From Archangium violaceum (GTDB lineage: Bacteria; Myxococcota; Myxococcia; Myxococcales; Myxococcaceae): DNA of 64,000 bases. Positions 1 to 64,000 of this stretch are shown here, piece after piece (within the stretch, counting starts at the first letter, position 1; every line of letters begins with the position of its first letter). Position numbers and translations under genes: made by a program. The notes below the pieces were generated by a model. It was not told where the DNA came from, did not search any database, and saw only the letters and a program-made list of their open reading frames with translations. The DNA lies in the NCBI RefSeq assembly GCF_016887565.1, contig NZ_CP069396.1, positions 7,980,001 to 8,044,000 on the forward strand, read 5' to 3'.

Positions 1-17
1 GGGCGGGACCTCGTGAA

Positions 18-54
18 GAAGCCCGGCTCTCCCCAGGAGAGGAGGCCGGGCTTC
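18..54 (-). terminator. GC-rich stem-loop after the Cys-rich lipoprotein gene
   Basis: A perfect 10-bp inverted repeat, GAAGCCCGGC (18-27) and GCCGGGCTTC (45-54), encloses a 17-base loop. It lies 17 bases past the stop codon of the lipoprotein gene that ends at 72. There is no T-run on either side, so it is a terminator-like hairpin by position and stem strength only. Confidence 0.45.
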
Positions 55-71
55 GTCATGCGCGGGGAGGA

Positions 72-959
72 TTACAGCGGATCCACCGGGCAGAACCGCT
101 GCCCGGTCGGGCAGGGCTCCCGGCAATCCAGGGAGCAGGTCTCGCCGGGCTCGCAGATGCCATCGCCACACGGCGGCTCGCAATCCAGGGAGCAGTCATT
201 GAGCTCGCAGATGCCATCGCCACACGTCGGAATGTAGGGGCAATCCGCGGAGCACGACGCATACGACTCCTTGCCGCTGCTGCTGTCACAGATGCCGTCA
301 CCACAGGCGATCTTCCGGAGCCGGACGCTCTGGGCACAGCCGCCGCCGCGGTCGTCCATGTCCATCACGAAGGACGCCGTGGTGCTGGAGGTCACCGTGT
401 ACGTGCCGGGGTAGTCGCACTGGCTGTTATAGCTGGTGTCCTCCCACTTCACGTCCAGGGCGACGTCATCGCGGCCCGTGAGGCTCCACACCTGCCGGCA
501 ACCGCCGTCATTGCCGTCGGTGTCGATACCCATGGGGTAGCTCCACGACAGGTAGGACGTATTGGGGATCTCGCGGATGCCCGGGTTGTCGCACTGCCCG
601 GAACCCGTGTTCTGCGCGTAGAAGTTGATCGACACGCGGAGGCCGGAGACCTCCCCCGTGCCGTCGACGATGGAGAACTTCTGCCAGCACCCGCCGGAGC
701 GGCTGTCCGTGTCCAGCGTGATGCGGCGAGTCCAGGAGCCCAGCGGCGTGGACTCCGAGATGTTGACCCCGCCGTTGCACTGGCCGGAGGTGCCGCTGTA
801 CGCGGTGAGCTCCTGCCAGAGGTACACGCCGCCGAGCGCGCTCTCGCTGGTCGCGAGCGACGACATCTCCTCGGACGGGTCCATCGTTCCGCCGCAGCCG
901 GTGGACAGCACGGTGGCGGCCAGCATCGCGGCGGCCCCGTTGAAGCTGATCTTGAACAT
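72..959 (-). CDS. Cys-rich secreted lipoprotein with CGDG repeats
   Basis: A 295-residue protein beginning MFKIS, with a lipoprotein signal peptide ending in the lipobox STGC (Cys22), so it is probably anchored in the outer membrane or on the surface. The middle part (about 45-210) is a beta-rich region with regularly spaced Gly-Gly-Cys and Cys-Asp pairs. The last 80 residues carry three CGDGIC repeats, two followed by CSLDC. This short disulfide repeat is common at the ends of myxobacterial secreted proteins. The start at 959 is preferred over in-frame codons further upstream because it places the signal peptide at the N-terminus and has a GAGGGG ribosome-binding site just upstream. No enzymatic motif was recognised; binding or surface display is only a guess. 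Confidence 0.8.
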   Translation of the reverse strand: MFKISFNGAAAMLAATVLSTGCGGTMDPSEEMSSLATSESALGGVYLWQELTAYSGTSGQCNGGVNISESTPLGSWTRRITLDTDSRSGGCWQKFSIVDGTGEVSGLRVSINFYAQNTGSGQCDNPGIREIPNTSYLSWSYPMGIDTDGNDGGCRQVWSLTGRDDVALDVKWEDTSYNSQCDYPGTYTVTSSTTASFVMDMDDRGGGCAQSVRLRKIACGDGICDSSSGKESYASCSADCPYIPTCGDGICELNDCSLDCEPPCGDGICEPGETCSLDCREPCPTGQRFCPVDPL

Positions 960-1000
960 GCGTTTTCCCCTCTTCGACACGTTGGGTGACAGAGCGGAGC

Positions 1001-1020
1001 CAGGTGCCTTGGAGCACCTG
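1001..1020 (-). other. Short hairpin in the lipoprotein leader region
   Basis: CAGGTGC (1001-1007) and GCACCTG (1014-1020) form a perfect 7-bp stem with a 6-base loop. It lies 42-61 bases upstream of the lipoprotein start. A leader structure or an operator are both possible. Confidence 0.3.
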
Positions 1021-1090
1021 ACCTCCCCCTTCACTGGGAAAACGGATGCCGCCCGGATTTGTCGCATCGAGGGCGGAACGATTTTCGCGC

Positions 1091-2050
1091 TCACCCCTGG
1101 ATGCGGAACGCGGCCACGGGCCGCTCGCGCTCGTCCACCTCCAGCCGGAAGACATCGGGCCGGGCGTAGTGGCCGCACGGGTCGAAGTCGAGCCGCGCCC
1201 GGGTGAGCATCCCCAGGTCGAGGTCCGCGGTCAGCAGGCCCTCCTCGTCCCAGAGAGGCCCGGCGAGCACCTCGCCGAACGGGGAGACGATGACGCTGCC
1301 ACCGCGGGACATGATGCGGGGAGCATCGGCGGGCAGGGCCTCCTCGCGCAGGACCTCCTCCGGGTACATGTCGCGGGTGACGAACTGGTTGCACCCGAGC
1401 ACGAAGCAGCGGCCCTCGCTGGCGATGTGGCGCACCGTGGCCTGCCAGGTGTCCCGGTTGTCGGCGGTGGGGGCGAGGTAGATGTCGACGCCCTTGGCGT
1501 ACATGGCCGTCCGGGCGAGCGGCATGTAGTTCTCCCAGCAGATGAGCCCTCCGAGCCGGCCGAAGGGGGTTTCGACCGTGGAGAGCGTGCTCCCATCACC
1601 CTCGCCCCAGATGAGCCGCTCGGAGCCGGTGGGCTTGAGCTTGCGGTGCTTGGCGAGCAGCGCGCCGTCCGGCCCGAAATAGAGCAGCGTGCAGTAGAGC
1701 GTCCCGCGCGTCAGGCGATCGCGCTCGATGACGCCGATGGCGAGGAAGACACCGTGCTGGCGGGCGATGCTCCCGAGGTGCTCGATCGCCGGGCCGGGGA
1801 TCTCCACCGACTGCTCGTTGTAGCGCTGCCAGAGACGGCGGCCGGCCTCGGTCCTGCTGCCGACGATGAAGCCGAAGCCCAGGCCCCGGGGATAGGCCGG
1901 GATGAAGGCCTCCGGGAAGAGGACGATGCGAGCGCCCGCCTGGGCGGCACGGGCGGTCCACGAGGCGACGCGTTCGAGCGTCCCCTCGCGATCGAAGAGG
2001 ACGGGAGCGGCCTGAACGACGGCGACACGAACCTGCTGGGACTGAGACAT
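1091..2050 (-). CDS. Nitrilase (carbon-nitrogen hydrolase family)
   Basis: A 319-residue cytoplasmic hydrolase of the nitrilase superfamily, expected to turn nitriles into carboxylic acids and ammonia. The catalytic triad is visible: Glu47 in FPEAFIPAYPRG, Lys137 in HRKLKPTGSE, and the nucleophile Cys171 in GGLICWENYMPL. The PAYPRG and CWEN-Y forms fit true nitrilases better than amidases or cyanide hydratases, and the length is near the usual 310-350. It stands alone on its strand, with the lipoprotein downstream and the tRNA cluster upstream. The substrate (aliphatic or aromatic nitrile) cannot be read from the sequence. Confidence 0.9.
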   Translation of the reverse strand: MSQSQQVRVAVVQAAPVLFDREGTLERVASWTARAAQAGARIVLFPEAFIPAYPRGLGFGFIVGSRTEAGRRLWQRYNEQSVEIPGPAIEHLGSIARQHGVFLAIGVIERDRLTRGTLYCTLLYFGPDGALLAKHRKLKPTGSERLIWGEGDGSTLSTVETPFGRLGGLICWENYMPLARTAMYAKGVDIYLAPTADNRDTWQATVRHIASEGRCFVLGCNQFVTRDMYPEEVLREEALPADAPRIMSRGGSVIVSPFGEVLAGPLWDEEGLLTADLDLGMLTRARLDFDPCGHYARPDVFRLEVDERERPVAAFRIQG

Positions 2051-2116
2051 GCGGCGGAGGATAGGCGAGAAGTCCCGTCAGGAACGAGCGCCACCGTCCG
2101 TCCAATCCCTCATCAC

Positions 2117-2187
2117 GGGGACGTAGCTCAAAGGTAGAGCACCTGCCTGATAAGCGGGAGACAGCAGTTCGAGTCTGCTCATCCCCA
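2117..2187 (+). tRNA. tRNA-Ile-like (anticodon GAT), unusual
   Basis: A 71-base cloverleaf. The acceptor is 2117-2123 with 2180-2186 (one C-A mismatch). The D stem is GCTC/GAGC with a 7-base loop. The anticodon stem is 2142-2146/2154-2158 with loop CTGATAA (anticodon GAT at 2149-2151). The T stem is AGCAG/CTGCT with loop TTCGAGT, and the discriminator is A2187. No CCA is encoded. The D loop and the variable region are each shorter than in a standard tRNA-Ile, so it may be an accessory or decayed gene. Confidence 0.65.
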
Positions 2188-2199
2188 TTCAAGGACAAC

Positions 2200-2270
2200 G
2201 GGGTCATCGTCCAACAGGAAGATGCCGCCATCGCAAGGCGGAGATCCGGGTGCGACTCCCGGTGACTCCA
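2200..2270 (+). tRNA. tRNA-Ala-like (anticodon CGC), unusual
   Basis: A 71-base cloverleaf. The acceptor is 2200-2206 with 2263-2269 and includes a G3-T70 pair, the identity mark of tRNA-Ala. The D stem is weak (a G-T pair, two normal pairs and a C-A mismatch). The anticodon stem CCGCC/GGCGG is perfect, with loop ATCGCAA (anticodon CGC at 2232-2234). The T stem CCGGG/CCCGG is perfect, but its loop TGCGACT departs from the usual TTCGANT. No CCA is encoded. Confidence 0.55.
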
Positions 2271-2279
2271 CTCACTCTC

Positions 2280-2348
2280 GGGCTGACCGCTGGGGCGGAG
2301 CCGGGCTTTGCAAGCCTGACGTGCCGGGTTCGATTCCCGGTCGGTCCA
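2280..2348 (+). tRNA. tRNA-Ala-like (anticodon TGC), unusual
   Basis: A 69-base cloverleaf. The acceptor is 2280-2286 with 2341-2347, again with G3-T70. The anticodon stem CGGGC/GCCTG has loop TTTGCAA (anticodon TGC at 2309-2311). The T arm CCGGG-TTCGATT-CCCGG is canonical. The D arm is reduced to three pairs with a G-rich loop, position 8 is C instead of T, and no CCA is encoded. It ends 11 bases before the stop of the membrane protein gene on the other strand. Confidence 0.6.
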
Positions 2349-2358
2349 TCCGCGCGCG

Positions 2359-3795
2359 CTACGCCCAGAAGGCCAGCAGCGCTCCCGCGGCCGTGGCCAG
2401 CACGTTGACCGTGTCGTTGCCCAGCCAGGAGAAGCCCCGGAGGGGCCGGGCCGCCCGACCGCAGCGATGCACCCGGCGCTCCGTCTCCCGGCCGCAGGCA
2501 TCGCACCAGCGCACGTCCTGCACCGTGGCGCCCAGGAAGCTGTCGAACAGCGAGCCCACCACCCCGGCCAGCACGAGCCACGGGAGGAGCGTCCACCGGG
2601 CTCCCGCGAGCGCGGCCACCACCGCGACGAAGGCGGCGCCCGCGGTCGAGGCCATCAACCCTGCACCCGACACGGCACCGGACGTGCCGGCGGGCACCTG
2701 CCTCAGCGTGGTGACCAGCCGGGGGGGCGAGCGGGAGAGGACACCCAGCTCGGTGGCCCACGTGTCCGCGTTGGCGGCGACCAGGGCCCCCAGCATGGCC
2801 AGGGCATAGCGCTCGTCGCCGGTGACGGCCAGCAGCACCGCCGCGAGCGCGGCCACGCCACCGTTGGCCAATGCCTGTCCCAGGTCGCGCGTCCCCGTCT
2901 TCGCGTACTCCTCCTCCACGCCGGCCTTGCGGGCCCGGAAGGCCTTGGAGAGCGCGCTGGAGGAGATGAAGAAGGCGAGCAGGGCCGAGGCCCCCACCGC
3001 CCCCGCGAGCCCGAGCACGGGCGTGCCGATCAGAATGGCCCCCAGCACGCCGCTCGGGCTCAACGAACCCCGGAGCCAGGACACCACGCCGATGAAGACG
3101 GCGATCACCGCGCCCAGGCCCAGTCCCGCGGCATGCGAGGGGGGAACCAGGTAGAGGACGGCGCCCGCGGCCAGCGGCACGAAGAGGTTGTCCCGTCCCC
3201 GGGTGCCGAGCGCCTCGGCGCAGGTGGCCACCACGGCGCACAGGGCGGCCAGCGGCACCTTCGGCATGTCCGGGGCGAGGCCCGGCAGCCACGTGAGCGT
3301 GGCCAGCACGGCCACGAAGGTGCCGGCCAGCATGGCGAGGGAGCCCTCCAGGCTCTTGCGCTCTCCGCCGAGCGTCTCGTACGGGTGGCGCCCGAGACGC
3401 GTGCCCACCAGCGCGGCCAGGGCATCACCCACGGTCATGGCCATGACACCGCCCGCCGCGGCCACGGGCTTGTCCCAGGCCAGCCACACCAGGGCCGAGA
3501 AGGCCAACGCGAACCAGACCGTGCCCAGGTTGTCGGGCTCGGTCTCCACGGACTTCAGCAGGCGCTTGCGATGGATGATCCAGTTGGCCACCGCCGCCGT
3601 CAGAGACGGCACCACGGCCAGCGCCGGGTTCTGGAAGAGCCACAGCGTGCCGAAGATCCAGAAGCCCACGCTCACGTGGATGATCTTGCGCGCGAGCTCC
3701 CGTGACAGGCCCAGGCGCAGGGACGACTCCCCCGCGGCCACGCAGGCTCCGACATATCCGTAGGACCACAAGAGCGCCTGGATGTCCTGGCTCAT
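2359..3795 (-). CDS. Fused phytol kinase-like and DUF92 (phytyl-phosphate kinase-like) membrane protein
   Basis: A 478-residue polytopic membrane protein made of two halves. Residues 1 to about 215 match the CTP-dependent polyprenol/phytol kinase family (VTE5, dolichol kinase). The signs are RKIIH at 36-40, then a VGDALAALVGTRLGRH segment and the GGERKSLEGS motif around 150. Residues about 225-478 match DUF92 (VTE6/TMEM19), with AANADTWATELG, an LRQVPAGTSGAVS segment and the closing GSLFDSFLGATVQ. In phototrophs VTE5 makes phytyl phosphate and VTE6 makes phytyl diphosphate. The fusion suggests one protein carrying out both phosphorylations of an isoprenoid alcohol, which is an inference. The ATG at 3795 is preferred over an upstream in-frame TTG at 3831. 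Confidence 0.8.
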   Translation of the reverse strand: MSQDIQALLWSYGYVGACVAAGESSLRLGLSRELARKIIHVSVGFWIFGTLWLFQNPALAVVPSLTAAVANWIIHRKRLLKSVETEPDNLGTVWFALAFSALVWLAWDKPVAAAGGVMAMTVGDALAALVGTRLGRHPYETLGGERKSLEGSLAMLAGTFVAVLATLTWLPGLAPDMPKVPLAALCAVVATCAEALGTRGRDNLFVPLAAGAVLYLVPPSHAAGLGLGAVIAVFIGVVSWLRGSLSPSGVLGAILIGTPVLGLAGAVGASALLAFFISSSALSKAFRARKAGVEEEYAKTGTRDLGQALANGGVAALAAVLLAVTGDERYALAMLGALVAANADTWATELGVLSRSPPRLVTTLRQVPAGTSGAVSGAGLMASTAGAAFVAVVAALAGARWTLLPWLVLAGVVGSLFDSFLGATVQDVRWCDACGRETERRVHRCGRAARPLRGFSWLGNDTVNVLATAAGALLAFWA

Positions 3796-3835
3796 GGGGA
3801 CCGATTGTAGCCGGATCCCCATGAGCCCCAACGTC

Positions 3836-5326
3836 TCACTGCGCCGCGCGCAGCTGGGCCTCCAGTTGCTTCCTCACCTCCGGCGGGAGCGAGTCGAGCC
3901 CCTGCATCTGCCCGCCGGCTCCGGCGAAGCTCGGCTGCGGGCGGCGCTTGAAGAGCTCGAGGCCCTGTGCCAGCCGGGCTCGCACGCCCTCATCCACGGC
4001 GTAGGTGAGCGCGTCGATCGTACTCCGGGCATACAGCTCCTTTCCGCCGTTCGCCACCCCCGGCGCCTCCTTGCCCAGCCGCAGAGTCTGGTCAGGCCCA
4101 GCCTCCACGGATACCTCCACGAGCGCTGCCGGCGAAGCGAGCCCCGCCTGCCCGTCCGAGACCTGCCCCTCGACGAGACGGTCCGCGCGCAGGCTCCGCA
4201 GCCAGGCGAGCTGCATGTCCACCTGCGACGGCTCGAGCTCGAAGCCGTCCGGGAGCTTCCGCGGCTCGACGATCTTCCAACTCTGGCCCTCCTTCACCAC
4301 GAGGACCTCCTTGCCACCGGCCTGGAGCTTCAGCTTCGTGACCTTCTGGGGGTCGAACCGCAGGAGGCTCAAGTCCCGGAAGTCCACGAGGCGCTTGCGC
4401 AGCTGCGCGGCGGCGTACTGGGGGAGCTGGTACACCTGGGCGTCTCCCTCGACACGGACCGCGACGGTGCCCGAGCCATCCTTCGTGTCGGGCTGACGGC
4501 CCAGGTGCACCACCACCTTCTTGCCGTCCTTCAGCTGCGCTTCCACGCTGTCGTGCGCCTCGCCGAGCCCCGTGGCCGAATCCGCCGCGGCATCACCCTC
4601 GAGGAAGTCCTGCGCATGCAGGCTCGCCAGCTGCAGCGCGAGCTGCTGGGCCGCCTGCGAGCTGAACCGGAAGCCCGCGGGCGTCTGGGTTCCCTCCGCG
4701 AGGCTCCACTCGTCCGGGTTCGCGCCCGCCTTCAGGGTCACGCTCTCCCCGTCCTTGGAACGAACGGTGAGCTGGGCGAGCTTGTCCATTTCGAGCGCCA
4801 CGATCCGGCGCTTGCGCCAGTCCTTGAGCTCCTTGCGCACGGTCCAATCCAGCCGGCCCTGGTGCACGAAGACGTCGTTGCTGCCCGCCTTGCGGAGATA
4901 CGCCCCACCGTTCTTGGAAGCCTTGCCGAGCACCAGCTCCACGGCTGGACCGCCGCTCTGGATGACCTTGAGCTTCAGCCCCTTCGCGTCATCCAGCTCG
5001 TACTCCGCCAGCCGTTCGGCCCGGTCGCTGACGAAGTCCGGATTCCGCACCTCTCGCAGCGCGTCGATCGCGCTGGTCACCAGGTTCTCGTCCGCCGCGT
5101 ACTTCGCGTCCGGCTTGCCCGGGTCGGCCACGATCCAACCTTCACCCTCCTTGCGGAGGGTGACATTCCGGGCCCCCGTGAGCTCGAGCGCCGTGACCTG
5201 GGCCTTGTCCAGCTTCGGCAGCTCCAGCTTGTGGACCCCCACGCTGACCTGCCGCTCGCGCGTGGCGAGCACGAGCACGAGCAGCACTGCGAACGCGCCA
5301 AGGGCGATGAGCGTTCCTCTCTTCAT
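3836..5326 (-). CDS. DUF4340 protein, last gene of the Gld-type ABC operon
   Basis: A 496-residue protein with one N-terminal membrane anchor (about 5-21), followed by a long periplasmic region of repeated beta-rich units typical of DUF4340. It follows the GldG-like gene by 20 bases on the same strand. DUF4340 proteins commonly sit beside GldG-type ABC components and are thought to be extracytoplasmic partners of the exporter, but no biochemical role is established. The segment DAKGLKLKVIQSGGPAVELV, near the middle of the first half, is typical of the family. The gene likely ends the operon, because the next gene on this strand starts only 41 bases further on, with its own start and an unrelated function. 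Confidence 0.8.
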   Translation of the reverse strand: MKRGTLIALGAFAVLLVLVLATRERQVSVGVHKLELPKLDKAQVTALELTGARNVTLRKEGEGWIVADPGKPDAKYAADENLVTSAIDALREVRNPDFVSDRAERLAEYELDDAKGLKLKVIQSGGPAVELVLGKASKNGGAYLRKAGSNDVFVHQGRLDWTVRKELKDWRKRRIVALEMDKLAQLTVRSKDGESVTLKAGANPDEWSLAEGTQTPAGFRFSSQAAQQLALQLASLHAQDFLEGDAAADSATGLGEAHDSVEAQLKDGKKVVVHLGRQPDTKDGSGTVAVRVEGDAQVYQLPQYAAAQLRKRLVDFRDLSLLRFDPQKVTKLKLQAGGKEVLVVKEGQSWKIVEPRKLPDGFELEPSQVDMQLAWLRSLRADRLVEGQVSDGQAGLASPAALVEVSVEAGPDQTLRLGKEAPGVANGGKELYARSTIDALTYAVDEGVRARLAQGLELFKRRPQPSFAGAGGQMQGLDSLPPEVRKQLEAQLRAAQ

Positions 5327-5346
5327 GGCTCTTCCTCAGCTCCGCT

Positions 5347-6981
5347 TCAGACGGTGACAGTGGCCCGACGCGACTCCCGCATCCGCCAGCGGACGAGCCC
5401 GAAGGCGGCGAGCGCGAAGGGAATTCCGAACGCATTGCCGAACTTGACGGCGTTGCGCGTGGTGGCGCTCAGCTCCTGCTGGATGGGCACCTCGGCCAGG
5501 CCGCGAGTGCGCATGGCCAGGAGCGCGGGATCCAGCAACAACCAGTCCGCGACGTTCAAGAGCAGGGCCTGGTTCGGTCGGCCCATGAAGTCATCCCAGA
5601 GGGCCGCCGAGCCGCCCGCCACGATGATCCGCGGCTCGCCCTTGCTCTCCGCGAGCATGGGCGTACCGCTGGCGGTGCTGGTCTGCGCCTCCGAGGCGAA
5701 GTGGCTCTTCAGCTTGCCACTCACCTGGACCATGAGCGGGTGCGGACCGTCCGGCGTGACGGTCTCCGAGCGCCAGTCGCGCCGGGGATCGATGTTGTAG
5801 GGCTTGTTCTCCAACCAGCTCTTGCGCGAGGACTTCGCGAGCACCGTGGCCTGGGCGCCCTCGGGCGCGGTGGCGGTGACGACGGTGCTGAACGGCAGGG
5901 TGACGCCCGAGAGGCCCTGGGTGACGGGGCTGTCGCCCTCGAGCCGCGCGAGCATCGGGATGAACGGGTATGGCACCGGCATGGAGACGACCATGAAACC
6001 GCGACGCTCCTGGACGTTGAGCTGGGCCGACTCGACATCCGCCACCAGCTGGTCCCCGACCTTGATGCCATAGGTCGCCAGCAGGAGCCCGAGCCCGTGC
6101 GTGGCCTCGCTCGGCTCGAAGGTCTTCAGGTCGACCTGGACGGAGTCGAGGAAGAACGCCACGCTCTTGCCCTCCATCACGAACTGGTCGAGGGCCTTCA
6201 GCTCCTGGGGTTGGAATGCCGTCTTGGGGCCGATGACGAGCAGCGCGTCGATGTCCGCGGCCACGCGCTCCCTGGCGGACAGGTCCACCGGGCGGACCTC
6301 GTACATCTGGCCGAGCAGCGTCCGCAGGCTCGAGAGCTTCTCGTGAAGCGCGGGCGCGTCATGCCCCTGCACCACACCGATGACCGGCGTCTTCGGACGC
6401 GTCAGCTTGCGCACCAGCGTGGTGAGGTCGTACTCGAGCGTCCGGATGTCCTGGACGACGGGGATGACCTCCTTCTTCTCCTGATGCTTGATGACGATGC
6501 CCATGTAGGCGCGCTTCGTCTGCATCTGATCGTCCTCGACCACTCGGATCTCCACGGGCTGGACACCTTCTTGAGCCAGCTCGCGCTCCACGGAGGTCGG
6601 CTCACGGAAGACCCGGCCGAAGATGTCGCGCCGCGTCTCCTTCTTGGTCTCCTTGTCCTCGGCCGTCTCCTGGGTCATCGGGTCCAGGAACTCGAAGGAG
6701 AGCCGGCCCTTGGAGGCGGCCCGGAACTCCTCGAGCAGGTCGCGCACGTAGCGCGCGTTGCTCGAGTACGGAGGCGGCAGATCGTCGGTGAAGTAGGCCG
6801 TGACCGTGACGGGCTCCTCGAGCCCCGCCATCGTGTCCTGAGAGGCCTTGGACAGCGTGTAGAGCGAGTCACGGGTGGCATCGAAGCGGCCGAACGTGCG
6901 CAGCGCCAGGATGTTGAGCAGCACCAGGCAGCCGATGATCGCCGCCAGGAAGATGTTCGCGTTGGAGGAACCGGGTTTCAT
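5347..6981 (-). CDS. GldG-like auxiliary protein of an ABC transporter
   Basis: A 544-residue protein with an N-terminal membrane segment (about 12-28), a large periplasmic domain of the type shared by GldG and intraflagellar transport proteins (ABC_transp_aux), and a C-terminal membrane segment near FGIPFALAAFGLVRWRM. GldG partners GldA (ATPase) and GldF (permease) in Bacteroidetes gliding. Myxobacteria carry related operons whose cargo is unknown. A GTG at 6993 overlaps the stop of the permease gene (GTGA), but the ATG at 6981, with GTGAGG just upstream, is the better ribosome start. Translation coupled to the permease is likely in either case. Confidence 0.85.
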   Translation of the reverse strand: MKPGSSNANIFLAAIIGCLVLLNILALRTFGRFDATRDSLYTLSKASQDTMAGLEEPVTVTAYFTDDLPPPYSSNARYVRDLLEEFRAASKGRLSFEFLDPMTQETAEDKETKKETRRDIFGRVFREPTSVERELAQEGVQPVEIRVVEDDQMQTKRAYMGIVIKHQEKKEVIPVVQDIRTLEYDLTTLVRKLTRPKTPVIGVVQGHDAPALHEKLSSLRTLLGQMYEVRPVDLSARERVAADIDALLVIGPKTAFQPQELKALDQFVMEGKSVAFFLDSVQVDLKTFEPSEATHGLGLLLATYGIKVGDQLVADVESAQLNVQERRGFMVVSMPVPYPFIPMLARLEGDSPVTQGLSGVTLPFSTVVTATAPEGAQATVLAKSSRKSWLENKPYNIDPRRDWRSETVTPDGPHPLMVQVSGKLKSHFASEAQTSTASGTPMLAESKGEPRIIVAGGSAALWDDFMGRPNQALLLNVADWLLLDPALLAMRTRGLAEVPIQQELSATTRNAVKFGNAFGIPFALAAFGLVRWRMRESRRATVTV

Positions 6982-6989
6982 CGTCGACC

Positions 6990-7709
6990 TCACTGACGGA
7001 CGTTGCCCAGGGTGCGCGTGGTCAGCGCGAGCCCCACGGCCGTGAGCGACAGGTAGAAGAGGAGATCACGCGTATCCAGCACGCCACGCGCGATGTTCGC
7101 GAAGTGGTAGTCGACCGAGAGGTACTGGAGCAGCTCACCGATCGACTCCGGCAACACCATCGCGAACTTGTCGATGAAGTAGAAGGCGAAGCACAACAAC
7201 AACCCGATGATGAAGCCGACGATCTGGTTGCGGCTGAGGGCGCTGGCCCAGAGCCCCAGGGCCAGGAAGCTGGACGCCATCAGCAGCAGCCCCAGATAGC
7301 CCATCACCACGGGTCCCCAATCGAACCGGGCGCCCTCGGCGGTGAGGCCCGCCACGGTGAGCGGATAGGGCAGCGTCCACAGCAGGCCGACCGCGACCAT
7401 CCCCAGCGCCGCGAGGAACTTGCCCGCCACCAATTCCCAGTCGCGCAGGGGCATGCTGAAGAGCAGTTCCAGCGTACCGCTCTTGCGCTCCTCGGCCACC
7501 AGACGCATCGTCACGGCCGGCGCGAAGACGACGAACAGCACGGGGGCGATGCCGAAGAACGCCCGCAGCGAGGCCTGCCCGGCGACGAAGACGGTGCTGA
7601 AATACAGCCATCCCGCCACGACCAGGAACACGCCGATGACGATGTAGGCGACAGGCGAGTTGAAGAAACTCCTGAACTCACGCCTGGCGACCGCCAGTGT
7701 CGTTCCCAT
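6990..7709 (-). CDS. GldF-like ABC-2 permease
   Basis: A 239-residue integral membrane protein with about six hydrophobic segments and the ABC-2 family layout. It has the early VARREFRSFFNSPVAYI motif at 8-24 and the EERKSGTLELLFSMPL motif, which couples the permease to the ATPase, near 75-90. It is the membrane channel of the four-gene exporter. It begins 36 bases after the ATPase gene ends and overlaps the GldG-like gene. The size matches GldF. The exported substrate is unknown. Confidence 0.88.
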   Translation of the reverse strand: MGTTLAVARREFRSFFNSPVAYIVIGVFLVVAGWLYFSTVFVAGQASLRAFFGIAPVLFVVFAPAVTMRLVAEERKSGTLELLFSMPLRDWELVAGKFLAALGMVAVGLLWTLPYPLTVAGLTAEGARFDWGPVVMGYLGLLLMASSFLALGLWASALSRNQIVGFIIGLLLCFAFYFIDKFAMVLPESIGELLQYLSVDYHFANIARGVLDTRDLLFYLSLTAVGLALTTRTLGNVRQ

Positions 7710-7745
7710 TCTCTTCCTCGTTGTGTCGAATGTCTGGGAGTCAGC

Positions 7746-8747
7746 TCAAGCCGCCCGCTGCGGCGCCCGAGGCTCATGGGGGCCGTGCGGCCCCTGGCCT
7801 CCGGTGAGCTTGCGGAACGTCTCTTCCAGGCTGACGTGCTGCCGCTTCACCTCGAGCAGACAGAGCCCGTTGTTCACGGCGGCCTCGAAGAGCGAGCGCC
7901 GGATGTCCTCGGCGCCGTACCGCAGCCGGAAGCCCAGCGTCCCGAGGCCCTCCCCTTCCGCCGGTTCCACGCCGGTGACGCCAGCCACGCGCTCGAGCAT
8001 CGAGCGGACGGCATCCGACTGGAGCAGGGCCCCCGTGCGAGACGCGAGCACGACGGTGACCGTCCCGCCCTCACCTTCGCCGAGCCGCTCCGGCGCGTCG
8101 TCCGCGACCAGGCGCCCGTCGTTGATGATGAGCACCCGACTGCAGGTGCTCTGCACCTCGCTCAGGATGTGCGTGCTGAGGATGACCGTCTTTTCCTTCC
8201 CCAACTCCTTGATGAGGCTGCGGATCTCGACGATCTGGTTGGGGTCCAGGCCCGTCGTCGGCTCGTCCAGGATGAGCAGATCCGGATCGTGCACGATGGC
8301 CTGGGCCAGACCCACGCGCTGCCGGTAGCCCTTGGAGAGCTGGTGGATGTCCTTGCCCAGTACCGAGCGGAGGCCGCAGCGGTCCACCGCATGGCGGATC
8401 CGCTCGGCGCGCTGACCCTTGGGAATCCCTCTCACCTCGGCGACGAAGTCCAGGAAGTCCCGGACCATCATCTCCTCATAGAGGGGGTTGTTCTCGGGCA
8501 GGTACCCGATCAACCGCCGGGACGCGACCGAGTCGACGCTGACGTCGATGCCATTGACCCTCGCCGTGCCGGACGTCGGCGTCACGAAGCCGGCGAGAAT
8601 CTTCATCGTGGTGGACTTGCCGGCCCCATTGGGCCCGAGGAACCCCACCACCTGTCCTCGAGGGACTTCGAAGCTGACCCCACGCAGTGCCTGGGTGGCC
8701 CCGTAGCTCTTGGTCAGACCTTCGATCCGGATCATTGGTTGAGACAC
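7746..8747 (-). CDS. GldA-like ABC transporter ATPase
   Basis: A 333-residue nucleotide-binding subunit: Walker A GPNGAGKST near 39-47, signature LSKGYRQRVGLAQ near 140, Walker B LLILDEPTTGLDP near 160, and the switch His in LSTHIL. The C-terminal 100 residues form an accessory domain typical of GldA and bacitracin-type exporters. It is the first gene of the operon ATPase-permease-GldG-DUF4340. The start could be the GTG at 8747 or the ATG four codons later (8735); the upstream sequence GGGGTGAGGTC does not separate them. The promoter must lie in the 123-base gap shared with the divergent toxin gene. Confidence 0.88.
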   Translation of the reverse strand: MSQPMIRIEGLTKSYGATQALRGVSFEVPRGQVVGFLGPNGAGKSTTMKILAGFVTPTSGTARVNGIDVSVDSVASRRLIGYLPENNPLYEEMMVRDFLDFVAEVRGIPKGQRAERIRHAVDRCGLRSVLGKDIHQLSKGYRQRVGLAQAIVHDPDLLILDEPTTGLDPNQIVEIRSLIKELGKEKTVILSTHILSEVQSTCSRVLIINDGRLVADDAPERLGEGEGGTVTVVLASRTGALLQSDAVRSMLERVAGVTGVEPAEGEGLGTLGFRLRYGAEDIRRSLFEAAVNNGLCLLEVKRQHVSLEETFRKLTGGQGPHGPHEPRAPQRAA

Positions 8748-8870
8748 GACCTCACCCCATGAAACGAATGGTTCTGTTCAAATGCCGCCTGCACTTAAAG
8801 CAGCGATCGGCGCTGTCAACGCGGCGAGTGCGGATTTATTTCTCGCCTCCGACAGGCGTGGATTTCACCC

Positions 8871-10487
8871 ATGCTGAAATACGAACGCACCCTGAGGATC
8901 CATAGGCCATCCAACACGGCGGCGCCTCGCATCCAGAGGAGCCAACTCGGAACGCTCCTCCTGACGCTGACGGTGGCCGTGCTACTCGAAGGGTGTGCCA
9001 CGGGCCATCCACGCGGGAGCCTGCTCGGCGAAGTCGGTCTCCACTCGCGGGCCACCTCGTTCCGCGGCAGCTCCGCCCCCCAGCGTGCGGCTGCCACTCC
9101 CGCGCCCGAAGAAGCGGCGGGAAGCGCTGGTGGTTTTCCCGAACAGACGGTGGACCCCTTCCAGGTAGTGCAGGAGGCCAGCGGTCTGGAGGAAGAGGCA
9201 CGGCACCCAGCGGGCGCGGCTATCTACCAGGAGCAAGCGCGCCAACTCCTGGGCCGGTTGGCGAAAACGCCCGAGACGCAGAGGAGCTTCGCCCCGCGCC
9301 GGGTGCTGTTCTGGCTGCTGCGTGAGGTGCTCGAGGGTGGCGAGCGCGTGGAGTACGCCGATTTGAAGTGGCGTACCGAGCGCTTCTGGCTCCTGGTTCT
9401 GGTGCGCCCGGACGGCTACCTGGTGACCGCGCTCACCGGCACTCCCCTTCAACACATGGGTCCACTCACGCTCGCGGAGGGCGAGTGGAGGGTGGGCGCC
9501 CTCCGGGTGGGTGACTTCTACTTCTCGCGCGGTGGCGTCTTCTACCCGGTCACCGAGGCCCTCCGGCGCGCGGACAGCCCGCCCTTGGCGGAGTTGGGCC
9601 TGGGGAGAGACCCGCTCAACGCCGCACTCGATGGGGCCCAGGATGCCATGGGGGAAATGGCGGTGGCCCTGGCCCAGTCCATCCTCCACCCCATCCGCAC
9701 CGTGGAGGACCTCGCACAGTTACCCAACACGGTGGCGAGCCTCATCGCATCCTCGCCCGAGTACTTCGCGCGCTACGGCGCCATGTCTCGGGAGGACCAG
9801 ATACGCGAGGCCGCGCGCATCTCCACGCACGTCCTCATGATGCTCGGGGGCGCGGAGGCCACGGTGGGACGCATGGGCGGGCTGGGCGCCGAACTGCCGG
9901 TGCTGTCGCTCACGGCCGAGGGCGAGCTGGTACTGGGCAGGGTCGTGGTCGCGGGAGGCACGACGACCGCCACGGCCGGTGTGGACCTGGGCGCCCTCTC
10001 CATCCTCCACATGGCGGGTAGAGGCCAGAGAGGAACCACTGGCAGCGGGAGTCATCAGACGGGGCGGGCCACCCAGACAAGCTCGGCGCAACCACCCGGC
10101 AAGTGGACATACAAGAAGCCCACCACCGAATCCAAGGGCTCCCTGGACTATCAGGAGCAAGTAACGGGGCGACCCGCATGGTGGGTCTACATGATTGGAA
10201 AACTGGAGTTCGACGGCATCAGGGGCAAGGAGTTGCTGGAGGCGAAGGGTCCCGGCTACTGCTCCTTCTTCAACGCGGATGGCACGCCCAAATACTGGTA
10301 CAGGAATTCCGGCAAGTTCGCTCAGATGATGGAGCAAGCCGAGAACCAGTCGAGGATGGCCCAACAGTTGGGACTGCCGCTGACGTGGCATATCGCCGAT
10401 GCGAAGGTCGCGGAGTTCCTTCGGAGGGAATTCGCGAGTAGAGGATGGAACAACACCACCGTCCTCCATACGCCACCAGCGAGGTAG
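8871..10487 (+). CDS. Lipoprotein polymorphic toxin with Tox-REase-5 tail (SitA-like)
   Basis: A 538-residue protein with a long charged N-region, a hydrophobic segment (about 27-39) and the lipobox LLEGC (Cys42). Residues 50-400 are a delivery or trunk region with helical, weakly hydrophobic stretches. The last 100 residues contain FDG at the start of the tail and LLEAKGPGY, the D/E-x-K type core of the restriction-endonuclease fold Tox-REase-5 family, so the tail is probably a DNase. Lipoprotein toxins with swapped C-terminal toxin domains next to immunity genes are the hallmark of the Sit (swarm inhibition) toxins that Myxococcus transfers to kin by outer-membrane exchange. The Imm52 gene follows by 14 bases. 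Confidence 0.85.
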   Translation: MLKYERTLRIHRPSNTAAPRIQRSQLGTLLLTLTVAVLLEGCATGHPRGSLLGEVGLHSRATSFRGSSAPQRAAATPAPEEAAGSAGGFPEQTVDPFQVVQEASGLEEEARHPAGAAIYQEQARQLLGRLAKTPETQRSFAPRRVLFWLLREVLEGGERVEYADLKWRTERFWLLVLVRPDGYLVTALTGTPLQHMGPLTLAEGEWRVGALRVGDFYFSRGGVFYPVTEALRRADSPPLAELGLGRDPLNAALDGAQDAMGEMAVALAQSILHPIRTVEDLAQLPNTVASLIASSPEYFARYGAMSREDQIREAARISTHVLMMLGGAEATVGRMGGLGAELPVLSLTAEGELVLGRVVVAGGTTTATAGVDLGALSILHMAGRGQRGTTGSGSHQTGRATQTSSAQPPGKWTYKKPTTESKGSLDYQEQVTGRPAWWVYMIGKLEFDGIRGKELLEAKGPGYCSFFNADGTPKYWYRNSGKFAQMMEQAENQSRMAQQLGLPLTWHIADAKVAEFLRREFASRGWNNTTVLHTPPAR

Positions 10488-10501
10488 GGAGAGGATCACG
10501 C

Positions 10502-11245
10502 ATGCAGGAGAGCTACTACGTGGGGGCGTACTGGGGCCCGCGCAAGGAGACAGCGCTGGAGTGTGCCCGGCGCGCGGAACTCTTCTTCCACATGCTGGCG
10601 CGGAGCGACCCGTCGTTCGCCCAATGGTACCGAGCGGGCCGAGGCTTCCCCCGCGAGCTGCCGGGCCACCCTGTCCATCCGGAGGTGAAGGAACTCGAGA
10701 AACTCCTCCTGCGTAGCAAGCTCCGCACGGACGTCGACAAGGAGGTCATCGAGGACATGGGCTTCCGCCAGATGGTGTGGAACGCAAAGAAGGAGGCCAC
10801 CGAAATCAACCTGTATTGCGGCAAACACTCCCCGTGGGGCGGGCCCAATTCGTGCCTGCTAAAGCCGACCAGAGAGGGCGCGATACGGGAGCGACTCCTG
10901 CGCACTCCTGTACTGGCAGAGGTGCTCACCAGCATGGCCACCGCGTGGGACCCCGACTTCGCCATGGCCAGCTCGGACGAGATGGTCAGCCTCGTTCAGA
11001 AACGAAAGTGGGAGGTACGGGTGGGCTGGCTGACCTACCTGTCGCGCCGCCTGGGCACGGTGCCTCCACTGCCCGCCCCCGTGCGCATCGAGCCGGTGGG
11101 GGAGCTGGGCTGGCTCCTCGTCCTCTCACCCGAGCCCATGACGGCGAGCAACCCCGAGCATGTGGCGTTCACCGCACGTGTGCGCGAGCTGCTCGACCGA
11201 GCAGGCCTCATCGCGCGTCCGGAACCCAAGCCCACCGAAGAGTGA
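10502..11245 (+). CDS. Imm52-family immunity protein
   Basis: A 247-residue cytoplasmic protein with no signal peptide. The opening ESYYVGAYWGPRKE, followed by a DPSFAQWY segment near 40, matches the Imm52 family that regularly follows Tox-REase-5 toxins. It starts 14 bases after the toxin stop on the same strand, with a GAGAGGA ribosome-binding site, so the pair is one transcription unit. The expected role is to bind and block the nuclease tail of the preceding lipoprotein, protecting the producer and its kin. The chosen ATG gives the family N-terminus exactly; an in-frame ATG at 10445 lies inside the toxin gene. Confidence 0.82.
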   Translation: MQESYYVGAYWGPRKETALECARRAELFFHMLARSDPSFAQWYRAGRGFPRELPGHPVHPEVKELEKLLLRSKLRTDVDKEVIEDMGFRQMVWNAKKEATEINLYCGKHSPWGGPNSCLLKPTREGAIRERLLRTPVLAEVLTSMATAWDPDFAMASSDEMVSLVQKRKWEVRVGWLTYLSRRLGTVPPLPAPVRIEPVGELGWLLVLSPEPMTASNPEHVAFTARVRELLDRAGLIARPEPKPTEE

Positions 11246-11250
11246 GCCCG

Positions 11251-11799
11251 CTACGCGCGCTTCTTCGCCACCGGCTTCTTCTTGGCCGCTGGCTTGCTCT
11301 TCGCGACCGGCTTGCTCTTCTTCGCGGCCGGCGCCTTCTTCTTCTCCGGCGGCCGGATCACGGACTCGTAGTGCGCGATGTACGCCTTGGCGGGCACACG
11401 GCGGATGGCCTCGCCAATCACGTCGAGCGCCACGTCCTCGAGCTTCTTGAAGCGCACGCACGACTTGCCCATGTCGAGCTTCTTGCCCGTCTTCGCCCAC
11501 GCCTCGCGGAACCACTTCTCCTGCTCCGGCTGGCCGTAGACGCACATCAGGTAGACGGCCATGTGGTTCTTCTGCGAGGCCAGTGACGCGAACGGCAGCG
11601 GCTGCTTCGGATCGCAGTGGTATCCAGCGGGAAACACCTTGTGCGGGACGTAGTAGCCGATCATCCCGTACTGCATGCCCTCCTCGTAGCTCTCATCGAG
11701 GTTCTCGAGGATGACGTCGCGCACGGCGGAGAGCGCCGCGCGGCGGTCCTCCGGTAGCGAGGCGAGGTACTGGTCGACGGTGGTGGCTTTGCTCTGCAT
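11251..11799 (-). CDS. DUF1801 (YdhG-like) protein with basic Lys/Ala/Pro tail
   Basis: A 182-residue protein. Residues 1-140 form a DUF1801 domain (VDQYLASLPEDRR near the start, then GMIGYYVP and a KNHMAVYL segment). The family is called iron chaperone-like in some annotations, from weak evidence. The C-terminal 30 residues are almost wholly Lys, Ala, Pro and Ser, resembling histone H1-like tails of other high-GC bacterial DNA-associated proteins. The ATG at 11799 gives the normal family start; an upstream extension lacks family sequence. It converges on the Imm52 gene with a 5-base gap. Confidence 0.82.
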   Translation of the reverse strand: MQSKATTVDQYLASLPEDRRAALSAVRDVILENLDESYEEGMQYGMIGYYVPHKVFPAGYHCDPKQPLPFASLASQKNHMAVYLMCVYGQPEQEKWFREAWAKTGKKLDMGKSCVRFKKLEDVALDVIGEAIRRVPAKAYIAHYESVIRPPEKKKAPAAKKSKPVAKSKPAAKKKPVAKKRA

Positions 11800-12012
11800 G
11801 AGCGCGAGTGTAGCGAGCGAGGAACCAGGGGCACAGTACGGACCCCTGTCGTCACGTCGGACGAGCGAGCGGCACGGCTCCCGGAGTTCGTCACGGAAGG
11901 AGAGGAGTGGAGTAAGCAGGCGTACCCCTGGTAACAAGTCGGGCCCGGGCCAGGTGTCATCCGCCCTGCTCTCTCGCTTGCATCAGTGGTTCCACCTTCG
12001 CATCCATGTCCC

Positions 12013-13581
12013 ATGCCCCAGTTCACTTCTCAGTTCATCGACTCGACTCCCGGTGACCCGCTCTCGGACGCGCGGCCGCGCCAGGTGCACGGGGCCCTCT
12101 GGTCCAAGGTACAGCCCACGCCCGTCTCGGCCCCGCGGCTGGTCGCCTTCTCGCCAGAGGTGGTGCGACTGCTGGGACTGGACGAGGCGGCACTCCAGTC
12201 CGCCGAATGGGTGCGGGTGCTCTCGGGAAACGCGCTGTGGCCGGGCATGGTGCCGTACTCGGCCAACTACGGTGGGCATCAATTCGGCAATTGGGCGGGA
12301 CAGCTGGGGGATGGTCGCGCCATCGTGCTGGGAGAGCTCCTGGCGCCCGACGGCAGGCGCTACGAGCTGCAGCTCAAGGGGGCGGGCCGGACGCCCTACT
12401 CTCGCCGCGCCGATGGACGCGCGGTGCTGCGCTCCTCGATTCGTGAGTTCCTGTGCAGCGAGGCCATGCACCACCTGGGCGTGCCCACCACTCGCGCGCT
12501 GTCGCTCGTGGCCACCGGAGACCAGGTCATCCGGGACATGTTCTACGACGGGCATCCCGAAGCCGAGCCCGGCGCCATCGTCTGCCGCGTTGCTCCGAGC
12601 TTCCTGCGCTTCGGCAACTTCGAGCTGTGCACCAGCCGGGGGGACGTGGAGCTGCTCAAGAAGCTGGCGGACTACACGGTGACGCAGTTCTTCCAGGAGC
12701 TCGGCAAGCCCTCGAAGGACACCTACGCCGCCTTCTTCGGCGAGGTGGCGCGACGCACCGCGAAGCTCATCGCGCATTGGCAGGCGGTGGGCTTCGTCCA
12801 CGGCGTCATGAACACCGACAACATGTCCATCCTCGGCCTCACCATCGACTACGGCCCCTACGGGTGGATCGACGACTTCGACCCCGGATGGACGCCGAAC
12901 ACCACGGACGCCGAACAGCGCCGGTATCGCTATGGCAACCAGCCCGCCATCGGCCTGTGGAATGTCGAGCGGCTCGGGGTCGCGCTGATGCCACTCCTGG
13001 AAGGCGATCAGACGGTGCTCGAAGCGGGGCTGCTCGAGTACGAGCGCACGTTCGAGACGGAGCTGGCGTCCCGGTTCGCCGCCAAGCTTGGGCTGTCCTC
13101 ACTCGAGGACAAAGCCGACATCGAGCTGGTGAACGGGTGCTTCGCGTGGCTCGCCGAGGAGGAGACGGACATGACCCTCTTCTTCCGCGGCCTGTCCCGC
13201 GTGGTGACCGCGCCAACGGCTCCCGTCGAGTTCCCCGCCGTGCTGCGCGAGGCCTTCTACGGGCAGGTGCCCGAGCCCCACCTGGCCAAGGGCCTCCAAT
13301 GGCTGACCTCCTGGTGGCAGCGCACGAGGCGTGAAGGCACGGCCCCCGCCGAGCTGGCACGCCGGATGGACGCGGTGAATCCGAAGTACGTGCTGCGCAA
13401 CTACCTCGCCCAGGAGGCGATCGATGCCGCTCACGCGGGTGACGACTCGAAGGTGCACGCGTTGCTCGACGTGATGCGGAGGCCCTTCGATGAGCAACCG
13501 GGTCGCGAGGCGTACGCGGCCAGGCGGCCCGATTGGGCGAGATCCAAGCCGGGATGCTCGGCGCTCTCTTGTAGTTCCTGA
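12013..13581 (+). CDS. selO: SelO (YdiU) pseudokinase-fold protein AMPylase
   Basis: A 522-residue member of the SelO/YdiU family, which transfers AMP from ATP to Ser, Thr or Tyr of target proteins and is tied to the oxidative stress response. Visible motifs are the nucleotide-binding GDGRAIVLGE near 100, LKGAGRTPYSRRADGR near 118-133, and the catalytic GVMNTDNMSILGLTIDYGP near 265. The protein ends in LSCSS, the place of the selenocysteine in vertebrate SELENOO, with Cys here as in most bacteria. The ATG at 12013 is chosen over one nine codons upstream. It runs divergently from the DUF1801 gene and stands alone. Confidence 0.93.
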   Translation: MPQFTSQFIDSTPGDPLSDARPRQVHGALWSKVQPTPVSAPRLVAFSPEVVRLLGLDEAALQSAEWVRVLSGNALWPGMVPYSANYGGHQFGNWAGQLGDGRAIVLGELLAPDGRRYELQLKGAGRTPYSRRADGRAVLRSSIREFLCSEAMHHLGVPTTRALSLVATGDQVIRDMFYDGHPEAEPGAIVCRVAPSFLRFGNFELCTSRGDVELLKKLADYTVTQFFQELGKPSKDTYAAFFGEVARRTAKLIAHWQAVGFVHGVMNTDNMSILGLTIDYGPYGWIDDFDPGWTPNTTDAEQRRYRYGNQPAIGLWNVERLGVALMPLLEGDQTVLEAGLLEYERTFETELASRFAAKLGLSSLEDKADIELVNGCFAWLAEEETDMTLFFRGLSRVVTAPTAPVEFPAVLREAFYGQVPEPHLAKGLQWLTSWWQRTRREGTAPAELARRMDAVNPKYVLRNYLAQEAIDAAHAGDDSKVHALLDVMRRPFDEQPGREAYAARRPDWARSKPGCSALSCSS

Positions 13582-13726
13582 GATGACGGCCCAGTACCCT
13601 GCTTCCCTGAGCGGACAGTCCGCCAGGCGAGACGCTCGGGCGCCTCACGGATCATGGCTCCCGGCCTCTCGCCATGCGACATTCCCTTCGACCCCCAGAG
13701 AGGCCAGGCCCTGAAGGGAGCGTGTG

Positions 13727-14083
13727 ATGGCGTTCATGTTGTTGATCATGGAGTCCGGAGAGCAGAGACGGAGCCGCCCGAAGGAAGAGGGGCGTCGCGC
13801 GATGGATCGGATGCTCCGCTTTTCCGAGGACCTCAAGGCCCGCGGTGTGCTGAAGGTCAGCGAGTCACTCCGGCCCGATACCGAAGGGGTGCGGCTCGAG
13901 GTCCGTGGCGGCAAGCGAACCTTCAGTGATGGTCCGTTCACCGAGTCCAAGGAGATCATCGGGGGCATCTTCCTCCTCGAGTGTCGGACCCGGGAGGAAG
14001 CGCTCGCGATCGCCAACGAGTGTCCCGCGATCGAGTGGGCCACCGTCGAGGTGCGCGAGACCGGCCCCTGCTACGGCGACTGA
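13727..14083 (+). CDS. YciI-like / DGPF-domain protein
   Basis: A 118-residue protein of the YCII-related superfamily with the signature DGPFTESKEIIGG near 68-80. These small dimeric alpha-beta proteins often accompany ECF sigma factors in other bacteria, but none is next to this gene. The ATG at 13727 follows GAAGGGAG at good spacing; a GTG one codon earlier is the alternative. The biochemical role is unknown. It lies 145 bases after selO, probably as its own unit. Confidence 0.85.
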   Translation: MAFMLLIMESGEQRRSRPKEEGRRAMDRMLRFSEDLKARGVLKVSESLRPDTEGVRLEVRGGKRTFSDGPFTESKEIIGGIFLLECRTREEALAIANECPAIEWATVEVRETGPCYGD

Positions 14084-14093
14084 ATCGCCCGAG

Positions 14094-14351
14094 CTACTCC
14101 AGGACCCACGACTCCTCCGCCGGGTCGTCCGAAGGGGCGCGGAAACAGACTCGCCCCTCTCCACAAGCGTGCGGGTGCACCAGGTCGTCGTCGGGCCCCA
14201 CGCATTCACCCGTCGCGACGCACCAGAACGTCGCGGTCGAGACGAAGCCCACCTCCCAGGCCACCGCCGCGTCGTACCGGACGCCCGGCGTTCCCTTCGA
14301 ACGCACACGCCGGCAGACGCGCGGCGGTTTCCCCTCGGTGCTCGAGTCCAT
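14094..14351 (-). CDS. Small Cys-rich protein at the end of the aldehyde oxidoreductase operon
   Basis: An 85-residue protein not recognised as a known family. It has five cysteines, four of them in two pairs near the middle and end (WCVATGEC and ACGEGRVC). It starts 8 bases after the FAD-subunit stop, with a clear GAGGAG ribosome-binding site, so it is likely translated as the fourth gene of the operon. There is no signal peptide. The paired Cys pattern could bind a metal or form disulfides. A role in cofactor insertion or in regulating the oxidoreductase is only suggested by position. Confidence 0.65.
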   Translation of the reverse strand: MDSSTEGKPPRVCRRVRSKGTPGVRYDAAVAWEVGFVSTATFWCVATGECVGPDDDLVHPHACGEGRVCFRAPSDDPAEESWVLE

Positions 14352-14359
14352 GAGTCTCC

Positions 14360-15349
14360 TCAGGCCGCCGCCGCGGCGAGCACCGTTCGTCGGACCACGG
14401 CCTCGAGGACCGGGACCTTGTAGGCGTTCTTCGAGAGCGGCGTCGCCCCACTCACGGCGGCCCTCGCCGCCTGTCGTGCGAGCTCCTCATCCAGCTTCTT
14501 CCCCACCAGGAGCTTCTCCGCTTCCGTCGCCCGCCGCGGAGTGGGCGCGACCCAGCCCATGGCAATCGCCGCCCGCCGGATGACCTGACCATCCATCTGG
14601 AGCACCACCGCGACGTCGCAGATGGGCCAGTCGTAGCTCTCCCGCTCGCCCTGCTTGTGGTACGCCGCCTTCGTTCCCGCCGCCGGTGCCGGGATGAGCA
14701 CGCGCGTCAACAACTCGTTCGGCGCGATGACCGTATCACCCTGGCGTTTCATGTCCGGTGGCAGCAGGAAGTCGGACAGGGGCACCACCCGCGACTTGCC
14801 CCCGGGGCCACTCAGCTCGACCGAGGCCCCATAGGCCACCAGCGCCGTGGCCGGCGTGGAGGCGTGCACCATCACCGTGCGCTGGTTGTCGAAGATGGCG
14901 TGATACTGGTTCTGCCCCGCGCGGACCCGCTCCACATCGTCGCCACCGGCCTGATGGAAGTGGTCGTACCGGAAGTACCAGCAGCGGGGCCGCTGGAGCA
15001 GGTTCCCGCCCAGGGTGGCGGCATTGCGGACCTGGGGGGTCGCGGCGTGCTCCGCCGCATCCGCGAGCGCCACGAAACGGCGGCGGACCTCGGACTCCCG
15101 TGACAGTCGCGCCAGCGTCACCAGGGCGCCGAGCTCCAGGCCCTGTCTGGCCTCGAAGCGCACCCCGTCCAGCCCCTTGATGGTCTTGAGGTTGACCACC
15201 CGGCGCGGGGCCACCACCCCATTCTTCATCAGGTCCAGCAGGTCCATTCCGCCGGCCTTCGCGACGACAGGCGCGCGCTCGCTCCCCTCACCCAGCAGCG
15301 AGACGGCCTGCTCCACGGACTCGGCATCCACCCATTCGAAGCTCTGCAT
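14360..15349 (-). CDS. Xanthine dehydrogenase-family FAD-binding subunit
   Basis: A 329-residue FAD subunit of a molybdenum hydroxylase. FAD-binding segments are visible: AKAGGMDLLDLMKNG near 31-45 and TLGGNLLQRPRCWYF near 114-128, with the Cys-rich CWYF insert typical of the YagS/PaoB branch. It passes electrons from the iron-sulfur subunit to an acceptor. It follows the Mo subunit by 17 bases. The closest known layout is E. coli PaoABC (YagTSR), a periplasmic aldehyde oxidase, but there the FAD gene lies between the other two. Confidence 0.9.
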   Translation of the reverse strand: MQSFEWVDAESVEQAVSLLGEGSERAPVVAKAGGMDLLDLMKNGVVAPRRVVNLKTIKGLDGVRFEARQGLELGALVTLARLSRESEVRRRFVALADAAEHAATPQVRNAATLGGNLLQRPRCWYFRYDHFHQAGGDDVERVRAGQNQYHAIFDNQRTVMVHASTPATALVAYGASVELSGPGGKSRVVPLSDFLLPPDMKRQGDTVIAPNELLTRVLIPAPAAGTKAAYHKQGERESYDWPICDVAVVLQMDGQVIRRAAIAMGWVAPTPRRATEAEKLLVGKKLDEELARQAARAAVSGATPLSKNAYKVPVLEAVVRRTVLAAAAA

Positions 15350-15366
15350 GCGTCCTCCGGTCCGTC

Positions 15367-17847
15367 TCAGGCCCGCAGCGCCGCGAGCACGTTCGCGGGC
15401 GTCATCGGGAGCGTGCGGATGCGCTTGCCCGTCGCGTTGTAGAAGGCATTGGCCACCGCCGCCGCCGTCGCCACGTTGGCCGGCTCGGCGACTCCGCGCG
15501 CATCCGTCGAGGACTGCGCCCCGAGCTGCTCGAGCAGGATGACCTCGATGCTCGGCACCTCGCGTGAACCGACGATCTTGTACTGATCGACGTTGGCATT
15601 GAGATGATGGCCACTCGCGGCGTCCAGGTGTCTCTCTTCGTACAGGGCGTAGCTCACGCCTTGGATCACCCCTCCGTAGATCTGGCTCTCGGTGAGCTTG
15701 GGGTTGATGGGGCGCCCGCAGTCATGCACCGCGACCATGCGCTCCACCTTGACGATGCCCGTCTCGGTGTCGACCACGACCTCGGCGAACTGCACGCCTC
15801 CAATCCCATGCCGGCTGATGCTCATCTCATTCGTCGACACCATGTACCCTTCGTAGTCGTCACGGCGCTCGGCCCGGTGGGAGAGCTCCTGGAACCCGGC
15901 CTTCTTGACCGCCTCGCGAAATGGCATCGCCGACGCGGTCTTGCCCTTCACCATCACCTTGCCGTTGGCGAAGACGAGCTCGTCCGCGTTCGCACCGAAG
16001 ATCGGGGCGAGCCGTGAGGCCAGCTCTCGGGCACAGCGCCAGGCGGCGTTCCGGGCGGCGGGAGTCAGGGAGCTGGTGACCCGGCTACCACCGGAGGCGG
16101 GCCCCGTCGGATAGCGGGAGTCACCGATATGGGAGCCAATCTCCTCGGGCCGCAAGCCGAACTCCTCCGCCACCACCTGCGCCAGGATGGTGCGAGTCCC
16201 CGTCCCGATGTCCTGCGTGCTGCTGAAGGCCTCGACGGAGCCATCCCCCGTCACCCGCACCTCGCACGCGGTGTTCCGGTGGACCAGGTAGAGCCACTGG
16301 GACTGGGCGAACCCCATCCCCCGCTTGATGGGGTCCTTGTCCGAGCCCGCGGGCCGCCGTTTGTTCCAGCCGAAGCGCTCGGCTCCCACCCGGCGTTCAT
16401 GGGCGCGGGCCACGCAATCATCCGTCCCCGAGACGTCGATCTTGTCCCGGAGCGCGAGCGGATCCATTCCAATCTTCTCCGCCAGCTCGTCGATGGCCTG
16501 CTCCAGGCCGAACATGCCCTGGGCCTGACCGGGCGCCCGGAAGGCGGCACAGGGCCCCGCGTTGGTGAAGACGTCGTATTGCTCCACCTGCACGTTCGGG
16601 CAGGCGTAGAGCGTGGAGTGGGCGAAGCCAACCCCCGCGCCGCCGGCCACGCCTCCGCTGCCGTAGGCCTGGAGCTGGAGCGCCATGAGGGTGCCGTCAC
16701 GCTTCGCGCCCAGCTTGAGCCGTTGAATGCTGTTGGGACGATTGCCCGCCGAGACATGCTCCTCCCGGCGATCCAGCACCATCCGCACCGGCAACCGGGC
16801 CTTGCGGGAAAGGTGGATGGCGAGCAGCCCGAAGTTGCCAATCCCATACTTCGCGCCGAAGCCGCCACCGGTGAAGTCGCTGATCACCCGAATCCTGCTC
16901 TTCGGCAGATCGAAGTGCTCGGCCGCTTCGTCCCGGACGCTTCCGATGTACTGGGTGGAGGCGTAGAGGGTGAGCCCCTCGTCCCGCCAATCCGCGACGA
17001 GCCCGTGTGGCTCCATCGGCACATGGGTCTGCACCTGGGTCCGGTACTCGGCGTCGACCACCACGTCGGACTCGCTCAGTCCCTTGGCGACGTCCCCGCG
17101 CGGGCCCATGCCTCGGGGCTTCGTGTCGGGACCTCGCACGTTGCCTTTCTGGGGAAGGCCCGGCGGTGCCCCGCCGCCTCCCGCGGTCGCCGGCTGTTCG
17201 GTGGGGCCGGGATAGACGCGAGGCGCGTTCTCCTTCATCGCCGCCTCGAGCTCGGAGACATGGGGCAGGGGCTCGTACTCCACCTTGATCAACTTCACCG
17301 CGGCCTCGGCGGCGCGAGGGCTTTCCGCCGCCACCGCCGCGATGGGCTGGCCCGCGTAGCGGATCGTGGGATAGCGATTGCCCTTCTCCGCATTGGGGTC
17401 GCGCAGCTTCGCGGCCGAGAGCAGACGCTCCATGACGTGAACGGCACGGACTCCCGGGGCGCGCTCGGCCGCCGAGGTGTCGATGGACTTGATGCGCGCA
17501 TGGGGCAGCGGCGAGACGAGCCACTTGCCCCAGAGCATTCCGGGGAGCTGGACATCGAAGGTGTAGCGGGCCCTGCCGGTGACCTTCTCGATTCCGTCCA
17601 GACGCGAGACCGGCTTGCCAATGGACTGGAGCTTCGCGTTCTCGGGCAGGGGCGGTGGCTCGTCCAGAGGCACCCGCCGGGTGACCTCCTTCAGTCCCCC
17701 GCCGACAATCCCATACGGGAGTGCCTGTTGCCTCGAGGGTCCCGGGTTCGGAGGAGGCGCCTTCTGGGGTCCCCCTTCCTGTGCCTTCTGTCCCTCGGCG
17801 GGTTTGCCGGCCCCCTGGATACCGGTGGTGTCCTTGACGTCCTGCAT
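15367..17847 (-). CDS. Molybdopterin-binding catalytic subunit of an aldehyde oxidoreductase
   Basis: An 826-residue Mo-cofactor subunit of the xanthine oxidase family. It opens with a Pro/Gly/Gln-rich stretch of about 60 residues, then an aldehyde oxidase a/b hammerhead domain (KVTGRARYTFDVQLPG near 105) and Mo-binding segments (FTGGGFGAKYG, then GPCAAFRAPGQAQG). It closes with VAEPANVATAAAVANA, which holds the catalytic Glu position. It oxidises aldehydes or N-heterocycles with water. Its ATG overlaps the stop of the 2Fe-2S gene (TGATG), so the two are translationally coupled. No signal peptide is present; export would be by piggyback on the Tat signal of the iron-sulfur subunit. Confidence 0.9.
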   Translation of the reverse strand: MQDVKDTTGIQGAGKPAEGQKAQEGGPQKAPPPNPGPSRQQALPYGIVGGGLKEVTRRVPLDEPPPLPENAKLQSIGKPVSRLDGIEKVTGRARYTFDVQLPGMLWGKWLVSPLPHARIKSIDTSAAERAPGVRAVHVMERLLSAAKLRDPNAEKGNRYPTIRYAGQPIAAVAAESPRAAEAAVKLIKVEYEPLPHVSELEAAMKENAPRVYPGPTEQPATAGGGGAPPGLPQKGNVRGPDTKPRGMGPRGDVAKGLSESDVVVDAEYRTQVQTHVPMEPHGLVADWRDEGLTLYASTQYIGSVRDEAAEHFDLPKSRIRVISDFTGGGFGAKYGIGNFGLLAIHLSRKARLPVRMVLDRREEHVSAGNRPNSIQRLKLGAKRDGTLMALQLQAYGSGGVAGGAGVGFAHSTLYACPNVQVEQYDVFTNAGPCAAFRAPGQAQGMFGLEQAIDELAEKIGMDPLALRDKIDVSGTDDCVARAHERRVGAERFGWNKRRPAGSDKDPIKRGMGFAQSQWLYLVHRNTACEVRVTGDGSVEAFSSTQDIGTGTRTILAQVVAEEFGLRPEEIGSHIGDSRYPTGPASGGSRVTSSLTPAARNAAWRCARELASRLAPIFGANADELVFANGKVMVKGKTASAMPFREAVKKAGFQELSHRAERRDDYEGYMVSTNEMSISRHGIGGVQFAEVVVDTETGIVKVERMVAVHDCGRPINPKLTESQIYGGVIQGVSYALYEERHLDAASGHHLNANVDQYKIVGSREVPSIEVILLEQLGAQSSTDARGVAEPANVATAAAVANAFYNATGKRIRTLPMTPANVLAALRA

Positions 17848-18482
17848 CAGCTCTTCCCCCTTCCCTTTCCAGCCGCCGCCAGGGTCGCCTTGAAGACGTT
17901 GGGATAGGTGCCGCACCGGCACAGATGACCGCTGACCGCCTGCTTCACGTCATCGAGCGTGCACTTCGGGTTGCGCTCGACCAGCGCGGCGCAGCTCATC
18001 ACCATTCCAGGCGTGCAGAACCCGCATTGCATCGCGTCGTTCTCCACGAAGGCGCGCTGAACCGGGTGGAGCTCGTCTCCCTGGGCGAGCCCCTCGATGG
18101 TGGTGACCTTCCGGCCTCGGGCGTCGAGCGCCAGCGTCATGCAGCTCGCGACGACCTCGCCGTCGAGCCAGACCGTGCAGGCCGAGCAGGCGCCGCGGTC
18201 GCAACCCACCTTCGTTCCCGTCATTCCGAGGTGGTTGCGCAGCAGCTCGGCCAGGGTCGTGGCGGGATCGACCTGGGCGGCGACGGTGCGGCCATTGATG
18301 GACAGGGACAGCGACGCAGGGCCGGGACCCAGAACCGGCGGAGAAGCCACGGCCGCCGCTTCAGCGGTGGATTGGACCAGCGTGGCGGTCAGTGCGGAAG
18401 CACCCGCGCCGGTGAAGAAGTCGCGGCGGCTGAGCCTGGGCAGCAGGGGCTTGGGGACGGAGTCATCATCGGGTGGGGCCAA
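17847..18482 (-). CDS. Tat-exported 2Fe-2S subunit of an aldehyde oxidoreductase
   Basis: A 211-residue iron-sulfur subunit with a twin-arginine signal (SRRDFFTGAG near 18-27, then an Ala-rich hydrophobic run). It has the two [2Fe-2S] motifs of the family: CDRGACSAC plus a later Cys, and CGFCTPG with CRCGTY near the end. The Tat signal predicts a periplasmic enzyme, as in E. coli PaoABC. The best start is the TTG at 18482, preceded by GAGAGGAG; no ATG or GTG would keep the whole Tat signal. It is the first gene of the four-gene operon. Confidence 0.88.
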   Translation of the reverse strand: MAPPDDDSVPKPLLPRLSRRDFFTGAGASALTATLVQSTAEAAAVASPPVLGPGPASLSLSINGRTVAAQVDPATTLAELLRNHLGMTGTKVGCDRGACSACTVWLDGEVVASCMTLALDARGRKVTTIEGLAQGDELHPVQRAFVENDAMQCGFCTPGMVMSCAALVERNPKCTLDDVKQAVSGHLCRCGTYPNVFKATLAAAGKGRGKS

Positions 18483-18584
18483 TGTCGGACGCTCCTCTCG
18501 CGGATGAAGCTACAAGAGCAATCTCATGACGGCCCGGCCAGGTGCGTGACGATCGAGTCTCGGCGTCAGGTTGAAGACAATGGT

Positions 18585-18624
18585 ATGTCTCCCCGTGCAT
18601 TCACCCGCCATGGCGGGGGGACAT
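18585..18624. other. Hairpin in the gap between the oxidoreductase operon and the FG-GAP lipoprotein
   Basis: Segments 18585-18595 and 18614-18624 pair over 11 positions (one G-T pair). The loop contains the palindrome CCGCCATGGCGG. The site lies about 60 bases upstream of the lipoprotein start and about 100 bases upstream of the oxidoreductase operon, so it could be an operator or a leader structure. Confidence 0.35.
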
Positions 18625-18681
18625 CGCGGGCGTCGGCCGAGGACGCCGCGACAGCCGTAGAAGAAAGACGTCCAAAGCACC

Positions 18682-20484
18682 ATGCATACACGCCATGTAT
18701 CGCTCCTCGTGATGCTGCTGGTGTCGTCCGCGTGCGATATCCTGCCCTTCAAGAAGCCAACCGAACCCTCGGGCCTCCCACCCGGAGCCCCGCTGAACGT
18801 GACGGCCCAGAGCGGACCGTTCTACGCCCCCACGAGCAGCTCGGCGGATGTGAAGTGGGAGGCACCGCAGGACGTGGGCACCAGCCCCATCACCGGCTAC
18901 ACCGTGACGGCGGAACCGGGAGGTCTCACCACCACCACCCGCGGGGAGACCTCCGTGAGTGTGGAGGGGCTCACTCCCGGCACCACCTATACCTTCACGG
19001 TGTACGCCACCAACAGCACGGGACGCGGACCGGACTCGGAGCCCTCCCAATCCCTCACGCTCCCCTCTCCTCCTGGAGTGACGACCGGAGTGACCGCGAC
19101 CCTGGGAGATGGCCATGCCATCGTGCGGTGGAATGGCGCCCCGGTTCCGGCTCCCGCGTTCTGTGGCCACTTCGCGACGCTGACATGCATCAGCGCCTAT
19201 ACGGTGACGGCCTGGCCCGGTGGAATCTCCGTCACCGTCGAGCAGCCCAACACCCTGGACCCGATGACCTACGGCCGCCGCGCCGGCAACAGCCACGCCG
19301 TGCTCACCGGCCTGACGAAGGGAACGGCCTACTCCTTCACCGTCCAGGCCACCAACGGCGTGGGGACCGGGCCCGCTTCGCCCCCCACCCCACCCGCCGT
19401 GGCGCGGTGCTCCACCTTCTCCTCCCAGGAGCTCTTTTCCCTGACGCCCCCTCCCGCCAATACCCTGGGGTCCAGCACGCTCGCGACCGGTGACGTCAAT
19501 GGCGACGAGCGTCCGGACGTGGTCGTCGCGGGCCACTCCGTGGACGTGCTGCTCAATCAGGGAAGCGGACAGCTGTCGGCCCCCATCAGCCTGGCCCAGG
19601 GAGGCTTCAAGTCGGTGGCCCTCGCGGATCTGGATGGAGACACGCTCGCGGACATCGTCACCGTGGCTGGTAACAGCGTGAGGGTCTTCCGCAACACCGG
19701 CGGCGGCACCTTCGCCGCCCCCACCTCGTACGAGGCGGGGACCCCCGCCAACCTCGGCCCCATCGCGGCCGCGGACCTGAATGGCGATGGCCGGGTGGAC
19801 CTGGTGACCTCCGCCGAGCAGGCCGTGCGCGTGCTCCTCAACGCCGGAGATGGCACCTTCGCGGCCCCCACCTCCTACGCCATGAAGACAGGCCTCGGCG
19901 GGCAGCCCGCCCTGGGGGACCTGAACGCGGACGGGAAGATCGACATCGCCATCAAGGACACCCAATACGTGAGCGTGTTTCTCAACGCGGGGGACGGCAC
20001 CTTCGGCAATCCCACGAGCTGGCTCGTGGGGTTCGCCTCCTACCTGCCGCGGGGACCGATCTCGCTCCACCTCGCCGACATGAATGGCGATGACCGGCTG
20101 GATCTCGTCACCTCGGAGGTCACCGTGTCCGTGTTCCTCAACCAGGGAGACGGCACCTTTGGGCCCATCCAGCGGTTCACGGCCTGGCCCTTTCCAGCTC
20201 GGGCCAGCGCCGTCGGTGACGTGAACGGTGACGGAGCACCGGACGTGGTCTTCGGAATGGAGAGCTTCTTCGGCCCTACAGCTCAGCTCACCCCCAACGT
20301 CGTGGCCGTCGTGTTCAACGACGGCCAGGGGCTGCTCGGGGAGCCCGTCCCCTTCCCCTCCCAGACGGCTCCCGACTTCCTGGCCCTCGATGACCTGGAT
20401 GGCGATGGAGGGTTGGACCTCGCCGTGACCTACGCGAGCTTGAACGCCAGGGAGATCAGCCTCCTCCGCGCCTGCCCCCACTGA
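18682..20484 (+). CDS. Lipoprotein with fibronectin type III and FG-GAP/VCBS repeats
   Basis: A 600-residue lipoprotein (lipobox VSSAC, Cys18). Residues 38-240 hold two fibronectin type III units (PLNVTAQ start, SPITGYTVTAEPGG, TTYTFTVYATNSTG; then a second GTAYSFTVQATN). Residues 255-600 hold five or six FG-GAP/VCBS repeats with Asp-rich calcium-binding loops such as DVNGDERPDVVV, DLDGDTLADIVT and DLNGDGRVDLVT, which fold as an integrin-like beta-propeller. It is expected on the cell surface in adhesion or carbohydrate binding. It ends 68 bases before the PKS-NRPS gene on the same strand; a functional link is possible but not shown. Confidence 0.87.
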   Translation: MHTRHVSLLVMLLVSSACDILPFKKPTEPSGLPPGAPLNVTAQSGPFYAPTSSSADVKWEAPQDVGTSPITGYTVTAEPGGLTTTTRGETSVSVEGLTPGTTYTFTVYATNSTGRGPDSEPSQSLTLPSPPGVTTGVTATLGDGHAIVRWNGAPVPAPAFCGHFATLTCISAYTVTAWPGGISVTVEQPNTLDPMTYGRRAGNSHAVLTGLTKGTAYSFTVQATNGVGTGPASPPTPPAVARCSTFSSQELFSLTPPPANTLGSSTLATGDVNGDERPDVVVAGHSVDVLLNQGSGQLSAPISLAQGGFKSVALADLDGDTLADIVTVAGNSVRVFRNTGGGTFAAPTSYEAGTPANLGPIAAADLNGDGRVDLVTSAEQAVRVLLNAGDGTFAAPTSYAMKTGLGGQPALGDLNADGKIDIAIKDTQYVSVFLNAGDGTFGNPTSWLVGFASYLPRGPISLHLADMNGDDRLDLVTSEVTVSVFLNQGDGTFGPIQRFTAWPFPARASAVGDVNGDGAPDVVFGMESFFGPTAQLTPNVVAVVFNDGQGLLGEPVPFPSQTAPDFLALDDLDGDGGLDLAVTYASLNAREISLLRACPH

Positions 20485-20552
20485 GGAGTACGCGGCACCA
20501 CCCGCTCCGGTACACTCGGCGGCCTCTCGAATGACTGGAGCCACGCGCGTTC

Positions 20553-23500
20553 ATGAGCAGTCCGATCGCGATCGTCGCCGCCGCCTGCCGATTGCCGGAC
20601 GCCGACACACCCGAAGCCTTCTGGAACAACCTGATCGCGGAGCGCATCTCGATGCGCCCGCCCCCCGTGCACCGCTGGCCCGAGCACCCCGACGCCCGGG
20701 TCGGCTCGTTTCTCGACGATGTCCGCGGGTTCGACGCGGCGTTCTTCGGGATGAAGGGCAGTGAGGCGCAGGTCACGGATCCGCAGCAGCGGCTGCTCCT
20801 CCAGACGGCTCATGAAGCGCTCGAGAGAGCCGGCTTCGCGGGCCCGCGCCGACGCAACCGGCGCGTCGGGGTCTTCGTCGGCGTCGGTCAGTCCGACTAC
20901 CAGGAGCCCATCCTCCGGCTCCTCTGGGCGGGCGTGCCCGTGCACCCCTCCGCGGCCGTGGGGAACCTGCGCAACCTCATCCCCTCTCGCGTCTCGCACG
21001 TCCTGGACCTGTCCGGGCCCTCGCTGGCCGTCGACACCGCGTGTTCGTCCTCGCTCGTCGCCCTGCACCTCGCCTGTGAGAGCCTGAACCGCGGCGAGTG
21101 TGAGCTCGCGCTGGCCGGCGGCATCACGCTCAACCTCACCCCCACCGTCTTCACCGTCCTCTCGCGCGCCGGCGCGTTGTCGCCCACCGGCCGCATCCGT
21201 CCGTTCGCTCGGGAGGCCGATGGCATCGTCCTCGGAGAAGGGCTGGGCGTCGTCGTCCTGGAGCGGCTCGAGGACGCGCTCCGGCGGCGCGCTCCCATCC
21301 TGGCCGTGGTGCGTGGAAGCGCGCTCAACAACGACGGCCGCACCTTCAACCCGATGGCCCCCAACCCCGCCCGGCAGATGGCCGTGATGCGCGAGGCCTG
21401 GCAGCGGGCCGGGCTCGAGCCGGCGAGCGCGAGCTACCTCGAAGCGCACGGAACCGGCACGCGCGTGGGGGACTCGATCGAGGCGCGCTCGGTGACGGAG
21501 GTCTTCGGGAGGGCCGGCGCGAATGAACCTCTTGGGCTCGGTTCGGTGAAGGGCAACGTCGGGCATCTCCTGAGCGCCGCCGGAATGGCCAGCCTGCTCA
21601 AGGTCGTGTCCTCGCTCCAGCACCGCATGCTCCCGGCTTCGGTGCATGCCGGCACGGCGGACCCGGAGCACGGCCTCACCTCCGCCGGCATCGCCCTGGT
21701 GGATTCCTCGCGTCCGTGGCGCGGACCCGGGCCCCTGCGCGCCGGCATCAACGGCTTCGGGTTTGGTGGCACCAACGCCCACGTCATCCTGGAAGAGCCG
21801 CCCGCTCATCCTCCCCGCTCTCGCTCCACGAGCACGCGCCCCCCGTTGTGGACGCTGTCCGCGCGGACCGACTCGGCCCTCCGCGCCACCGCTCGCCACC
21901 TCGCGTCCTGGCTCCGGGAGAACCCGGAGGTGGATCTCTCGGATGCGGCCCTGTCCGCGAGCGTCTCGCGAGATCCGGGCCCCCATCGGCTCGCGCTCGT
22001 CGGGACGGAGGCAATCCCGGAGCGGCTCGAGGCCTGGGCGGCTGGAGCCTCGGCCGAGATCCTCCACGGCATGGTTCCCGACCGTGTGGCGAGGAAGAAG
22101 GCGCGCAATGGAGCCTCGTTGGAGGGGGCCTCGGCCGAGCTCGCCGCGAGCGCGTTCGTCGAAGGTGAGGCGTTCGACCGGCTCTCCTGGGACGAGGAGC
22201 CGGAGCGCGAGCACGTCCCCGTGCCCACCTATCCCTTCGAGCCCCGGCCCTGGTGGGCGCCCGAAACGCCCCCGGCCCCAGCCCCGGCGGCACGGCGGCG
22301 GATCGAACATCCGCTCCTGGTGGACGAGCTCGAGCTCACGATGGACCGGGCCGTGCTCCTCGCGCGCATCGCGCCCGACGATCCGCTCGTCTCCGAGCAC
22401 GTCGTGCATGGTGTGCACCTCCTGCCGGGCGCCGCGTGCATCGAGCTGATGCGTGCGGCGGCGCGGCACGCGCTGGGCACGGAGCCGGCGGGTCTCGCGG
22501 ACGTCACGTTCGCCCGGCCCGTCCGCGTGGATGACGAAGCCCGCACGGTCCGCGTCGTGGTCGAGCGCCAGGGTGAGGCCCTCGATGTCTCCTTGTCGGA
22601 CGAGGACGGCGGTGTGCTCGCGCGGGCGAAGGTGCTCCGCGCGAAGCAGGCGCCGCCCCCCGCCGCACCCGGCGGTGACGAGCCACGCACCCGAGGATTC
22701 GAGCCCTCCGAGCTGTACGAGGGGCTCCGTGAGCGGGGAATGGCACATGGGGCTTCCCTGCGCGCCGTCCGCGCCATCGAGCTGGGGGAGCGGACCGCGC
22801 GCGCGGAGCTCTCCCTGCCGGAGCAGGCACGGGAGCGCACCTTCGGCGTGCATCCAGCGCTGCTCGACTCCGCCATGCAGCCGATCGCGGCACTCCTGCT
22901 GGCCCACTCCCGTGAGCGCGAGAGCCTGTACGTGCCGGTACACGTGGAGCAGGTCGAGCTGCTGGGCCCGGTCCCCGACCGGTGCGCGGTCCTGGTGACG
23001 CTGAACGGAGATCCGCGGACGCCCGGCGATGTCGTGCTCTGCGAGGTGGAGGTCCGCGCCGGGAACGAACCCCGGCTGCGCCTTCGCGGACTGCGCCTCC
23101 GCCGTGTCACCGCCGAGGCGCTCCAGGGCACGGAGCGCGATGTCCATACGTGGATGCGTGAGGTGATCTGGCGGGAGGCGACCCCTGAGCCGTCACATCC
23201 GCCCCGGGGACGTTGGGTCATCGTGCCCGCGGTGCATCCGGCGAGCCCCCACGTCACCCGTCGCCTGCGCGAGGCGGGAGCAACGTGCGAACGTGTGGAC
23301 CCGCCGGAACTGAAGGCGGCGCTCGCCCGGGGCGGAACCGAAGGCGTCGTGTTCCTGGGGCCGACGGGGACCGCGACGCCGCTCACCGACGTGGCCTCGT
23401 TCGACCGGGGCCAGCGGGACGGCGTCTTCGCGCTGCTCGAGGTCGCGAGGGTCTGGGATGCGCTCGAACGGGAGCGGCGTCCCGCGTGCCTGCTCGTGGT

Positions 23501-26500
23501 GACCGCTGGCGCGACGGATGGTCTGGCTCCCGAGCGCGCGACGGTGGTGGGGCTGGGGCACGCCTTGGAGGACGAGCTTCCCGGAAGCCGGTGCCGCGTC
23601 GTGGATGCCGACGTCACCGCCTCCGAGGAGGCCATCGCGGACGTGGTGCTGACCGAGGCCTCGTGCACGGCTCCCGAGTCGGACCGGGTCTTCCGGTGGC
23701 GGCGGGGGCGCCGCGAGCGCCGGACGATCGAGCCCCTCGCACAGGCCGGGCAACACATGCACGGGCCTCGTGAGAAGGGGGTGTATCTCGTCACGGGAGG
23801 TGCCGAGGGACTCGGTCACGCGGTGGCCCAACGGCTCGCGCGGGCGGGCCGCACGCTCGTCCTGGTGGGCAGGAAGCCTCTGGCGCATGCACCGGAACGG
23901 GCCGCGCGCATCGAGGCGCTGCGTGCGAACGGCGCGGCCGTCACGTACGTCGCCTGCGACGTCTCCGACCCGGATGGGGTCGCGGGGCTCATCGCGAGGA
24001 TCGTGCTCGACCACGGTGCCCTCCACGGTGTGGTGCACGCGGCGGGTGTGGCTTCGCCGGGTCGTATTGGAGGGCGTGAGGACGCGGCGTTCGCACAGGT
24101 GCTCGGACCCAAGGTGCGAGGCACGTGGCTCCTCTGGCGCGAGCTCGAGCGCAGGCGCATCCGGCCCGACTTCTTCGCGCTCTTCTCGTCCCTGTCGGCG
24201 AGCTGGCCGGGGCTGGGTGGAGGGCTGGGAGACTACGTCGCGGCGAACGCGTACCTGGATGCCTTCGCCCTGGCGCGCCGCGCGGAAGCGCTGCCCTTCA
24301 CGTCCGTGGCCTGGTCCGTGTGGAGTGAGACCGGAATGGGCGCTGATCCCACGCTGGTCCGCGCCATGGAGGCACGCGGGCTCCCCGCGATCCCCACTCG
24401 ACAGGGCGTGGACGCGTTCCTCCGGGTCCTGGAGCTCGGCCGCGCGCACGTGATGGTCGCGCCCATCGGGCCTCGCGCGACCGTGTCGCGGCCACCTCCG
24501 GCCGTGACGCTGGCGCCCGCTCCCACCGCGGCTCCTTCCAGCGTGGTGGAGGAACTTCGCTCGCTCGTGGCGAAGGCGCTCGAAGTGGACCCGGACGAGG
24601 TCGCGACGGACCGTTCGTTCCTGGCCATGGGACTGGACTCACTGAACGCGCTGGATCTGGCGAAGATCCTCTCGGACCGCTACCGCGTCGAGTTCCCTCC
24701 CACCCTGTTCTTCGAGCAGCCCACGATCGATTCGCTCGCGGAATACCTCCGGAAGGCGAAGGGAGACGCGGCCCCGGAACGGAGGCCGGCCGACACGAGT
24801 CCCTCCACCGCGCCGCGCACCGTCGTGACCGAGGCTCCGCTCTCGCCCGTGCAGAAGGCGTTCTGGGTCCAACAGCGGCTGCATCCGGATGTCACCGCGT
24901 TCTCGTTCGTCCGGCAGACGGTTCGAGGGCGGCTCTCGTTGGACGCGCTCCAACGGGCGGTGGACGCGGTGGCACGACGCCATCCCCTGCTTCGCGCCTC
25001 GGTGGCCACCACGGCACACGGAGAGGCCGTGCAACGGATCTCCGAGACCGTGCGGGCCCGGCTCATCGACCACGGCGAGGTCGCGGACGTGGAAGCCCTC
25101 GCCGATGGCATCGTCAACACGCCATTCGAGCTCTCCCCTCCACCCCTGTGGCGCGTGGACGTGGCTCGCGACCCGGCGGCGGATACAACTCACGTGCTCA
25201 TCTGCGCGCACCACCTGATCGTGGACGGCTGGAGCCTGCATGTAATCGCCGCCGATCTCTGGCGGGCGTACGCGGCCACCGTCTCGGGTCGCCCTCTCCC
25301 CGACTGGCCGGAGGCTCACGGCTTCTTCGATACGCTCGATGTCCCCAGACCGAGGCTCGATGAAGACCTCGCGTGGTGGCGCGAGCGCCTCTCGGATGCA
25401 CCCGCCCCCCGGCTGCCATTCGACGGGGATCCGCTCGCTCCACCGGATCCGCCGATCCTGTCAGTGCTCCGCTGGCTCGACCTCGAACGGACGCGGGCGT
25501 TCGAGAAAGCGGCCGCCGCGGCGGACGTGTCCGTGTTCCACCTGTCGCTGGCCGTTCACGCCCGGTGCCTCGCGCGTTGGTCCGGTACGGACGAGGTCAT
25601 CGTGAACGTCGCCCGAGCCCGAAGGGAATCGCGTGTTCCCGGCATCGAGCAGGTGGTGGGTTGCTTCGCGGACACGCTGCCGCTCCGCCTTCGCCTGGAG
25701 CCCGGGGAGTCGCTGGCCCTGCTCGCGAAACGTGCGCGCGAAGCCCTCCTGGAGCTGGAGCGGCACGCCTCGCCCACCTCGCTCGAGCTCGCGCGGGTGC
25801 TCCCCGGGGACGCGGGCTCGTCACGGGTCACGAGTGCCGCCAGCTACAGCTACGCGCGCATCCCGCTCTCCCCCCCTGCAGAGGTCCCCGAGTTGCTTGC
25901 CCTCGCGGGCCGGACGGCGACTCCCGCCACCCGGCTCGGACTCGCGGTGTGGGAGTTCCAAGGAGGGCTGTGCTTCGCGTGGGGCTTTCCGGAGCGCTTG
26001 TTCCGGAAGGACACCGTCGAGCGGTTCGCGGACGAGCACCTGCGCGCCCATGTCGAGGCCGGCTCCGCCCCACGGGCCGAGTCAATTCCCGAGAGGATCA
26101 TCGCGCGCCTCCAGGAGTCACCGGAGCGCGTGGCCCTGCGCGAAGGCGAGCGGCTCCTCACGCGCGGCGAGCTGGACCAGCGGTCCGCCCGTGTGGCCGC
26201 CACGCTCACTGAACGCGGCATCGGCCCTGGCGCGGTGGTGGCCCTCCTGTCGGATCAGAACGCGCAGGGAATCACCGGGCTGCTCGGCATCCTGCGAACG
26301 GGGGCGGCCTGGCTGCCGCTCGATCCGGAGCACCCGCCAGCGCGGCTCCGCTTGCAGCTCGAGCGCGCCGGTACCCGGGTGTGCCTCTTCGCGAGTGGCG
26401 CCGCGAGCACCGCGTCCGAGCTGACAGGGGCGGTCACGACGCTCGCTATCGAGCACCTGGTGGAACCCGGTGCGCTCGCTCCGCCGGTGCGGGCCGGAGA

Positions 26501-29500
26501 CGAGGCGCTCGCGTACATCATCTTCACCTCCGGCTCCACGGGCCGGCCGAAGGGTGTCCCCATCACGCATGGCTCCATGCGCGGCTACCTGGAGTGGGCG
26601 CTGCAAGCGTTCGGGTACGGCGCGGAGGACGTCCTGCTCGGGACGTCGTCGTTGTGCTTCGATGCCTCGGTCCGGCAGGTGCTCGCGCCCCTCCTGGCTG
26701 GGGCCACGCTCGTCTGTTGCCCCCGTTCCCTGGCGAGGGATCCGGAGCGGCTCCTGGAGATCGTGGATCGCGAGCGCGTCACGGTCCTGAGTACCGTGCC
26801 CTCGGTGCTGGCTCGGCTGCTCCGGTATGACCTCCGGCCGCTCGAACGGCTCCGCTGGTTGAAGGTCGGCGGCGAGGCCCTTCCACCCGGGCTCATCCGC
26901 ACGCTGCACGACCGGCTCGGCCGCGCACCTCCCGTGGTGAACCTGTACGGCCCGACCGAGACCACCATCAACGCCACCTGGCACGTGGTGAAGGAGCGCC
27001 CGCCGGAGGATGTCGAGCGCATTCCCATCGGGCGTCCCATCGGCGGGGCGACGGTGCACGTCCTGGCGGAGGACGGCTCCCCCTGTGCTCCCGGAGTCCC
27101 CGGGGAGCTGCACGTGGGGGGACGCGGGCTGTCCTCGGGATACCTCGGAGAGCCGGAGCTGACCCGCCGCGCGTTCATCCCGGGTGCCGGGGGCGTCAGG
27201 CTGTACCGCACCGGAGATCGCGTGGTCGCACGCGAGGACGGGACACTCGACTTCCTCGGGCGGGTGGACGACCAGCTCAAGGTCCACGGCCACCGCATCG
27301 AGCCCGGAGAGATCGAAGCCGTGCTCGCTCGCCACCCGGCGGTCTCGCTGGCGGTGGTCCGCGCCGTCGGGAGCGCCTCCGAGCGCCGCCTCGAGGCGTG
27401 GATCCAATTCCGGGATGCGCCTCCCACGGAGGATGCGCTCCGTGACGTGCTCCGCGAGCACCTTCCCGAGGCGATGTGGCCCAGGCATTTCCACATGCTC
27501 GACTCGCTCCCGACGACGGTCACCGGAAAGGTGGATCGCGCGGCGCTCGAGGCCCTGTCCGGTGCGGCACCGGCTCGGACCATCCGTGGGGGTCCACCGC
27601 GGACGGACACCGAGCAGCGCATCGCGGAGGCCTTCGCGCGCGTCCTGTCCCGGGCCGAGATCGGCCGGGATGACGACTTCTTCGAGCTCGGCGGTGACTC
27701 GATGGCCATCCTGGAGGTGTTCACACGCCTTCAGGCCATGGACCTCCGGCTGCCCCGCCCCGCCACGCTGTACACCGCGCGAACGGTTCGCGCGCTCGCG
27801 GAGGCCATCGACGCGCATTCCGCCCGGAGTTCGCCAGAGCCGGTCGTCGCACGCGCGGCGGATGCCGAGGAGGAATGGTTCCCGCTGTCGCCCGCCCAGC
27901 GAGGGTTCCTCGTGGCCCAGGCGGGCGATCCGGAGGGGTCGGTCCACTGGGCCGCACGGCTGCTGCTGGAGGGGGAGCTCGACTCCGCTCTCTTCCGTGA
28001 GGCACTCGGACGGCTCGTGGAGCGCCACCCGATGCTGCGGACGGTGGTGGATGCGGGCCGGCGTCCGCCCGTGCAGCGCGTGCTGGAGCCGGGGGCGCCT
28101 CCGCTGATCCTCGTGGATCCCTGTACGCCCGATGCGCTCGACCGCCTCTTCACGGAGGCACGGCGCCGGCACTTCGACCCCCAGAAGGAAACACCCATCG
28201 AGTTGCACCTGTGCCGTGTCGCCGCTGACAGACACGTGCTCCTCGTCGCCGCGGACCACCTCATCGGAGACGGACTGAGCGGGTGGATGTTCGTCCGGGA
28301 GCTTCTCCAGGCGTATGACGGGCTCGCCCGAGGCGCGGAGCCGTCGCTCCCTCCGCTCCGCTCGACCTTCCGCGACTACGTCAGGCACCTGGCGGATCGG
28401 GCGGAGACCCAGGATGACGCGGCGTTCTGGCGCCGGACGTTCGCCGTTCCCTACGTGCCGCCACGCACCTGGTACAAGCCCGAGGGCGCCCTCCCCGCCC
28501 GCGACGAGGTGACGCTCTCGTCCGAGCGCGTGGAGACGCTCCGGGCCTCGGCCGCGCGCCGGGGCGGCACGCTGTTCGAGCTGGTGCTCGCCGCGTGGGC
28601 GTTCGCGTTGCGCCGCCTGACGGGGCAGGACGATCTCGTCATCGGCACGGCGGTGTCGGGCCGGGACGCGCCTTTGCCCGACGTACACCGCGTCTTCGGT
28701 CCCTTCGCCACCGCGGTCCCCCTGCGGATGCGGGACGCGGGATCGGCGCCCCAGGAGCTCCTGGAGTCCGTCCGCGGCGTGGTCGCGGACGCACGCGCTC
28801 ACGCGCTCACTCCGGGGGAGATTGCCCGCGCGATTCCCGGCGGCCTCCCACTCGAGGTCGCGGCGGGCACGCGATTCTTCTTCACCTTCATGGACTTCGA
28901 GGCGTTCGGTTCCCTGGAGAGTGAGCGCCTGCGCGTCCATTGGGAGGACTCCGGCACCGAAGGGCACGTGCCACGCGGAGTGGATCTGAAGCTCGCCGCG
29001 CGTCGCCTGGGCGGAGCGCTGCGGCTCTCCTTCCACGCCGCCCCGACGGCACTGGGTCCCCAGGGGCTGGAGCGGGTTCGCGCGGATGTCCTCGACGTGC
29101 TGGAGGTGCTCGCCGGAGAGCCGGGGACGAAGGCACGCCCCCCTTCGCGTCTGGAGGTCCGGTTCGGCCCCATCGACGTGAGCTCGTTGCATGCCGCGCT
29201 GGTGGGTTACCTGCCCGCTCCGGAGGAGGCGGCCAGGGCCGTGGGGCTCGCCTTCGTTCCGAGCCTGCGCGAGGTGCTCCGGAGCCAGCTCTTCCCCGAG
29301 GGGAGCCCTCGCTGGCTCGAGCGCATCGATACGCCGCTCGGCGCCTCGGGGCTCCTGTGCCTGCCGCTGTTCGCGGACGAGCTGGGAGCCCTGGCGCCGG
29401 AGACACTCGCCGCGCGCGTGGTGGAGGCGGTGCTGCTGGCCCACCGCACGGGAGTTCGTGCGTTCTCCCTCGCGGGGATGCTCCCCGCGTACACCGGTTT

Positions 29501-30332
29501 TGGCCGAGAGGTGCTGCATCGGCTCGCCATGAAGGACGGCGCCCCCGAGGACCTCGCGTTCACGACCGGGCACGCCACCACCGTGGTCGCCGTGGTGCGA
29601 AGCATCCTCTCCGCGACCGCCGCGGCGGGCGTGAACCTGTCCGAAGCGGAGGTCGCCTTCGTGGGCGTGGGCTCCATCGGAGCGGCGGCGGCGGAGCTGC
29701 TCCTCCAGGTCGCCGCGCATCCTCGACGCCTCCTCCTCTGCGATCTCCCGCGGGCGGCACGCCGGATGGAGGAGGTAACCACGCGGCTCCGGGAGCAATA
29801 CGGGTTCCGCGGTCCCATCGAGACCGCGTTGGCACCTGGGGCCGTCGCGGACGAGGTCTACCGCGCACGGGTCATCGTTGGGGCCGCGAGCACTCCAGGC
29901 GCGCTGGAGGTGGACCGGCTCGCGCCCGGCACCGTGCTCGTCGACGACTCCTTCCCGACGCTCGTCGACGTTCCAGCCGCGCGGGCGCGGATGCACACGC
30001 GAGGGGACGTCCTCATCGTGGGAGGCGGCCTGTTGGATTGTGGCACCGTGACACGCACGGTGGATGACACGACGCTGCCTCCGGGGCTCCGTCCGGCGCT
30101 GTCGCGCGGCATCTCGCGCGCGGGCGTGGCCAGCTGCCAGCTCGAGCCACTCCTGCGCCGGATGCATCCGGAGCTCCCTCCCGTCTCCGGGCCCGTGGAC
30201 GCCGCCACCGCCTACCAGTACTGGCTGGTCGCACTGGCGTCGGGCCTCCGGGCCGCGCCGCTCCACCTCGGAGCCGAGCTCGTTCCCAACAATCTCCCGG
30301 CGGCCCTCACGGAGCGCGGCAACACGGGGTAG
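20553..30332 (+). CDS. PKS-NRPS with C-terminal acyl-ACP-reductase-like domain
   Basis: A 3,259-residue megasynthase. Order by residue: KS 1-417 (Cys164, His299, His338 all present); no acyltransferase in the 165-residue linker; DH 584-850 (His616 in HxxxGxxxxP, Asp772 in DSAMQ); KR about 940-1300 (VTGGAEGLG near 1080, Ser1215, Tyr1228, Asn1232); ACP (Ser1363); condensation domain 1430-1840 (H1553-H1554 and Asp1558); adenylation domain 1845-2345 (FTSGSTGRPKG, NLYGPTETT, YRTGD, PTTVTGKVDR); PCP (Ser2383); second condensation domain 2445-2870 (Asp2568-His2569-x3-Asp2573); and from about 2875 a domain resembling cyanobacterial acyl-ACP reductase. The last has GVGSIG at 3038-3043 and Cys3195 in ASCQLEPLL. 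One reduced or dehydrated acyl unit is joined to one amino acid; reductive release to an aldehyde is inferred. An AT and a phosphopantetheinyl transferase must come from elsewhere. Confidence 0.93.
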   Translation: MSSPIAIVAAACRLPDADTPEAFWNNLIAERISMRPPPVHRWPEHPDARVGSFLDDVRGFDAAFFGMKGSEAQVTDPQQRLLLQTAHEALERAGFAGPRRRNRRVGVFVGVGQSDYQEPILRLLWAGVPVHPSAAVGNLRNLIPSRVSHVLDLSGPSLAVDTACSSSLVALHLACESLNRGECELALAGGITLNLTPTVFTVLSRAGALSPTGRIRPFAREADGIVLGEGLGVVVLERLEDALRRRAPILAVVRGSALNNDGRTFNPMAPNPARQMAVMREAWQRAGLEPASASYLEAHGTGTRVGDSIEARSVTEVFGRAGANEPLGLGSVKGNVGHLLSAAGMASLLKVVSSLQHRMLPASVHAGTADPEHGLTSAGIALVDSSRPWRGPGPLRAGINGFGFGGTNAHVILEEPPAHPPRSRSTSTRPPLWTLSARTDSALRATARHLASWLRENPEVDLSDAALSASVSRDPGPHRLALVGTEAIPERLEAWAAGASAEILHGMVPDRVARKKARNGASLEGASAELAASAFVEGEAFDRLSWDEEPEREHVPVPTYPFEPRPWWAPETPPAPAPAARRRIEHPLLVDELELTMDRAVLLARIAPDDPLVSEHVVHGVHLLPGAACIELMRAAARHALGTEPAGLADVTFARPVRVDDEARTVRVVVERQGEALDVSLSDEDGGVLARAKVLRAKQAPPPAAPGGDEPRTRGFEPSELYEGLRERGMAHGASLRAVRAIELGERTARAELSLPEQARERTFGVHPALLDSAMQPIAALLLAHSRERESLYVPVHVEQVELLGPVPDRCAVLVTLNGDPRTPGDVVLCEVEVRAGNEPRLRLRGLRLRRVTAEALQGTERDVHTWMREVIWREATPEPSHPPRGRWVIVPAVHPASPHVTRRLREAGATCERVDPPELKAALARGGTEGVVFLGPTGTATPLTDVASFDRGQRDGVFALLEVARVWDALERERRPACLLVVTAGATDGLAPERATVVGLGHALEDELPGSRCRVVDADVTASEEAIADVVLTEASCTAPESDRVFRWRRGRRERRTIEPLAQAGQHMHGPREKGVYLVTGGAEGLGHAVAQRLARAGRTLVLVGRKPLAHAPERAARIEALRANGAAVTYVACDVSDPDGVAGLIARIVLDHGALHGVVHAAGVASPGRIGGREDAAFAQVLGPKVRGTWLLWRELERRRIRPDFFALFSSLSASWPGLGGGLGDYVAANAYLDAFALARRAEALPFTSVAWSVWSETGMGADPTLVRAMEARGLPAIPTRQGVDAFLRVLELGRAHVMVAPIGPRATVSRPPPAVTLAPAPTAAPSSVVEELRSLVAKALEVDPDEVATDRSFLAMGLDSLNALDLAKILSDRYRVEFPPTLFFEQPTIDSLAEYLRKAKGDAAPERRPADTSPSTAPRTVVTEAPLSPVQKAFWVQQRLHPDVTAFSFVRQTVRGRLSLDALQRAVDAVARRHPLLRASVATTAHGEAVQRISETVRARLIDHGEVADVEALADGIVNTPFELSPPPLWRVDVARDPAADTTHVLICAHHLIVDGWSLHVIAADLWRAYAATVSGRPLPDWPEAHGFFDTLDVPRPRLDEDLAWWRERLSDAPAPRLPFDGDPLAPPDPPILSVLRWLDLERTRAFEKAAAAADVSVFHLSLAVHARCLARWSGTDEVIVNVARARRESRVPGIEQVVGCFADTLPLRLRLEPGESLALLAKRAREALLELERHASPTSLELARVLPGDAGSSRVTSAASYSYARIPLSPPAEVPELLALAGRTATPATRLGLAVWEFQGGLCFAWGFPERLFRKDTVERFADEHLRAHVEAGSAPRAESIPERIIARLQESPERVALREGERLLTRGELDQRSARVAATLTERGIGPGAVVALLSDQNAQGITGLLGILRTGAAWLPLDPEHPPARLRLQLERAGTRVCLFASGAASTASELTGAVTTLAIEHLVEPGALAPPVRAGDEALAYIIFTSGSTGRPKGVPITHGSMRGYLEWALQAFGYGAEDVLLGTSSLCFDASVRQVLAPLLAGATLVCCPRSLARDPERLLEIVDRERVTVLSTVPSVLARLLRYDLRPLERLRWLKVGGEALPPGLIRTLHDRLGRAPPVVNLYGPTETTINATWHVVKERPPEDVERIPIGRPIGGATVHVLAEDGSPCAPGVPGELHVGGRGLSSGYLGEPELTRRAFIPGAGGVRLYRTGDRVVAREDGTLDFLGRVDDQLKVHGHRIEPGEIEAVLARHPAVSLAVVRAVGSASERRLEAWIQFRDAPPTEDALRDVLREHLPEAMWPRHFHMLDSLPTTVTGKVDRAALEALSGAAPARTIRGGPPRTDTEQRIAEAFARVLSRAEIGRDDDFFELGGDSMAILEVFTRLQAMDLRLPRPATLYTARTVRALAEAIDAHSARSSPEPVVARAADAEEEWFPLSPAQRGFLVAQAGDPEGSVHWAARLLLEGELDSALFREALGRLVERHPMLRTVVDAGRRPPVQRVLEPGAPPLILVDPCTPDALDRLFTEARRRHFDPQKETPIELHLCRVAADRHVLLVAADHLIGDGLSGWMFVRELLQAYDGLARGAEPSLPPLRSTFRDYVRHLADRAETQDDAAFWRRTFAVPYVPPRTWYKPEGALPARDEVTLSSERVETLRASAARRGGTLFELVLAAWAFALRRLTGQDDLVIGTAVSGRDAPLPDVHRVFGPFATAVPLRMRDAGSAPQELLESVRGVVADARAHALTPGEIARAIPGGLPLEVAAGTRFFFTFMDFEAFGSLESERLRVHWEDSGTEGHVPRGVDLKLAARRLGGALRLSFHAAPTALGPQGLERVRADVLDVLEVLAGEPGTKARPPSRLEVRFGPIDVSSLHAALVGYLPAPEEAARAVGLAFVPSLREVLRSQLFPEGSPRWLERIDTPLGASGLLCLPLFADELGALAPETLAARVVEAVLLAHRTGVRAFSLAGMLPAYTGFGREVLHRLAMKDGAPEDLAFTTGHATTVVAVVRSILSATAAAGVNLSEAEVAFVGVGSIGAAAAELLLQVAAHPRRLLLCDLPRAARRMEEVTTRLREQYGFRGPIETALAPGAVADEVYRARVIVGAASTPGALEVDRLAPGTVLVDDSFPTLVDVPAARARMHTRGDVLIVGGGLLDCGTVTRTVDDTTLPPGLRPALSRGISRAGVASCQLEPLLRRMHPELPPVSGPVDAATAYQYWLVALASGLRAAPLHLGAELVPNNLPAALTERGNTG

Positions 30333-30359
30333 AATGCTGGAGGTTTTCACGAACCACGC

Positions 30360-31529
30360 ATGGGTGAATCGCCCCACAAAGAATCGCTGACACTCCAACT
30401 GGAGGCGGCCGAGGAGCGACTCCGGGTAGTGCTCGGCCTCACGGACAGTCTTGTCTTCGAGATCGACGCCGACGGCCGCTACCTCTCGGTGCTGACCCAG
30501 TCCGACGAGCTGCTGGCCGTCCCCCGTGAGGAGATGATGGGACGCACGCTCGTCGAAGTGCTCGGCCCCGAAATCGCCGCCCCCTTCATGGAGCGCATCC
30601 AGTACGTCCTGACCACGGGACAGCCCGATCGTTTCGAGTATTCGCTGGAGATCGCGGGCACACGCCGCTGGTTCAGCGCCGACGGGATGATGGTGCCCCA
30701 ACGCGCGAGCGTGGCCTTCCTGGTCCGGGACGTCACCCAGCAGAAGTCGCTCGAGCTGCGGCTGCTCCAGGCGGACCGGCTGGCGGCGCTCGGCACCATG
30801 GCCGCGGGCGTGTCACACGAGGTGAGCAGCCCCCTGAGCTACATCCGCTCCAACCTCCGCTTCATCGCGGAAGGGCTGGCGGAGCTGCGGCAGGTCCTGA
30901 GCGGCGCGGAGGGCATTCCGGACCGTCCCCGCATGGAGCGCACGCTGGAGGAGTGCGAGGAGGCGCTCACCGAGGCCCAGCAGGGCACCGAGCGCATCCA
31001 CCACGTGGTGGGCGACCTGAAGACGTTCGCGCGAGGAGAGGATGCGGACTCGTTGGAGGGCCAGGTGGATGTCCGGCGGGCGCTGGAGACGTCGATCAAC
31101 ATGGCCATGCCGGAGCTGAAGCACCGGGCCCGGGTGCTCCGGTACCTGCAGCCGGTACCACCGGTACGCGGCAGCGAGTCGCGCCTGGGACAGGTCTTCC
31201 TCAACCTGCTGCTCAACGCCGCCCAGGCCATCTCCGAGGGCGCGCCGGACAAGAACGCCGTGGAGATCCGCCTGTGGGCCGAGGACGGCCAGGTGGTGAG
31301 TGAGATCCACGACACCGGCCAGGGCATCTCTCCCGAGAACCTGAAGCGCATCTTCGATCCGTTCTTCACCACCAAGCCTGCGGGCGTGGGGACGGGCCTG
31401 GGGCTCGCCATCTGCCAGGGCATCGTCACCGCGATGCAGGGGGAGATCTCCGTGCTGAGCACCGTGGGCAAGGGCACCTGCTTCCGCGTGGTGCTGCCCG
31501 TCGCGCCCTCCACCGAGACCGGGGACTGA
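30360..31529 (+). CDS. PAS-domain sensor histidine kinase
   Basis: A 389-residue soluble kinase. It has a short coiled N-terminus, a PAS domain at about 20-130, a HisKA domain with the phosphorylated His153 in GVSHEVSSPLSYI, and a HATPase domain with an N box, DTGQGIS and the FDPFFTTKPAGVGTGLGL lid. There are no membrane segments, so the PAS domain probably senses a cytoplasmic signal. It starts 27 bases after the PKS-NRPS stop on the same strand and may be read through from it. No response regulator lies nearby, so its partner is elsewhere. Confidence 0.9.
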   Translation: MGESPHKESLTLQLEAAEERLRVVLGLTDSLVFEIDADGRYLSVLTQSDELLAVPREEMMGRTLVEVLGPEIAAPFMERIQYVLTTGQPDRFEYSLEIAGTRRWFSADGMMVPQRASVAFLVRDVTQQKSLELRLLQADRLAALGTMAAGVSHEVSSPLSYIRSNLRFIAEGLAELRQVLSGAEGIPDRPRMERTLEECEEALTEAQQGTERIHHVVGDLKTFARGEDADSLEGQVDVRRALETSINMAMPELKHRARVLRYLQPVPPVRGSESRLGQVFLNLLLNAAQAISEGAPDKNAVEIRLWAEDGQVVSEIHDTGQGISPENLKRIFDPFFTTKPAGVGTGLGLAICQGIVTAMQGEISVLSTVGKGTCFRVVLPVAPSTETGD

Positions 31530-31625
31530 ACCGGGAAGCGCGTGGCCGGTCAGGTGGAGGCGCCGGCCCCCGTCAGCGCCTCGCCGGGACGAGACCCCTC
31601 TCGTCCCCCCTCAGGAGAAGCCGTC

Positions 31626-32624
31626 ATGGAGAGGAAGCTGGTGTCCGTGCAGTGCGTCGATCATCTCGAGCCGATCGCGGGCGCCGACAACATCCTGAAG
31701 GCGCGTGTGATGGGCTGGGACGTCGTCGTCAAGAAGGGCGAGTTCACCCCGGGCGATCCCTGCGTCTTCTTCGAGATCGACAGCGTCCTGCCCTCGGGGG
31801 CACCGTGGGCGGAGTTCCTCCGGCCGCGAGGCTTCCGGGTGAAGACCGCGCGTCTGCGCGGGGTGCTGTCCCAGGGGCTCGCCCTGCCCGTCTCCATCCT
31901 CTCCGGCGAGGTTCCCCCGCGGGGCACCGACGTGCGGGAGCAGCTCGGGGTCGTGAAGTTCGAGCCGGTGCTGCCCGACACGCGGGAGATCGCCGGGCCC
32001 TTCCCGGGCCAGGTGCCCAAGACGGATGAGCTCCGCCTGCAGTCGGCGCTCGGCGTCTTGGACGAGCTCCGAGGCCTCGACTTCTACGTGACGACGAAGC
32101 TGGATGGGACGTCCGCGACCTTCTTCCGGCCGCTCGAGGGCGAGCTCGTGGCCTGCTCCCGCAACTGGGCGCTGAGGCGCGGGCCGAACCCGGTGTGGCG
32201 CATGGCCGAGCGGTACGCGCTCGACACGGTCCTCCCGCCCGGCTTCGCCGTGCAGGGCGAGCTGTGTGGCCCCGGCATCCAGAAGAACCGCCTGGGCCTC
32301 TCCGATCTCGACCTGTTCGTGTTCAGCGTCCACGACACCCGGACCGGGGTGTACCTCGACCAGACCGCGCTCGCCGCGTTCTGCGCCGAGCGGGGGCTGC
32401 GCACCGTCCCGGTCGAGCACGTCGTCACGGGCGATGCCGCACGCACGTTCGACCACGGCCTCGAGCACTACCTGAAGCTCGCCCAGGGCTTCTACACGGG
32501 CACCCGCAACCGCAAGGAGGGCATCGTGGTGCGGCCCCTCGTGGAGCGCCACTCGCCCACGCTCGGGGGCAGGCTGTCGTTCAAGGTCATCAACAACGAC
32601 TTCCTGCTCAAGGACGAGGACTGA
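31626..32624 (+). CDS. ATP-dependent RNA ligase, DraRnl (Rnl5-like) type
   Basis: A 332-residue ligase. The N-terminal 90 residues form an OB-fold (ERKLVSVQCVDHLEPIAGAD, then WDVVVKKGEFTPGDPCVFFE). The nucleotidyltransferase core carries KLDGTS with the adenylated Lys158, then RNWALRR, and ends with EGIVVRPL and LSFKVIN, the motif IV and V lysines. An N-terminal OB-fold before the catalytic core is the arrangement of Deinococcus DraRnl, which seals 3'-OH RNA/5'-phosphate DNA nicks in duplexes. AGGAG lies 8 bases before this ATG; an earlier in-frame GTG adds a Pro-rich leader without family sequence. It overlaps no gene and sits 15 bases before a spermidine-synthase-like gene. Confidence 0.88.
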   Translation: MERKLVSVQCVDHLEPIAGADNILKARVMGWDVVVKKGEFTPGDPCVFFEIDSVLPSGAPWAEFLRPRGFRVKTARLRGVLSQGLALPVSILSGEVPPRGTDVREQLGVVKFEPVLPDTREIAGPFPGQVPKTDELRLQSALGVLDELRGLDFYVTTKLDGTSATFFRPLEGELVACSRNWALRRGPNPVWRMAERYALDTVLPPGFAVQGELCGPGIQKNRLGLSDLDLFVFSVHDTRTGVYLDQTALAAFCAERGLRTVPVEHVVTGDAARTFDHGLEHYLKLAQGFYTGTRNRKEGIVVRPLVERHSPTLGGRLSFKVINNDFLLKDED

Positions 32625-32638
32625 GATAGTACGGGCCC

Positions 32639-33412
32639 ATGGAGACCGACTCGGACCGGAAGGTCATCCACGAGGCCCGTTCGCCTTTTGGAACCGTGTT
32701 CGTGGTGGACGTGGGCGACCGGCGCACGCTCCGCTTCGACAGCCCCCACGGCACGGTCCAGAGCGCCATCCTCAAGAGCGAGCCGCTCGCCGTCCCCACC
32801 AGCTACGTGCGCGTGGCCACCGCCGGGCTCGCCTTCACCCGGGGCCGCTCCCGGGCCCTGGTGGTGGGACTCGGCGGGGGCGCGTTCCCCATGCTGCTGC
32901 ACCGGCTGCTTCCCCGCCTGGTGGTGGACGTGGTGGAGCTCAATCCGGTGGTCGTGGAGGTGGCCACGCGCTTCTTCGGCGTCCGCGAGGACTCCCGGCT
33001 GCGCATCATGGTGGAGGACGGGGGCCGCTTCATGGCCCGCCAGAATCCCCGGTACGATCTCATCTTCCTGGACGCGTTCTCCAACAGCGGGACGCCGGAC
33101 CACCTGAAGGAAGCGCTCTTCATCGAGGACGTCCGGCGCAGGCTCGAGCCCGGGGGCGTCGCGGTGATCAACATCGCGCTCGAGGAGTCGCGGAACGTGG
33201 CGTCGCGAGTCGACACCTTCGCCAGGGCCTTCGAGGGCTGCGCGCAGCTGCGCGGCGCCTCGGACACCAACAACCTCATCCTGGTGGGCACCCTGGAGCC
33301 GCCGCCCTCCGAGCCCCAGTTCTGGCATCAGCTCTGGCGGCTCGGGCGCGAGCTGGGCTTCCCGGGGCTGGCCCAGAGCGTGGTGTCCTTCCAGCGGGCC
33401 GTGCGCGTGTAG
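32639..33412 (+). CDS. Spermidine synthase-like methyltransferase-fold protein
   Basis: A 257-residue protein of the polyamine synthase fold. A glycine loop (LVVGLGGGAFPMLLH near 77-91) and the acidic VELNPVVVEVATRFF near 101-115 bind the adenosyl group. The catalytic-region acidic residues include FLDAFSN near 141-147. It is shorter than SpeE and lacks clear polyamine-site residues, so the product may not be spermidine; many such stand-alone proteins in myxobacteria are unassigned. It follows the RNA ligase by 15 bases, probably in one operon, although the two activities have no known link. Confidence 0.75.
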   Translation: METDSDRKVIHEARSPFGTVFVVDVGDRRTLRFDSPHGTVQSAILKSEPLAVPTSYVRVATAGLAFTRGRSRALVVGLGGGAFPMLLHRLLPRLVVDVVELNPVVVEVATRFFGVREDSRLRIMVEDGGRFMARQNPRYDLIFLDAFSNSGTPDHLKEALFIEDVRRRLEPGGVAVINIALEESRNVASRVDTFARAFEGCAQLRGASDTNNLILVGTLEPPPSEPQFWHQLWRLGRELGFPGLAQSVVSFQRAVRV

Positions 33413-33429
33413 CCCGCCCCCCCTGTGCC

Positions 33430-33816
33430 CTATTCGAGCACGAGCTGAACGTCCACCGTGCGCGGCTCATAGCCACAGGAGCAGCACCCCGTGCGCTCCA
33501 CCGCGTTCACCTGCTCCACGACATGGACCGGCCGGTAGCCCGGCGCCTGGAGCTCGACTTCGTAGCGGCCCGCTCCGTTCTGGGCGGAGCTGCACACGGC
33601 GAAGCTCGTGTTCTTCGCGCACTCGCCCTGCCCACCCCCCATCACCACATCGGGAGCGGGCCGCCCGGGAGCGCCGCTGACACGCAGGGTGAGCGCGGGA
33701 GCACAGGGGCCGCACAGCACCCTCGAACAGTCCTCTCCCTCCCACCAGGGCAATCCACATGCCGGGAGCCAGAGGACGAACGACACGGCGACGAGGGCGA
33801 GCGGGAAGCGGTTCAT
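33430..33816 (-). CDS. Small Cys-rich lipoprotein
   Basis: A 128-residue lipoprotein with the lipobox LPAC (Cys20). The mature part has ten or so cysteines, including CGPC and a run CCSC near the end. The ending YEPRTVDVQLVLE is typical of small beta-sandwich lipoproteins in this group. No known family was recognised. The ATG at 33816 places the signal peptide at the N-terminus; an upstream extension in the same frame does not. It converges on the spermidine-synthase-like gene with a 17-base gap. Confidence 0.75.
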   Translation of the reverse strand: MNRFPLALVAVSFVLWLPACGLPWWEGEDCSRVLCGPCAPALTLRVSGAPGRPAPDVVMGGGQGECAKNTSFAVCSSAQNGAGRYEVELQAPGYRPVHVVEQVNAVERTGCCSCGYEPRTVDVQLVLE

Positions 33817-33947
33817 GGCGTCAAGAGGGAGCAATGCACGTGCCGCCCCGGCTCCCCTCGGTGGCACTCCGCGGAGCGCCTCGCGTGTGCCTCGGAAATC
33901 CGCGCCGGCGGGGAAATTCCGAGGGCCCCGCCCTCCCCGTCCCGCGA

Positions 33948-34466
33948 CTACCGGCCGCGCGCGGGCAGCGACGTGGCCTCGCGCAGCGGCCTGCCCGACT
34001 CCTGCGCCTCCAGCCGCTTGCGCTGACGGTGGCGGAGGATCTTCTCGTACGCCACGTTCAGCTCGCGCATCTTCGCCTCCGAGCCGCCCCGGTCCGGGTG
34101 CCGCTCCAGCGCCAGCTCACGGAAGCGCGCCCGCACCACGTCCGGCGAGTCCAACGGCGACACCCCCAGCACCCGGTACGGATCCTGATCGTCCAGCGCC
34201 GCCAGCCACTGCTCCAGCCGGTCCTTCACCGCGATGAAGCGCTCGTCCGACTCCGTCTTCTCCTTCACCGGGTGCGTGCGCATCTTCGCGTCCGCACGGA
34301 AGACGTCCGTGTAGGTGCTCGACACCCAGCGGTGGCACGAACCGCAGCGGAAGTACTTCACCCGAGGGCCCGAATGGCCGGTCATCCGCACTCCACAGTG
34401 CGTGCACTCGACCTCCACGTTCTCCAGGGTCCGCCAGTTCCAGTTCGATGCAACCGCCGCGCTCAT
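33948..34466 (-). CDS. Zinc-ribbon and J-domain protein
   Basis: A 172-residue cytoplasmic protein. A zinc ribbon at the N-terminus has Cys21, Cys24, Cys41 and Cys44. A J-domain in the C-terminal half (about 92-155) contains the HPD motif at 123-125 and the DRGGSEAKM loop. J-domains stimulate an Hsp70 (DnaK) partner. The N-terminal ribbon would choose substrates or nucleic acid, unlike the classic DnaJ arrangement with the ribbon after the J-domain. It runs divergently from proC across a 160-base gap. Confidence 0.85.
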   Translation of the reverse strand: MSAAVASNWNWRTLENVEVECTHCGVRMTGHSGPRVKYFRCGSCHRWVSSTYTDVFRADAKMRTHPVKEKTESDERFIAVKDRLEQWLAALDDQDPYRVLGVSPLDSPDVVRARFRELALERHPDRGGSEAKMRELNVAYEKILRHRQRKRLEAQESGRPLREATSLPARGR

Positions 34467-34626
34467 GGGTGCCCTCGACCTCTTCGCTCAGGCGCTACAG
34501 GCCTGTTGTGGGTGTCAAGGTCCCACGATCCGATCCGCCGTCAAGAAATTGGCAACCGGACGGTAAGCTCCCACCCCCGCCCAAAGGGGCCCTCGGGTGC
34601 CCGGGTTTCACGCTAGAACCGGGGGG

Positions 34627-35454
34627 ATGCTCGAACAGACGATCGCCTTCCTCGGCGCCGGCAACATGGCCGAAGCGCTCATCAAGGGCCTGCTGCGCTC
34701 CGGCACCGCCCGCCCCGAATCCATCATCGCCACCGGCCGCCGCGGAGACCGCATCGAGGAGCTGCAGCGCACCTACGGGGTGCGCACCACCCTGGACAAC
34801 GTGGCCGCCGTGCGCGAGGCGGACGTGGTGGTGCTGTCCGTGAAGCCCCAGGTGCTGGACAAGGTGCTCGTCCAGGTGGCGCCCGCGGTGGACCCGCACA
34901 AGCTGGTCATCTCCGTGGCCGCGGGCGTGCCCATCGCCGTCATGGAGCGGCGGCTGGGCGCCGGGGCCCGCATCATCCGCACCATGCCCAACACCCCCTC
35001 CCTGGTGGGGGCCGGCGCCTGCGCCCTGGCCCGCGGCGAGCACGCCAGCGACGAGGACCTGGCCGTGGCCACCCGCATCTTCCAGGCCGTGGGCATCACC
35101 ACCGTGGTGGACGAGAACCTCCTGGACGCCGTCACCGGCCTGTCCGGCAGCGGCCCCGCCTACATCTTCCTCATCATCGAGGCCCTCTCGGACGCGGGGG
35201 TGAAGGTGGGTCTGCCCCGCTACACCGCCCAGAAGCTGGCCGCCCAGACGGTGCTCGGCAGCGCCCAGCTGCTCATCGAGACGGGCATCCACCCCGGCCA
35301 GCTCAAGGACCAGGTGACGAGCCCCGGCGGCACCGCCATCGCCGGCCTGCATACCCTGGAAGCAGGCGGGCTGCGCACCACCCTCATCAACGCCGTGGAG
35401 GCCGCCACCCGCCGGGCGAAGGAGCTCGGGGAGCAGTTCCTGGAGAAGTCCTAG
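34627..35454 (+). CDS. proC: Pyrroline-5-carboxylate reductase
   Basis: A 275-residue cytoplasmic enzyme that reduces pyrroline-5-carboxylate to proline with NAD(P)H, the last step of proline biosynthesis. The N-terminal Rossmann motif is FLGAGNMAEALIKG. The C-terminal dimer and substrate region carries SGSGPAYIFLIIEALSDAGVK near 178-198 and PGGTAIAGLH near 235. The length matches the family (about 265-280). The ATG at 34627 is the conserved start. A DivIVA-like gene begins 22 bases after its stop. Confidence 0.95.
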   Translation: MLEQTIAFLGAGNMAEALIKGLLRSGTARPESIIATGRRGDRIEELQRTYGVRTTLDNVAAVREADVVVLSVKPQVLDKVLVQVAPAVDPHKLVISVAAGVPIAVMERRLGAGARIIRTMPNTPSLVGAGACALARGEHASDEDLAVATRIFQAVGITTVVDENLLDAVTGLSGSGPAYIFLIIEALSDAGVKVGLPRYTAQKLAAQTVLGSAQLLIETGIHPGQLKDQVTSPGGTAIAGLHTLEAGGLRTTLINAVEAATRRAKELGEQFLEKS

Positions 35455-35468
35455 GGCTGGCCTATACT
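35441..35468 (+). promoter_or_regulatory. Possible promoter for the DivIVA-like gene
   Basis: TATACT (35463-35468) is a near-perfect -10 box, with TGGAGA 16 bases upstream as a weak -35. It overlaps the end of proC, and transcription would begin only a few bases before the ATG at 35477, giving a nearly leaderless message. Confidence 0.4.
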
Positions 35469-35476
35469 GAGGCCCC

Positions 35477-36004
35477 ATGAAGATCACCCCGCTCGACATC
35501 CGGCAGAAGCGTTTCGAGACGGCCCTGCGCGGCTTCTCGCGGCGCGAGGTGGAGGCCTTCCTGGAGCTCATCGCCGGTGAGTTCGAGGAGGTGGTGAAGG
35601 AGAACATCGCCCTCAAGGAGGAGCTCAAGCGCACCCAGCTCAAGCTGGAGCAGCACGTGGAGCGCGAGCGCACCCTCCAGGAGACGATGGTCACCGCCCA
35701 GCGCATCAGCGAGGACATGAAGGCCGCCGCCAAGAAGGAGGCGGAGATCATCCTCGCGGACGCCGAGCACCAGGCGGAGAAGATCGTCCACGGCGCCCAC
35801 CAGCGGCTGGTGCAGGTGGTGGAGGACATCAACGAGCTCAAGCGCCAGCGCGCCCAGTTCGAGTCCCAGGTGAAGTCCGTGGTGGAGGCGCACCAGAAGC
35901 TGCTGGAGACCTTCAGCGGGCGCACCTTCGCGGACAAGGACTACGCGCGCGTCGAGGACAACGTGGCCTACCTCACCCAGAAGAAGGCCCAGAACGGCGA
36001 GTAG
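35477..36004 (+). CDS. DivIVA-domain coiled-coil protein
   Basis: A 175-residue protein. The N-terminal 40 residues are the DivIVA membrane-curvature motif (ITPLDIRQKRFETALRGFSRREVEAFLELIA), followed by a long coiled coil rich in Glu, Lys and Gln to about residue 150. DivIVA-like proteins mark cell poles or division sites and recruit partners. The proC-DivIVA-YggU order resembles the yggS-proC-yggT-yggU division-linked neighbourhood of many bacteria, where DivIVA is common. Confidence 0.9.
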   Translation: MKITPLDIRQKRFETALRGFSRREVEAFLELIAGEFEEVVKENIALKEELKRTQLKLEQHVERERTLQETMVTAQRISEDMKAAAKKEAEIILADAEHQAEKIVHGAHQRLVQVVEDINELKRQRAQFESQVKSVVEAHQKLLETFSGRTFADKDYARVEDNVAYLTQKKAQNGE

Positions 36005-36007
36005 CCC

Positions 36008-36307
36008 GTGGCCGCCTCCTGGCTCAAGGAAGTCCCCGGCGCGGTGGAGCTGGCCGTGCTGGTGCAGCCCCGGGCCTCGCGCACCCGCGTGGTGGGCGAG
36101 CACGACGGGATGCTGAAGCTCCAGCTCGCCGCCCCTCCCGTGGATGGCGAGGCCAACGCCGCCCTGCTCGAGTTCCTGGCCAGACAGCTGGGTGTACCCC
36201 GGCGGCAGGTGACGCTGGTGGCCGGTGACGCCTCGCGTCGAAAACGGGTTCGGGTCGAGGGGCTTGGCGCGGCGGAGGTCCAGGCTGTTATGTCTGGGGG
36301 CACGTGA
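36008..36307 (+). CDS. DUF167 (YggU) protein
   Basis: A 99-residue protein with the family core VQPRASRTRVVGEHDGMLKL near 19-38, PPVDGEANAALLEFLA near 43-58 and ASRRKRVRVEG near 79. It starts with GTG at 36008, three bases after the DivIVA stop, and was probably cotranscribed with it. Structures of family members are known but the function is not. The neighbourhood with proC is conserved widely. Confidence 0.9.
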   Translation: MAASWLKEVPGAVELAVLVQPRASRTRVVGEHDGMLKLQLAAPPVDGEANAALLEFLARQLGVPRRQVTLVAGDASRRKRVRVEGLGAAEVQAVMSGGT

Positions 36308-36314
36308 GGCCCCC

Positions 36315-37502
36315 ATGCGCCACCTGCTGCTGCTCCTGACGTTGTTGCTGTCCCCCCTGGCGGGAGCACAAGAGGAGTATCTCGGCCCCACCCCCCAGGC
36401 GGGCCATGCCAACGGCGGCGTGGAGCCCGCGATGGTGCCCGCGGCCCGGCCGGAGCTGGTGGTGGGCGAGCTGACCACGCCCCGCTTCCGCATCCTCTAC
36501 ACCGCGAGATCCGAGGGCGCCGCGCGCCAGCTGGCCACCACCATCGAGTCCGTGCGCGACACCTTCGTGGGCGTGCTCGGGCGGGACTGGCCGGGGGTGA
36601 CGGAGCTGCGCGTGGGGGTGAACCGCGAGGAGTTCGAGGCGCTGGCACTGCCCGGGGGCGCGCCTCCGGGCTGGGCGGTGGCGCTGGCCTACCCGGAGCA
36701 CCGCATCGTCCTGCTCAACGCGCTGACGATGGCGGGGCCCGAGGGCCAGGTGACGCTGCGCCATGAGATGGCCCACGTGGCGCTGGGACAGCTCGGCAAG
36801 CGCTGGCCGCGCTGGTTCCAGGAGGGCTTCGCGCAGAACGTCACCGGAGAGAACTTCTCCATGACGCACTACTCGGCCCTCTTCCACGCGGTGACGCAGG
36901 AGAAGGTGTTCCACTTCGAGCACCTCTCCGAGGACTGGCCGGACCTGCCCTCGGACGTGGAGCTCGCCTATGCGCAGAGCGCCGCCTTCGTGGCGTGGCT
37001 GGCGGCGCGGCACGGGCCCGAGGGCATGGGCCGGCTGGTGGACGAGGTGTCCACGGGACAGCCCTTCGAGCAGGCCTTCGGCAAGGCCTTCCACGCCTCG
37101 CTCCTGGTGGAGGAGCTGGACTGGCGGGAAGGACTGGCGGCGCGCTACGGCTGGCTGCCGCTGACGACGAGCACCTCGCTGGTGTGGCTGGGGGCCACGG
37201 GGCTGGTGCTGGCGGCCTACGTGCGCCGGCGCAAGCAGAAGGCGGAGAATCTGGCCGAGATGGAGGAGCAGGAGGCCGCCGAGGACGCGGCGATGCGCGC
37301 GGCCTTCGAGGCGGAGCTCGCCCAGCAGCGGCAGCAGCAGGAGCTGGTCCCTCTCTCGCCGCCCCCCGCGGACGAGGGCACCCCGGAGACGGCGGACACG
37401 GCCGCGACCACCGAGTGGTACGAGTCGTCCGCGTCGCACGGCCCGGAATTCGAGGACGATGAGGAAGGTCCGCCTCGTCCGTCCAAGCCGACGGTGCATT
37501 GA
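36315..37502 (+). CDS. Membrane-anchored zinc metallopeptidase (HEMAH, gluzincin-like)
   Basis: A 395-residue protein with a signal peptide (cleavage near LAGAQEE), a peptidase domain carrying H150-E151-M-A-H154 and a downstream WFQEGFAQ segment whose Glu166 is the probable third zinc ligand. It has one membrane segment near 290-307, then a cytoplasmic Glu-rich coiled tail of about 90 residues. The layout of signal, periplasmic peptidase, TM and acidic tail fits the peptidase MA-like family found next to cell-envelope genes. The ATG at 36315 is chosen because it starts the signal peptide; it lies 7 bases after the YggU stop. The substrate is unknown. Confidence 0.83.
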   Translation: MRHLLLLLTLLLSPLAGAQEEYLGPTPQAGHANGGVEPAMVPAARPELVVGELTTPRFRILYTARSEGAARQLATTIESVRDTFVGVLGRDWPGVTELRVGVNREEFEALALPGGAPPGWAVALAYPEHRIVLLNALTMAGPEGQVTLRHEMAHVALGQLGKRWPRWFQEGFAQNVTGENFSMTHYSALFHAVTQEKVFHFEHLSEDWPDLPSDVELAYAQSAAFVAWLAARHGPEGMGRLVDEVSTGQPFEQAFGKAFHASLLVEELDWREGLAARYGWLPLTTSTSLVWLGATGLVLAAYVRRRKQKAENLAEMEEQEAAEDAAMRAAFEAELAQQRQQQELVPLSPPPADEGTPETADTAATTEWYESSASHGPEFEDDEEGPPRPSKPTVH

Positions 37503-37636
37503 GCTCCTCTCATCCGTCGAGGGACGAGGGTCACTCCCTACCCTTGCGGTGGGAAAAGACCTGCCCACTCACGCGACCGCGCGACCCATCCAGCGCCGCT
37601 TCGTCGCCTCCTTCGAAAAAACTACAGCCCGCTCGT

Positions 37637-37662
37637 GGCTCGCCCTTCGAGGGGGGCGAGCC
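37637..37662 (+). terminator. Hairpin between the metallopeptidase gene and the sigma-54 promoter
   Basis: GGCTCGCCC (37637-37645) and GGGCGAGCC (37654-37662) form a perfect 9-bp stem with an 8-base loop. It separates the metallopeptidase unit from the following promoter. There is no T-run, so termination is inferred. Confidence 0.45.
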
Positions 37663-37702
37663 AAACGGCTGATTTCATTGTCCCTCCGGAACGCGCGAGC
37701 GC

Positions 37703-37718
37703 TGGCAACTGCCTTGCT
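37703..37718 (+). promoter_or_regulatory. Sigma-54 promoter
   Basis: TGGCAACTGCCTTGCT has the GG (37704-37705) and GC (37716-37717) pairs exactly 10 bases apart inside TGGCA and TTGCT, the -24/-12 layout of RpoN promoters. Transcription would begin near 37729, 23 bases before the ATG of the next gene. RpoN promoters need an enhancer-binding protein, and none is encoded nearby. Confidence 0.7.
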
Positions 37719-37751
37719 TAAGACGGCGCCACGAGAGCGGAGGACAGTGGA

Positions 37752-38273
37752 ATGGCGGAGAACGCACGGCGAGCAGCAGGGGTAGCGAGGGTGTTCGCGG
37801 GACAGCCCGAGCGGCTCGCGGCGGCATGGCGCAGGGTGCGCTTCGCCGAGGCCCGGAAGAACGGGACACCCCCGCATAACCAATTGGACAGCGTGGTGGA
37901 GCCCTTCATCCGCGAGGTGGGCCGGAGCCTGGAAGGCAAGGAGGGCAGCCCGTGGAGTCGGACGCGCGCCGTGCTGCGGCTGACGCCGAGGCGAGGGACG
38001 CGCGCGCTGCACGAGGAGTTCGCCGCGTTGCGCCGCTGCCTGGTGGATGCGGTGGAGACGCTGGGTGGAGGAGACGCGGAGCGGGCGTTGGTGAACCGCG
38101 CGCTGGATGAGGCGGTGGACTCGGCGGTGACGATGATGGAGCGCATGGCCAATCCGCTCGCGCCGAAGCCGCGGGTGCCCTTCGCGGGGCTGGTGGTCCA
38201 ATTCTTCGAGCGCTCGGAGGGGGCAAAGGAGAAGAAGCCCGCCCCGAGCGATGGACGTGTGGCGGTGCATTGA
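37752..38273 (+). CDS. Small helical protein of unknown function, possibly RsbRD-N-like
   Basis: A 173-residue cytoplasmic protein with no recognised catalytic motif. Residues 30-140 are helical, with a pattern (HEEFAALRRCLVDAVE near 97-112, then LDEAVDSAVTMME near 125-137) like the N-terminal sensor domain of RsbRD proteins that precede kinases, but no kinase domain follows. It sits behind the sigma-54 promoter and is transcribed away from it. The ATG at 37752 has a weak GAGGAC ribosome-binding site. Assignment to the RsbRD family is tentative. Confidence 0.65.
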   Translation: MAENARRAAGVARVFAGQPERLAAAWRRVRFAEARKNGTPPHNQLDSVVEPFIREVGRSLEGKEGSPWSRTRAVLRLTPRRGTRALHEEFAALRRCLVDAVETLGGGDAERALVNRALDEAVDSAVTMMERMANPLAPKPRVPFAGLVVQFFERSEGAKEKKPAPSDGRVAVH

Positions 38274-38285
38274 GTTGAGGGGGGT

Positions 38286-38490
38286 GCCGACCCGTCCGGC
38301 TTGATGCCTCCAGTCTTGGGAGGCGTCCGAGGGCCGGCGGTTGAAGGGGGCGCGCTGACGGGCGAAATGGGGGGCCCGAGGCGCGAAAAGGGGGCGAGTT
38401 CCCGCCCGGGGGGGCGGTGAGCCGCGAGGAATGGCCGCTGGAGGCCGCGTGATCGGGGGTTCACGCGCCTCGACGGCCGGACGGGTCGGC
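38286..38490. repeat. Inverted repeat framing a structured gene-free segment
   Basis: GCCGACCCGTCCGGC (38286-38300) and its exact complement (38476-38490) are 175 bases apart, in the gap between two convergent genes. Inside lie further hairpins, including CGCGTGA/TCACGCG at 38446-38467. No reading frame looks coding. It could be a fold-back RNA, a remnant of a small mobile element, or paired terminators. Confidence 0.5.
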
Positions 38491-38501
38491 GTTGTTTTCC
38501 G

Positions 38502-38535
38502 TGGGCGGACGTGCACGTCGGTGCGCGTCCGCCCA
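38502..38535 (+). terminator. Strong hairpin with trailing T-rich tract
   Basis: TGGGCGGACG (38502-38511) pairs perfectly with CGTCCGCCCA (38526-38535) around a 14-base loop. It is followed by TGTCTTTT, so it would terminate rightward transcripts from the 37752 gene. The right arm lies within the repeated polA-end sequence. Read leftward, it would have been the hairpin just past the original polA stop. Confidence 0.55.
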
Positions 38536-38542
38536 TGTCTTT
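38521..38542. repeat. Displaced copy of the polA 3' end (cassette boundary)
   Basis: These 22 bases match 40473-40494 at 21 positions. On the minus strand they would encode the last residues of Pol I (KTWADAH), and the only difference is a silent third-base change in the Ala codon (GCG here, GCT in polA). The copy begins directly after the stop codon of the immunity gene. Confidence 0.8.
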
Positions 38543-39121
38543 TCAGGCCTCCCTGAACCGGGTGCCGGTGATGCCAGCGTCATCCATGGCCAGCTTGATG
38601 CGCTCGGTGACGATGATGGCGCCCGTCCATCCCCAGGGACGGCAGATGTTGGCGTCGCCGAGTCTGGCCGGATCTACCTTCAACCCGTAGACCTTCTGGT
38701 ATTTGCCGACCAATTCCGGCTCGCCATCCTCGGGCGTCCAATACGCCACCTCCTCGCACCGGGCGTCGTCGATGCACCGGATGACTTGCAAGACATTGAG
38801 GATGAAATAGGGCTCTGACCTTCCCTCCACCTGGGCAGGAATGAACTGGACCTCCTTTTCGAGCTCCAGGCTCTGGAAGAGGGAGACGACACGCTCGGTC
38901 ACCACGGGCGTAGCAAGCTCGGTCAGGCTGAAATCAAGCGGGATGCCGAGATGGGAAATCCCGAGAATGGGCCTTCCCGCCAGATGGATGGCTTTCCCTT
39001 TGTCGAACAGCCAGGGATCCACTCCTTGCCCATGCTCGTCGATGTCCTTCTGCTTCAACACCCAACGACCTGGGACACTCATTTCGTCCCACAATTCGAA
39101 GTAACGAGGAGGAGAACTCAT
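38543..39121 (-). CDS. imm11-like (DUF1629) immunity protein
   Basis: A 192-residue cytoplasmic protein. The opening RYFELWDEMSVPGRWVL and a middle LIPLDFSLTELATPVV-type segment match the imm11 (DUF1629) family, which pairs with contact-dependent and lipoprotein toxins, especially AHH nucleases. Its ATG overlaps the toxin stop (ATGA), so the two are translationally coupled. The expected role is to neutralise the AHH nuclease. Its base composition is visibly less GC-rich than its neighbours, a sign of recent transfer. Confidence 0.78.
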   Translation of the reverse strand: MSSPPRYFELWDEMSVPGRWVLKQKDIDEHGQGVDPWLFDKGKAIHLAGRPILGISHLGIPLDFSLTELATPVVTERVVSLFQSLELEKEVQFIPAQVEGRSEPYFILNVLQVIRCIDDARCEEVAYWTPEDGEPELVGKYQKVYGLKVDPARLGDANICRPWGWTGAIIVTERIKLAMDDAGITGTRFREA

Positions 39122-40470
39122 GGCCTTCTCGTGGCAAGTTTGTTGAGTTTCGAACCGGACGTACAGACTTCACCAGCAATCATATCGAGAGCCTTCGTCA
39201 GCCTACTTCGACAGTCGACCAAGAGCCTGCAGTCCCCCAGCGATGCGCGGAGACGACTGAACACCGCTTCATGATAGTCCTTGGGATGTGGCCCCACGTG
39301 GCCAACGAGATAGACGATGTTCGCTGGATCATCGAAGCTCATTCCAGCTCGGTCAAACAGGTCCTTGAACCGTGGAGTCCAAGGACCGCCAGAGGCGTCG
39401 GAGATGTCGTTCTTGTCGGTGGCGAGGTGATGCGCCTTGGCGTCACCCTTGTTCGAGGCGTCCCGGCAATCTCCGGTCGTCCGGGCCGAAGCAGCCACCG
39501 AGGCCAGTGCGGATGCCGTCGTATTGGCTGACACGCCCATGAGCACCACCGTGCCGTCCGCCACGCTCACCTGAGCGCGTGCCCCGGCCCCGAAGGTGAA
39601 ACCGCCTCCCCCTCCCCCTCTCCCGAAGGCGAAGCGTGGAGGCGAAAGGCGCGCCCATAGCCCGCCCCTGGGCACCTCCGGCAATCCCTTGGCCAACTTC
39701 GCCCCCGCCACCGTCACCAGCACCCGCAGCCCCACTCCCCCTATTGCCTTTCCAAAGCGCTCGGCCACTGCCTCCAGTTGCTCCTGCGTCTTCGCCGCCT
39801 CCGCCTCCCGGTACAGATTCAGGCAAGCCACCCCTACGGTGTGCAGCTCCACCGCGCTGTATGTCATCAGCAGCCCGAGCGTCACCGCCGCGGCCAAGGC
39901 CTTGGAGAACACAGGCTCGGGCGCAGCCCACGCCGCCATGTACAGCATCATGGACACGGCCATGGAGTACGCGACGGTGGGCGAGGTGAGCAGTTCCATG
40001 GCCGCCTCGCGCACTCCTTCGTCCATGTAGCGAGGCGAGAGCTTGAGCGCCTGGAACCACCGGCTGTTCTCCAGCGATGCCGCCAGCGGCAGGGAGGACG
40101 GACCCTGGAGCTCCACGAAGGCCGCGCGCACACGCCGCTCCAGGTCCGAGGGCGGAGCATCTGACAGGGGCCCGAGGAACATGCCCGCCCTCACCACGCC
40201 TACCGGTGCTCCCGCCAGTGAGGGTGGCATCGACCGTGGCCCCACCACCTGGAACCCAATCTCCAGGGCTTCCACGAACGCTCGTGCCTCCTCCACGGAG
40301 AACCGTGTCAGGGCCGGCTCCGGCCCGAGTTGCCTGAAGGTGAGCACCAACCTGCGGCCCTCCTCGGGACCGGGGTATTGGCGCACCGTCACGGTTTCAG
40401 GTGGAGCACCTCGGGCCGAGAGCGGCACCAGCAACAGCAGGCTCAAAACAAGGACGACGCGCGAAAACAT
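39118..40470 (-). CDS. Secreted AHH-domain nuclease toxin
   Basis: A 450-residue protein. An N-terminal signal peptide (LSLLLLVPLSARG) has no lipobox cysteine. Residues 30-320 are a trunk with Ala-rich, partly hydrophobic helices and a Gly-rich patch. The C-terminal 120 residues hold the AHH nuclease core: KAHHLATDKND near 350, LFDRAGMSFDDPANIVYLVGH near 375-395 and HPKDYHEAVFSRL near 400. AHH domains belong to the HNH/Endo VII superfamily and cut nucleic acid. It is organised as a polymorphic toxin with its immunity gene directly downstream. Its start codon overlaps the polA stop. Confidence 0.85.
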   Translation of the reverse strand: MFSRVVLVLSLLLLVPLSARGAPPETVTVRQYPGPEEGRRLVLTFRQLGPEPALTRFSVEEARAFVEALEIGFQVVGPRSMPPSLAGAPVGVVRAGMFLGPLSDAPPSDLERRVRAAFVELQGPSSLPLAASLENSRWFQALKLSPRYMDEGVREAAMELLTSPTVAYSMAVSMMLYMAAWAAPEPVFSKALAAAVTLGLLMTYSAVELHTVGVACLNLYREAEAAKTQEQLEAVAERFGKAIGGVGLRVLVTVAGAKLAKGLPEVPRGGLWARLSPPRFAFGRGGGGGGFTFGAGARAQVSVADGTVVLMGVSANTTASALASVAASARTTGDCRDASNKGDAKAHHLATDKNDISDASGGPWTPRFKDLFDRAGMSFDDPANIVYLVGHVGPHPKDYHEAVFSRLRASLGDCRLLVDCRSRLTKALDMIAGEVCTSGSKLNKLATRRP

Positions 40471-43157
40471 CAGTGCGCGTCAGCCCATGTCTTTCCCGCC
40501 CCCACTTCCACCTTGAGGGGCACCTTGAGCTTCATCACGGCGGACATGCATCGCCGCGACAGCTCCTTCACCGCCTCCACCTCCGCATCCGGGGCCTCGA
40601 AGAGGAGCTCGTCGTGCACCTGCAGCAGCATCCGCGTGCGCAGGCGCTGCTTCTCCAACTCCTTGTCCACCGCCAGCATGGCCTCCTTGATGAGGTCCGC
40701 CGCCGTGCCCTGGATGGGCATGTTGATGGCGGCGCGCTCGGCGGCCTGCACCACCTGGCGGTTCTTCGCGTTCAGGTCGCCCATCGGCCGGCGCCGGCCG
40801 AAGAGCGTCTCCACGTAGCCCTTCTCCTTGGCCACCTTCACAGTCTCGTCCAGGTAGCGCTTGATGCCCGCGTAACGCGTGAAGTAGCGCTCGATGATGT
40901 CGCGCGCCTCCTCCACCGGGATGTTGAGGCGCGTGGACAGTCCGTGCGGGCTCAGTCCGTACGCGATGCCGAAGTTGACCGTCTTCGCCACCCGCCGCTG
41001 ATCCCTCGTCACCTGGTCCTGCGCCACCCCGAAGATCTCCGCCGCCGTGCGGCTGTGGATGTCTTCATCCCGGGCGAAGGCGTCGATGAGCACCGGGTCC
41101 TCCGCGATGTGCGCCAGCAGCCGCAGCTCGATCTGGCTGTAGTCCGCGGAGACCAGCTGGTGGCCCTCCTCCGCGATGAAGGCACGGCGGATCTCCATGC
41201 CCAGCTCGGTGCGGATGGGGATGTTCTGCAGGTTCGGATCCGACGAGGACAGCCGCCCGGTGGCCGTCGCCGCCTGGTGGTAGGTCGTGTGGATGCGCCC
41301 ATCTGGCGCCACCAGGTCCGGCAGCGTGTCCAGGTACGTGCTCTTGAGCTTGGACAGCGAGCGGTACTCGATGATGGCTCGCGGCAGCGGGTGCACCTCC
41401 GCCAGCTTCTCCAGCACCTCCTGGTCCGTGGAGGGCCCCGTCTTGCCCCGCTTCAGGACGGGCAGCTCCAGCTTCTTGTAGAGCACCTCCGCCAGCTGCG
41501 GATTGGAGCCCACGTTGAACTCGGTGCCCGCCAGCTGGTGGATCTCCTTCACCTTCTGCTCACACTCGGCGCCCACCTTCTCGGAGATCTCCCGGAGCAC
41601 CTTCACGTCCAGCTTCACCCCGCGCTCCTCCATGCGCGCCAGCAGCGGCACCAGCGGCATCTCCAGCTCGCACGCGAGCTTCGCCAGCTTCAGCCCTTCC
41701 AGCTCATCCCACAGTCCAGGGGCCATTCGCCGCGCCACGTCCGCCCGGGCCGCGTAGGCCACCGAGACCTCCTGGGGCGAGAACTCCTTCAACGCCCGCG
41801 CCTTGCGACCACTCGTGACCGGCAGCTCGGGCAGATCCACCTGGAGCCGCTCGCGGGACAGGATCTCCAACCCGTGGTCACGCCGCGAGGCATCCAGCAG
41901 GTAGCTGAGCAGCTCGACGTCGTCCTCCCCTCCCCGAAGCTCAATGCCCTCGCGGTGGAGCAGCAGCGAGAGGGCCTTGAGGTCGTGCCCTCCCTTCGCC
42001 ACCTTCGCGTCCTCCAGCACCCCCTGGAGGGCCGCCTTGAACTCCGCGGGCCGCACCTGCTCCACTCCCAGTCCCTCGTGGCCCAGCGGCACGTAGCGCG
42101 TGGTGCCGTCCTCCAGCGCCACCCCCAGCCCCACCAACGTCGCGGCGAAGGGCAGGCCCTCGTAGGCGGGGATGAGCGTCACCGCGCTCCCCTCGCGAAT
42201 CTTGGCGGCCAGCGCCTCGAGTCCCGCCTTCGTGATGACGATCTCCGTCTCCAGCGTCAGCTTCGCGGGCTCCTGGGTCGGCGCCTTCGCCGGCAGCTCC
42301 CGCAGCAGCGCGGAGAACTCCAGCTCCGTGAAGAGCTGGCGCAGCTGCTCCTCGTGCACCGGCCGGCGCTTCAGCTCCTCGATGGACACACCCAGCTCGA
42401 GGTCCGTGCGGAACGTCACCAGGTCGCGCGCGCGCAGCAGGCTCTCGCGGTGCGCGGCGATGGCGTCGCGCATCTTCGGCTTCTTCACCTCGGGGAGCCG
42501 CTCCAGCAGCGCGTCCACGCCGCCGAACTGGGTCAGCAGCTCCACCGCCGTCTTCGGGCCGATGCCCGGCACCTTCGGCACGTTGTCCACCGCGTCGCCG
42601 ATGAGCGCCAGGTAGTCGCGCATCTGCCGGGGCTCGATGCCCAGCCGCTCCTTCACCTCGGCGGGGTCCGTGTAGCGCTCGTTCTGCGGATCATAGAGGT
42701 GCACGTCGTCATCGACGATCTGTACGAAGTCCTTGTCCCCCGTGACCACCAGGACGCAGAAGCCCTCGGCCTTGGCGCGCTTGCTCAAGGTGCCGATGAC
42801 GTCGTCCGCCTCCCAGCCAGCCACCTCCAGCACGGGCAGGTTGAGTCCCTCCACCACCCGGCGGATGTAGGGGAACTGCTGGCTCAGGTCCGGCGGCGTC
42901 TCCGCGCGGTTCGCCTTGTAGTTGGGGTCGATCTTCTGACGCTCGGCGCGGCTCTCCTTGTCGAAGGCGAGCGCGACGTGGGTGGGGTTCAGCTCCTTGA
43001 GCGCCTTGAGGACCTGACGGGTGAATCCCAGGGTGGCGTTGGTGGGCACACCCTGGCGGTTCGTCAGGGGGGGAATCGCGTGATAGGCGCGGAAGATGAA
43101 GCTGGAGGCGTCGATCAGGACGAGGCGGGGCGTGCCGCTCGGAGGGCTCGGAACCAT
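40470..43157 (-). CDS. polA: DNA polymerase I
   Basis: An 895-residue Pol I used in replication (Okazaki processing) and repair. The N-terminal 5'-3' exonuclease opens with LIDASSFIFRAYHA. The middle 3'-5' exonuclease region lacks the DTE motif (the aligned place reads TLIPAYEG), so proofreading is probably lost. The polymerase core has LVSADYSQIELRLLAHIAEDP, the O-helix RRVAKTVNFGIAYGLS and VHDELLFEAP. It ends in KTWADAH, close to the E. coli end. Its stop overlaps the ATG of the AHH toxin (TGATG). Confidence 0.96.
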   Translation of the reverse strand: MVPSPPSGTPRLVLIDASSFIFRAYHAIPPLTNRQGVPTNATLGFTRQVLKALKELNPTHVALAFDKESRAERQKIDPNYKANRAETPPDLSQQFPYIRRVVEGLNLPVLEVAGWEADDVIGTLSKRAKAEGFCVLVVTGDKDFVQIVDDDVHLYDPQNERYTDPAEVKERLGIEPRQMRDYLALIGDAVDNVPKVPGIGPKTAVELLTQFGGVDALLERLPEVKKPKMRDAIAAHRESLLRARDLVTFRTDLELGVSIEELKRRPVHEEQLRQLFTELEFSALLRELPAKAPTQEPAKLTLETEIVITKAGLEALAAKIREGSAVTLIPAYEGLPFAATLVGLGVALEDGTTRYVPLGHEGLGVEQVRPAEFKAALQGVLEDAKVAKGGHDLKALSLLLHREGIELRGGEDDVELLSYLLDASRRDHGLEILSRERLQVDLPELPVTSGRKARALKEFSPQEVSVAYAARADVARRMAPGLWDELEGLKLAKLACELEMPLVPLLARMEERGVKLDVKVLREISEKVGAECEQKVKEIHQLAGTEFNVGSNPQLAEVLYKKLELPVLKRGKTGPSTDQEVLEKLAEVHPLPRAIIEYRSLSKLKSTYLDTLPDLVAPDGRIHTTYHQAATATGRLSSSDPNLQNIPIRTELGMEIRRAFIAEEGHQLVSADYSQIELRLLAHIAEDPVLIDAFARDEDIHSRTAAEIFGVAQDQVTRDQRRVAKTVNFGIAYGLSPHGLSTRLNIPVEEARDIIERYFTRYAGIKRYLDETVKVAKEKGYVETLFGRRRPMGDLNAKNRQVVQAAERAAINMPIQGTAADLIKEAMLAVDKELEKQRLRTRMLLQVHDELLFEAPDAEVEAVKELSRRCMSAVMKLKVPLKVEVGAGKTWADAH
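40473..40494. repeat. polA 3' end copy within polA (cassette boundary)
   Basis: This is the native copy, in frame at the end of polA. It is the partner of 38521-38542, 21 of 22 bases identical. The repeat stops precisely at the last sense codon; the stop codon belongs to the unique sequence of the cassette side. Confidence 0.8.
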
Positions 43158-43200
43158 AGACCCCCGGCCTTAACCGACCCCCCAGCCCCCTGTCCATGCC

Positions 43201-43243
43201 GGGCCGCGCTCCGGGAGCAACCGTCAACGCTCCCGGAGGGCCC
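43201..43243 (-). terminator. Strong hairpin after the FHA-FHA gene
   Basis: CTCCGGGAGC (43209-43218) and GCTCCCGGAG (43229-43238) form a perfect 10-bp stem, extended by GGGCC (43201-43205) with GGCCC (43239-43243). It lies a few bases past the FHA-FHA stop and upstream of polA. There is no T-run, but it is the natural end of the secretion operon. Confidence 0.55.
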
Positions 43244-43249
43244 GGGTGT

Positions 43250-45499
43250 TCAGCAACCGTTCTCCGTCTTCAGGGCCTTCACCTTCTCATCGAGCCCATC
43301 GCCCGGGACGGCGAAGTCCAGCACGGCGTCCAGATCCTCACAGGCCTCGGCCGACTTGAGGGCCTTGAGGCCTCGCGTGGAGCAGCGGCCCACCTGCGAG
43401 TTCAGGTCCGTGTTGCCCGCATAGAAGCGGAAGCCCAGCTTCCAGATGCGGCAGGCGCGCCGTCCGTCGCCACGGTCATCCCAGTACTTGCCCCGGATGA
43501 TGGCCTTGGACGCCATGTCCTGCTGGATGTTCCTCCGGTACGAGGACGGCTTGCTCTCCACCATGTCGCCCATCAGCCGCTTGTCCACGTCCAGCGCCTC
43601 CAGCAGCGGATCCGCGGCCTTCTCCACGTCCTCGAGCTGCAGCAGTCCCTGGCCGATCTTGAAGAGCTGATCCACGTTGGACACGTCCGCCAGCAACTTG
43701 TCCGTCTCCCCGTGGTGCTGGGCCAGCTCGTAGTTGGAGCGCAGCTTCTGCAGCGTGGCGAGCGCCTCGGTCCCGCGTCCGCCCCAGTAGTCCATCATCG
43801 CGGCGACCATGAACTTGTGCGGCAGGCGCTGCTTGAAGGTGTCCTCCACCTGCTTGCGCACGTCCGTCGGCTTGTCGTCCTCCATGAAGATGTCCGACAC
43901 GGGGCAGCGCCAGGGCGCGGCGTTGGGATCCAACCGGCGCCGGGCGACGAGGAAGTCCAGGTACATCTTGTCCTTCGGCCGCCACTCGGTGCGACCCAGC
44001 CGCTTGCCCTTGTCGAGCACCAGGGTGAAGCCGATGGGCGGCTCCAGCTCCTCGCGGGACATCTTCTGGCAGGCGAAGCCCATGTAGCGCTCGCACCGGG
44101 GCACCGCGGCGCTCCACTGGCCGTCGCGCAGGTACGTCTTGCAGTCGTCCCCGGCGCGCTTCATCACCTGGGCCGCCGCCTCCAGCACCTTCGGCTTCGC
44201 CCGGCGGAAGTAGGAGCTCTCCTTGGTGATCTTCTTGAAGGAGTCCAGCGCCTCCTCTTCCTTCTGACGCATGAGCGCCTTCTCGCCCTGCGCGAAGTAC
44301 TCGGACGCCTCCTTCTCCATCTTGATGCGGCGCATGAGGCTGTTGGCCTCGGCGTTGATGGGATCGATGTCCAGCGCCTTCGAGCACGAGTCCTCGGCCT
44401 TCACCCAGTCCGGCTCGCTGCCCATCTCCGTGGAGCAGTAGGAGCGGCACTTGCTGAGCAGCTCCTGCACCTGCTCCACCGGGCTCATGGGAGGCGGACC
44501 CTTCTTCGCCACCGCGGCCTCCTTCGAGGCCGCGCCGCCACCGCCCAGGGTGGTCTTGGTGATCGCCACCACCAGGAAGAGGCCCACCACGCCAGCGGCC
44601 ACCACCAGCAGCTTCTTTCGCGAGGCCGCCAGGGGTGCCGCCACCGGGGCCTCCGCGCCGCCCGCCCCACGCCGGGTGGGCACCTCCCGTCCACCCCGCC
44701 GCGCCGGCAGGTTGGAGGCGCCACCGCCACCCTCGAGCACCATCTCCACCATGCCGAAGGTGATGACGTCTCCCGGCTGCAACACCACCTGCTGGGTGCC
44801 CGCCGGCTCGCCATTGACCAGCGTGCCGTTGGCGCTGCCCAGATCGCGCAGCACCACGCCCTCGGGCGTGGCCTCGACCTCGGCGTGCCTGCGGCTCAAC
44901 GAGTCGTCCTCGATCAGCACCGCGGCGGGCGCCTGGCGGCCCACCAGCAGCTTGCCCTTCACGGGGAACTTCTGGTTGGCCCAGGGGCCGGTGAGGCCCT
45001 TGAGCACCGGGGGCCCACCGTCCTCCGCTCCCTCCGCGGGGGCGGGCCGGGGACGCTTCGCCAGCGCCGAGGGGCCTCCCGCGCCCGGGGCGGACCGCTT
45101 GACGGCGGGCATGGCCCGGGTGGCGCGCGGGCTCTCCTCGCCCAGCGCCTCGGACTCCTCACCCGCCGGCTTCGCCGCCCGGCGAGGCCCGGAGCTCGCG
45201 GCCGAACGCGCGGACGCCTTGAGCCGCAGCTCGTAGTCGCCCAGCAGCACCACGGCCTTGGGCGTCAGCGGCGTCATGCCGGTGATGCGCTGGCCATCCA
45301 CGAAGGTGCCGTTGGCGCTGCCCACGTCCTCCACCATCACCTTGCCGCCCTCCACCACGAAGCGGGCGTGGCGGCGCGATACTCCGCCCTCGGCAAGGAC
45401 CAGGTCATTGGTGCCTTCCTGGCGGCCGATCTTCAGCTCACCGGAAAGCTCGTGCTCGCTCTCGTTGCCGTCGGGGTGACGGACGACCAGGGTAGGCAT
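43250..45499 (-). CDS. Two-FHA-domain membrane protein with TPR-like tail
   Basis: A 749-residue protein. FHA domain one is near 20-90 (RRHARF, then SANGTFVDG), and FHA domain two near 170-250 (SRRHAE, SANGTLVNG). A Pro/Ala-rich stretch carries basic patches, followed by one membrane segment near 295-312. The C-terminal 430 residues are helical and TPR-like. FHA domains bind phosphothreonine, so the protein probably links Ser/Thr kinases to the Tad machine. It follows the FHA-CpaF gene by 7 bases on the same strand and is its likely partner. Confidence 0.82.
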   Translation of the reverse strand: MPTLVVRHPDGNESEHELSGELKIGRQEGTNDLVLAEGGVSRRHARFVVEGGKVMVEDVGSANGTFVDGQRITGMTPLTPKAVVLLGDYELRLKASARSAASSGPRRAAKPAGEESEALGEESPRATRAMPAVKRSAPGAGGPSALAKRPRPAPAEGAEDGGPPVLKGLTGPWANQKFPVKGKLLVGRQAPAAVLIEDDSLSRRHAEVEATPEGVVLRDLGSANGTLVNGEPAGTQQVVLQPGDVITFGMVEMVLEGGGGASNLPARRGGREVPTRRGAGGAEAPVAAPLAASRKKLLVVAAGVVGLFLVVAITKTTLGGGGAASKEAAVAKKGPPPMSPVEQVQELLSKCRSYCSTEMGSEPDWVKAEDSCSKALDIDPINAEANSLMRRIKMEKEASEYFAQGEKALMRQKEEEALDSFKKITKESSYFRRAKPKVLEAAAQVMKRAGDDCKTYLRDGQWSAAVPRCERYMGFACQKMSREELEPPIGFTLVLDKGKRLGRTEWRPKDKMYLDFLVARRRLDPNAAPWRCPVSDIFMEDDKPTDVRKQVEDTFKQRLPHKFMVAAMMDYWGGRGTEALATLQKLRSNYELAQHHGETDKLLADVSNVDQLFKIGQGLLQLEDVEKAADPLLEALDVDKRLMGDMVESKPSSYRRNIQQDMASKAIIRGKYWDDRGDGRRACRIWKLGFRFYAGNTDLNSQVGRCSTRGLKALKSAEACEDLDAVLDFAVPGDGLDEKVKALKTENGC

Positions 45500-45506
45500 G
45501 GTGACG

Positions 45507-47282
45507 TCAGTCCTCGCGGAAGATGCTCATGTTGACGGGGATGCCCTTGCGCTGCAGGTCATCGTAGAACTTCGGCACGAAGCCGCTGGCCACGAAGCGC
45601 CCGCGCACCTTCCCGTCGTCCGAGAAGCCTTCCTGCTTGTAATAGAAGATGTCCTGGAGGGTGACGATGTCCACCTCCATGCCGGCGATCTCGGTGATGT
45701 AGCAGATCTTCCGCGTCCCATCCGAGAAGCGCGTCTGCTGCACGATGAGGTGCACCGCGCTGGCGATCTGCTCGCGGATGGCCTTCACCGGCAGCTCCAT
45801 GCCGCTCATCAGCACCATCGTCTCCAGCCGGGCGATGGCGTCGCGCGGCGTGTTGGCGTGCAGCGTGGTGAGCGAGCCGTCGTGGCCCGTGTTCATCGCC
45901 TGGAGCATGTCCAGCGTCTCGCCCGCGCGGCACTCGCCCACCACGATGCGGTCCGGCCGCATGCGCAGGCAGTTCTTCACCAGATCGCGAATGGCGATGG
46001 CGCCCTTGCCTTCCAGGTTGGGCGGGCGGCTCTCCAGCTGCACCCAGTGCTCCTGCGGCAGCTGAAGCTCCGCCGCGTCCTCCACCGTGACGATGCGCTC
46101 GTCCTCGGGGATGAAGGAGCTGATGATGTTGAGCGTCGTCGTCTTCCCCGAGCCCGTACCGCCGGAGATGACGATGTTCTTGCGCGCCCGCACGCACATC
46201 TCCAGGAACTCGGCCATCTGCGCGGTGACGGTCTTGTACTTGATGAGATCCTGGATCTTCAGCGAGTCCTTCTTGAACTTGCGGATGGTGATGCAGGGTC
46301 CCTTGAGCGCCAGCGGCGGGATGATGGCGTTGACGCGGCTGCCGTCCTTGAGGCGCGCGTCCACCAGCGGGCTGGACTCGTCGATGCGCCGGCCGATGGG
46401 CGCGACGATCCGCTCGATGACGCCGAGCACCGCCTGGTTCGAGCTGAACGTCTTCTCGGACAGGACCAGCTTGCCCTTGCGCTCGATGTAGATCTGGTTG
46501 GCGTGGTTCACCATGATCTCGCTGATCTCATCCGACGCGAGGAACGCCTCGAGGGGCCCCAGGCCCAGCGCCTCGTTGATGACGTCGGTGAGCAGCTCCT
46601 CCCGGTCCACCTCTCCCGGGAGCTCTCCGTCCGCCTCCATCTGGTCGATGATGTCGCGGATGGCCTTCTCGGTGCGCCGCCACAGCTCCTCGTCGCCGAG
46701 CCGGTCCATGTCCATGCGGCGCAGGTCGAGGTACTCGATGAGGCGGTCGTGGATCTCCTTCTGGAGCCGGGTATAGGCCTCCAGCCGGGGGTCCACGCGC
46801 TTCCTGTTCTTCGCCAGCGCCGAGGCCAGCGAGGCCGGCATGCGCGCGTTGGCCGCCGGCTGGGGCTCGGGCTCCGGCTCGTCGTAGGCCGGCTCCTCCT
46901 CGGCGTACTGGCCCTCTCCACCGTCGTCGTAGCCCTGCTCCTCCTCGTAGTACTCCTCCTCGGGAGGGGCCGTGCGCGTCATGCTCTGCTCGGCCAGCGG
47001 CTCGACGTTGATGATGTAGTCGCCGATGAAGATCTGATCCGAGGGCTTCACCACCTGCGGACCGGCGATCTTCTTGCCGTTCACGAAGGTGCCGTTCGTG
47101 GACTTCATGTCCACGACGATGAGCTTGCCGTCCTTGGAGACGATCTTCGAGTGGTACTTGGAGACGTTGCCCTTGGCGAGGACGATGTCATTTCCGGCGA
47201 GGCGGCCGATGGTGATCTCGTTCTTCTCGAACTCGATCTGCTCGGTACCTCCGCCCTTCTCCTCGAGCGTGACGAGAAACAT
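45507..47282 (-). CDS. cpaF: FHA-CpaF fusion ATPase of a Tad-type secretion system
   Basis: A 591-residue protein. An FHA domain fills the first 90 residues (TIGRLAGNDIVL, KYHSKIV, STNGTFVNG). An acidic linker at 100-165 leads to a CpaF/TadA secretion ATPase with Walker A SGGTGSGKTT near 372-381 and the later GHDGSLTTLHANT and RIVTVEDAAELQLP segments. It drives assembly or secretion through the CpaC secretin. The FHA fusion would place the ATPase under kinase control. The ATG at 47282 gives the family N-terminus; an upstream in-frame GTG is not supported. Confidence 0.92.
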   Translation of the reverse strand: MFLVTLEEKGGGTEQIEFEKNEITIGRLAGNDIVLAKGNVSKYHSKIVSKDGKLIVVDMKSTNGTFVNGKKIAGPQVVKPSDQIFIGDYIINVEPLAEQSMTRTAPPEEEYYEEEQGYDDGGEGQYAEEEPAYDEPEPEPQPAANARMPASLASALAKNRKRVDPRLEAYTRLQKEIHDRLIEYLDLRRMDMDRLGDEELWRRTEKAIRDIIDQMEADGELPGEVDREELLTDVINEALGLGPLEAFLASDEISEIMVNHANQIYIERKGKLVLSEKTFSSNQAVLGVIERIVAPIGRRIDESSPLVDARLKDGSRVNAIIPPLALKGPCITIRKFKKDSLKIQDLIKYKTVTAQMAEFLEMCVRARKNIVISGGTGSGKTTTLNIISSFIPEDERIVTVEDAAELQLPQEHWVQLESRPPNLEGKGAIAIRDLVKNCLRMRPDRIVVGECRAGETLDMLQAMNTGHDGSLTTLHANTPRDAIARLETMVLMSGMELPVKAIREQIASAVHLIVQQTRFSDGTRKICYITEIAGMEVDIVTLQDIFYYKQEGFSDDGKVRGRFVASGFVPKFYDDLQRKGIPVNMSIFRED

Positions 47283-47307
47283 GGCGTGGATGCTACCAAG
47301 CGCTCCC

Positions 47308-47400
47308 GTCCTCTCAAAGAGGACGCGACGCGATGAGCCACGCCGCCCTTCGAAAAGGGCGAGGCCGGCGCCCATCCCCAGAGGGGACGAGGCCGGCCTC
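47308..47400 (-). promoter_or_regulatory. Three tandem hairpins between cpaC and FHA-cpaF
   Basis: Perfect stems: GTCCTCT/AGAGGAC (47308-47324), CGCCCTT/AAGGGCG (47342-47359 region) and GAGGCCGGC/GCCGGCCTC (47361-47400), all within the 141-base gap between the secretin stop and the ATPase start. They may attenuate read-through, set relative levels of the two proteins, or hide an internal promoter. Confidence 0.5.
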
Positions 47401-47423
47401 GAGCAACCGAGCAGCCGTGCGGC

Positions 47424-48872
47424 TCAGTCGAAGATGTTGAAGTTCACCTCGGAGCGGGCCTGCTTGTAGCGGCTCTTCACGTCCTCGATGATCGTCCGGA
47501 TCTTGTCCGAGTCCGGGTTGACGATGCGGGGCGTCACGAAGATGACCAGCTCGCGCTTGGTGGAGTCGAAGGCCCGGCTCTTGAAGAGCTCGCCGATGAT
47601 GGGGATGTGGCCCAGGCCCGGCAGCTTGGAGACGGCCTTCTGCTCGTCGTGGCTGAACACGCCCGACAGGACGATCGTCTCGCCGTGGCGCACGGTGACG
47701 TTCGTCTTCACCTTGCGGGTGCGGAAGCCGGGGACGGCCGACGAGCCGCCGAAGGACACGGACACCGAGGTGTCCAGCTCGCTCGCCTCGGCCTCGATCT
47801 CCGTCTGGATGTTGCCGTTGCGGTCCGCCGTGGGGCGCAGGTTGAGGATGACGCCGTACTGCTTGTACTCCACGGTGAACTGGTTCTGGGTGATGAGCGG
47901 GATGGGCACCTCGCCACCGGCCAGGAACTCGGCCTTCTCACCGCTGGCGCACACCAGCTTGGGCTGGGCGAGCAGCCGGCCGTAGCCGTCGTTGCCCTGG
48001 AAGCCGACGGAGAACTCCGAGCCACCGTTGATGGCCAGCAGGCCGCGGCCCGAGCCGAACGAGGCCGGGAACAGCTCCTGGGTGATGTTGGCCGTGGCCG
48101 TCACGGTGCCGGTGATGTCCGTGGGGTACTTGATGCCGTAGCGGTCACGCGAGTTGCGGCGGATCTCGACGAACTGCACCTCGGAGAGGATCATCCGCTT
48201 GATGCCGACGACGAGCAGGTTCTCCACCTTCTCGCCCACCGCCTTGGTGATGAGCTCGGCCTTCTGCAGGTCCTGCTGGCTCTCCACCGAGCCCTCCAGG
48301 AAGATGGTGGCGCCCACCACGTTCACCTGCACGTTGCGCAGGCCCGCCTTCTGGAAGGCCGCCGTGAGGTTCTGCGCCACCAGCTTCTTGGCGTTGGGCG
48401 CCACCTTCACGAAGCTCTTCACGTTCGGGTAGAGCGACACCACCTGATCGATGCGCTCCGCGTCGCCCGTGGTGTAGGCCTGACCGTCCAGGTAGATGCG
48501 GTCTCCCACCATGCGCACGGACACGCCCTCGATCTCCCCGAGCAGCTTCTTGATCTCGGAGATGACCTCGTTGGGGTCCTGCTTGCGCACGGTGACCAGG
48601 TAGCTGACGCGCTGACCGGAGCTCTTCCAGATGAGCAGCGTCGTCTTGCCCTCGGACTGGCCGATGAGCAGCACCTGGCTGTTGCCGATGATCTTCACCT
48701 CGATGATGTTGGGATCACCCACGGCGATGCGGGTGGTACCCGGCACGGGGAGCACCTTCTGGGTGCCCACCCCGAGGCTGATGGTGCTGCCCTCCTGGGC
48801 CCGCGCGGAGCCCGCCGCGAACAGGGCCAGCAGGGCGCCGAGCGCGGCCACCTGCGTGAAGCGTCCAAGCAT
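47424..48872 (-). CDS. cpaC: CpaC/RcpA-type secretin of a Tad system
   Basis: A 482-residue secretin with a signal peptide (LLALFAAGSARAQ). It has a pilus-assembly N domain (TISLGVGTQKVLPVPGTTRIAVGDP near 30-55), a BON-like domain near 130-200, and the C-terminal secretin channel with SVSFGGSSAVPGFRTRKVKT and VSKLPGLGHIPIIGELFKSR near the end. It forms the outer-membrane channel of the Tad apparatus. The ATG at 48872 gives the signal peptide directly. It starts 33 bases after the CpaA stop on the same strand. Confidence 0.93.
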   Translation of the reverse strand: MLGRFTQVAALGALLALFAAGSARAQEGSTISLGVGTQKVLPVPGTTRIAVGDPNIIEVKIIGNSQVLLIGQSEGKTTLLIWKSSGQRVSYLVTVRKQDPNEVISEIKKLLGEIEGVSVRMVGDRIYLDGQAYTTGDAERIDQVVSLYPNVKSFVKVAPNAKKLVAQNLTAAFQKAGLRNVQVNVVGATIFLEGSVESQQDLQKAELITKAVGEKVENLLVVGIKRMILSEVQFVEIRRNSRDRYGIKYPTDITGTVTATANITQELFPASFGSGRGLLAINGGSEFSVGFQGNDGYGRLLAQPKLVCASGEKAEFLAGGEVPIPLITQNQFTVEYKQYGVILNLRPTADRNGNIQTEIEAEASELDTSVSVSFGGSSAVPGFRTRKVKTNVTVRHGETIVLSGVFSHDEQKAVSKLPGLGHIPIIGELFKSRAFDSTKRELVIFVTPRIVNPDSDKIRTIIEDVKSRYKQARSEVNFNIFD

Positions 48873-48904
48873 CGTGAGAGTTCCCTCTTCGCGTCGCATC
48901 CGAG

Positions 48905-49441
48905 CTACCCCAGTCTGTCGTGCTGCCACCACATGGCCCAGAAAGTTCCCAACGCGATCGCCACCCCATAGGGGATGTGGCGTCGCGGTCCGCCCACCGC
49001 GCCCTCATGCATCAGTCGGACGCGCACGGCCCAGCGCCGCAGCACGTCTCCCAGCGTCTCCCACACGGCGCCTTCCCACAGCAGCGTCACCACCGCCTGC
49101 ACCGCGCCCACCAACGAGATGAACGCCGCCGCGGCCATCACCGCGGGGAAGCCCAGCACCGCTCCCACCCCCGCCATCAACTTCACGTCTCCCCACCCCA
49201 TCCTGCCGCGCAGCGCCCCCGGTACCAGCAGCAGCGCCAGCCCCGCCCCGGACACCACCCCACTCACCAGCCCCGTCTCCAGATCCCCCACCCCCTCGGC
49301 CCACAGACGCACGCCCAACGCCACCGCCACCAGGGGATAGGTGACGACGTCGAGGATCTGGCGGCGCATCACGTCCGTGGCCACCGAGACCACCAGCGCC
49401 ACTCCCAGCACGGTCCAGAGCGCGATGTGGAAGGGAGTCAT
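48905..49441 (-). CDS. cpaA: CpaA-type prepilin peptidase
   Basis: A 178-residue integral membrane protease of the A24 family. Six hydrophobic segments are visible. The catalytic aspartates are Asp23 (VVSVATD near the N-terminus) and Asp85 in GWGDVKLMAG. It matures Flp-type pilin-like subunits. There is no methylation domain, as normal for TadV/CpaA. No pilin gene was seen in this window, so its substrates are encoded elsewhere. Confidence 0.9.
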   Translation of the reverse strand: MTPFHIALWTVLGVALVVSVATDVMRRQILDVVTYPLVAVALGVRLWAEGVGDLETGLVSGVVSGAGLALLLVPGALRGRMGWGDVKLMAGVGAVLGFPAVMAAAAFISLVGAVQAVVTLLWEGAVWETLGDVLRRWAVRVRLMHEGAVGGPRRHIPYGVAIALGTFWAMWWQHDRLG

Positions 49442-49480
49442 CAGGAACCCGCCCTCGCCGAGAGGAGGACGGGTCTGAGG

Positions 49481-49510
49481 AATAAATCAGGGAGGGCCGC
49501 TCTCCGTCAA
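49481..49510 (-). promoter_or_regulatory. Possible promoter for the cpaA-cpaC-cpaF operon
   Basis: On the minus strand, TTGACG (49505-49510) and TTTATT (49481-49486) are 18 bases apart, with transcription expected near 49474, about 33 bases before the CpaA start. The -35 is strong and the -10 moderate. Confidence 0.4.
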
Positions 49511-49550
49511 TTGGCGAACAGCCCAAACCCCTGACGCGACGGCACCGCCC

Positions 49551-50486
49551 TCACTGATAGGAGAGCCGCACCCGCTCGCTGCAGATGAAGTACTCGTCGC
49601 CGTCCTCGACCTTGCGGCGCTTGATGCGCTGCTTGTTGAACCAGGTGCCGTTGGACGAGCCCAGGTCCTCGATGAAGAAGTCGTCGCCCTCGCGGACGAT
49701 GACGGCGTGCTCGCGCGACACCTTGCCGGAGTTGATGACGAGGTCGCAGTGCTTGCCACGGCCGATCACGAACCGCTCCTTGGTGATCACCTGGGGCTCG
49801 GCGCTGTCCATGGCGAGGATGAGGGCGCCACCGGCGGACTCCTCGTCCATCGGCTCCTCGTCCAGGGGCTCGTCCTCGGGCAGGGGCTCGTCCTCGTCGG
49901 CGCCCATCTGCTCGTCTTGATCCTCCTGGGCCAGGTCCATGTCGCCCGCGTCGTCGGCGTCGTCCAGCGAGTCCTCGTCGAGCTCCTCGCGAGGCTCGTT
50001 GCTCTTGCCCTTGATGAGGCGCTCGAGCTCGGCGGCCGTCTCCAGGACGCGCTCGGCCACCTCGCGGCGGGCGGGATCATTGTCCAGGGAGTTGGCGGGC
50101 GGGCGCTCCTCGGCGCGAGCGGAAACACGCTGGGGCGCCGGAGCGGGCTGGGGCGTCTCGTCACGCGGGGCGGGAGGCCCCTTGTTGGAGGAAGCGCCCC
50201 CGTTGACGGGCTGCAGCACGGGCGGAGCGGACTTGCTGGCGCCCGAGGCCGACGCGGCTCGCGGGGCTGGCGCGGCGGCACCGGCACCGGAGGGCACGGC
50301 GGCCACCTCCGGCCGGCCCGAGCGCGCCACCTCGATGAAGCCGTTGAGGCGCGCGAACATGAACAACGCCTGGTTGATGAGCGCGTCGCGATCCGAGCCC
50401 ATCTGCTGGGCCATGTCTTCGTAGGTCTCCCACAGGTGGTCGGCGATACCGACCTTGCGGGCGGGGCGGGAGTTCTGGTCGATCAT
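49551..50486 (-). CDS. FHA-domain protein with helical N-terminus and acidic linker
   Basis: A 311-residue cytoplasmic protein. The first 60 residues look like a short DNA- or protein-binding helical domain (GIADHLWETYEDMAQQMGSD). Residues 65-130 are Pro/Ala-rich. Residues 145-215 are a strongly acidic Asp/Glu linker. The C-terminal 90 residues are an FHA domain (VIGRGKHCDLVI, REHAVI, SSNGTWFNK). It is the first of the FHA proteins in the Tad gene set and may be transcribed apart from the cpaA operon, given the promoter between them. Confidence 0.85.
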   Translation of the reverse strand: MIDQNSRPARKVGIADHLWETYEDMAQQMGSDRDALINQALFMFARLNGFIEVARSGRPEVAAVPSGAGAAAPAPRAASASGASKSAPPVLQPVNGGASSNKGPPAPRDETPQPAPAPQRVSARAEERPPANSLDNDPARREVAERVLETAAELERLIKGKSNEPREELDEDSLDDADDAGDMDLAQEDQDEQMGADEDEPLPEDEPLDEEPMDEESAGGALILAMDSAEPQVITKERFVIGRGKHCDLVINSGKVSREHAVIVREGDDFFIEDLGSSNGTWFNKQRIKRRKVEDGDEYFICSERVRLSYQ

Positions 50487-50547
50487 CAGTCTTGACTCGC
50501 TATTCCACGAAACCCGGACGATATCAGAGCCGTTCAGGGACGCGAAA

Positions 50548-52518
50548 TCACCGATAGGGGTACACCCCGGTGCTGTTGGTGACGTCCACGAAGATGGCCT
50601 CGAGGTTCACCTGGAGGATGCCATCCGCCGAGGGATAGGCGATGTAGGCGTAGGAGGTATCCCCCACGGTCGCCTGGACCACGGGCCCCGGCAGCCGGAA
50701 CGTCTGCAAGGCCGGGATGCTGAGGTCCACCTGGATGCCGAACGGGAAGTAGTTGGACAGGGTGTTCACCACGTAACGTTCGTCGCGCACGATGCCCTCG
50801 GTGAGCCTGGCGACGGTGATGCGCACATCCACGCCCTCGGTCTGGCCCGCGTAGCCGTCCGGGTGGAAGTAGTAGGGGCCGGTGCGCGTGTAGGTCTCGG
50901 AGACGCCCAGGCGCTGGAGGAAGGCCGTGCTGTCGGAGAGGACGAGCGGCTGGTTGCCCGCCGCCCGGACCTGGAAGCGCGTGAAGTTGGCGCATTCAGG
51001 AGGGATGGCACCGGCGGGCACCAGGACGGCATTGGCCCCGGCGGACGCTGGCGGCTGCACCGAGCCCACCACCACGTCCGTGGCGCAAGGCTGCTGGCCC
51101 GTGGTCTCCGGGGTCAGGACGATGATGTCCCCCGGCCGCACCTGCTGTCCGCCCTGCGTCCAAGCAGCGGGGGGCAGCTCGAAGACCGCCGAGCCCGGGG
51201 TGTACGGCACGGAGTTCATTCCGGGCAGGACGCCCTGGTAGACGAGCGTGTACGTGTTGTTGCGGGTGACACCATTCGTCAGGCCCCCGCTCTCGGCATC
51301 GACGACGACGGCGGACGACCCGGTCTGGCTGGTGCCCACGCTGTTGACGAAGGAGACCGTGGCGCTCGGGGCCGTAGCGATCACGTCGAACGGGCGCAGC
51401 AACGCCGCGTCGAAGAAGAGGATCTCCCCGTCCGAGAGCGGAACGATGCCCAGCAGGGCCTGGGTCACGACGGAGCGGGTGCCGCTCTGCAGCAGGATCT
51501 GCGTGTTCGGGGAGAGCGACAGGCCCATGGGCAACCCGGCGTTGCCGGTGATGGGCAGCATGGGGAAGCCGGTGATGTCCTTGGACACGGTGCCCGTGGC
51601 GGAATCCACCGCCAGCACTCCCGAGCACTGGGACTGACCGCCACAGCTGGACGCGTCGAGGACGCCGAAGATGCGCTCGCCCGCCTGGAGGGTCCTCTCG
51701 GGCGTGGCGCTGCCCTCCGGCAACACGTACGTCACCTGCGGGTGGGTGGCGAGTTGGAGCACCTGGGCACCACCGAAGTTCAGCTCCAGGTCCGCCCCGG
51801 CCCCGGCGTCCAGGTTCAGCTTGTAGCTCTTGCCGAGCACGCCGGCCGCGCCGCGCGTGGCCACGGCGAGCTCCCTGGGATTGGGCATGACGAGGATGGA
51901 GCTCACGGCCAGATTGGGCAGCGCCCTGAGCAGCGTGGGCGCGGCTATCACGGCGCCCGCGAGCAGTGCCTCGGGCCCCGGCAACCGCAGCTGCCACAGC
52001 TGGGCCCCGGTGGTCTCCTGGGTGGCGTAATAGAGCGTGCTCAGACCTTCCGCGTCGGGCCCCCGAGCCGCGAAGGCCGTCACCGGACCCGTCGACGACT
52101 TGCTCAGCTCGGGGGTCGACAGCCGCCGCACCTCGCGCAGGATGCTGGGGTCCGCGCCCACCACGGAGATCTCCGTGGAACCGTTGCTGCGCGCATACAC
52201 GTAGGGACCCGCCACCTCGGCGCCCGCGTCGTCATAGCGCACGTCCCGCGTGAGGGCCTCGGGCCGCTTGAGCACCGGGATGGAGAGCGGCTCGATCGGG
52301 TTGGGGGCCCGGGCATACTGCCGGTCCTCGAGGTCCCGCGCGAGCTCGAGCACGCGCAGCTCGTTGTTGCCCGACGAGGTGACGAACACCCGCTCGCCCA
52401 CCAGGGCCAGATCGTAGGTGCCCACCAGCCCCGCGTACGGAAGGGCCGTGTCCTCCTCGGTGCAGGCCGAAAGCAGCGCCCCCAGTCCCACCATCAACGA
52501 CACGATGACGCGCTTCAC
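50548..52518 (-). CDS. Beta-propeller-like lipoprotein
   Basis: A 656-residue lipoprotein (lipobox LLSAC, Cys20). The body repeats beta-strand units of the kind found in WD/YVTN-like propellers (DLALVGERVFVTSSGNNELRVLEL near 40-63). Near the end it has a YGTYYL-like TGPYYFHPDGY segment and IVVLTPETTGQQPC. The GTG start at 52518 overlaps the stop of the preceding gene (GTGA) and follows AGGAGG by 7 bases, so it is translationally coupled. Extracellular or periplasmic binding is likely; no enzyme motif was seen. Confidence 0.75.
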   Translation of the reverse strand: MKRVIVSLMVGLGALLSACTEEDTALPYAGLVGTYDLALVGERVFVTSSGNNELRVLELARDLEDRQYARAPNPIEPLSIPVLKRPEALTRDVRYDDAGAEVAGPYVYARSNGSTEISVVGADPSILREVRRLSTPELSKSSTGPVTAFAARGPDAEGLSTLYYATQETTGAQLWQLRLPGPEALLAGAVIAAPTLLRALPNLAVSSILVMPNPRELAVATRGAAGVLGKSYKLNLDAGAGADLELNFGGAQVLQLATHPQVTYVLPEGSATPERTLQAGERIFGVLDASSCGGQSQCSGVLAVDSATGTVSKDITGFPMLPITGNAGLPMGLSLSPNTQILLQSGTRSVVTQALLGIVPLSDGEILFFDAALLRPFDVIATAPSATVSFVNSVGTSQTGSSAVVVDAESGGLTNGVTRNNTYTLVYQGVLPGMNSVPYTPGSAVFELPPAAWTQGGQQVRPGDIIVLTPETTGQQPCATDVVVGSVQPPASAGANAVLVPAGAIPPECANFTRFQVRAAGNQPLVLSDSTAFLQRLGVSETYTRTGPYYFHPDGYAGQTEGVDVRITVARLTEGIVRDERYVVNTLSNYFPFGIQVDLSIPALQTFRLPGPVVQATVGDTSYAYIAYPSADGILQVNLEAIFVDVTNSTGVYPYR

Positions 52519-53897
52519 TGCTGTACCTCCTGACACGTGGTGGACCCTACCAGGTCCTGCCGGGTCCCGAGCCGGGCCACCAGCCGGGCCAGCTGCGGGT
52601 TGGCGAGATCCGGGATGTCGATCACCGACACACGCCCATCCCCGAAGTTGCTGGTGAAGATGCGCGCCGCATTGCCCTGCTGCTGCACGGCGAGCCCGAA
52701 CGGCTGGGGCGTCTCCGTGGCATCCTCGTTGCCCACCTGCACCTGGGCCACCACCTGGCCCACGTCCGGGTCGAAGATGGCCACCACGCCAGCCGCGCTA
52801 CAGGACACCACCACCAGCTCGCTGCGGGTCGCTCCGCGGGGCACCAGCCGCACCTCGGTGGGACCGCTCGGCAGCGGCACCGAGCCCACCACGGTGAGCC
52901 GGGGCGTGTCCGACGTCGACTCGATTCCCTGCACGTCCACCAGCAGCAGCGAGTCCGGCGCGCGCACGGCCACGTACAGCCGCTGGGGCCTCGAGGCCAC
53001 CCGCTCGGTCAGCGCGAGACCGCGCGCATCCAGCGCGGCGAAGCCCACGTCCAGCCCGGGGTCGATGAGCCGGCTCGTGTCCGTCCTGTCCAGCACGCGC
53101 ACGAGGAACCGCTGGGACAGGGACGTGACACCGCCGGTGAACCGGCCGGTGACGAACACGTATCGCTCATCCAGCACCACCGAGTTACCGCCCATGGGGA
53201 GATCGGGGGTGGAGAGGGTGACGAAGTTGTCCGACGAGACGCTCGGTGCGTCACCGGACAGGCGCACCACGTAGGACCGGAAGGCCTCGAACGACTCTTC
53301 CGGCGCGTCCGCCGGGTCCAGGTGCGTGACCCACAAGTCTCCCCCGGTATCGACGGCGACCCCGAAGGGCGCGGGCGCGCGGGGAACGTCGTTCGCGCTC
53401 CCCGGCACATCATCCAGGGACACCCTTCCCTCGGCGCAGCCGTCGCCAGAGCACAACCGCGTGGGCTCCGGGACATCCACGTAGTAGACGTTGTTGCCGT
53501 CCGAGCGGGTGGGGACGAAGAGCCGGGGCGCGTTGCCGTCGGTGCGCTCCCAGAGGGCCATCTCGCCCGCGTAGCTCGGGATGGTGCGGATGGACTCCGG
53601 CGCGACGTTCAGCTGGGTGATGTCCACCGCGGCGCCACTCGCCGAGCCGAGGGCCGGCAGGCGGTTGGTGTCATCGGCGCCCACACGGTCCAGGTCGACC
53701 GCCATGAGCGTGCCGTCATCGAAGCACCGGTCGAAGTTGGCGCTCGCGACGTAGAGGACGCCGTTGGTGGAACCGGGGACGCTCCGGTACACGAGACCGG
53801 CCGGGTAGACGAAGCGGTCCGTCGGCGGGGGCCGCGGCGCGGTGGACGAGCACGCGGCGGCGACGAGCAGCGCGAGACTGAGGAGAAGGGGGCGCAT
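52515..53897 (-). CDS. YVTN-type beta-propeller lipoprotein
   Basis: A 460-residue lipoprotein (lipobox VAAAC, Cys16). It is built of repeated strands of YVTN/NHL type, for example NGVLYVASANFDRCFDDGTL near 40-60 and later PTEVRLVPRGATRSELVVVS. It is coupled by GTGA to the next propeller lipoprotein, so both are made together. The ATG at 53897 gives the signal peptide. A short leader is expected from the promoter just upstream. The pair follows the Tad genes without being part of any known Tad complex. Confidence 0.78.
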   Translation of the reverse strand: MRPLLLSLALLVAAACSSTAPRPPPTDRFVYPAGLVYRSVPGSTNGVLYVASANFDRCFDDGTLMAVDLDRVGADDTNRLPALGSASGAAVDITQLNVAPESIRTIPSYAGEMALWERTDGNAPRLFVPTRSDGNNVYYVDVPEPTRLCSGDGCAEGRVSLDDVPGSANDVPRAPAPFGVAVDTGGDLWVTHLDPADAPEESFEAFRSYVVRLSGDAPSVSSDNFVTLSTPDLPMGGNSVVLDERYVFVTGRFTGGVTSLSQRFLVRVLDRTDTSRLIDPGLDVGFAALDARGLALTERVASRPQRLYVAVRAPDSLLLVDVQGIESTSDTPRLTVVGSVPLPSGPTEVRLVPRGATRSELVVVSCSAAGVVAIFDPDVGQVVAQVQVGNEDATETPQPFGLAVQQQGNAARIFTSNFGDGRVSVIDIPDLANPQLARLVARLGTRQDLVGSTTCQEVQQ

Positions 53898-53910
53898 GTA
53901 AGGGGGGCGG

Positions 53911-53939
53911 AGTGTAGAAACCGCTCCAACGCCGGGCAA
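53911..53939 (-). promoter_or_regulatory. Promoter for the propeller lipoprotein pair
   Basis: On the minus strand, TTGCCC (53934-53939) and TACACT (53911-53916) are 17 bases apart. Transcription would begin about 7 bases before the ATG, so the leader is nearly absent. Confidence 0.5.
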
Positions 53940-54014
53940 CTACAAAGGACCCCGGCTATTCCATACCCACCAACATACGTCCCCCACTCTGGTGACCAGC
54001 CCACCAGGCGGAGC

Positions 54015-56103
54015 TCAGGCCTCCGACTGGATCTTCGAGAAGTCCGCCACCTGATTGAACAGCGTGCCGATCTCCGTGAGGAGCCGGATGCGGTTCTCGC
54101 GCAGCTCGCGCTCCTCGGCCATCACCATCACCTTGTCGAAGAAGGTGTCCACGGTGGGCTTGAGGCTGGTGATCTCCTTGAGGGCCCCGGAGAAGTCATC
54201 GGCCTTGACCCGGTCGGCCACGCGGTTGCGTGCCTGGAGGTAGGCCGAATGGAGCTGGCGCTCGGCGTCGTCGGTGAGGCGGTTGGAGTCCACCTCGCCG
54301 CGGGCCACGTCCTTGCCCTGCTTCTCGACGATGTTGACCACGCGCTTGAAGGCCACCGCCAGGGGCGCGAAGTCCGCCTGCCCCACGAGCGGAGCGAGCG
54401 CCTGGAGCCGCTTGTGCGCGGCCACGAGGTCCTCGTACCCGGCGGACAGCACCGCCTCCACCACGTCCGTGCGGTACTGCTCCGTCCACAGCGCCTTGAG
54501 GCGGCCGCGGAAGAACTCGAGCACCTGCTCGCGAGGCGCGGGCTCGCCGGCCTTGCGCTTGACGTTGGCGATCTTCGGCCCGAGTTGCTCCAGCGCCGCG
54601 TCCACCGCCTGGGGCAGGGAGAAGCGGTAGCCGCGCTCCAGGACGATGCGGATGACGGACAGGCACGCGCGCCGCAGGGCGAACGGGTCCGCCGCGCCGC
54701 TGGGGCCCTTGCCGATGGCGAAGATGCCGCTGAGCGTGTCCAGGCGGTCCGCCAGGCCGATGAGGGCCCCGGGATCCTGCGTGGGCAGCGAGTCCTCGGC
54801 GGTGCGAGGCAGGTAGTGCTCGAAGATGGCCAGGGCCACGGCCTCGGGCTCACCGCCGGCACGGGCGTACTCGCGGCCCATGACGCCCTGGAGCTCGGGG
54901 AACTCGCCCACCATGCCGGTGACGAGGTCCGCCTTGGCCAGGGTGGCGGCGCGCTCGATGGTGGACTGGAGACTCCCCTTCCCCGTCCACCCGGCGAGCT
55001 TCACCGCCAGCGAGCGGAAACGCGCCACCTTCTCGGCGTAGCTGCCGAGCTGCCCCTGCCACACCACGCGCGCCAGCTTCTCCGTGCGGGCCTCGAGCGG
55101 CGTCTTGCGATCCTCGTCGAAGAAGAAGCGCCCGTCGGCCAGACGCGAGCGCAGCACGCGCTGGTAGCCGCGCAGGGACACGTTCACGTCGCGCACCGGC
55201 GTGTTGGACACGGCGATGAAGCGCGGCATCAGCTTCCCGTTGGCGTCCACCACGGAGAAGTAGCGCTGGTGGCTCTTCATCTCCTGCACCAGCACCTCGG
55301 GGGGCAGGTCCAGGTGGCGCTCCTCGAAGCTGCCCACCACCGGGTTGGGCAGCTCCACCAGGTTGGTCACCTGGTCCACGAGGGAGTCGTCCTCCATGAG
55401 CTTGCCACCGGCCTGCTGGGCCGCCGCGCGCACCCGCTCCAGCACCTGGGCGCGCCGCTTGGAGAAGTCCGGCACCACGTTCGCCTTCTCCAGGGCCGCC
55501 TCGTAGTCCGAGGGCTTGGAGATCTCGATGGCCGCGGGCGACAGGAAGCGGTGGCCGTACGTCGTCCGGCCGCTCTTCACGTCGCCGAGCACCACCGGCA
55601 GCACCTCGCCACCCAGCAGCGCCACCACCCACTGCACGGGCCGCGCGAAGGCCTGGTCCACGTCACCCCAGCGCATCGTCTTGCGGAAGTTGATGCCGTG
55701 CACCGCCGTGTGGAGGATGTCCTTGAAGATGTCCGCCGCCGGACGGCCCTTCTCCTCCACCTTGGCACCCAGGTACTCGCCCTTGGGCGTCTGCACGCGC
55801 AGCAGCTGATCCACCGACAGCTTCTGGCTCTCGGCGAACTTCTCCGCCGCCTTGGTGGGCTTGCCGTCCTTGTCGAAGGCCGCCTTCGCGCTCGGGCCGA
55901 GCACCTCGCGGGTGATGTCCTCGCCCCGCTCCGCGATGTCCTTCACCCACACCGCCAGCCGCCGCGGGGTGCCGTAGGTGCGCACCTCGCCGTGCTTGAG
56001 CCGCGCCTCGGCCGCGCGCTCGGTGATGACGCGCTTGAGGTCCTCCAGCGCCGGGAGGATGAACGAGGCGGGGATCTCCTCGGCGCCGACCTCCAGGAGC
56101 AGA

Positions 56104-56114
<11 letters not shown>
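54015..56114 (-). CDS. glyS: Glycyl-tRNA synthetase beta subunit
   Basis: A 699-residue beta subunit of the heterotetrameric glycyl-tRNA synthetase. The opening [20 protein letters not shown] is characteristic, and HRFLSP near 180 and the C-terminal anticodon-binding region ([21 protein letters not shown]) fit the family. It binds tRNA-Gly. The start is a GTG inside the end of glyQ (11-base overlap), so the subunits are made together. Confidence 0.96.
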
Positions 56115-57084
<970 letters not shown>

Positions 57085-57094
57085 GGCGCCGCGG

Positions 57095-57123
57095 ACCGTA
57101 GTGACGGGGTCCGGGAGCGTCAA
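57095..57123 (-). promoter_or_regulatory. Promoter for glyQS
   Basis: On the minus strand, TTGACG (57118-57123) and TACGGT (57095-57100) are 17 bases apart. Transcription is expected near 57088, a few bases before the glyQ ATG, so the message may be nearly leaderless. Confidence 0.5.
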
Positions 57124-57132
57124 GGACGGCCG

Positions 57133-59259
57133 TCAGGGTTCTTCCCACAAGGGCAGATCGCCGACACGGACGGTCATCTCCGTGTGCTCACCCGGCTTGA
57201 TGGGGGCCGACAGCAGGCGGCTGGCGCCGTCCGGATCCACCACGCGCAGACGGTAGGTGGCCACCGGCAGCGGCACCTTGCGCAGAGGGGTGGTGCCCAG
57301 CCGATTGTCCCCCTCGAACACCGCGGAGCGAGGCACGGTGTAGAGCGTGAGGAAACCGAGCTCCGCCTTCGCCGCGCCCCGAGCCGTGCTCGTGTCGAGG
57401 AGCACGGGCTCGCCGTCGGTCGGTGGCTCTGGGGCGGGCTTCGCCTCGGCCACGGGCTTCGACTTCGAACCGGCCGCCGGCTTCGGCTCCGTCCCGGGCT
57501 TGGGAGCGGTGGTGGCCGGGTTGCGCGTCTTCCGGGTGTCGGCCCTGGACTTCGACGGGGGCTCGGCCGCGGCAACGGCTTCCGGCTCCGGCTCGGGTCG
57601 CGGCTCGGGCTCCTGGACGGGAGCGGGCTCCTGCTGGGCCAGCGCGGGCTGCTCGGCGGCCTCGGGCGGAGCGGTCACCGGCAAGGGCTCCGCCGGGGGC
57701 GGCCCGTTCGGCAACTCCTCCCCCTTCAGCTCCTTCAGCGCGGCGGCGTAGAGGGGCGTCAGCAGGGCCCGCGTCGGCGGGTAGTAGATGGCACCGCCGA
57801 TGGCCGCCAGCAGGAGCAGCAGGAAGATCCGTCCTCCCCAACCCGACCCCTCGCGAGGCGCTTCCGGCCGCGGCACGGGGGCCCGGGCAGGCAGGGTGCG
57901 CGGCTCCGAATCCTCGGAGGCGTCCGCGCCACCCGGAGCGCGCACCACGGGCTGCCTGCGGACGGGCCGGGTCTTCGCGAGCTCGTCATCCTCCTCCTCA
58001 TCCGGCTCGGGAGCCGCGGCCTGGGGACGGGAGAACGAACCCGACCGGGGGGGCGGCGTGCGCTGGGGAGCAGGCGCGGCGGTGGGCGTGGACGTGGACG
58101 TGGGCCGGCGCTGCGCGGGCTTGGGGCCGGACGACAGCGCGGGCTTCGGCGCCGGAGTCACCTGCCCCGAGGTCGGCTTCGCGGCGCGCGGCGGGCTGGT
58201 CGGATTGGCGGAACGGCTGGGGAGGACGGGCGCCGCGAACTGCCCGGTCGGAGGATCTCCCTCGTTGGCGCTCTCCAGGAGCTCGCGCGTCTTCTGGATC
58301 TTGTCCGCGAAGAGCTGCCGCATCACCGCGGCCAGCTGCTCCTCGTGGAAGAGCTCCGCGCCGCAAGCGGCCTCGATGGCGCGGGCCATCTCCCGGCCCG
58401 AGGCGAAGCGCTCCGCCGGCTCACGCGCCAGCGCGCGCATCACCACCTGGGCCAGCGCCTCGGGGACGCGCGGGTTGATGCTCGACGGGGAGGTCACCTC
58501 CGCGTCGGCGATCTTCATCATCACCTCGGCCTCGTGGGCTCCGGAGAAGAGCCGGCGCCCGCACAGCATCTCGTGCAGGATGACGCCCATGCAGAAGAGA
58601 TCGCTGCGGCCGTCGAGCTGCTCGGAGCCCCGCACCTGCTCGGGAGACATGTAGCCGGTGGTGCCCTTCACCATGCCCACCTGCGTCCGGCCGAGCCGCC
58701 CCTTCGCCTTGGCGATGCCGAAGTCGATCACCTTCACGTTGCCGTCGAAGGTGACCATGATGTTCTTCGGGGACACGTCGCGGTGCACCACCGGCCGGGG
58801 CTTGCCCGAGGGGTCGGTGTAGCTGTGCGCGTAGTGCAGCCCGAGGCACGCATCGCGCACCGCGCGGGCCGAGAAGCCCAGGGGCAGCGGGCGCTGCTGC
58901 TTGCTGGAGGCGACGAGGACCTGCTCCAGGTTCTGCCCGGCCAGGAACTCCATGGCCAGGTACAGCTCGCCGTCCTGATCTCCCAGGTCGAACACCTGAC
59001 CGATGTTGGCGTGGGCGAGCGAGGCGGTGATGCGCGCCTCGTCCAGGAACATCTTGACGAACTGGTCGTCCTTCTGGACGTCCGGGAGGATCTGCTTCAG
59101 CGCGACGAATTTGCGGAACCCGCCCGGTCCCGCCGTGAAGGCGAGAAAGAGCTCCGCCATCCCTCCCATGGAGAGACGGGTGACGATCTCGTACTTACCG
59201 ATGCGGCGACCGCGATCGTAGTCGAGACCCGCGCTGCCTTGGGGCCCCTGGTTGGCCAT
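57133..59259 (-). CDS. Membrane Ser/Thr protein kinase with C-terminal PEGA-like domain
   Basis: A 708-residue PknB-type kinase. The kinase domain is residues 20-300: Lys55 in VALKQI, catalytic Asp161 in VVHRDVSPKN, DFG Asp179 and GTTGYMSPEQ. A Pro/Ala-rich juxtamembrane stretch of about 110 residues leads to one membrane segment near 475-492. Outside it lies an acidic Pro-rich stalk and a C-terminal PEGA-type beta domain (SAVFEGDNRLGTTPLRKVPLPVATYRLRV). The sensor side is periplasmic. FHA proteins in the nearby Tad genes are possible readers of its phosphorylation, by inference only. Confidence 0.92.
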   Translation of the reverse strand: MANQGPQGSAGLDYDRGRRIGKYEIVTRLSMGGMAELFLAFTAGPGGFRKFVALKQILPDVQKDDQFVKMFLDEARITASLAHANIGQVFDLGDQDGELYLAMEFLAGQNLEQVLVASSKQQRPLPLGFSARAVRDACLGLHYAHSYTDPSGKPRPVVHRDVSPKNIMVTFDGNVKVIDFGIAKAKGRLGRTQVGMVKGTTGYMSPEQVRGSEQLDGRSDLFCMGVILHEMLCGRRLFSGAHEAEVMMKIADAEVTSPSSINPRVPEALAQVVMRALAREPAERFASGREMARAIEAACGAELFHEEQLAAVMRQLFADKIQKTRELLESANEGDPPTGQFAAPVLPSRSANPTSPPRAAKPTSGQVTPAPKPALSSGPKPAQRRPTSTSTPTAAPAPQRTPPPRSGSFSRPQAAAPEPDEEEDDELAKTRPVRRQPVVRAPGGADASEDSEPRTLPARAPVPRPEAPREGSGWGGRIFLLLLLAAIGGAIYYPPTRALLTPLYAAALKELKGEELPNGPPPAEPLPVTAPPEAAEQPALAQQEPAPVQEPEPRPEPEPEAVAAAEPPSKSRADTRKTRNPATTAPKPGTEPKPAAGSKSKPVAEAKPAPEPPTDGEPVLLDTSTARGAAKAELGFLTLYTVPRSAVFEGDNRLGTTPLRKVPLPVATYRLRVVDPDGASRLLSAPIKPGEHTEMTVRVGDLPLWEEP

Positions 59260-59307
59260 CGGGCGCGCATTCTAGCCGGGGGAGCGCGCCGGGTCGACAA
59301 GAGCGAC

Positions 59308-60327
59308 TCAGCGAAAAGGGGCTTCCGTTCGTAGCCACGGAGGCAACAGGGGGGCCACCTCGTCCCGGAAGGGCAGGCCCGCCACCGCGCCGACGTGCTC
59401 CACCACCCGGGAGCCCACGACGCACCCGAACGTGGCCAGGGCCTCCAGGTCCTCGCGGGTGGCCCGCGCCAGCGCCGGGGCATCCGCGTACCGCCGGCTC
59501 AGTCCGAGCAGGAAGGCCGACGTGAAGCCATCCCCCGCCCCGGTGGTGTCCACCACGCGCGCCCGGGGCGCCGGCACCCGCACCACCTCGTCCCGCCAGA
59601 GGAAGACGGCGCCCGCCTCGCCCCGCGTCACCACGGGCAGCTTCACCCCCTGCCCCGCCAGGTACCGCAGCGCCTCCTCCGGGTCCGTCCGTCCGGTGGC
59701 GAAGGCCACCTCCTCCTCGGAGAGCTTCACCACCGTGCACCCAGGCAGCAGGTGCCGGAGCAGCTCGCGCAGCACCTCCGGGTCCTCCCACGCGTGGAGG
59801 CGGAGGTTGGGATCGCAGCTCACGATGCGCCCCGCCCCGCGCGCCACCTCCAGGGTGCGCAGCATGGCCGCCCGGGCCTCGGGCAGCTTCAGCGAGTTCG
59901 TGCCGCAGTGCACCACCCTCGCCTGCTCGAGAAAGGCCGGATCCACGTCCCGCTCGCTCAGCAGGAACTCGGCCGAGCGCGTGCGGAAGTAGGTGAAGCT
60001 GCGCTCGCCCCGCGCGTCGATCGAAACGAAGACGAGCCCCGTCCGCCCCTCGGCCGTCTGGCGCATATGGCTGACGTCCACGCCCTCGGCGGCGAGGCGC
60101 TCGCGCAGGAAGTGGCCGAACTCGTCCTCGCCCACCACGCCGACATACCCGGAGCGTCCGCCCAGCCGCGCCACGCCCACCGAGACGTTGGCCAGGGAGC
60201 CCCCGATGCAGGGCTTCCACGCCGTCACGTCGCGCACGCGCTGGCCGGGCTCCGCCGGGACGAAGTCCACCAGGGACTCGCCCACGCACACCACGTCGAG
60301 TGGCGACGCCCCCTCCTGCCTGGCCAT
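59308..60327 (-). CDS. PfkB-family sugar kinase
   Basis: A 339-residue kinase of the ribokinase family, probably a fructokinase. Early motif GGSLANVSVGVARLGG near 42-57 and the catalytic TTGAGDGFTSAF near 260 with Asp as base. The start at 60327 has GGAGG upstream; an in-frame extension reaches back into recO and is not credible. It lies 25 bases after recO on the same strand. The exact sugar (fructose, adenosine, other) is not readable from the sequence. Confidence 0.88.
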   Translation of the reverse strand: MARQEGASPLDVVCVGESLVDFVPAEPGQRVRDVTAWKPCIGGSLANVSVGVARLGGRSGYVGVVGEDEFGHFLRERLAAEGVDVSHMRQTAEGRTGLVFVSIDARGERSFTYFRTRSAEFLLSERDVDPAFLEQARVVHCGTNSLKLPEARAAMLRTLEVARGAGRIVSCDPNLRLHAWEDPEVLRELLRHLLPGCTVVKLSEEEVAFATGRTDPEEALRYLAGQGVKLPVVTRGEAGAVFLWRDEVVRVPAPRARVVDTTGAGDGFTSAFLLGLSRRYADAPALARATREDLEALATFGCVVGSRVVEHVGAVAGLPFRDEVAPLLPPWLRTEAPFR

Positions 60328-60352
60328 GTGCTGCCTCCTGGAAAACCGCCCG

Positions 60353-61087
60353 TCAGTCCAGACCGACCTGGGCCATGAAGTCCACGCTCTTGAGGCGGCG
60401 GCCGAGGTGGTGGGAGATGAAGACGTTGAGCACGCCGCGCGCACGGGCCCGCAGCTCCGGCGGCAGCGGCGTGCGCTGGCCCTCCTGCAGCGCCCGGAGC
60501 CCGGACAGCAGCTGGGGCGGAACGGCCACCGCGTCACGCGCCCGGCCCGAGCAGGCCTCGCACACCGCGCCGCCGTGGGCCTGGTCGAAGCGCGGCCGCT
60601 CGCCCGGCGAGCCGCCACACAGCGCGCACGAGTCGAAGCGCGGCATGAGCCCGGCGTGGGCCAGCGCGGACAGCTCGAAGGCCAGCAGCGAGGTGGGGCC
60701 GGCCTCGTTCGCGTCCAGCTTGCGCAGGTAGTCTTCCAGCAGTTCGAAGAGCTCGGCGTTCGGCTCGTGGTCGCGCGTCAGCTCGCGGCACAGCTCCACC
60801 GCGTAGAGGGCACGGGCGATGAGGTGCAGATCCGCGCGGGCCCCGTAGTAGCCGGCCACGATGTCGGCCGAGTCCAGGCGCACCGTGGAGCCGCGCGTCT
60901 CCACCAGCTGCACGCGCAGCCGCATGTAGGGCTCCAGCGCGCCGGCGAAGCGCCGCTTGCTCTTGCGGGCCCCGGCCGCGAAGGCCGTCAGCTTGCCGTG
61001 TTCGCGCGTGAGGAGCGTGACCAGCCGGTCGGCTTCCCCGTAGTCCACCGTGGAGAGGACCAGCGCCTCGTCGACGAAACGCTCCAT
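60353..61087 (-). CDS. recO: DNA repair protein RecO
   Basis: A 244-residue RecO. The N-terminal OB-fold opens ALVLSTVDYGEADRLVTLLTREHG. A zinc finger with two Cys pairs (FDSCALCGG and GAVCEACSG) sits near 150-180. RecO helps RecA load on SSB-coated single strands. Between the XRE-like gene (8 bases upstream) and the PfkB gene, it probably forms an operon with both. The ATG at 61087 is the family start. Confidence 0.92.
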   Translation of the reverse strand: MERFVDEALVLSTVDYGEADRLVTLLTREHGKLTAFAAGARKSKRRFAGALEPYMRLRVQLVETRGSTVRLDSADIVAGYYGARADLHLIARALYAVELCRELTRDHEPNAELFELLEDYLRKLDANEAGPTSLLAFELSALAHAGLMPRFDSCALCGGSPGERPRFDQAHGGAVCEACSGRARDAVAVPPQLLSGLRALQEGQRTPLPPELRARARGVLNVFISHHLGRRLKSVDFMAQVGLD

Positions 61088-61095
61088 GGTTCCAA

Positions 61096-61482
61096 TCAAC
61101 GCGGGAGGGGGCCGGGGAGCTTCCCGGTCATGACGAGGGCCACGTATGCCCCCACGCCCAGCACGCCCAGCACCACGCAGAGGATGATCCACGCCCGGCG
61201 CCGCCGCTCGCGCTCGAGCACCACCGGACTCGGCTCGGGGGCCGCCTTGTCCACCTCCTCGTAGCGCAGCACGGCCTCCTCCGGCGCCAGCCCGATGACG
61301 GTGGCGTAGGCCCGGATGTAGTTGAGGACGAAGACGCGCGCGGGCAGACGCTCCATCTGCCCCTCCTCCAGCGCCGCGATGAGGCTGGGGGAGATCTTCG
61401 TCACCTGCGACACCTCGTCGCGGGACAGGCCGCGCAGCTCACGCTGCTGGGACAGATATTTGCCGAATTCGACGTGGTCCAC
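61096..61482 (-). CDS. RodZ-like helix-turn-helix membrane protein
   Basis: A 128-residue protein. An XRE-type helix-turn-helix at 6-70 (FGKYLSQQRELRGLSRDEVS, then LPARVFVLNYIRAYA) is followed by an acidic linker, a positively charged RERRRRA and one membrane segment near 103-122. It is a short RodZ-type protein lacking the large periplasmic domain of true RodZ. The GTG start at 61482 gives the normal HTH length. It precedes recO by 8 bases. Confidence 0.82.
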   Translation of the reverse strand: MDHVEFGKYLSQQRELRGLSRDEVSQVTKISPSLIAALEEGQMERLPARVFVLNYIRAYATVIGLAPEEAVLRYEEVDKAAPEPSPVVLERERRRRAWIILCVVLGVLGVGAYVALVMTGKLPGPLPR

Positions 61483-61502
61483 GGCGGTGGGACTCTCTCC
61501 GG

Positions 61503-62252
61503 TTACAGGGCCTCGAGGAGTCGACGGCAGTCGTCCTTGAGCACCTGGCTCTTCGCCTTGGCCTCGCAGAAGGTGAAGCTCTGCCGCGCCTCCTCCACCT
61601 TCCCCTGCTTCACCTGACAGGCGCCCTCGCGCAGGTAGGCGTCCGCCACGTCCGGGCAGGCCTCACGATAACGCCCGAACGAGCGACACGCCTCGGAAAC
61701 ATTGCCCGTCTCCTCGTGGATGATTCCCAGGTTCTTGTAGCCCAGGCAGAAGCCGGGGTTGGTCGTCACCGCGGCCCGGATGCTCTGCAGCGCACGCTCC
61801 GTCTCGCCCTTCTTGTAGAGCGCCCACCCCATGTTGCCCTGGGCGATGTAGGGGGTGGGATAGAGCATGTCGTTGAGGGACTCCTCGTACAGCTTGATGG
61901 CCTCGTCGTAGCGCGACTGGGAGAGGTAGACGTTGGCCAGGTTCGTCTTGGCCTCGGAGAAGGCCGGGCGCAGCTCCAGCGCCTTCTTGTAGTGCTGGAT
62001 GGCCTCCTCGGGCCGGTTGAAGGCCAGGTGCAGGAGGATGGCCGTGGCGTTGTGCGCCTCCGGGTAGTCCGGATCCAACGAGAGCGCCTTCTGCATCTCC
62101 TTGTAGGCCTCCTGCACGTTCCCGAGCTGCTGGGCCTGCAGGCCGAGCTCGTAGTGGATCTCGGCGCCCTGCCGCTCCTTCTCGGAGGGGACGTGCTTGC
62201 AGCCCATCAGGACGAGCGCGAGGAGCCAGGCGGGAGAGAGGCGGCGGAACAT
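61503..62252 (-). CDS. tgl: TPR lipoprotein, Tgl/PilF-like pilus assembly factor
   Basis: A 249-residue lipoprotein (lipobox LMGC, Cys18). Six TPR units (AEIHYELGLQAQQLG, then repeated GY/NLGxxxxEEA patterns) fill residues 30-230. It matches in length and layout the Tgl lipoprotein of Myxococcus, a PilF/PilW relative needed to assemble the PilQ secretin of type IV pili for social motility. Tgl is a classic cargo of cell-to-cell outer-membrane transfer. It precedes the RodZ-like gene by 20 bases. The name is assigned by similarity. Confidence 0.8.
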   Translation of the reverse strand: MFRRLSPAWLLALVLMGCKHVPSEKERQGAEIHYELGLQAQQLGNVQEAYKEMQKALSLDPDYPEAHNATAILLHLAFNRPEEAIQHYKKALELRPAFSEAKTNLANVYLSQSRYDEAIKLYEESLNDMLYPTPYIAQGNMGWALYKKGETERALQSIRAAVTTNPGFCLGYKNLGIIHEETGNVSEACRSFGRYREACPDVADAYLREGACQVKQGKVEEARQSFTFCEAKAKSQVLKDDCRRLLEAL

Positions 62253-62278
62253 GGTGGCGAGTCTCGTGGGGTGGAGGG

Positions 62279-62746
62279 TCAGAAGGAGGACAGCAGCCGG
62301 CCCAGGTTCGTCGAGGCGTTTCGCTTCTCCTCGGCGCGGCTCCTGGAGGCACCCGGGACCAGCTTGGGGTCCTTGTAGAAGACGGGCAATGTTTTCAGCA
62401 GCTCGTCCTGGTGCGCCGCGGGCAGGCCACGGAAGTTGGCGTTGTCCATCATGAAGCCCATGGACTCCACGAAGCCGAGCGCCGCGGCCTCGTCCTGCTG
62501 GTAGTCCTCCTGGCTCGCGGCGCGCCGGCCGGGCACGTACACCGCGCAGTCCTGGGCCTCGGACAGGTACAGGTAGATGAAGACGGCGAAGCCACCCGAG
62601 CCGCGCAGCCCCAGCACGAAGGCCTGCGCCGGGCCCGCCGGCTTGCCGGGGATGGCCAGGTGCGGCGAGTTGATGGACTGGTACAGCGACAGGACCTGCT
62701 CGCGGTTGGCCGGCAGGCCTCGGAACCTCTCGTCGATGGAGAACAC
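62279..62746 (-). CDS. Conserved hypothetical protein next to tgl
   Basis: A 155-residue protein of unknown family, with no signal peptide. Aromatic and hydrophobic strands (FAVFIYLYLSEAQDCAVYVPGRR near 52-75) and a helical second half suggest an alpha-beta fold. The GTG start at 62746 is the only reasonable one before an upstream stop. It sits 26 bases before tgl, so a link to pilus assembly or outer-membrane exchange is a guess from position. Confidence 0.65.
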   Translation of the reverse strand: MFSIDERFRGLPANREQVLSLYQSINSPHLAIPGKPAGPAQAFVLGLRGSGGFAVFIYLYLSEAQDCAVYVPGRRAASQEDYQQDEAAALGFVESMGFMMDNANFRGLPAAHQDELLKTLPVFYKDPKLVPGASRSRAEEKRNASTNLGRLLSSF

Positions 62747-62765
62747 GTTGGGCGCGACCCCCGCG

Positions 62766-63464
62766 CTACCGCGTGGTGAGGGTGAACTCCTCGGATACGT
62801 CCTCCGCGTCCGCCGCGGTGCGCTGGAAGCGGATGAGCGGGTTGTCGATCATCACGTTGCCCCCGCCCTCGTTGCCCTCGCCGATGATGACCTTGAAGAC
62901 GTGCTGGGCAGATTGGCTCCTGCGCGAGCTGCCCGCCACTTTATGGGCCATGAGCAGCACCGTGTTCTTCCCCGGCAGCAGGCTCCGGGTGATCTCCGTG
63001 ATGACCTGGTCCTCGTTGTTGCGCAGCTTCCGCACCCACCGGGAGTTGATGTACAGGTCGATGTCGTACTCCGTCATACCCGGGACGGACTGCTCCGTGG
63101 CGAGCCAGTAGCGGCGGGTGATGCGAGCCGGGGCGGCAGGGGAAGCCGGAGCCGGGGTGGCCGCGGGCGCGATGGCCGGAGCGGGCGCGGGGGCCGGAGC
63201 GGGCGCGGTAGCCGGGGCCGCTGGAGACGGAGCCGGAGTGGCCGCCGGAGCGGGCGTGGACGGAGGGGCGTTCACCAGCTTGACGGCGTAGCCGGGCGCC
63301 TCGATGTGGACGTCCCCCTTCTCGTCGATGCGGACGGAGGTGGGCTTCTCGAACTTCTGGTTCGTCACGCCGTCGATGCGGACGCCGTTGAGGAACACCG
63401 AGCCGGCGAGGGCCGAGGCGGGAAGCAGGGCCGTGAGGGCGAGAGCGAGGGTGGATCGGCGCAT
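62766..63464 (-). CDS. Secreted protein with Ala/Pro linker
   Basis: A 232-residue protein with a signal peptide (SALAG). A short N-terminal domain (SVFLNGVRIDGVTNQKFEKPTSVRIDEKG) is joined by an Ala/Pro-rich linker at 70-120 to a C-terminal beta-sandwich domain (SQQVLVMAHK and ISTEVLRN-like strands, ending TLTTR). The ATG at 63464 is chosen for the signal peptide and the GGAG ribosome site. Its role is unknown. The neighbours are pilus and cell-wall genes. Confidence 0.75.
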   Translation of the reverse strand: MRRSTLALALTALLPASALAGSVFLNGVRIDGVTNQKFEKPTSVRIDEKGDVHIEAPGYAVKLVNAPPSTPAPAATPAPSPAAPATAPAPAPAPAPAIAPAATPAPASPAAPARITRRYWLATEQSVPGMTEYDIDLYINSRWVRKLRNNEDQVITEITRSLLPGKNTVLLMAHKVAGSSRRSQSAQHVFKVIIGEGNEGGGNVMIDNPLIRFQRTAADAEDVSEEFTLTTR

Positions 63465-63568
63465 GGGGGGACTCCTCCGGTTCAGAGCGATAGCGCACCC
63501 GCCAGGGGTGGACAAGCGCGCGCACGGGAGACCGGAGGGGCGGCCGTGAAATTCAGCCGCCCGCTTCC

Positions 63569-64000
63569 TCAGGGAGCCGCCTTCTGCTCGGGGCTCTTCT
63601 CCAGACCCTCTCGCTGGGCCAGAGCCCAATCTCCGCCCAACCCCTCCCCTTCCCGGAAGCGCCTGAAATCACGGCGGACGGCGCGGGGATAGCGGCGGAA
63701 GGTGTCCAGCTCACCGGCCTTCTTGGCCTGCCAGATGCGGGTGGGGCCGGCGTTGTAGGCCATGAGCGCCAGGTCCAGGTCGCCGAAGCGGTCGTTGAGC
63801 TCCCGCAGGTAGCGGATGCCCAGACGCACTCCGAGCGCCGGATCCGCGGCCACCTCCTCGCGAGACAGGCGCAGCCCCTGCTTCTCGGCGAGGAAGTGCA
63901 GCGTGCTGGGCTTGATCTGCATCAGCCCGCGCGCGCCCTTGTCGGAGATGGCCTCCTCGGTGAAGTCCGACTCCACGTCGATGATGGCGAGGATCAGCAG
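63569..64000 (-). CDS. Lytic transglycosylase (SLT family), 5' end outside the window
   Basis: The C-terminal 143 residues of a soluble-lytic-type peptidoglycan transglycosylase; the reading frame runs off the right edge. The catalytic Glu lies in DVESDFTEEA, followed by the family GARGLMQIKPST and ALMAYNAGPTRIWQ. It would cleave glycan strands with 1,6-anhydro ends, and it lacks the large superhelical region of Slt70 in the part seen. The N-terminus, signal peptide and full length cannot be judged. Confidence 0.88.
   Translation of the reverse strand: MLILAIIDVESDFTEEAISDKGARGLMQIKPSTLHFLAEKQGLRLSREEVAADPALGVRLGIRYLRELNDRFGDLDLALMAYNAGPTRIWQAKKAGELDTFRRYPRAVRRDFRRFREGEGLGGDWALAQREGLEKSPEQKAAP

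Follow-up and report, generated by a model that had tools for sequence, protein, structure and literature searches.

Domain organization of the megasynthase

The 64,000-nucleotide stretch of the Archangium violaceum genome analyzed here (the window) carries on its forward strand a PKS-NRPS megasynthase gene encoding 3259 amino acids (20553..30332). Within its open reading frame, Pfam matches to ketosynthase (KS), dehydratase (DH), and ketoreductase (KR) domains, two carriers, two condensation (C) domains, and one adenylation (A) domain give the order KS-DH-KR-ACP-C1-A-PCP-C2-TADa, where TADa is our label for the branch to which the last domain belongs. The polyketide part consists of a ketosynthase with a CSSS active site (residues 3-420, 20559..21812, PF00109/PF02801), a dehydratase (residues 586-870, 22308..23162, PF21089/PF14765), a ketoreductase (residues 1076-1259, 23778..24329, PF08659), and an acyl carrier with the motif GLDSLN (residues 1333-1400, 24549..24752, PF00550). 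The peptide part, on Pfam matches and motifs, consists of condensation domain C1 with HHLIVDG (residues 1420-1840, 24810..26072), an adenylation domain with the ten-residue code DARSKGLINK at hand-placed positions (residues 1853-2330, 26109..27542), a peptidyl carrier with GGDSM (residues 2345-2412, 27585..27788), a second condensation domain, C2, with DHLIGDG and a catalytic-type histidine (residues 2436-2860, 27858..29132), and the terminal domain (residues 2876-3250, 29178..30302). A Pfam search of the whole protein found neither an acyltransferase (AT, PF00698) nor a loading ligase. In the sister genome G063, the orthologous megasynthase lacks the DH, with the frame kept (BLASTN gap at about 22336-23142 of the window), so the products of the two proteins may differ as enoyl and hydroxy compounds; the Archangium lipolyticum copy P0002 (2995 aa) is likewise without a DH.

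C2 has the fold and the catalytic histidine of the HHxxxDG motif and is predicted to be an active condensation domain, yet no carrier follows it in the window protein. Because it lies after the PCP, we considered it as an epimerization domain and rejected this, since by eye its motifs agree with ordinary C domains, which also make up most of its PDB matches; the matches also include X, heterocyclization, and epimerization domains of the same fold. HtmB2-CT, which we take from its title to be a terminal C domain, is one of many structural matches.

A terminal domain of the AAR/PigE/TAD superfamily

The earlier note on this DNA had described an unusual redox-type terminal domain, neither a standard NRPS reductase (R) domain nor a thioesterase, lying directly after a condensation domain. 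The domain map places it there, all of the motifs named are found at the residues given, and the unusual domain is real. At a maximum E of 10, there is no match to PF07993 (NAD_binding_4, the standard R domain) in the megasynthase and none to the type I thioesterase PF00975 at its C-terminus; the same library matches the control proteins P0175 at 6.4e-70 (PF07993) and P0206 at 9.4e-31 (PF00975), and both identities were rejected.

No Pfam-A model scores above its cut-off in the terminal stretch, so routine annotation misses what is a common domain. In NCBIfam, the PigE profile and, weakly, the profile of cyanobacterial acyl-ACP reductase (AAR) match, both far below their cut-offs; the AAR model TIGR04058 scores 31.3 bits against a curated cut-off of 449.7, which places the domain outside that family. 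Profile comparison therefore sustains the exclusion of a standard R domain and goes against the assignment to AAR. A phmmer search of the PDB gave E values of 5.8e-39 for 9e4x, a carmabin TAD, and 3.3e-5 for AAR, and the carmabin TAD is the closest solved structure both by sequence (26% identical) and by fold. The AAR fold that the earlier note proposed is confirmed by fold comparison, but its description of the domain as a cyanobacterial-type AAR gives way to membership of the carmabin TAD group on phmmer, fold, tree, and signature residues (His for Asn, DDS for DGG). An AAR orthologue was rejected on the sub-cut-off TIGR04058 score, the tree, and the residue signatures.

The title "TAD from Carmabin Biosynthetic Pathway" is shared by five PDB entries (9e4s, 9e4u, 9e4x, 9e50, and 9e56), released on 2025-02-26. 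They are known here from their titles, and we take the letters TAD presumably to denote an amide-forming domain. The title of 9e56 gives Cys2238 in a disulfide with dephospho-CoA, and the closest solved relatives include, again by title, a TAD with NAD(H) bound and an AAR with NADPH bound. Together with the hectoramide and vatiamide domain in the same place, as described in PMC10949194, these entries overturn the claim that no assembly line with such a domain had been described. The family is widespread, largely unstudied, and common to streptomycetes and cyanobacteria, so that the window's case has precedents. With the carmabin-type TADs the window domain shares the fold, the cysteine, TTGH, DDS, and GxGS[IV]G; it departs from them in having Glu rather than Ser three residues after the cysteine and in its place outside their clade. 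By comparison, then, the domain is shown to be of the AAR/PigE/TAD fold, with an intact dinucleotide loop and the invariant cysteine, and to lie outside the carmabin TAD clade.

Two branches and their signature residues

The branch that contains the carmabin TAD was for that reason named TADb. Its members were collected with the protein of genome G062, which retrieved 157 proteins at E <= 0.001 out of 7995 scored, 120 of them listed. For the alignment, matches shorter than 300 residues were dropped, leaving 129 of 134 TADa and 120 of 120 TADb proteins, and 11 of the 80 analyzed loci were added. In a quick tree of the 99 rows left after removal of rows more than 62% identical, a branch with support 100 separates all TADb rows (77/77) from the window domain, and AAR together with a TamH-like domain from the window's own genome forms a separate branch with support 99. 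One sequence, L079, branches at the base of TADb (support 88), so that TADa (20 rows) requires two changes on the tree. TADa thus appears to be a distinct branch, its strict monophyly left unsupported by the quick tree on account of L079.

Residues were counted over 140 TADa, 121 TADb, and 31 AAR sequences and one TamH-like sequence (n = 293). Cys3195 (30135..30137), the candidate acyl-enzyme cysteine, aligns with the cysteine of AAR and is Cys in 293/293, which upholds its proposed standing as a catalytic-type position. The GVGSIG dinucleotide loop proposed at residues 3038-3043 (29664..29681) is likewise borne out by motif and alignment, with its three glycines kept in 140/140 TADa. The TTGH signature (residues 3004-3007, 29562..29573) ends in His3007, present in all 261 TADa and TADb sequences and replaced by Asn in all 31 AARs and the TamH-like domain. 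The DDS signature (residues 3131-3133, 29943..29951) includes Asp3132, kept in 261/261 TADa and TADb sequences and Gly in AAR, and Ser3133, kept in 259/261; AAR has DGG there (GG in 31/31). Three residues after the cysteine the affinities are reversed, since Glu3198 (30144..30146) is matched by Glu in 139/140 TADa, 31/31 AAR, and the own-genome TamH-like domain, and also in PigE (CMAET), whereas TADb has Ser in 120/121; the window's CxxE (Cys3195/Glu3198) accordingly aligns with Cys and Glu of all 31 AARs. The column of Gly3157 in the window is mostly Glu in TADb (109/121). By these counts, TADa pairs the signature of a TAD with a Glu at Cys+3 like that of the reductases. As a sign of reduction the Glu is suggestive, not proof, being one residue, and the text of the AAR paper (PMC7089970) makes no mention of E297.

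Asp3064 (29742..29744), which ends the second Rossmann strand and is Asp in 140/140 TADa and 114/121 TADb, suggests NADH as the cofactor. Arg3067, however, aligns with an Arg present in 31/31 AAR, which leaves the preference for NADH over NADPH unsure; most TADa (105/140) have Gly at this position. AAR is gapped near Asp3064, and the comparison covers the region of one of its NADPH-binding arginines (R189, R193, and R314 in PMC7089970).

Distribution and architecture of relatives

A search with the terminal region retrieved 300 proteins at E <= 0.001 out of 2525 candidates scored, and our protein-level TADa counts refer to the 120 of these that were listed. Among these listed matches, the relatives are mostly PKS-NRPS proteins of Streptomyces and other actinobacteria, and those with names mostly carry the label NRPS, PKS, or adenylation-domain protein. 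All 120 listed, the query included, end in carrier, C domain, and terminal domain, and the alignment shows the His and Asp of C2 kept in all 120. A scan of genome contigs found 154 relatives, and in the best 80 of these 154 loci the domain follows a C domain in 78, the frame being cut just upstream in the other 2.

The usual build, found in Streptomyces, Actinoplanes, Micromonospora, Herpetosiphon, and others, is AMP ligase-carrier-KS-AT-KR-carrier-C-A-carrier-C-domain. The first domain was called FAAL by eye, Pfam giving AMP-binding only, twice per protein; a Pfam AT is present in P0037 and none was detected in P0012. Two loci, L044 and L065, from a Chloroflexi and a Sericytochromatia MAG, resemble the window in starting with KS after an upstream stop codon and having no detected AT. 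Matches occur in 27 of 199 sampled Streptomyces species (E <= 1e-55, one match each), in 5 of 201 genomes of the Herpetosiphon phylum (E <= 1e-20), and in 7 of 195 genomes of the window's phylum (E <= 1e-8). In the window's own genome and in G063, the match spans the full domain at 93-100%; four further genomes have matches of 36-38%, in reading frames about 1500 aa long, and in the seventh the match is split between two contigs. One of the four is G062, whose AMP-ligase-carrier protein has the C-terminal end that defines TADb.

In TADb, a carrier immediately precedes the domain in 85 of the 120 proteins listed; its other predecessors are a region without assignment (X, 15), KR (9), A (6), C (2), KS (1), and nothing detected (2), and the single-sequence scan may have overlooked some carriers. 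In P0175 and P0219, carrier and TAD are followed by a standard R domain, and in P0206 and P0189 by a thioesterase, which gives each of them two potential release domains, one after the other. With R or TE after the TAD in these four TADb proteins, the domain may not always release the chain and may act before release.

Several other contexts of the superfamily were observed. Archangium and its relatives have proteins of 1450-1540 aa (one of 1150) with an AMP ligase, a carrier, a Pfam-less region of about 420 residues, and a carmabin-type TAD (L096:2244-6725, reverse strand; P0135-P0149). Reducing PKS modules with a C-terminal carmabin-type TAD occur in P0201, P0223, P0240, P0247, P0252, and P0253, and P0180 is a KS-AT-carrier-aminotransferase-TAD protein. 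On Pantoea stewartii plasmid pCN101 (L145, 7578-8867), a stand-alone hypothetical gene matches the domain at 34% (E 5e-20) within a row of NRPS/PKS genes, adjoining a luciferase-like monooxygenase.

Adenylation code and genomic neighborhood

With code positions assigned by hand according to the GrsA scheme, the A domains of the 120 listed proteins read DARSHGLINK in 88, DARSHGLVNK in 22, DARSKGLINK (the window's type) in 5, and another code in 5. We know of no product name for the code DARS[HK]GL[IV]NK. Flanks were compared in ten lineages with both sides read (six Streptomyces, three of the Herpetosiphon phylum, and the window). Of 54 flank families shared by at least two of the ten, one crosses phyla, at 28-31% identity, and no strong flanking family across phyla was found; some families shared within Streptomyces resemble antisense shadows of the gene itself. 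In the best 80 of 154 loci, the commonest downstream family occurs in at most 15, and 71 have more than 3 kb downstream. A Streptomyces fungicidicus plasmid copy lies between WGR-domain and TerB-family genes. A near-invariant A code without shared neighbors suggests one old, widespread metabolite, and the pathway looks nearly self-contained. A literature search returned no paper on actinobacterial megasynthases with TADa, nor an assigned metabolite.

In the window, the megasynthase gene has a gene for an FG-GAP repeat protein upstream and one for a PAS histidine kinase downstream. The downstream order is kept in G063 (kinase, RNA ligase, spermidine-synthase-like, DnaJ, ProC, DivIVA). The upstream part (window about 14084-20435), which holds the FG-GAP and molybdenum hydroxylase genes, is absent from the corresponding stretch read in G063, for which reason the FG-GAP gene was rejected as a pathway partner. 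A related kinase (65-69%) is present in four further genomes of the genus, where the 19 kb read around it contains nothing that matches the megasynthase. The molybdenum hydroxylase set (14360-18482, reverse strand) has a large subunit by Pfam and FAD and FeS subunits by eye. The RNA ligase (31542-32624; PF09414, with the PHA02142 OB fold PF21189) lies between the histidine kinase and the spermidine-synthase-like gene.

Models for the release chemistry

Published work gives several systems for comparison. AAR forms an acyl-enzyme on Cys294 that is reduced by NADPH, converting carrier-bound thioesters to aldehydes (PMC7089970). PtTamH has an NADH-specific, AAR-type reductase domain that produces an aldehyde from an acyl carrier (PMC9594044), and PigE was assigned in the same way (PMC8341465). 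The window domain resembles PigE and PtTamH in the AAR fold, in CxxE (PigE), and in a presumed action on carrier-bound thioesters, but these are aminotransferase fusions and the window protein has no aminotransferase; PigE and the own-genome TamH-like protein have TGN where the window has TTGH. Cyanobacterial AAR (6jzu/6jzy, orf1594) differs in being stand-alone, in using NADPH, and in its TGN and DGG. Hectoramide HcaD has, after its last PCP, a domain (residues 1544-1977) 83.5% identical to that of VatR and "believed to catalyze" offloading by terminal amidation, and carmabin A is named among the terminal amides (PMC10949194). From position, length, and the authors' comparison, we infer that the HcaD and VatR domains belong to the carmabin TAD family. 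They share with the window domain a terminal NRPS position after a carrier and a proposed role in release, but they stand directly after the PCP, whereas in the window, unlike in the carmabin TAD also, a C domain intervenes. Reductive release as such is common to the standard R domains (PF07993), a different family. The levesquamide terminal reductase, compared by description, is in its authors' account an ordinary release to the alcohol, and the karnamicin and lyngbyapeptin excerpts hold nothing bearing on the terminal domain.

Our best explanation, to which we assign a probability of roughly one half, is that the C-terminal 375 residues act as the release domain of this one-protein PKS-NRPS and offload the chain as an aldehyde by NADH-dependent reduction. 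The acyl-aminoacyl chain would pass from the carrier to Cys3195, NADH would reduce the thioester, and the product would leave as an aldehyde that may cyclize or undergo further reduction. C2 probably assists, and we would guess at chain hand-over, ring closure on the aldehyde, or condensation between the carriers of two subunits. We favor reduction because of the invariant cysteine, the Glu three residues on, the loop glycines, Asp3064, the chemistry of AAR and PtTamH, and the NAD(H)- and NADPH-bound relatives. Against it, an active C domain ahead of a domain that requires a thioester is hard to explain, and TADa has TTGH and DDS in common with TADb, a branch in which the cyanobacterial members are presumed to form amides; as judged by alignment, TADa is closer to this presumed amide-forming branch than to the known reductases.

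If that closeness extends to function, the chain would instead be released as a primary amide, with NAD(H) held without net reduction, as proposed for carmabin, vatiamide, and hectoramide. We regard terminal amidation as the main rival, possible but less likely than reduction. The carmabin TAD as closest solved relative by sequence and fold, the His, Asp, and Ser that the TAD branches share to the exclusion of AAR, and the hectoramide authors' proposal all speak for it, but the paper that proposes it also states that the mechanism and enzymology of this cyanobacterial amidation are unstudied (PMC10949194), TADa differs from TADb at Cys+3 and at Gly3157, C2 is interposed, and TADa stands apart in the tree.

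The interposed C2 could itself catalyze release, or iterate, by coupling the chain with a free amine or with the carrier of a second subunit, with TADa acting at another step or making the nucleophile. The retention of its active site in all 120 listed proteins despite the missing downstream carrier, the carrier-TAD-R and carrier-TAD-TE proteins of the sister group, and the match to HtmB2-CT are consistent with this, but the invariant cysteine and the disulfide in the title of 9e56 point to direct contact of the terminal domain with the carrier arm and make it improbable. Least credible by far is a fused cyanobacterial AAR orthologue acting on fatty acyl chains, or a divergent standard R domain, for the AAR fold and weak TIGR04058 match are set against a score hundreds of bits below cut-off, the lack of PF07993, and a tree and signatures outside AAR.

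More speculatively, C2 and TADa may form a two-catalyst release unit, an obligate active C domain with a dinucleotide/cysteine domain, of which we found no description. The unit would end an almost self-contained, single-protein lipo-amino-acid pathway that yields the same conserved compound in Actinomycetota, Chloroflexota, Myxococcota, and Sericytochromatia; this might be a reactive aldehyde or a ring formed from one. Release chemistry determines the product of an assembly line, and the CxxE/CxxS split allows the choice between aldehyde and amide to be tested directly, including for the cyanobacterial amides whose enzymology PMC10949194 describes as unstudied.

Other features of the window and genome

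A third tRNA called by ARAGORN at 2280-2348 of the window has no Rfam match; just before it, at 2117-2271, tRNA-Ile(gat) and tRNA-Ala lie in tandem with Rfam support. Elsewhere in the same genome (G000:C1:1752500-1763500, reverse strand), a 1578-aa frame encodes a second AAR-fold protein (PigE E 1.1e-26, AAR 1.6e-16), which by eye is fused to a class III aminotransferase and situated beside a ferritin/oxygenase-like gene.
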